A stretch of DNA of 21,005 nt from a virus: positions 1 to 21,005 of IMG/VR virus record IMGVR_UViG_3300021356_000206; one strand, written 5' to 3'. The position numbers and the translations under genes are program-made. Positions 1 to 21,005 of the stretch are shown here, one piece after another. Position 1 is the stretch's first letter. Every line of letters begins with the position of its first letter. The notes under the pieces are model-generated. The model made no database searches. It had not been told where the DNA came from and was given only the letters and a program-made list of their open reading frames with translations.

Positions 1-1
1 A

Positions 2-142
2 ATTAAAGAAATGGACTTTGAGGATCTGAAAGACGAATTAGGCGAGCAAGCTGACTTCGTTAAGTATTGTCATCATTCGACCAGAGACTTAGAATATCTA
101 AGAATGCTCGAGAGAGAATATAATAATAGATTTACATTTTAA
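2..142 (+). CDS. Partial small protein, 3' end of a gene cut by the left edge
   Basis: An open frame runs from the left edge to a TAA at 140-142. It may begin upstream of the window, or at the in-frame ATG at position 11, which would give a 43-residue protein starting MDFEDLKDELGEQ. The product is charged and probably helical, with a C-terminal part rich in Arg, Glu and Tyr (MLEREYNNRF). The stop lies two bases before the ATG of the next gene, so it belongs to the same run of small accessory genes. No family is recognised and no function is assigned. Confidence 0.55.
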   Translation: MKEMDFEDLKDELGEQADFVKYCHHSTRDLEYLRMLEREYNNRFTF

Positions 143-144
143 TT

Positions 145-306
145 ATGAGAGAATTAGGCAGAATATTAAAAAGGTTCTGGGGTGCTAAATGCACCCAGTA
201 CTGGATTTGCGTTCCAACAGAAATGGAAAGCAAAGAAGCTAAGGAAGATTTTATCTTCCAGACAATAGAATTTTTAAATAGTAAAATAATTATAAAAGAT
301 GAGTGA
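145..306 (+). CDS. Small hypothetical protein (53 aa)
   Basis: The frame runs from ATG 145 to TGA 304-306 and gives 53 residues. The N-terminus is basic and aromatic (MRELGRILKRFWGAKC) and is followed by the segment YWICVPTEMESKEAKED and an Ile-rich end. There are two cysteines (residues 16 and 22) and no transmembrane segment. The gene begins two bases after the upstream stop, and its end overlaps the ATG of the next gene at 299. This tight packing supports translation although the gene is short. Function unknown. Confidence 0.55.
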   Translation: MRELGRILKRFWGAKCTQYWICVPTEMESKEAKEDFIFQTIEFLNSKIIIKDE

Positions 307-454
307 TATAAAAATAATTATCGAGCATATCGATAGAGCTTACGAACACGTTTTAAATACTTTTCCGTATAAAGAAAAGAAGTTAAAAGAGATGTTTAAT
401 GCGTTAAGTAAATTAGATCAGGCTCAAAATGAGCTTGAAGACCTGTATAATTAA
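299..454 (+). CDS. Small helical hypothetical protein (51 aa)
   Basis: The frame runs from ATG 299 to TAA 452-454 and gives 51 residues, overlapping the previous gene by 8 bp. The sequence starts MSDIKIIIEHIDRAYEHV and continues as an amphipathic helix-like stretch (KKLKEMFNALSKLDQAQNELEDLY). A helical or dimerising fold is likely. Position and overlap place it in the same polycistronic unit as its neighbours. No family or function is recognised. Confidence 0.55.
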   Translation: MSDIKIIIEHIDRAYEHVLNTFPYKEKKLKEMFNALSKLDQAQNELEDLYN

Positions 455-465
455 TAATATAAAAT

Positions 466-657
466 ATGATACATTCAGCAGACATAAGACGATTAAAAGA
501 TGAAGCTCAGCTTAGAGCTGAGGTCTCAAAAAGAGATAGCGAAATTCAAGAGCTAAAAGAAAGAATTGAAGCTTTAACAATAAAAGTTGAAATGCTTCAA
601 GAGTTTATATCCTTTGCGGATGACAAGTATAATTCAAAAACTAATAATAATGGATAA
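466..657 (+). CDS. Small coiled-coil protein (63 aa)
   Basis: This 63-residue protein is almost entirely a predicted coiled coil. Residues 8-50 show regular spacing of Leu, Ile and Val between charged residues (RRLKDEAQLRAEVSKRD, then IQELKERIEALTIKVEMLQ). A short Asn-rich polar tail follows. Such short coiled coils often oligomerise or act as protein adaptors, but nothing in the sequence points to a partner. The start ATG lies 11 bases after the previous stop, and the end overlaps the next start at 650. Function unknown. Confidence 0.65.
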   Translation: MIHSADIRRLKDEAQLRAEVSKRDSEIQELKERIEALTIKVEMLQEFISFADDKYNSKTNNNG

Positions 658-835
658 TTACACAGCAGTTGGAATTGCCGAAGGGTTTTTGATCCCTAAA
701 TATGAAGAACAATATTTAGAAGCTTGGCAACACATTTACGACCACAAATTACATTTAACCCTGCAAGGTAGATTTGGTCGAATAGTTAATAATTTAGTAG
801 ATGCAGGATTTATAAAAAAAAATAATAATGAGTAA
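650..835 (+). CDS. Small conserved-looking phage protein (61 aa)
   Basis: I chose ATG 650 rather than the longer frame from 587. The first 21 codons of the longer version lie inside the coiled-coil gene, and the protein from 650 begins in the expected style (MDNYTAVGIAEGF). The middle has EEQYLEAWQHIYDH followed by LTLQGRFGRIVNNLVDAG. From memory, small marine phage proteins with the same layout (AxGIAEGF, then LEAWQ.L.D, then LQG.FGR..) are widespread, but they have no experimentally known role. The gene overlaps both neighbours by 8 bp, which suggests coupled translation. Function unknown. Confidence 0.68.
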   Translation: MDNYTAVGIAEGFLIPKYEEQYLEAWQHIYDHKLHLTLQGRFGRIVNNLVDAGFIKKNNNE

Positions 836-1085
836 AAGCAAATCAACATACGTTCACGATATTAATGCTTTGTATGGAAAAGATACAGAGATTTGTATAA
901 AGTATGGATCTGAAAATCAAATTGTATTTGAGATTAAAAGTTTCTGGGATTGGTTGCCAAGTATAATTGAGGTAGCTGTTGATCAAAAGAAGCTTCAGGG
1001 TTTTTATGATAAAGAAGAGTTTGGAAAAGCAATTGACAAGATTGATGACTTCTTGAATCATTCTGATCCTGAAAATAATTCTTAA
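828..1085 (+). CDS. Small acidic hypothetical protein (85 aa)
   Basis: This 85-residue protein starts MSKSKSTYVHDINALYG. It has a mixed alpha/beta look, with the strand-like ICIKYGSENQIVFEIKSF, a Trp pair (FWDWLP) and an acidic helical C-terminus. It is the last gene of the first cluster. Its TAA stop (1083-1085) lies inside the first unit of the 21-bp repeat array, so the array begins exactly where coding ends. The transcript probably ends at the hairpin at 1171-1211. No family is recognised. Confidence 0.6.
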   Translation: MSKSKSTYVHDINALYGKDTEICIKYGSENQIVFEIKSFWDWLPSIIEVAVDQKKLQGFYDKEEFGKAIDKIDDFLNHSDPENNS

Positions 1086-1204
1086 ACGCAATACCCTCTT
1101 CATTAAACGCAGTCGGTTAGTCGTTAAACATAGTAGGGTAATCATTAAACATAGTAGGGTAATCATTAAACGCAATAGGGGTATCGTTAAACGCAATACC
1201 CCGC
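1079..1204. repeat. Six tandem 21-bp units in perfect register (iteron-like array)
   Basis: TTAAAC occurs at 1082, 1103, 1124, 1145, 1166 and 1187, exactly 21 bp apart each time. The units are 1079-1099, 1100-1120, 1121-1141, 1142-1162, 1163-1183 and 1184-1204. The shared core is TCRTTAAACRYARTRGGG. Units 3 and 4 differ at a single base (1123/1144). Units 1 and 6 carry CCC where units 3-5 carry GGG. A 21-bp period equals two helical turns, so every unit presents the same face to a bound protein. This layout fits replication-initiator iterons or a multi-site operator. No protein that would bind it is visible in the window. Confidence 0.88.
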
Positions 1205-1211
1205 GTTTTTT
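1171..1211 (+). terminator. Rho-independent terminator built from repeat units 5 and 6
   Basis: GGGGTAT (1178-1184) pairs perfectly with ATACCCC (1196-1202). CGC at 1171-1173 can also pair with GCG at 1203-1205 across a 4-nt bulge, and T6 follows at 1206-1211. It would end transcripts of the small-gene cluster 1-1085. The loop is the repeat core CGTTAAACGCA. Confidence 0.7.
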
Positions 1212-1423
1212 GATAAAAAATCCTTAACAATTTCTTAACATAGAAAATTTGCATAATTTATTTTTTTTGTTATGGACATAAAATCCGCATTTGTGCAAAC
1301 ATACATTTTTAATATTACCTCAGTATTAAATAAACATTAATAAAACTTAACAATTTGGTAACATTAATTTAACATAAGCAAACTTTGTTTTATTTACTTT
1401 TGGGTTATAAAAATTAAAAAACT
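1212..1423. promoter_or_regulatory. AT-rich intergenic region with 11-bp spaced TTAACA hexamers
   Basis: No gene is seen here. CTTAACAATTT followed by nnTAACAT occurs twice (1223-1241 and 1346-1364), identical at 17 of 19 positions. Within these copies TTAACA-type hexamers lie at 1224 and 1235, and at 1347, 1358 (GTAACA) and 1369, always 11 bp apart. A T-rich tract spans about 1258-1270. The spacing suggests binding of a repressor or activator on one face of the helix, upstream of the gene at 1424. Confidence 0.5.
1354..1402 (+). promoter_or_regulatory. Candidate Bacteroidota-type promoter for the 1424 gene cluster
   Basis: TACTTTTG at 1395-1402 matches the Bacteroidota -7 consensus TAnnTTTG exactly, but it has no TTTG at the expected -33 distance. 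An alternative pair is TTTG at 1354-1357 with AAACTTTG at 1380-1387, 22 bp apart and one base off the -7 consensus. Either would place transcription start shortly before the A-rich leader ending AAAAAACT just before ATG 1424. Confidence 0.4.
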
Positions 1424-1693
1424 ATGACAAAAAAACATTTATTATTAATTCTAAATTGTTATCAAAATTACTTTAATGATTATGTTAACATTTCAGAAGA
1501 AGACTTGGACAATATTTATATGAAGGTTGCCATCGCTGACACTCAAAAAAGTATTGATAATTCTTTAGGCTTAGAATATCTTGAGCCTGGACCCTGCATT
1601 GCGTCTGAAAGGTGGATAAATACAATAACAAATGAGGTCTATGACGTGCCAGTCGAGGTGCTTAGAGACTTTGAAAACAAAGTAAAATTATGA
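1424..1693 (+). CDS. Small hypothetical protein (89 aa)
   Basis: This 89-residue acidic protein begins MTKKHLLLILNCYQNYFNDYVNISEEDLDN. It contains GLEYLEPGPCIASERWINTITNEVYDVPVEVL, which has a beta-hairpin look. The N-terminal LLLILN stretch is too short and too polar nearby to be a membrane segment. It is the first gene after the repeat/promoter block and sits behind an A-rich leader (ATTAAAAAACT) almost identical to the one before the gene at 2004. The next gene overlaps its stop by 4 bp (ATGA). No family or function is recognised. Confidence 0.6.
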   Translation: MTKKHLLLILNCYQNYFNDYVNISEEDLDNIYMKVAIADTQKSIDNSLGLEYLEPGPCIASERWINTITNEVYDVPVEVLRDFENKVKL

Positions 1694-1968
1694 AACAATA
1701 CCCAATTTGGAATAAAATCAATTCTTGTGCTTATAAAAGCTCAAATAAGTCTTATGGCGTGCGTGAGCATTCAGAAATTAATATGCTGGTCGGCTCAAGC
1801 GTCAGACACTCTCACGAGCTTTGCACAATTAAACAAACAAAAAAAATATTTGGCGACTGGTCTTCTTTCTGTGTTTTTATAGATGATAAGAAAGTAAAGC
1901 AAGGCTGGTTTAATAATAAAACAAAAGAGTTTAGAAAAAGAAAACCTAAATTATTAACATTAGATTAA
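1690..1968 (+). CDS. Small basic phage protein (92 aa)
   Basis: This 92-residue basic protein begins MKQYPIWNKINSCAYKSSNKSYGVREHSE. It continues with NMLVGSSVRHSHEL, a strand-turn-strand GDWSSFCVFIDDKKVKQGWF, and a Lys/Arg-rich tail. From memory, small proteins with the same layout (KSYG, then VG(S/T)S..NSH, then F.V.VDG..VK...F) recur in marine phages, but their role is unknown. The basic tail could bind nucleic acid; that is inference only. It overlaps the upstream gene by ATGA. The TTAACA pair at 1954/1965 covers its last codons. Confidence 0.65.
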   Translation: MKQYPIWNKINSCAYKSSNKSYGVREHSEINMLVGSSVRHSHELCTIKQTKKIFGDWSSFCVFIDDKKVKQGWFNNKTKEFRKRKPKLLTLD

Positions 1969-1970
1969 CA
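1954..1970. promoter_or_regulatory. Third TTAACA pair with 11-bp spacing
   Basis: TTAACA at 1954-1959 and 1965-1970 repeats the spacing seen at 1224/1235 and 1347/1358/1369. It lies just before the gene at 2004. A shared operator for both start points is possible; chance in AT-rich DNA is the alternative. Confidence 0.35.
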
Positions 1971-2003
1971 AAAAAATACTATATTGAACTAAATTTAAAA
2001 ACT

Positions 2004-2171
2004 ATGAGCAAAACAAAAACACAATTTGAACACAGAGTGAAAGCGCGCAAAGAAGCGCGCAAGCTCGCACAAAAAGACATCCAGAAAGAAAATCTTAATT
2101 TTTTCTTTAACGGACTTTTTGAAGATTACAACCAAATATTAATTAAAGCAATTGAACAAAATGAAAGATAA
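2004..2171 (+). CDS. Small very basic hypothetical protein (55 aa)
   Basis: The frame runs from ATG 2004 to TAA 2169-2171 and gives 55 residues. The first 30 residues are strongly basic and helical (FEHRVKARKEARKLAQKD). A more hydrophobic, acidic second half follows (NLNFFFNGLFEDYNQILIKAIEQ). The A-rich leader TTTAAAAACT before the ATG matches that of the gene at 1424. The GC-rich codons GCGCGC stand out in this AT-rich stretch. It overlaps the next gene by 11 bp. The basic helix could contact DNA or RNA; function is otherwise unknown. Confidence 0.55.
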   Translation: MSKTKTQFEHRVKARKEARKLAQKDIQKENLNFFFNGLFEDYNQILIKAIEQNER

Positions 2172-2553
2172 TTATTTAGAATTACACTCGGTCGGCTGTA
2201 TGGTTGACAAAAAGACTTTAGTTGTTTACCCTCAAATGAATGACGGCACGCCAGACCTTAACTGCGGCGCGGACATTTTCAAGGATTCAAATATTGATTC
2301 CGAAGAGTGGAAAGAAAACCTTTCAACGCTTGACAGAATAAACGTTGATAAGCTTTTAAAATCCACGTCCTTTAAATATGTCTGGATATTGGATTACTCA
2401 GACGGTCAAGCCTATTGTTTTAGTCTTCCGCCAGCACTTTACACGGCAGACTCTGAAAAGCTTGAAGACTATATTTCGCAATTCCTTTTATTTAGTTTGG
2501 GGAATATATCTTGGATGTTGTCAAATAATATTAATTCAAAAATGAGCAAATGA
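2161..2553 (+). CDS. Hypothetical protein (130 aa) with GCMVD and YPQMNDGTPDLNCG motifs
   Basis: I chose ATG 2161 over an upstream TTG at 2152 because TTG starts are rare here and the upstream gene is still being read. The 130-residue acidic protein begins MKDNYLELHSVGCMVDKKTLVVYPQMNDGTPDLNCG. A helical middle (EEWKENLSTLDRINVDKLLKS) follows, then a beta segment KYVWILDYSDGQAYCFSLP and a helical end. The VGxVxxxTxxxYPxxxDGxxDLxCG-like N-terminus resembles small proteins I have seen in marine phages, none with a proven role. It overlaps both neighbours. Confidence 0.65.
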   Translation: MKDNYLELHSVGCMVDKKTLVVYPQMNDGTPDLNCGADIFKDSNIDSEEWKENLSTLDRINVDKLLKSTSFKYVWILDYSDGQAYCFSLPPALYTADSEKLEDYISQFLLFSLGNISWMLSNNINSKMSK

Positions 2554-2774
2554 GAACATATAAAAAACCTTTGGCATATTATACAAATAAATTACTAATT
2601 GAAGAGATGAACAAGATAAAACCGATTTCAGATCCTGAAGAAAAATCGATCGACTCAAAAACGGAACCAATACACGACAAAATTATTAAAGCTTTTGAGC
2701 TTGTTAGTTTGGGTCTGGCGTGGTTTGTCTTTGGTTGTTCGGTAGCTTTATTAATTAAATACTTATTATTATGA
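2550..2774 (+). CDS. Small single-pass membrane protein (74 aa)
   Basis: This 74-residue protein has a charged N-terminal half (residues 1-48) and one clear C-terminal hydrophobic segment at about residues 51-74 (VSLGLAWFVFGCSVALLIKYLLL). This predicts a tail-anchored membrane protein with its N-terminus in the cytoplasm. There is no signal peptide. Position among accessory genes fits a host-membrane or superinfection role, and a holin cannot be excluded. However, there is no lysozyme or endolysin neighbour and only one membrane span. It is linked by ATGA overlaps to both neighbours. Confidence 0.6.
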   Translation: MRTYKKPLAYYTNKLLIEEMNKIKPISDPEEKSIDSKTEPIHDKIIKAFELVSLGLAWFVFGCSVALLIKYLLL

Positions 2775-2977
2775 GAACGTGCGACATAACAGGCGAGGAT
2801 ATGTATGAGGGCTTCGTGTTTGATGACAATATTTATATAAAACATCAAAAAGACTTAGTCAAGAAAATTAAGAAATATTTTCTTGAAGTCTCTAAAGAGT
2901 GGACGGAAGAGGATTGGCTTGAGTTTTCATATAATCAGGAGCTTCACTACTGGACCGAATGGTATGAAGATGACTAA
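2771..2977 (+). CDS. Small acidic protein with CDITGEDM start and YWTEWYEDD end (68 aa)
   Basis: This 68-residue protein begins MRTCDITGEDMYEGFVFDDN and ends ELHYWTEWYEDD. Short phage and bacterial proteins with the same start (C..TGE.M.EGY...D) and the same end (YY/WTEW) are, from memory, common, but their function is unknown. There is a single N-terminal Cys, so a zinc finger is not supported. It is the last gene before the 532-bp gene-free stretch, and overlaps the membrane protein gene by ATGA. Confidence 0.65.
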   Translation: MRTCDITGEDMYEGFVFDDNIYIKHQKDLVKKIKKYFLEVSKEWTEEDWLEFSYNQELHYWTEWYEDD

Positions 2978-3020
2978 GATTTTAAAAGACTTTTTCATAA
3001 GTTTTTAATTGGTGGTTAAT

Positions 3021-3052
3021 TTCTAACCCTCTTGATTTTTAGGGGGTTAGAA
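3021..3052 (+). terminator. Strong hairpin after the accessory cluster (no U tract)
   Basis: TTCTAACCC (3021-3029) pairs perfectly with GGGTTAGAA (3044-3052). The stem extends inward by one G-U and one C-G pair around a 10-nt loop. No T run follows, so it is not a classical intrinsic terminator. It may end or protect the upstream mRNA. Confidence 0.5.
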
Positions 3053-3323
3053 TTGACTTGATATGATTTCCTCTCTTCAAATATCATTTTCTCATAAACC
3101 GCCCTTAAATCTCAGAAAAAACAGCTCAAAACGGGTTTAAAAAAGCGATATTGACGTAAAATGAAAGTAAGTGGGGGAGAGATACCACCTTTAATCAAAT
3201 CAACCGAAATCAAAAGAGGTTGATGATCATAAACAGCTAAAACTATTTGTAACTAGAGATGTTTAGGGATGGTTAAAAACTAAATATAGTATGCCCGAGA
3301 CCACCTATATATAAATCAATCAG

Positions 3324-3341
3324 TAAATATCCTGATATTTA
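3324..3341. promoter_or_regulatory. 18-bp dyad, possible operator
   Basis: TAAATATC (3324-3331) and GATATTTA (3334-3341) are perfect inverted copies around a 2-bp centre. The spacing is too tight for an RNA hairpin of full length, so a dimeric DNA-binding protein is the more natural reading. It lies about 170 bp before the late operon. Confidence 0.35.
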
Positions 3342-3391
3342 TTCTGTAGAGAATTTATTGCCGATTCATCTCTTTTGAGATTCTCGTCAAT

Positions 3392-3419
3392 TCTATATAT
3401 AGATAATCATTTTTTTTTG
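3392..3419 (+). promoter_or_regulatory. Perfect palindrome TCTATATATAGA followed by T9
   Basis: The 12-bp palindrome (3392-3403) is followed after a few bases by nine T residues. It may be a weak terminator for any leader transcript or a protein site. It sits just upstream of TTTG at 3422-3425, a possible -33 element for the late operon, though no good -7 box follows. Confidence 0.25.
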
Positions 3420-3465
3420 ACTTTGTTCCGCTTTTTAGGGGGTAAATAATAAAAAGTTATTAACA

Positions 3466-3513
3466 ATGAGTTACTTGGTACAGAATAATAATAATTTAAT
3501 TCTCTATGTATGA
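3466..3513 (+). CDS. Possible 15-codon leader peptide coupled to the chaperone gene
   Basis: An ATG at 3466 opens a 15-codon frame (MSYLVQNNNNLILYV). Its TGA at 3511-3513 overlaps the ATG of the chaperone gene at 3510 as ATGA, the junction style used throughout this window. It could serve translational coupling. So short a frame can easily arise by chance. Confidence 0.25.
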   Translation: MSYLVQNNNNLILYV

Positions 3514-4220
3514 GAAAAGAATATACTCTTAAAATCCCTGTTTCTTTAGACGATGTAACCATAGAACAATATCAAAAATATGTTAAGGCTATGGACGACA
3601 ATAAAGAAAATGAGGATTCTAATTTCATCAATCTAAAACTGCTAAACATCTTTTGTGGGATCACAATGAAAGAAGCTTATGAGTTACCTATTCAGGAGTT
3701 TGACTCCATACTAAGCCACCTGGTAAAAATATTATCAACTAAACCTAAGTTGCAAACCAGGTTTACAATGACAGATCCAAAAGGCAAGACGGTTGAATTT
3801 GGCTTTATACCAAATTTAGATAAGATGACTTTAGGAGAATATATAGATGCAGAAAATTATATGTCTGATTGGGAAACTGTGCATAAAGCGATGGCTGTTT
3901 TCTACAGACCGATTGTAGCAGGCAATAAAGACTTCTACAAAATAGAGAAGTACGAAGGAAGTGATAAATATTCAACATTAATGAAAGATGCCCCAGCTTC
4001 TATAGCTGCGGGCACTTTCCTTTTTTTTTTGAATTTAGGGATAGAGTTGTCGAAAATTACAATGGACTCTTTACGCAAACAGCAGCAGACATCGAAAGAG
4101 GATCTTACAGTCAAGGGTTTGGAAAAAAATGGGGATGGTATCAATCAATATACTCACTTTCTCAAGGAAATGTCTTCCAGATTGACCAAGCTACAGAACT
4201 TAATGTCCATAAAGCAATGA
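3510..4220 (+). CDS. Tail assembly chaperone, short (G-like) product
   Basis: This 236-residue protein begins MRKEYTLKIPVSLDDVTIEQYQKYVKAM and is helical and charged without membrane segments. Its role as a tail assembly chaperone is inferred from position and architecture. It is the first gene of the tail module upstream of the tape measure, and a second frame is open across its 3' end behind a slippery T10 run (4021-4030). In siphoviruses such chaperones coat the tape measure protein while the tube forms. In the zero frame the last 63 residues follow the T run (FFLNLGIELSKITMDSLRKQ). The start overlaps a mini-ORF by ATGA. Main uncertainty: the run length could be an assembly error. Confidence 0.62.
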   Translation: MRKEYTLKIPVSLDDVTIEQYQKYVKAMDDNKENEDSNFINLKLLNIFCGITMKEAYELPIQEFDSILSHLVKILSTKPKLQTRFTMTDPKGKTVEFGFIPNLDKMTLGEYIDAENYMSDWETVHKAMAVFYRPIVAGNKDFYKIEKYEGSDKYSTLMKDAPASIAAGTFLFFLNLGIELSKITMDSLRKQQQTSKEDLTVKGLEKNGDGINQYTHFLKEMSSRLTKLQNLMSIKQ

Positions 4221-4288
4221 TGTGGTTAGAGTTTGAAAAAGAGAAAAATGATTTAGAAGCAAAATTAATAAAACAATCTTATAAATGA
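3510..4288 (+). CDS. Tail assembly chaperone, long (GT-like) product by -1 frameshift at T10
   Basis: Shifting -1 in the T run gives a frame that stays open from the run to TGA 4286-4288, a total of about 259 residues. The new 86-residue tail has clear protein character: EFRDRVVENYNGLFTQ, then GFGKKWGWYQSIYSL and KAMMWLEFEKEKNDLEAKL. The frame ends with an ATGA overlap to the next gene, as expected for a real gene end. The -1 frame is closed by TAA at 3965-3967, so the shift must fall between 3968 and 4030, where T TTT TTT is the only obvious slip site. In lambda the analogous G/GT pair is made at a fixed ratio. Transcriptional slippage at T10 would give the same product. Confidence 0.62.
4021..4030 (+). 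promoter_or_regulatory. Slippery T10 run (frameshift signal)
   Basis: Ten T residues are read in the zero frame as CTT TTT TTT TTG. They contain T TTT TTT, a fit to the -1 slip pattern X XXY YYZ. A weak stem, AGAGTT (4043-4048) with GACTCT (4065-4070), starts 12 nt downstream. A run of this length can also cause RNA polymerase slippage. Confidence 0.6.
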
Positions 4289-4746
4289 TAGCAGTATACG
4301 AAACGTTAGATAAAATAAAAGATGAGCTAAGAACCAATCCTTCAACACAAACGGTCACGTTTGGAGATCTGATGGAAGTAGACTTAGCTAAAACAACTAT
4401 ATTTCCATTGGCACACGTTCAAGTAGGGAATGTAACATTCAGAGACCACATAATTGTAATGAATGTCTCTGTGCTATTTTTAGATATAGTAGATGACAAC
4501 AGAGAAACAAACTCTTTTGACCAATTTTATGATAATGACAACCTAATGGACATCCTAAACACTCAATTGGCGGCAGCCAATATTCTGCAAGAGAAGTTGA
4601 GACGTGGGTCCGCTTATGCCGATTTGTTCCAAATTAGAGGTGACATATCTGCTCAGCCATTCTTAGATAGATTTGAGAATCAATTAGCAGGATGGGGATT
4701 AGACCTAGTAATAGAATTACCTAATAAAACTACAAGCACTTGTTGA
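4285..4746 (+). CDS. Putative tail completion or terminator-like protein (153 aa)
   Basis: This 153-residue protein begins MIAVYETLDKIKDELRTNPSTQTVTFGDLMEVDLAKTTIFPLAHV. It continues with strand-rich RDHIIVMNVSVLFLDIVDD, a helical middle (LMDILNTQLAAANILQEKL), and DISAQPFLDRFENQLAGWGLDLVIELPN. An N-terminal helix, then a sheet, then a terminal strand matches the size and layout of small tail terminator/completion proteins that cap the tail tube. That role is inferred mainly from size and position. The start overlaps the long chaperone frame by ATGA. A neck protein is the alternative. Confidence 0.5.
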   Translation: MIAVYETLDKIKDELRTNPSTQTVTFGDLMEVDLAKTTIFPLAHVQVGNVTFRDHIIVMNVSVLFLDIVDDNRETNSFDQFYDNDNLMDILNTQLAAANILQEKLRRGSAYADLFQIRGDISAQPFLDRFENQLAGWGLDLVIELPNKTTSTC

Positions 4747-4747
4747 T

Positions 4748-4885
4748 ATGCCATTACCAAAGAAAAAACCAGGAGAAAAAAGAAAAGACTTTATGTCAAG
4801 ATGTATGTCTGACGCTACAATGATAAAAGAATATCCAAGACAGGATCAAAGAATTGCAGTTTGTGTAACACAATATGATAAATAA
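4748..4885 (+). CDS. Small standalone protein with RC...QRxAVC motif (45 aa)
   Basis: The 45-residue protein begins MPLPKKKPGEKRKDFMSRCMSD and ends DQRIAVCVTQYDK. The pattern F.(S/x)RC, about 18 residues, then (D/N)QR.AVC is, from memory, common as a short module attached to phage head proteases and other virion proteins. Here it stands alone between two tail genes. The two Cys (residues 19 and 39) could bind metal or pair. The gene lies one base after the upstream stop and overlaps the next start as TAATG. Its function is unknown, but it is probably a real gene. Confidence 0.65.
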   Translation: MPLPKKKPGEKRKDFMSRCMSDATMIKEYPRQDQRIAVCVTQYDK

Positions 4886-5343
4886 TGGCTAGTACACAAG
4901 AAATATTAAATAAGTTAGGACACGATTTGATTGCTGATATGGTAGATCAAATTGCGAGAAAAGATAAAGTAGCTACAAAAGAGCTCATAAATAGTTTTTC
5001 TTTTACTACAGATGAAAATACTTTGCAGATAAGTAGTTCCGCTAAACAATCTATTTTCATTAATAGAGGTAGGAATGCAGGAGGAAGACCTCCTATAAAA
5101 AAGATAATGGAATGGATGAAGGCTAAAAACATAAGAGGAAGAAGTTACAGAGGTCGATTTAGAAGATTAAGAGATGCTGCATTTTTCATATCTCTTAAAA
5201 TAGAAAGTGTAGGTTATAAAGGAATAAATTATGTAGAAAATAGTTTAATGAAGTTTAGACCGTACATAGAAGAAAACTTAGGATTATCTTATGCAGAAGA
5301 ACTAGAAGAAATACTAATAAACTTAGAGAAAAAAAATAGATAA
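4885..5343 (+). CDS. Putative neck/tail protein, HK97 gp10-like (152 aa)
   Basis: This basic 152-residue protein begins MASTQEILNKLGHDLIADMVDQIARKDKVATKELINSF. It has a strand region (TLQISSSAKQSIFINRGRNAGGRPP), a helix (IKKIMEWMKAKNIRG), an Arg-rich patch (RSYRGRFRRLRDAAFFISLKI), and ends in an acidic helix. A helix, then a substrate-like loop with RPP, then a long helix is typical of small tail-completion or neck proteins such as HK97 gp10. The assignment rests on style, size and place between the chaperone and large tail genes. The start overlaps the upstream stop (TAATG). Confidence 0.5.
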   Translation: MASTQEILNKLGHDLIADMVDQIARKDKVATKELINSFSFTTDENTLQISSSAKQSIFINRGRNAGGRPPIKKIMEWMKAKNIRGRSYRGRFRRLRDAAFFISLKIESVGYKGINYVENSLMKFRPYIEENLGLSYAEELEEILINLEKKNR

Positions 5344-5345
5344 AT

Positions 5346-7130
5346 ATGCCAGCATTTTATACACCACAATTAGCAAGAAGCCCTATATTTTATAAATCTG
5401 CTGCGGCATTAGCAGAAAAATTTACATACAGCATTTATATATATACTGGGCATTACACAACAAATAAACCAGCTACAGCAACTTACACAATTACAAAAGA
5501 TAAAATCGCAGATGTAGTTGAAGTTGGAACAATAACAAGTAAGACAGCGAACAAGCTTGTTGATTCAGTTAAACTGTTTAGCGAAACAGTTGAAGCTGGA
5601 GACTTAGTTCTTAATACAACTCAAAACACAATAGCTATAGTAAGCTCAGTAGATAGTGATACTACTTTAACTTTAGACACAGATATATTTCCTACTGCTG
5701 GAACTTTAGATTCGTATAAAATATTCAGTAAAACATCAGCTTCTATAGAAGTTGCTGAACTTATAAGAGATTATTTTAAAACTGAATATTATAATTTAGC
5801 AGTAGATGGTGTTTGGGTTGAAATAGATACTACAGTGCAGATAACATCTGGAACAACAACTGCTACAACAGCAGATAAATTAGTTGACACAAACAACACC
5901 TTTATAAGAAAACTATTACCCTCTTCTTTTACATTAACAGCAAATAATACAACTGATGCAACATCAGCAACTGTTTCAGCAGTTGATGATGATAATACTT
6001 TGTCTGTTTCTAGTGATATATTTGAAAGTGGAGATTCATATACAATAAATATGTCTGCTACCGCAAGCAATGGAACTCCTTGGATCACTTTAGATGGATA
6101 TGGCTTCTTTAAAGATGGTTTAAATCCTGGAAACTCGGTTATTGCTCAAAAGCAAGCCTTAATGACAAATGATAAAATTTACTTCATAAAAGGTAAGGAT
6201 ATCATTATCCCTGTTTATGCTCCTTTACAATCTACACTTGAATTTAGTGTAGGTGGAGTATCAGACGTGTATTGGAATTTAGTAGATGAATTTTGGAATA
6301 CTTATGATGTAGGATGGGGTACACTTATTAGTGATATAAAAGTTACAGATGGAGATATTGAGGATTCAGGAACTGCAGACGGAACAACAACTAACAAATT
6401 AGTAGATAGTTCTCAGGACTTCTTAACTACAGTAAAAGTAGGTATGACAGTATACAATACAACCGACAGCACGTTTACAAACGTGACTGCGGTTGATAGC
6501 GACACTCAATTAACATTGGCTGACGATATAATGGTTTCAGGAGATAGCTATGAAATACATAATGGAAAATCTTCAGATAAAATTCAATATGTAGTTATAT
6601 CTGAAACCGATAACTTTACAGGAGGAACAATTTCAATAACAGACGGTGTTGGATTATCTTTAACTCAAACAATTACACTTGAAGAATTAGATTGCTCTAA
6701 ATATACTGCATACAGGGTTATATTTTATAATAGATATGGCGCTCTACAAGACATTATATTCGACAGAAAATCAGTAAAGAACTTAGAAACAAGCTCAGAT
6801 GAATTTAAAAGAAGTACAGTTAATTTTAATTTAGCTAGCTTCTCTTACGATACTTATAAAGCTCAAAAACAAAGAGTAGATATTCAAGGAACAGAATCTT
6901 TAGTATTAAACACTTCTTTTTTAGATGAAGGAATATCTGATCCTATACAGGAATTATTAATGAGTCAACAAATATGGGTGGATGAAGGTATACAAAACAC
7001 TCAATCATCTATACATCCAGTAATCATTAGAAGTAGTTCTGTAGAGAAAAAAACAAGTGTAAACAATAAACTTGTTAGTTATACTATAGAATTTGAATAT
7101 GCAAACGATAAAATACAAAATATAAGATAA
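5346..7130 (+). CDS. Large tail structural protein with three inserted beta modules (594 aa)
   Basis: This 594-residue protein is Thr/Ser/Asp-rich and almost all beta. The base protein begins MPAFYTPQLARSPIFYKSA and includes ASIEVAELIRDYF, VWVEI, WITLDGYGFFKDGLNPG and a C-terminal region QRVDIQGTESLVLNTSFLDEG. This layout is familiar from Bacteroidota phage virion proteins. Three copies of a roughly 65-residue module interrupt it at about residues 62-127, 167-235 and 341-405. Each follows the pattern T..KLVDs..F....v..g..v.NTTd.t...V.aVDsD..L.l..DI..sgdsY.I. Their likely role is surface display on the tail or baseplate. There is no signal peptide. The next gene overlaps by one base (TAATG). 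Confidence 0.6.
   Translation: MPAFYTPQLARSPIFYKSAAALAEKFTYSIYIYTGHYTTNKPATATYTITKDKIADVVEVGTITSKTANKLVDSVKLFSETVEAGDLVLNTTQNTIAIVSSVDSDTTLTLDTDIFPTAGTLDSYKIFSKTSASIEVAELIRDYFKTEYYNLAVDGVWVEIDTTVQITSGTTTATTADKLVDTNNTFIRKLLPSSFTLTANNTTDATSATVSAVDDDNTLSVSSDIFESGDSYTINMSATASNGTPWITLDGYGFFKDGLNPGNSVIAQKQALMTNDKIYFIKGKDIIIPVYAPLQSTLEFSVGGVSDVYWNLVDEFWNTYDVGWGTLISDIKVTDGDIEDSGTADGTTTNKLVDSSQDFLTTVKVGMTVYNTTDSTFTNVTAVDSDTQLTLADDIMVSGDSYEIHNGKSSDKIQYVVISETDNFTGGTISITDGVGLSLTQTITLEELDCSKYTAYRVIFYNRYGALQDIIFDRKSVKNLETSSDEFKRSTVNFNLASFSYDTYKAQKQRVDIQGTESLVLNTSFLDEGISDPIQELLMSQQIWVDEGIQNTQSSIHPVIIRSSSVEKKTSVNNKLVSYTIEFEYANDKIQNIR
5529..5726 (+). repeat. Protein-level repeat module 1 (KLVDS...VDSDT...DIF)
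   Basis: First of three related roughly 65-residue beta modules in the tail protein (residues 62-127). Key residues: KLVDS, NTTQNT, VDSDTTLTL, DIF and DSYKI. DNA identity to the other copies is low, so the likeness is mainly at protein level. Confidence 0.6.
5844..6050 (+). repeat. Protein-level repeat module 2
   Basis: Second copy (residues 167-235), with KLVDT, NTTDAT, VDDDNTLSV, DIF and GDSYTI. It is inserted after VWVEIDTTVQI and before GTPWITLDGYGFF, two pieces that would otherwise be neighbours. Confidence 0.6.
6366..6560 (+). repeat. Protein-level repeat module 3
   Basis: Third copy (residues 341-405), with KLVDSSQDF, VYNTTDST, VDSDTQLTL, DIM and GDSYEI. It is the copy closest to the apparent consensus. 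Confidence 0.62.
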
Positions 7131-9205
7131 TGTTTGTAATACAGTTATTTATAAAAGATAATGATGGATCTGACATCCGAGTAGATATGTTTAAGGATGA
7201 GTCTGTGTCTATAACACAGACCATCCAAGACGTTAGAGATATCGGAAGTGTATATACTGATTTCACAAGAACTTTTAGTTTACCTGCTTCATCTACAAAC
7301 AATAAAATATTTAAGCATTATTATAATTCAGATATCGTTAGTTCTGATAATAACTTGATTAGTGACTTTGATGCAAGAGTAAGAAGAGATGCAAGAATAG
7401 AATTAAACCACACTCCATTTAAAAAAGGCAAAATAAGATTAGATGGGGTAAATATGAAAGACGGAAAACCTTATACCTATAAAATAACATTTTTCGGTAA
7501 TACAGTAAACTTAATAAGTTTGATGAAGGATGATAAATTAAGTTCTCTTGATTTATCTGCTTTTAATACAGTATATACAGCTACTCAATTAAAATCAAAA
7601 CTTGTTAATGCGGTTTCTGATTTAATTGTGCCATTGATTACCCATACGAGAAGGTTAGTTTATGATTCTGGATCAACAACTTATGATGGAATTGTAGATA
7701 ATTTAGCAAATAGCGGAGGAGGAGATAATCAAGGTTTATTATTAACTGAGTTAAAATATGCTCTTAGAATACATAAAATAGTTGAAGCAATTCAGTCTAA
7801 ATATAATTTAACATTTTCAGATGATTTCTTTAACACAACTAACACCACATATTACAATCTGTTTATGTGGTTACATAGAAAATCTGGAGATGTAGGTTCT
7901 GGTTCACAAGTAGCAGAGCCTTTTGTTGAGCAGATAGATACCTTTCAAACAGGTACATTTAATGCTGGATCAGGATATGATAGTTCAATTGTTTCAGACG
8001 GAACGACCCTAACTGTTCAGGGAGATGATAATTTAAACTTTCAAATAGACGTAACTCCTTCAGACAACTCAATAACATATACTATTGATGCTTTTTTAGA
8101 CGGAAGTCTAGAATACAGTATTTCAGGAACAGGAGCTCAAACATTGGATATGATTGGTTTGTGTACTCCTAGTGTTGTTTGTGAAGGAGATTACACGTTT
8201 AATATAAGTACAACTTCAACTTCACCTTTATCGGTTTCTGGTTCAGTTACTATGACTCTTGAAGGAGGTATTTCTTTACCTGAAACAACTTATAGTGTAA
8301 CTTTTAGTTCTATAAGTCTTCAACAGAATAGACCTTTTTTACTGAGCTCGGAAATACCTGATATGAAAAATATAGATTTTCTTACAGGATTGTTTAAAAT
8401 GTTTAATTTAACTGCGTTTGTAGAGGATGATGGAACAATTAAGATTCAAACATTAGATTCTTTTTATGATGCGGGTGTAGATTATGATATAACTGATTAT
8501 ATAGATATAAATGATTCTGAGGTAAATACTGCTTTACCGTATAAAGAAGTGGACTTCAGGTATCAAGGAAGAGACTCTTTCTTTTCTATAACACACGAAA
8601 AGATATTTGGTTTAGAATGGGGTACAGATGAATATATAACTGAAGATCCAGACGGAACTGTTTATAAAGTAGAGTTACCTTTTGAGCATCACAAGTTCCA
8701 AAAGCTTTTAGATCTAAACGACAGTTCTGGAGACACTTCAACAGTTATTCAATGGGGATGGTCTGCAAACGAGAATCAAGAACCTTATATCGGAAAACCT
8801 TTATTATTTTATCCTATAAGAGTAACTTCAGGAGAAAGAATATATTTTAGAGAGTCTACAGGATCTTCAGGAGATAATACAAGTTACATTGTACCATCTA
8901 ACTCAATAGAGTTAAACAACACATCACAAACAATACATTTTGGCACTGAACTTAATGAGTATACCAATACTGTATCTACGCAAAGCTTATTTAGAAATTA
9001 TTATAACACTTACATAAGTGATGTATTTGATGCTAAAAATAGGCTTACTAGAATAACAGCATTCTTACCAGCAGAAATTCTATTGAATTTCACGCTGGCT
9101 GATAGATTTATAATAAATCAAAAGAGCTATAAAATAAACTCAATAACTACTGATTTATATAATGGTAAAAGTGAAATAGAATTATTAAACGACTTCAATG
9201 CTTAA
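7130..9205 (+). CDS. Large tail structural (hub/baseplate-like) protein (691 aa)
   Basis: This 691-residue protein begins MFVIQLFIKDNDGSDIRVDMFKDESVSITQTIQDVRDIGSVYTDFTRTFSLPASSTNNKIFKHYYN. The segment D(F/Y)TRTFSLPAS..NN.IF.HYYN recalls a tail protein family of Bacteroidota phages. A beta-rich region follows (SGGGDNQG, then residues about 270-385), and later DYIDINDSEVNTALPYKEVDFRYQGRDSFFSITHEKIFGLEWG. Its size, beta content and place just before the tape measure suggest a baseplate or distal tail protein. No enzyme motif is seen. It begins by TAATG overlap and its 3' end overlaps the next small gene by 8 bp. Confidence 0.55.
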   Translation: MFVIQLFIKDNDGSDIRVDMFKDESVSITQTIQDVRDIGSVYTDFTRTFSLPASSTNNKIFKHYYNSDIVSSDNNLISDFDARVRRDARIELNHTPFKKGKIRLDGVNMKDGKPYTYKITFFGNTVNLISLMKDDKLSSLDLSAFNTVYTATQLKSKLVNAVSDLIVPLITHTRRLVYDSGSTTYDGIVDNLANSGGGDNQGLLLTELKYALRIHKIVEAIQSKYNLTFSDDFFNTTNTTYYNLFMWLHRKSGDVGSGSQVAEPFVEQIDTFQTGTFNAGSGYDSSIVSDGTTLTVQGDDNLNFQIDVTPSDNSITYTIDAFLDGSLEYSISGTGAQTLDMIGLCTPSVVCEGDYTFNISTTSTSPLSVSGSVTMTLEGGISLPETTYSVTFSSISLQQNRPFLLSSEIPDMKNIDFLTGLFKMFNLTAFVEDDGTIKIQTLDSFYDAGVDYDITDYIDINDSEVNTALPYKEVDFRYQGRDSFFSITHEKIFGLEWGTDEYITEDPDGTVYKVELPFEHHKFQKLLDLNDSSGDTSTVIQWGWSANENQEPYIGKPLLFYPIRVTSGERIYFRESTGSSGDNTSYIVPSNSIELNNTSQTIHFGTELNEYTNTVSTQSLFRNYYNTYISDVFDAKNRLTRITAFLPAEILLNFTLADRFIINQKSYKINSITTDLYNGKSEIELLNDFNA

Positions 9206-9341
9206 ACATATATTAGATTTATTAAAATTAGATGATTATTATGGGGTATCTCCATATATCGACATAGCTAAGGGTAAATATGAAGCTCCTAGCAATTTAA
9301 AAGAAGCAATAACAAAACATAAAAGAAAGATAAATGGCTAA
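9198..9341 (+). CDS. Small basic protein between tail genes (47 aa)
   Basis: The frame from ATG 9198 to TAA 9339-9341 gives 47 residues, MLKHILDLLKLDDYYGVSPYIDIAKGKYEAPSNLKEAITKHKRKING. It overlaps the upstream tail gene by 8 bp and the tape measure gene by 8 bp, as expected of a real gene in a coupled operon. The basic C-terminus and helical look do not reveal a function. A small tail assembly helper is possible from context. Confidence 0.6.
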   Translation: MLKHILDLLKLDDYYGVSPYIDIAKGKYEAPSNLKEAITKHKRKING

Positions 9342-11406
9342 ACAAGAATATGTATTAAAGGTAGTTCTTGACGATGGAGAGTTAAGAGTAAAGATACCAG
9401 GAATAGTAAAAAGCACAAATGATATGTCTAAGGCTTTTGACAATGCTACAAAAAGCAGTCAAAAGTATAATAAAACTGCCAAACAAAACAAACAAGTAAA
9501 TGACGATATGATTTCATCTGCAGGTCTTGCAGGTGCAACGCTCACTGAATTTGGTAGAACAATATCAGATTTACCTTTTGGTATTACAGCGATTACAAAC
9601 AACTTGTCTCAATTAGGTACACTATTTACAACATTAGTTGCTAAAACTGGAGGTACAACAAAAGCATTTTCATTATTAGGTAGACAACTAGCAAAAGGAC
9701 CTTTAGGAATTATTTTGATATTTCAAGTATTAATATCCCTTCTACAGCAATTCCAAAAAGATATTGTAGGGTTTATTATGGGTGTTGAAAAAGCAAATGA
9801 AGCGACCAAAAAACTAAGATCCAATTTTTTTGACTTAACTGAAGAAATAAAAGAAAACAACAAAGAACTAGGAAAACAAGATAAACAAATATTAAAAGCA
9901 ATAAAAAGACTAGAGGGTCAAGTAGAAATAATAAACAGAAACAGAAACAGTCAAAGAAATGCAAATAAATCATTAGAGGAGTTTAATGAAGCAAATCAAT
10001 CTACATTAAATCTTATAGATCAAAGAGTAAAAAAATTAAGAGAGCTTGGAGTTGTTATAGATGAAACCAGAATTTATGAAGAAGGTTATATTGATTCTCT
10101 TAGAAATGGAGCTGGAACATTAGGTCAAATAGGAGAAGAATTAAATCAGAGAAGAATAGATATTGAAACTCAAAGAATACAAGGATTATCTGGAGATGTA
10201 CAGTTGTTAGAAGCTGAACTTGATTTGTTTATAGATAGACAGGAAGCTTTAAATGTAAAAGAAAAAGATTATATAAAATCTGAAGAATATCAAGTTTTAG
10301 TTGCTAGAATAGCGAAAGCTAAATCAGACGCAGCTAGAAAAGCCTTGAAGGAAGATTTAGAGATCTCATCGTTCTTAATGGTTGAAGATATTGCTATGTC
10401 TTTTGAAGAGGCTTTTAGAGGGTATTTTGATGAATTTAAAGATCCTTTAGTTGTAGATGAGAATTTAATTGATGCAGATGCTTTTATAGAAGAGTTTAGA
10501 AAGTTCGGTCAAATAAGAGAAGAGATATCTGAAAAAACAGAAATAGAAATATTAAATGACCAAGAAAAAGCAATACTAAAAAGGATAGATAATTTATCAG
10601 AAGAAGTTAAAGCTATTATTGATGTTGAAAAGCTTAAAACAGATGTTGTTGAATTTTTTAGTAATAAAAGATTTGAAATAATTCAAAAAGAGTTTGATAA
10701 AAACCTAAAAAAGCTGAGAGATGAGATAGAAGATGAAGGAGACAAACTGCTTAAAAGAGCTAAACAAATAGCTGAAGCATTAAAGTTTGGTATAGATGCT
10801 ATTACTGCTCAAATAGACGCAGAAATATCTCAGGAAGAGAGAAAAACGATGCTTATTAATAATGAATTAAAAAAGAGAATTATTAATGAAAAATTAACCG
10901 CAGAACAAAAAGAAGCTATAAACAATCAAATAGAAAGAAATGAAGTTGCTTTGCAAGAAAAAAGAGACAAGCTTGCTGAAAAAGCATTTAAAGCTCAAAA
11001 AGCGGTTTCTATAGCTGAAGCACTAATCAATACTTATGAAATGGCAGTTAAAGCATATAAAGCTTTAGCTGGCATACCTATAGTTGGTCCTGCTTTGGGA
11101 ACTGCCGCAGCAGCAGCAGCAAGTATATTCGGATTAAAACAAGTTGACGCAATAAGAAAAACTCAATTTGTTCCTAGTGCAGCTCCTGGATCAACTAGAG
11201 TTTCTGGATTAGGTGGGGCAGGTGCTACTGGAGGCGGAAGACAAGATCCTACATTCAACATAGTAGGTACAGGTCAACAATTCCAGTTATCTCAAGCAAT
11301 TGCACAAAGAACTGGAGAACCTGTTAAAGCTTATGTTGTAACAGGAGATGTAAGATCTGGATTAGCTCTTGAACGTAATATAATTAAAGGATCTAAGCTA
11401 GGATAA
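9334..11406 (+). CDS. Tail tape measure protein (690 aa)
   Basis: The tape measure fills the tail tube, sets tail length and later passes into the host envelope. Evidence: 690 residues, mostly long charged helices (about residues 150-560), a hydrophobic segment near residues 121-140 (PLGIILIFQVLISLL), and a second hydrophobic stretch at about 566-610 (MAVKAYKALAGIPIVGPALG, then an Ala-rich run and IFGLKQVDAI). The C-terminus is Gly-rich and ends QRTGEPVKAYVVTGDVRSG, a style common in Bacteroidota phages. At about 1.5 angstrom per residue the tail would be near 100 nm (inference). It follows the chaperone, completion and tail genes, and the head module begins directly after it. Confidence 0.88.
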   Translation: MAKQEYVLKVVLDDGELRVKIPGIVKSTNDMSKAFDNATKSSQKYNKTAKQNKQVNDDMISSAGLAGATLTEFGRTISDLPFGITAITNNLSQLGTLFTTLVAKTGGTTKAFSLLGRQLAKGPLGIILIFQVLISLLQQFQKDIVGFIMGVEKANEATKKLRSNFFDLTEEIKENNKELGKQDKQILKAIKRLEGQVEIINRNRNSQRNANKSLEEFNEANQSTLNLIDQRVKKLRELGVVIDETRIYEEGYIDSLRNGAGTLGQIGEELNQRRIDIETQRIQGLSGDVQLLEAELDLFIDRQEALNVKEKDYIKSEEYQVLVARIAKAKSDAARKALKEDLEISSFLMVEDIAMSFEEAFRGYFDEFKDPLVVDENLIDADAFIEEFRKFGQIREEISEKTEIEILNDQEKAILKRIDNLSEEVKAIIDVEKLKTDVVEFFSNKRFEIIQKEFDKNLKKLRDEIEDEGDKLLKRAKQIAEALKFGIDAITAQIDAEISQEERKTMLINNELKKRIINEKLTAEQKEAINNQIERNEVALQEKRDKLAEKAFKAQKAVSIAEALINTYEMAVKAYKALAGIPIVGPALGTAAAAAASIFGLKQVDAIRKTQFVPSAAPGSTRVSGLGGAGATGGGRQDPTFNIVGTGQQFQLSQAIAQRTGEPVKAYVVTGDVRSGLALERNIIKGSKLG

Positions 11407-11444
11407 GAAATAAAACAAATTAACTAAAAAAAGATTTACTAAGT

Positions 11445-12614
11445 ATGGAAGAATTAAAACTTATCGAACTAGTCATAGATGAAGAAAATGACTTTGCAGG
11501 AATACAGGCAATATCTATTGTAGATGAGCCTGCAATAGAAGAAGATTTTGTTGCGCTTGCATCACACGAAATAAAACTTGCTGAAGTTGATAAAGAGAAG
11601 AAAATATTAATGGGAGCAGCCTTAGTTCCTAATAAAAAGATATATAGATCAAATGGAGAAGAAGAATATTATATCTATTTCAGTGAAGATACCGTCAAAA
11701 AAGCCTCAGAGCTTTTTTTGACTAAAGGTAATCAAAATAATTCTACTCTAGAACACGAAATTGAACTTAATGGGCTTTCTGTTGTAGAATCTTGGATTGT
11801 AGAAGATGAAAAACAAGATAAATCTAGAAAATACGGTTTTAATGTACCTGTAGGAACCTGGATGGTATCTATGAAAGTAAATAATGATGAAATTTGGGAT
11901 AACTACGTAAAAACAGGTAAAGTCAAAGGTTTTTCTATTGAAGGTCACTTTGTAGACGCTATGAAACACAATGAAGAGGAGCAAGAAGCACTTTCTTTGA
12001 TAGAAGAGCTTACAGATGTCTTAGATATTGAGCTTGAAACGTATGGAGATTATGGAAGCGGTGTTAGAAACAACGCTAGAAGAGGAATTGAGCTAAATAA
12101 GAAGGTAAATAATAAATGCGCTACAAGCGTGGGAAAAATAAGAGCCCAGCAATTGTCAAGAGGTGAGAAATTGAGTGTGTCCACAATTAAGAGGATGTAT
12201 TCTTATCTGTCTAGAGCTGCAGAGTATTATGATCCAAGCGATTCTAAGGCTTGTGGTACTATTTCATATCTATTATGGGGTGGAAAAGCAGGTTTGAACT
12301 GGTCAAGAGGCAAATTAAGAGAATTGGGCGAATTAAAATTAAAATCTATGGTTATAGATGAAGAATATGCAATCATAGACGACAAATTAGCCTATTCAAA
12401 TCCTGAATCTGCTGAATTAGCAGCTAAAGACGTGGGATGTGAAGGATATCACGAGCACGAATACGAAGGAAAGATATGGTATATGCCTTGCGAACAGCAT
12501 TCTGTTGACGCAGGAAAAAATACTAAAAGTCCTTGTTGGGATGGATACGAACAAAAAGGGTGGAAAATTGGTAAAAGTGGAAAAAGAGTACCTAACTGTC
12601 AAAAGAAAAAATGA
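11445..12614 (+). CDS. XkdF-like prohead serine protease with two C-terminal add-on domains (389 aa)
   Basis: The protease cleaves scaffold and capsid subunits during head maturation. The N-terminal domain (about residues 1-180) matches the XkdF/S78-type layout. His104 in STLEHE and Ser164 in KGFSIEG are the likely catalytic His and Ser, with VVESWIVE (Glu115) and VGTWMVSMKV in between. A second domain (about 200-295) reads VRNNARRGIELNKKVNNKCAT, then SVSTIKRMYSYLSRAAEYYD and SYLLWGGKAGLNWSRGKL, a module often joined to phage head proteases. The C-terminal region (about 325-389) is Cys/His-rich (C332, H336, H338, C349, H352, C364, C385) and ends CWDGYEQKGWK...VPNC. Metal binding there is plausible. 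The gene opens the head module, 38 bp after the tape measure, and overlaps the next gene by ATGA. Confidence 0.85.
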   Translation: MEELKLIELVIDEENDFAGIQAISIVDEPAIEEDFVALASHEIKLAEVDKEKKILMGAALVPNKKIYRSNGEEEYYIYFSEDTVKKASELFLTKGNQNNSTLEHEIELNGLSVVESWIVEDEKQDKSRKYGFNVPVGTWMVSMKVNNDEIWDNYVKTGKVKGFSIEGHFVDAMKHNEEEQEALSLIEELTDVLDIELETYGDYGSGVRNNARRGIELNKKVNNKCATSVGKIRAQQLSRGEKLSVSTIKRMYSYLSRAAEYYDPSDSKACGTISYLLWGGKAGLNWSRGKLRELGELKLKSMVIDEEYAIIDDKLAYSNPESAELAAKDVGCEGYHEHEYEGKIWYMPCEQHSVDAGKNTKSPCWDGYEQKGWKIGKSGKRVPNCQKKK

Positions 12615-12820
12615 ATAAAAAGAAATTAACAGTAAGTAGAACCAGCCCGCGTTCCTCAAGACGCGGCTGTTTATGTGCAGATGGTAAAAAATATTCAAGA
12701 AAATGTTGTAAAGGTTATTTGATCAATCAAGGAATAGGAAATATTTATGGAGAAGGAGTATTACTATTAGAGTCAGGAGGTAATTTATTACAAGAAAACG
12801 GAAACAATATAAAATTATAA
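12611..12820 (+). CDS. Small basic Cys-rich protein (69 aa)
   Basis: This 69-residue protein begins MNKKKLTVSRTSPRSSRRGCLCADGKKYSRKCCKGYLINQGIGNI. Four cysteines in C20-x-C22 and C32-C33, in a very basic setting, suggest a small metal-bound or disulfide-linked knot. The Gly- and Leu-rich tail (GEGVLLLESGGNLLQENGNN) resembles the end of short fibre or decoration proteins. Similar RRxCLC...CC proteins occur, from memory, next to head genes in Bacteroidota phages, with no known role. It overlaps the protease gene by ATGA and lies 3 bp before the next gene. Confidence 0.65.
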   Translation: MNKKKLTVSRTSPRSSRRGCLCADGKKYSRKCCKGYLINQGIGNIYGEGVLLLESGGNLLQENGNNIKL

Positions 12821-12823
12821 ATA

Positions 12824-13276
12824 ATGTCAAAAAAAATATCTCAATTAAATGCAGCTACAGAATTACAAGGACCAGAAACTTTTGCAGTAGTTCAAAGTAG
12901 TGAAACTAAAAAAGGAACTATAAGTCAAGTTATAAATTATATACACGCTAGTAATATTACTGTTTCGTCAGGAGATACTGTAGATTTAGATGATTCAGCT
13001 TATGATGATACAAGATTAGTAAAATTAACTTGGACTGGTAGTGCAGGAAGTATGACTATGAATTTACCAGATGCTACAACTTCTAAAAGCACAAATAGAT
13101 TAATAAGGTTTGTTACAAACGGAGGGTTTAGCACAAATACAAGAGTTAATTTAACTCCTGTTTCTGGTCAGACATTAGATGGTTCTTCAAGCTCTTATGA
13201 ATTGAATGTTGCTTATGAAGGATTAATGCTTTGGTCAGATGGTTCTGAATGGTTTATAATCCAGAAGAAAGCATAA
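12824..13276 (+). CDS. Putative head decoration or short fibre protein (150 aa)
   Basis: The N-terminus MSKKISQLNAATELQGPETFAVVQSSETKKGTISQV has the pattern K(I/L)S(Q/E)LxxAtxLxgxExxxVVQxxxTKK, a known style for the virion-anchoring end of phage fibres. The rest is a beta-rich C-terminal domain of the fibre-head kind: TRLVKLTWTGSAG, NRLIRFVTNGGF, LTPVSGQTLDGSSSSYEL and ending LWSDGSEWFIIQKKA. There is no membrane segment or enzyme motif. Its place between protease and scaffold suggests a head-attached decoration or head fibre; a tail fibre tip is the alternative. Confidence 0.6.
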   Translation: MSKKISQLNAATELQGPETFAVVQSSETKKGTISQVINYIHASNITVSSGDTVDLDDSAYDDTRLVKLTWTGSAGSMTMNLPDATTSKSTNRLIRFVTNGGFSTNTRVNLTPVSGQTLDGSSSSYELNVAYEGLMLWSDGSEWFIIQKKA

Positions 13277-13329
13277 CGAAAATACAACAGACAGATAAAT
13301 AATTAATTAACTATATATATTTTATTATT

Positions 13330-13842
13330 ATGAAAGCAAGCGAAATCGTAGAAAAATTCAAAAACGTTCTTTTGAATGCTGACGAAGAGCAAGTACAACC
13401 TGAAATGGAAATGAAAGAAGAGTCTGACATTGAAGTTAAAGAGGAAGAAGTTGTTTTAAGTGAGCAAAAAGAAGAAGTAAAAGAAAGCGAAGAAACAACA
13501 GACCTTTCTGAAGAAGTCGAAGCTGGTTATGATAAAAAAGAGATGGAAGAAGTTCCGTCTGAAGAAAAAGAACCAGAATATGTGACTAAAGAAGAGTTAG
13601 CAAAAGCGATTGCTGAAGTAAAAGCAATGGTTTCTAAACTATCTCAAGAAGAAGAAGCTTTAGAAGTTCCACAAGAACTAGAAGCTGAAGAAAAACAAGA
13701 ATTATCTGCTCAAGAGCCAGAGGTTGAGCCAATTAAACATAGCCCTGAATCTGAAGTAGGTAAAAAACAAGAGTTTCTATATGCTCAAAAAAGAAATATG
13801 AGCACTAGAGACATTGTATTTAACAAAATATCAAACTTTTAA
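13330..13842 (+). CDS. Probable acidic scaffold protein (170 aa)
   Basis: This 170-residue protein is very rich in Glu with many Lys, and mostly helical or disordered (EEEVVLSEQKEEVKESEE). A coiled-coil stretch lies at about residues 95-115 (TKEELAKAIAEVKAMVSKL). The helical start VEKFKNVLLN and the short, more hydrophobic end NMSTRDIVFNKISNF frame the acidic core. Scaffolds typically use such an end to dock onto capsid protein. It sits just before the major capsid gene and after the protease, the usual scaffold position. No sequence family is firmly recognised. The upstream gap of 53 bp is AT-rich. Confidence 0.7.
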   Translation: MKASEIVEKFKNVLLNADEEQVQPEMEMKEESDIEVKEEEVVLSEQKEEVKESEETTDLSEEVEAGYDKKEMEEVPSEEKEPEYVTKEELAKAIAEVKAMVSKLSQEEEALEVPQELEAEEKQELSAQEPEVEPIKHSPESEVGKKQEFLYAQKRNMSTRDIVFNKISNF

Positions 13843-13854
13843 TATTAAATAATT

Positions 13855-14802
13855 ATGGCTACTACTACAAGTATAACTACTACTTACGCAGGCGAATTTA
13901 GTGGCAAGTATATATCTGCTGCTTTATTATCGTCTCCGACAATCGAAAATGGAAACATTGAGATTAAACCAAACATTAAGTACAAAGAAGTAATCAAAAA
14001 AGTTGCAACTGATGCTAACGTAATCAAAGACGCTACTTGTGACTTTACAGACACTGCTACTGTTACTTTAACTGAAAGAATCCTACAACCAGAAGAGTTC
14101 CAAGTGAACTTAGAACTTTGTAAAAAAGACTTTATTTCTGACTGGGAAGCTGTTCAGATGGGATATTCTGCATATTCAAATATGCCTCCAAAATTCTCTG
14201 ATTTCTTAATCGGACACGTTGCAGGTTTAGTTGCAGAGAAAAACGAGCAAAACATCTGGGGTGGTGTTAACGGAAACGCAGGAGAATTTGACGGATTTAC
14301 AGTTACTATGTTAGCTGATTCAGACGTAAACGATGCTGCTAACGATTCAGAAACTGCATTTACAAGTTCTAACATCGTTTCTTTATTAGAAAACGTTGTT
14401 GACGCTTTACCTTCAGCAGTTTATGGAAAAGAAGATTTAAAAATCTATGTTCCAACAATTGCTTGGCAATCATACATCAGACAATTAGGCGGATATGCTG
14501 CGAATGGTGTTGGTGCTGCAGGTTACGAAAATAGAGGGTCTCAATGGTATAATCAAGGCAACGCTTTATCATTTGATGGTATTGAGGTTGTTTTAGCACC
14601 AGGAATGCCTTCTGACCATATTGTTGCAGGACAAAAATCTAACTTATATTTCGGTACAGGATTAATTTCTGACCACAATGAAGTAAAAGTATTAGATATG
14701 GCTGACTTAGACGGATCTCAAAATGTAAGAGTAATTATGAGATTTACGGCAGGTGTTCAGTATGGTATCGGAAGTGATCTAGCATTACTTACTTTAGCAT
14801 AA
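13855..14802 (+). CDS. Major capsid protein, HK97-fold type (315 aa)
   Basis: This 315-residue protein is the main head shell subunit. It begins MATTTSITTTYAGEFSGKYISAALLSSPTIENG. Further segments are typical of HK97-fold capsid proteins of this phage group: IKPNIKYKEVIKKVATDANVIKDATCDF, then PEEFQVNLELCKKDF, FLIGHVAGLVAEKNEQNIWGG, KIYVPTIAWQSYIRQLGG, and the C-terminal VRVIMRFTAGVQYGIGSDLALLTLA. Codons lean to C-ending forms (GAC, AAC) more than in neighbours, as expected of a highly expressed gene. It follows the scaffold by 12 bp and is followed by a hairpin. No long N-terminal pro-region is present, consistent with a separate scaffold gene. Confidence 0.88.
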   Translation: MATTTSITTTYAGEFSGKYISAALLSSPTIENGNIEIKPNIKYKEVIKKVATDANVIKDATCDFTDTATVTLTERILQPEEFQVNLELCKKDFISDWEAVQMGYSAYSNMPPKFSDFLIGHVAGLVAEKNEQNIWGGVNGNAGEFDGFTVTMLADSDVNDAANDSETAFTSSNIVSLLENVVDALPSAVYGKEDLKIYVPTIAWQSYIRQLGGYAANGVGAAGYENRGSQWYNQGNALSFDGIEVVLAPGMPSDHIVAGQKSNLYFGTGLISDHNEVKVLDMADLDGSQNVRVIMRFTAGVQYGIGSDLALLTLA

Positions 14803-14820
14803 TAAATTATTGTATAATCG

Positions 14821-14841
14821 ATGGGCGGGATTACCGCCCAT
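14821..14841 (+). terminator. Hairpin after the capsid gene (no U tract)
   Basis: ATGGGCGG (14821-14828) pairs perfectly with CCGCCCAT (14834-14841) around GATTA. No T run follows. It probably stabilises the capsid mRNA end or partly ends transcription, raising capsid output over downstream genes. Confidence 0.6.
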
Positions 14842-14860
14842 TAACTAAAACTATTATAAT

Positions 14861-15472
14861 ATGAGTTGCGATTTATCACAAGGAAGACAAAGACCCTGTA
14901 AAGATTCAGTAGGTGGATTGAAAGCAGTTTACTTTCTAAACTATGGAGAAAGTACATACGATGTTTCTTTTGATGCTACAAATACAGATCAAGTTGACGG
15001 ATTTGGAACAGGATTAACTTGTTACAGATATGACTTAAAAGGCAACTCCAATTTAGAGCAAACGATTGTATCTTCAACAGATACTGGAGGAACGTTTTTT
15101 GAGCAAGTTCTAACATTGGTTTTACCTAAACTTACTGTTAAAGATCATAAAGAATTAAAGTTATTATCTTTCGGGAGACCTCACGTTATCATTAAAGATA
15201 ACAATGACAATTATTTTGTTGCAGGTCTTGAGCACGGTATGGATGTAACAGGAGGAACAATTTCTTCTGGATCAGCGATGGGAGATTTAAGCGGATATAC
15301 ATTAACTTTAAGCGGAGGCGAAAGAGCTCCTGCTAACTTTATTGATGTTACTGCTGAAACAGACACACAATTAACATTTGGTGATTCAAGTACAATGACT
15401 GTTAGTCCAGGTTCTGCTTCAGATGTTGATGTAGATGACGATCAATCTGGAATACCAGGAGGAGGAAATTAA
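14861..15472 (+). CDS. Probable tail tube protein (203 aa)
   Basis: This 203-residue beta-rich protein begins MSCDLSQGRQRPCKDSVGGLKAVYFLNYGE. Notable segments are LTCYRYDLKGNSNLEQTI, GGTFFEQVLTLVLPKLTVKDHKELKLLSFGRPHVIIKDNNDNYFVAGLEHGMDVTGG and MGDLSGYTLTLSGGERAPANF. The pattern of strands with 'FGRPHVIIxD.N.N.F.AG.E.G...TGG..sG.AMGD..GYTLTL.G.E..PA' fits tail tube proteins of Bacteroidota phages, recalled rather than checked. The last 40 residues are an acidic, low-complexity tail ending SGIPGGGN. It lies between the capsid and a strong terminator, apart from the other tail genes. Confidence 0.62.
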   Translation: MSCDLSQGRQRPCKDSVGGLKAVYFLNYGESTYDVSFDATNTDQVDGFGTGLTCYRYDLKGNSNLEQTIVSSTDTGGTFFEQVLTLVLPKLTVKDHKELKLLSFGRPHVIIKDNNDNYFVAGLEHGMDVTGGTISSGSAMGDLSGYTLTLSGGERAPANFIDVTAETDTQLTFGDSSTMTVSPGSASDVDVDDDQSGIPGGGN

Positions 15473-15490
15473 TGATTTCATAACCTTTGT

Positions 15491-15520
15491 AAAAAGCCTC
15501 GCATTAAGCGGGGCTTTTTT
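15491..15520 (+). terminator. Strong rho-independent terminator
   Basis: AAAAAGCCTCGC (15491-15502) pairs with GCGGGGCTTTTT (15508-15519), with one G-U pair and loop ATTAA, and a T tract follows. The A5 on the left arm makes it usable from the other strand also. It closes the head unit ending with the tube gene. Confidence 0.92.
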
Positions 15521-15556
15521 ATTAAAACACTATTGTACTTTTTTGATTATCTATAT

Positions 15557-15913
15557 ATGATAGTATTACAACCTATTACAACTTCTCAAACGTTACGGTT
15601 TATACCAAGATCTTATAAAGAAGATAGTTTGGTTCAGCTCGTAATTACAGAAGACGGTACAAGAAAAACAGAAACCTTAACAGGCTTAACTGCAACATAC
15701 AATGGTAACTTTATTGACTTACCTTGTACGTTTAGCATATTATCAGAAGGTAAGTTATATTCTATTGAACTCACTAGGTCTGGTAATTTATTATATAGAG
15801 ATAAAGTATATTGTACTTCTAAGACAGACAGAACAATACCGCACACACTAAATACAGGTAAGTATGATGAGCATACTGCATCTCCTACAGGACAAAAATA
15901 CATAACAATTTAA
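15557..15913 (+). CDS. Small beta-rich virion-associated protein (118 aa)
   Basis: I chose ATG 15557 (MIVLQPITTSQTLRFIPRSY) instead of the longer TTG frame from 15533, because the extra residues MYFFDYLY lie in the stretch right after the terminator. The 118-residue product is nearly all strands (SLVQLVITEDGTRKTETL, FIDLPCTFSILSEGKLYSIELTRSGNLLYRDKVYCTS) and ends HTLNTGKYDEHTASPTGQKYITI. Small beta proteins with this pattern (F.L..... LYRG.I(F/Y)CT.qt) appear, from memory, near portal genes of Bacteroidota phages with no proven role. It lies 1 bp before the portal gene. Confidence 0.62.
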   Translation: MIVLQPITTSQTLRFIPRSYKEDSLVQLVITEDGTRKTETLTGLTATYNGNFIDLPCTFSILSEGKLYSIELTRSGNLLYRDKVYCTSKTDRTIPHTLNTGKYDEHTASPTGQKYITI

Positions 15914-15914
15914 T

Positions 15915-17156
15915 ATGGCAAGAAGAAGAAAAACACAAGAGTTCAAGGACAATATTAGAGTTGTTAATTTACAAGGATATACGATTCCTGAAATAAAGGA
16001 ACATTATAAGAATGATTGGGTAACTTATGGAGAAGAAAATGATTACTTTGACAACCTAATAGACTTGTATTTAAGCAGCCCTACTAACTCTTGTTGCGTC
16101 AACGGTATCGTAGATATGATTTATGGTAGAGGATTAGATGCAACAGATAGTTCTGAGAAACCTGAAATGTATGCTGAAATGAAACAGCTATTAAAGCCTG
16201 ATCAAGTTAAAAGAGTAGTAAACGATTTTAAGTTATTAGGTCAAGCTGCAATACAAGTAGTATACAACAGAAACAAGACCAAGATTATGAATATACTTCA
16301 TTTTCCTATGGAAACGTTAAGAGCTGAAAAAGCTCAAGACGGAATAATAAAAGCTTATTATTATCATCCTAAATGGTCTGAAATAAAACCTACGGATAAA
16401 CCTAAAAGGATTCCTACGTTTGGAAACGGAAGAAGAGGTGATTTAAGAGAGCTTTATATATGTAAACCATATAGACCAGGCTTCTATTATTATGCACCTG
16501 TAGATTATCACGGATGTCTACAGTATTGCTCTCTAGAAGAAGAGGTATCAAACTACCACATAAACAACATAAAAAACGGCTTACAGCCGTCTTTACTGAT
16601 AAACTTTAACAATGGTGTGCCTGATGAAGAGGCACAACAAATTATCGAAAGAAAGATTCAAGACAAATTTGGAGGAACTTCTAACTCTGGTAAGTTTATT
16701 TTAGCGTTTAATGATGATCCAGATAGAAAGGCAGACATCGAACCTATACATTTACCTGATGCTCACGCTCAATATCAATTCTTAGCCGATGAAGCGAGAG
16801 AAAAAATAATGTTAGGTCACAGAGTTGTTTCTCCAATATTGCTTGGTATAAAAGATAATACAGGCTTTGGTAATAACGCAGAGGAGCTTAGAACAGCTTC
16901 AATCCTTATGGATAACATAGTTGTTAGACCATTCCAACAAGCGCTCTTAGAATGCTTTAAAATGCTTCTAGAGTTTAACCAGATAGATCTTAACTTATAC
17001 TTTGTAACTCTACAACCAATTGAGTTTACTGAATTAGACAATATTCAGACTCAAATTAAGAGAGAAGAAGAGACAGGTGAGAAGTTATCTGCTATAGATA
17101 AAATTAAGAATATATTTAAAACAAAAGAAGATGAAGGCACTATTCATAACGACTGA
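15915..17156 (+). CDS. Portal protein (413 aa)
   Basis: The portal forms the twelve-subunit ring at the head vertex through which DNA passes. The 413-residue protein has the usual order: N-terminal region (WVTYGEENDYFDNLIDLYLSSPTNSCCVNGIVDMIYGRGL), a strand-rich clip/wing region, then SLEEEVSNYHINNIKNGLQPSLLINFNNG at residues 206-234, NSGKFILAFNDD at 257-268, the helix DAHAQYQFLADEAREKIMLGHRVVSPILLGI at 282-312, and GFGNNAEELRTASILMDNIVV at 317-337. These are the standard landmarks of HK97/SPP1-type portals. It overlaps the connector gene by 26 bp. Its place after the capsid gene is unusual, and no terminase is next to it in this window. Confidence 0.87.
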   Translation: MARRRKTQEFKDNIRVVNLQGYTIPEIKEHYKNDWVTYGEENDYFDNLIDLYLSSPTNSCCVNGIVDMIYGRGLDATDSSEKPEMYAEMKQLLKPDQVKRVVNDFKLLGQAAIQVVYNRNKTKIMNILHFPMETLRAEKAQDGIIKAYYYHPKWSEIKPTDKPKRIPTFGNGRRGDLRELYICKPYRPGFYYYAPVDYHGCLQYCSLEEEVSNYHINNIKNGLQPSLLINFNNGVPDEEAQQIIERKIQDKFGGTSNSGKFILAFNDDPDRKADIEPIHLPDAHAQYQFLADEAREKIMLGHRVVSPILLGIKDNTGFGNNAEELRTASILMDNIVVRPFQQALLECFKMLLEFNQIDLNLYFVTLQPIEFTELDNIQTQIKREEETGEKLSAIDKIKNIFKTKEDEGTIHND

Positions 17157-17640
17157 TGATCTAAGAAGAAAATCCATCATAGGTGGAAATGTAGATGCTG
17201 ATAAATTCATTCAGTTTATTGAGGTGTCTCAAGATATACATATTCAAAATTATTTAGGTACTAAACTATACAACAAGATCTCTACCTTGATTACAAGCGA
17301 TACTATAGATGATGCAGGTAATTCAGATTACAAGACTTTGTTAAACACATATATAACACCAATGTTAATATGGTTTGCTCAGTCAGACTATTATATGTTT
17401 GCGTCTTATCAAGTAAGCAATGGTGGAGTATTTAGACATCGAAGCGAGTCATCAGAGACTCCTTCGATGCAAGAAATTAAATCTTTAGTTGATAGCTCTA
17501 GAGATAAAGCTGAGTTTTATGTACGTAGGTTTTTAGATTATATGGATAACAACAGTAATTTGTTTCCTGAATATAATGAATCTAATGAGGATGGTATGTA
17601 CCCAGATAAAAATGAGAATTTTAATAGCTGGGTATTATAA
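17131..17640 (+). CDS. Head-tail connector-like protein (169 aa)
   Basis: This 169-residue protein begins MKALFITTDDLRRKSIIGGNVDADKFIQFIEVSQDIHIQNYLGTKLYNKI. It continues as helices (LLNTYITPMLIWFAQSDYYMFASYQVSNGGVF and EIKSLVDSSRDKAEFYVRRFLDYM) and ends in an acidic Asn-rich tail. The motif D..KF...I..aQ......LG..LY..I is that of small helical adaptor proteins that sit on the portal; I associate it with the DUF6712-type family, unchecked. It overlaps the portal gene by 26 bp, in line with joint assembly. The next gene starts with TAATG overlap. Confidence 0.7.
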   Translation: MKALFITTDDLRRKSIIGGNVDADKFIQFIEVSQDIHIQNYLGTKLYNKISTLITSDTIDDAGNSDYKTLLNTYITPMLIWFAQSDYYMFASYQVSNGGVFRHRSESSETPSMQEIKSLVDSSRDKAEFYVRRFLDYMDNNSNLFPEYNESNEDGMYPDKNENFNSWVL

Positions 17641-17738
17641 TGAGGAAACCTACTTATAAACCAAAAGAAAAGAATATAGTAAAGTTAAAGTCTTTTATAG
17701 AAAAGATAATGCAGAAGGATAACAAAACAAAAAAATAA
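17640..17738 (+). CDS. Tiny basic protein (32 aa)
   Basis: The frame from ATG 17640 to TAA 17736-17738 gives MRKPTYKPKEKNIVKLKSFIEKIMQKDNKTKK, 32 residues and very basic. It overlaps the upstream stop by one base (TAATG) and ends 3 bp before the fibre gene, filling the gap exactly. The spacing supports a translated gene, but so short a product could be a coupling peptide only. Function unknown. Confidence 0.5.
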   Translation: MRKPTYKPKEKNIVKLKSFIEKIMQKDNKTKK

Positions 17739-17741
17739 TTT

Positions 17742-20700
17742 ATGGGTACTACATTAACAGGTAAGGTAATATCGGCTACCTATGATGCGTTACTAAAAGT
17801 AACAGATAATGATGCTATAACATCAACAGCAAAAAGAATAACAGATGGTTTAGGGAACGATACTCCCTTATATATCTCAACAACTAGAATAGGAATAGGA
17901 GTTAGCCCTACAACTACTTTTCACGTTTCAGGTAATTCTCAGATAGGAGGTAATTTAACTGTAACAGGAGACTTATTAGTTGAGGGAAGCACAACAACAA
18001 TTGATACAGAAACATTAAGTGTAGAAGATCCGTTAATTATTGTTGGTAGTAATAATACTACAAGTGACGCAGTAGATCTAGGAATCTACGGCGTCTATGA
18101 CACTTCAGGATCACAAAACTTATATGCAGGTATATTTAGAAGAGCTGCAGATAATAAATTTCACATATTTAGAGATCTTCAAACAGAACCAACAACTACA
18201 GTAAATTTAAGTGGAACAGGATATGCAAGAGCAAGTTTAGTTCTAGGTACTTTAGAGTTTGAATCTCTTAAGGATTTAGGAGAATCAATTACAATCACAA
18301 AATTTGTTGATCAAGCTGACGGCATTTCAAGTAATGATAATGACACAACAATACCTACAAGTGCTGCAGTAAAAGATTATGTAGATAATAATTCTAGTAA
18401 TACTTTAGCTGAAGTTTTGGTTGAAGGAGACACAACAGGAGGAGGGAATATTGTATTTGGAGATTCAGATGTTTTCCTTACAGACGATACTTTAATGTTC
18501 GGAGCCTCTAATGATTTAGTTATTTATCACGATGGAAGCAATAGTTTTATAAGAGAAAAAGGTACTGGTAATTTGTATATTGACGGAGAAACTTCTATTA
18601 GTTTAAGAAAATATACTGGTGCTGAAAATATGCTAGTTGCTAATACAGATGGTTCTGTAGAATTATATTATGATGATAGTAAGAAACTTGAAACGACTTC
18701 AACAGGCGTTACAGTTACAGGTGCAGTTAGTGCTACTACTTTTTCTGGCGAATTAGATGGCACAATAAGTTCAGCGACTACTGCAACAACACAAAGTCAA
18801 AATGATAATAGTACAAAAGTAGCAACAACTGCTTATGTAGATTTAGCAGTAGATGGAGTAGATACTTTAGCAGAAATACTAGCAAACGGAAACACTACAG
18901 GAGCAACAAAAATAGAAGTTGATAACACTTCAAGTGGTATAGATTTTATTGATGATGCAAAATTAAGAATAGGAACAGACAATGATTTATCTATATATCA
19001 TAGTAGTTCAAATAGTTTTATTGATGCTGATATAAACAATTTATATTTAAGAGTGCAAAGCATAGATTCAGATATGTTTTTACAATCTGATGACGGTTCA
19101 GGAGGTTTAGCTACTTATGTTTTTCTTGATGGTTCAACTGGAAAAGTAGAATTAAATCATTATGGTACTAAAAAGTTCGAAACAACAAGTGGAGGAGCTA
19201 CAGTTTCAGGTCTTTTAACTGTAAATGGAGATGGAGCAGGAAATGTTTTAAGTTTTGGTGTAGATAAAATTATACAATTTGATACGTCTTTAGATTTTTA
19301 TGACCTAAATGGTTTAGATACTGCTGCTACTATTGAAGTTGATGGAATAACTGCTGATACATTTAATGGTCAATTAAATGGTACAATATCTTCAAGTACA
19401 ACGGCGACTACACAAACACAATCAGATAATTCTACTAAAGTGGCTACAACTGCTTATGTAGATAATCAAGTTACAATACAAAGTTTAGGTATTTTAGGTG
19501 ATACAGGTAGTGGCTCTGTTGATTTAGATAGTCAAAACCTTACTGTTTCAGGAACTACTAATGAAATTCAAACTTCTGCAAGTGGACAAACAATAACAAT
19601 AGGTTTGCCAAATAATGTTACAATAACTGGCAATTTAACTGTTTCGGGAACTGGAGAATCATCTTTTGGTGGTGATGTAACAATAGATAACGACTTAACA
19701 GTAACAAACGATTTATATATACCAAGTTATATATATCACACAGGAGATACAAATACTTATTTTGGTTTTTCAGGTAATGATAATATTATATTTAGAACAG
19801 CAGGTTCTACAAGATTAGAAATAGCGTCTGATGGGCATATAGGAATAAACGAATCAGACCCAGATACGATTTTACATATATCTGACGGAAATACATCAGA
19901 CCCAAGCACAAATGCTCCTGTAATAAGATTACAAAATACAAGTGAAAATTGCTCAAATCCATTTACAGACGGAGATGTTATAGGAGGATTAGAGTTTTAT
20001 AATGACGAAATTTTCTGTGAAGATATTGGTTATCCAGATGGAGTTACTGCTTATTTTAGAGCAGTACACGATGGTTCTGATAGCCCAACACCTACATCAA
20101 GTTTAGAATTTGGTACAGGAACATTAGGTTCAGCTTCTACTCAAATGACTATTGATAGTTCTGGAAACGTAGGAATTGGAACTTCTTCACCTCAAGTGCC
20201 ATTACAAATAGGAACACATTTTACAACAGCTCCTGCTGATACTGGATTATGTGTTTCCAATAGAAAATCTATTCGTATTAATGATTCTGATGGTAATTAT
20301 AATTTCGGAGTTTATATAAAGCAAAATTATAGTGGTACTTCATATCTTATATTAGGTACAAGACATAATGGAACTGATACAGATGGATTATTTGTAAAAA
20401 ATGGTCAAGTAGGAATTGGAACTGATGCGCCTTCAACTGCTCTTGATGTAAATGGAGATGTTACAATAGGTAATAATGCTAGTATAAAAAGTATTGGTAG
20501 TATTAGAATTGATATTGATGAAGATGATAATTCTACAGGAAGATCTTTTCTTGTAAGAAATGACGGTGGCACAAATACTTTGTTTAAAATTCAAGAGGAT
20601 GGAAAAGTAGGAATTGGAGAAACAGACCCAGATGCTAAATTACATATAGTTACAAGTGACCAAAGTATTGCAAAATTTGAATCTTCAAATTCTGATGGTC

Positions 20701-21005
20701 CATATACTGCATATTATCAGGGTTCAACAGCATTAGGATTTATTGGCAATGCACAAGGATTAGCTAATGCTGGAAGTACAAATATGTGCGTTAGAGGGCA
20801 AAATGAATTAGTTTTTGCTATTAGTAGTAGTGAAAAAATGCGTATAGACAGTTCAGGAAACGTAGGAATTGGAACTGAATCGCCTGATGTTAAACTTCAC
20901 GTTGACGGAGGAGATTTAAGAGTTAGAGATAGTGGTAATGTAGCTATACAAATTGTAAGTTCAGATTCAAATAATTCAGCAATACAATTTGGAGATGATG
21001 GTGAT
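17742..21005 (+). CDS. Large repetitive tail fibre protein, 3' end outside the window (>1088 aa)
   Basis: The frame runs open from ATG 17742 to the right edge, at least 1088 codons. The start MGTTLTGKVISATYDALLKVTD leads to NLTVTGDLLVEGSTTTIDTETLSVEDPLIIVG, a module common in marine phage fibres. Two long repeats follow with NDL.IYH..SNSFI, VELYYDDSKKLETTSTGVTVTG and STKVATTAYVD. The second half has repeated VGIGT..P...L.V units (near 20170, 20410, 20610 and 20865) and AYF-type beta segments. Such units usually lead to a C-terminal self-cleaving chaperone domain, not visible here. The role is receptor binding. It starts 3 bp after the tiny gene. Codon use is simple and AT-rich; repeats suggest modular growth. 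Confidence 0.85.
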   Translation, partial: MGTTLTGKVISATYDALLKVTDNDAITSTAKRITDGLGNDTPLYISTTRIGIGVSPTTTFHVSGNSQIGGNLTVTGDLLVEGSTTTIDTETLSVEDPLIIVGSNNTTSDAVDLGIYGVYDTSGSQNLYAGIFRRAADNKFHIFRDLQTEPTTTVNLSGTGYARASLVLGTLEFESLKDLGESITITKFVDQADGISSNDNDTTIPTSAAVKDYVDNNSSNTLAEVLVEGDTTGGGNIVFGDSDVFLTDDTLMFGASNDLVIYHDGSNSFIREKGTGNLYIDGETSISLRKYTGAENMLVANTDGSVELYYDDSKKLETTSTGVTVTGAVSATTFSGELDGTISSATTATTQSQNDNSTKVATTAYVDLAVDGVDTLAEILANGNTTGATKIEVDNTSSGIDFIDDAKLRIGTDNDLSIYHSSSNSFIDADINNLYLRVQSIDSDMFLQSDDGSGGLATYVFLDGSTGKVELNHYGTKKFETTSGGATVSGLLTVNGDGAGNVLSFGVDKIIQFDTSLDFYDLNGLDTAATIEVDGITADTFNGQLNGTISSSTTATTQTQSDNSTKVATTAYVDNQVTIQSLGILGDTGSGSVDLDSQNLTVSGTTNEIQTSASGQTITIGLPNNVTITGNLTVSGTGESSFGGDVTIDNDLTVTNDLYIPSYIYHTGDTNTYFGFSGNDNIIFRTAGSTRLEIASDGHIGINESDPDTILHISDGNTSDPSTNAPVIRLQNTSENCSNPFTDGDVIGGLEFYNDEIFCEDIGYPDGVTAYFRAVHDGSDSPTPTSSLEFGTGTLGSASTQMTIDSSGNVGIGTSSPQVPLQIGTHFTTAPADTGLCVSNRKSIRINDSDGNYNFGVYIKQNYSGTSYLILGTRHNGTDTDGLFVKNGQVGIGTDAPSTALDVNGDVTIGNNASIKSIGSIRIDIDEDDNSTGRSFLVRNDGGTNTLFKIQEDGKVGIGETDPDAKLHIVTSDQSIAKFESSNSDGPYTAYYQGSTALGFIGNAQGLANAGSTNMCVRGQNELVFAISSSEKMRIDSSGNVGIGTESPDVKLHVDGGDLRVRDSGNVAIQIVSSDSNNSAIQFGDDGD
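18756..18842 (+). repeat. Fibre repeat, copy 1 (STKVATTAYVD unit)
   Basis: An 87-nt unit encoding DGTISSATTATTQSQNDNSTKVATTAYVD. A second copy of the same length lies at 19377-19463, 621 bp downstream. The two copies differ at many silent sites. Confidence 0.75.
19377..19463 (+). repeat. Fibre repeat, copy 2 (STKVATTAYVD unit)
   Basis: An 87-nt unit encoding NGTISSSTTATTQTQSDNSTKVATTAYVD, the partner of 18756-18842. Each follows a copy of the IYH/KKxETT module (about 18490-18755 and 18960-19376). Confidence 0.75.
20154..20183 (+). repeat. 30-bp direct repeat in the fibre gene, copy 1
   Basis: It encodes DSSGNVGIGT. It matches 20847-20876 at 28 of 30 bases, which is closer than most repeats in this gene and could allow recombination between them. 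Confidence 0.75.
20847..20876 (+). repeat. 30-bp direct repeat in the fibre gene, copy 2
   Basis: Partner of 20154-20183, also encoding DSSGNVGIGT. Related but weaker copies of the VGIG core lie near 20409 and 20608. Confidence 0.75.

Follow-up and report, generated by a model that had tools for sequence, protein, structure and literature searches.

A conserved run of nine or ten Ts at the junction of two selected reading frames in a probable tail assembly chaperone gene of marine phages

In phage lambda, a single gene of the tail block specifies both gpG, an N-terminal domain on its own, and gpGT, in which the same domain continues into a C-terminal domain read in the -1 frame, the stop codon of the C frame overlapping the start of the next gene. 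Such frameshifts are ribosomal in lambda and in HK97-like phages (PMC5009743, PMC3711429). Two products are likewise made at a homopolymer of about at least nine bases in Thermus dnaX (A9), Shigella mxiE/spa13, and Citrobacter tssM1 (A11), and for the A runs of dnaX and tssM1, slippage was proven by RNA analysis (PMC1088944, PMC4256274). Bacterial slippage usually takes place on stretches of nine A or T residues (PMC1088944), and the RNA polymerase of E. coli slips on at least seven Ts, with T preferred to A (PMC6260861). The locus described here resembles both groups.

The window is the 21,005-base virus record IMGVR_UViG_3300021356_000206 at its full length, the DNA of a marine phage whose hosts are probably flavobacteria. 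Head and tail genes lie on its + strand, in the order 3510-4220, 4285-4746, 4885-5343, 5346-7130, and 7130-9205. The features relevant to this analysis are as follows.

3510-4220, + strand: zero-frame ORF for the putative short product of 236 aa, comprising a conserved N-terminal domain (residues 1-173) and a 63-aa zero-frame extension
4021-4030, + strand: T10 run, the candidate slip site; the zero frame reads CTT TTT TTT TTG and contains U_UUU_UUU
4028-4288, + strand: C-terminal domain in the -1 frame, the end of the predicted transframe product; 86 aa plus stop, FGKKWGWYQSIY...EFEKEKNDLE
4031-4220, + strand: dual-coded segment of ~190 nt, both frames, about 60 codons
4285-4746, + strand: next gene, PHROG 30964 (unknown function), overlapping the -1 frame stop by ATGA
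9334-11406, + strand: tape measure protein gene, PHROG 2854 (phrog_2854) tape measure, E 2.4e-6

Direct reading of the window bore out what a sequence-only reading had described, namely a zero frame that stays open past the T10 run to 4220 (62 sense codons, then TGA at 4218-4220) and a -1 frame that is open from 3968 to 4288, with an 86-residue tail and a predicted transframe product of 173 + 86 = 259 aa. From the run on, the 86 codons of the -1 frame translate as FEFRDRVVENYNGLF...KWGWYQSIYSL...MMWLEFEKEKNDLEAKLIKQSYK. The ATGA overlap with the next gene is likewise seen, at 4285-4288, where it joins the -1 frame stop to the start of that gene; translational coupling of the two through this overlap is likely from the arrangement. 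The zero-frame ORF matches PHROG 32199 (E 4e-17). A T9 run also lies at 3410-3418, in the noncoding gap ~90 nt upstream of the gene start. As we picture it, one gene would give rise to two proteins sharing an N-terminal domain: most copies would end in the zero frame (236 aa), while in a fraction the T run would cause a shift into the -1 frame, by which the conserved, helical C-domain of 86 residues is added (259 aa).

Homologous loci were gathered from IMG/VR scans with the zero-frame protein, the -1 domain, and an N-domain profile, together with one GTDB genome scan, using peptide patterns that carried no T-run requirement. Duplicate removal left 172 loci; in three of these the contig stops at the site or short of it, which leaves 169 complete distinct loci. 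Alignment of the homologues identifies the -1 frame domain as a strongly conserved family, and its HMM matches in the -1 frame in 169 of 169 complete loci; the two domains stand in the -1 relation at T9 or T10 every time, which is the lambda G/GT layout proposed earlier, with a pure T run. No fused homologue and no +1 relation occurs among these 169 loci. The slip site is T9 in 147 and T10 in 22, and neither T8 nor T11 was observed in the same set. Run positions 1 to 9 are T in 100% of complete loci, including the third bases of three codons, and the zero frame presents the X_XXY_YYZ heptamer U_UUU_UUU at each of them. The flanks are less fixed, with G preceding the run in 63% of loci and A following it in 67%. 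About 40 further distinct loci of the Nonlabens-phage (P12024) type, found with P12024L gene 40 as query and mostly 27-33% identical to it in amino acids, are all in the -1 relation and all T9 or T10; no alternative slip signal appears in relatives, even at 27-33% identity. The total with a T9/T10 run is about 210 related phage sequences, without exception. Both matches from the GTDB genomes are contigs of flavobacterial MAGs, with T10 and T9. Elsewhere in the same contigs, 270,303 nt of other long ORFs contain no run of at least nine Ts, two T8 runs, and 21 T7 runs, and Phe-Phe is written TTTTTT in 67 of 209 cases. The combination of T run and -1 frame far exceeds chance.

Both frames are under selection over the overlap, for about 60 codons. 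When C-frame amino acids were fixed and codons redrawn, a zero frame open as far as observed had a median P of about 0.006 per locus, and the converse test, with zero-frame amino acids fixed, gave 0.002 per locus. Synonymous change was compared with an amino acid-specific expectation in 16 members of the close clade, the relatives being 74-89% identical to the window in nucleotides. C-frame synonymous observed/expected (O/E) over the overlap was 0.55 (codon bootstrap 0.39-0.72); the zero-only part had a value of 1.10, the C-only tail 0.80, and the next gene 0.90. The reduction sets in at the T run and lasts until roughly the stop codon of the zero frame. In 12 other clades the overlap O/E was 0.37-0.66, with the short C-only tail as low or lower in three. 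Among diverged pairs (C identity at most 65%), zero-frame amino acid identity was 39% versus 31% under a null in which the C protein is kept constant and no stop is allowed in the zero frame (z about 10, uncorrected for phylogeny); this is supporting evidence only, and most of the excess falls within 20 codons of the run. Selection on both frames over such a length implies that the short product's own C terminus also matters. The zero-frame stop appears to be placed where the conserved C motif MMWLEFEKEK forces zero-frame stops. The middle of the overlap (4095-4157, GGTTTGGAAAAAAATGGGGATGGTATCAATC) is nearly invariant, with 2 of 521 fourfold comparisons differing in the close clade, a nucleotide conservation perhaps beyond what dual coding needs; the segment holds an A7. 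Two of the checks suggested by the sequence-only reading came out in its favor, with purifying selection evident in each frame (overlap O/E 0.55, zero frame kept open) and 9 or 10 Ts in all complete loci; the contrary outcomes it had named, a true run of T8 or T11 or conservation of one frame only, are excluded, since the run never has 8 or 11 Ts, the frames are never fused, and both are kept. A -1 relation at every locus, an unvarying T run, and the selection seen in both frames together point to one gene making products of 236 and 259 aa, and we infer that both proteins are produced.

In the AlphaFold2 model of the zero-frame product, the N-domain is predicted with confidence (pLDDT mostly 84-94). 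A long helix (163-197) runs across the slip site (F172-F173), and a further helix, at 209-234, has low confidence. Predicted alone, the C-domain is helical, with a mean pLDDT of 71, and in these models both frames would start by continuing a helix. Fold matches in BFVD were to uncultured phages, P12024S, Flavobacterium phage 6H, and, weakly, one protein named 'Tail assembly chaperone' (E 0.03, prob 0.97). Structure matches from VIA-align involved a long helix only or had Z near 2 and were taken as uninformative. Phage 6H was dropped as a comparison: although its corresponding site reads U_UUU_UUC, the -1 frame there closes immediately, and two shifts would be needed to reach the ORF downstream. 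On the minus strand of 6H, at about 10050-10430, the fold-related 191-aa ORF (10352-10927) ends just past U_UUU_UUC; the open stretch beyond it is unannotated and possibly reflects recoding together with homopolymer errors.

The gene had been described as lying at the right place before the tape measure; it is indeed upstream on the same strand, but four genes lie between, the tape measure gene being the fifth downstream and starting at 9334. Next come an XkdF-like protease region (11445), a probable capsid gene (13855), and a portal gene (15915), and the resulting order over 9334-17156 (tape measure, protease, capsid, portal) is unusual. A tape measure homologue was present in 7 of 7 relatives, ~5-6 kb downstream where distances were read. 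No terminase was seen within the 21,005-base window; in Nonlabens phage P12024L the terminase directly precedes the recoded gene. One contig of 49,843 bases has the same module, and most longer related contigs are about 30-37 kb. Weak profile matches were obtained to phrog_166 'tail protein' (E 7e-4, in 4 of 28) and to NF047360 'phage tail assembly chaperone G' (0.037, in 1). A Pfam search returned no credible match, a PDB sequence search no relative, and a comparison of the C-domain with cultured phages no match. Based on a layout like that of G/GT, the location in the tail module, a tape measure homologue in all seven relatives, and the weak profile hits, our best guess is that the products probably form a tail assembly chaperone pair of the G/GT type. 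Coating of the tape measure protein would then be the task of the N-domain, and recruitment of tail tube subunits that of the C-domain. Given that the gene does not adjoin the tape measure and matches no curated family, we do not count it as a proven case of that class.

These same two features, together with the position of the P12024L gene directly after the terminase, speak for the alternative that the recoding is real but the pair serves as some other tail or neck assembly factor with two C termini, a role compatible with either mechanism of recoding. We consider this unlikely, as a conserved -1 transframe pair in a tail gene block is typical of chaperones and the weak profile and fold matches are to tail or chaperone proteins. 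Far less probable is that the C-domain is a separate gene translated by reinitiation at an internal start, as P12024L genes 40 and 41 are annotated. The annotated start of P12024L_41 is an ATG that overlaps the stop of the zero frame, and the window has an ATGA at 4217-4220, but conserved C-frame residues (FR.R...LF and KWGWY) lie upstream of those ATGs, conservation of the domain reaching further upstream than any start codon it could use in its own frame; reinitiation in the window would yield just 23 aa, and there would be no need for the T run to be conserved. Homopolymers are error-prone in sequencing, and an artifact of this kind, or decay of a gene that is in truth continuous, would also separate the frames. 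The probability of this is close to nil: about 210 distinct contigs, the cultured P12024L/S, and two MAG contigs share the frame relation and are never fused, and the zero-frame extension is itself under selection, by which we regard error and decay as refuted. Recoding of one kind or the other, by polymerase or by ribosome, is almost certain from these patterns.

Transcriptional slippage is the most likely mechanism for the two-product gene, at marginally better than an even chance. RNA polymerase would slip on the T9 or T10 run and add one U (or lose two) in part of the transcripts; loss of one U would do little harm, since most such messages reach a stop within 10 nt. Ribosomal -1 frameshifting on U_UUU_UUU by tandem slippage of tRNA-Phe, as in lambda G/GT, would give the same two products and dual coding, and both mechanisms lead to an identical protein from this site. 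This ribosomal explanation, whose chance we place somewhat below even, has in its favor a perfect X_XXY_YYZ heptamer in the right frame at every locus and the lambda and HK97-like precedents. To our knowledge, the frameshifts known from phage tail chaperones are all ribosomal, which counts against polymerase slippage, and lambda-type sites likewise occur without strong structures. Against frameshifting by the ribosome, the uninterrupted run is at least nine at every locus although seven suffice for the heptamer, and the Z position is never C. Neither Phe codon of the run is ever TTC, while upstream Phe codons are TTT:TTC = 495:151 (TTC 23%); in most loci (next codon TAT, TAC, or TGG), a change of the eighth T to C would be synonymous in both frames and keep a heptamer, U_UUU_UUC. 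A stem-loop downstream is a common, though not indispensable, stimulator of programmed -1 ribosomal frameshifting; across 76 loci, the RNA just past the run showed no hairpin of excess stability (mean z -0.04), folding of the window at this place gave z +1.6, and an Rfam scan and a search for downstream RNA structure returned nothing. U_UUU_UUU is, moreover, much less shifty in E. coli than A_AAA_AAG (PMC5009743). The length of nine may be forced in part by protein constraint at run positions 1 and 9: the residue before FF is always V, L, I, or F and the C-frame residue at the ninth T is always L or F, which can explain T at these two positions. FF is followed by a codon for Y, W, S, L, or F, the first base of which is invariably T. 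The minimum of T9 and the lack of a downstream hairpin incline us slightly toward RNA polymerase slippage, which we hold to be a little the more probable of the two once recoding is granted.

Whatever the mechanism, the recoding site is real and conserved in many phages, and the dual coding that goes with it is long. No published description of this gene, of a T-run shift in a tail chaperone, or of a chaperone made by transcriptional slippage was found in the openly accessible full-text literature. The chance is close to even, if just short of it, that we see here the first case of a phage tail-chaperone pair produced through slippage of RNA polymerase, spread over a large group of flavobacterial phages from the sea, with a nonslipped form that carries a selected C-terminal extension and 190 nt that encode two functional ends. 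More than 200 sequences and two cultured phages provide a natural data set on a question that is rarely testable, namely whether transcription can set a conserved ratio of transframe proteins in a phage that follows the lambda G/GT plan. Annotation is corrected as well, in that a second product and a likely chaperone role had been missed in P12024L/S ('hypothetical proteins') and in PHROGs of unknown function.

Among known systems, direct homologues are found in the Nonlabens phages as P12024L genes 40/41 and P12024S genes 38/39 (29% aa identity), with T9 and the -1 relation; their zero frame ends 77 nt after the run, and the pairs are annotated as two unrelated hypothetical proteins. P12024L gene 41 and P12024S gene 39 (locus positions 3522-3689) resemble the -1 domain of genes 40 and 38. 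The T run lies here in a phage tail gene, where slippage is only a candidate, as compared to the A runs of dnaX and tssM1; moreover, the short form of those genes arises from an early stop (PMC4256274), whereas here it continues through a long, selected second frame. No sequence similarity to lambda G/GT is shown. Lambda G/T adjoins the tape measure gene H, while the present gene precedes its tape measure by four genes, and the GGGAAAG-type signal attributed to lambda in the sequence-only reading is replaced by a T9/T10 run. The annotated overlap of lambda G and T is 19 nt (10115-10133), with the slip near the end of G, in contrast to about 190 nt of dual coding here, where the short form has 62 extra codons past the run. 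The 60-codon dual coding implies that the end of the short form is functional too, a feature not seen in lambda.
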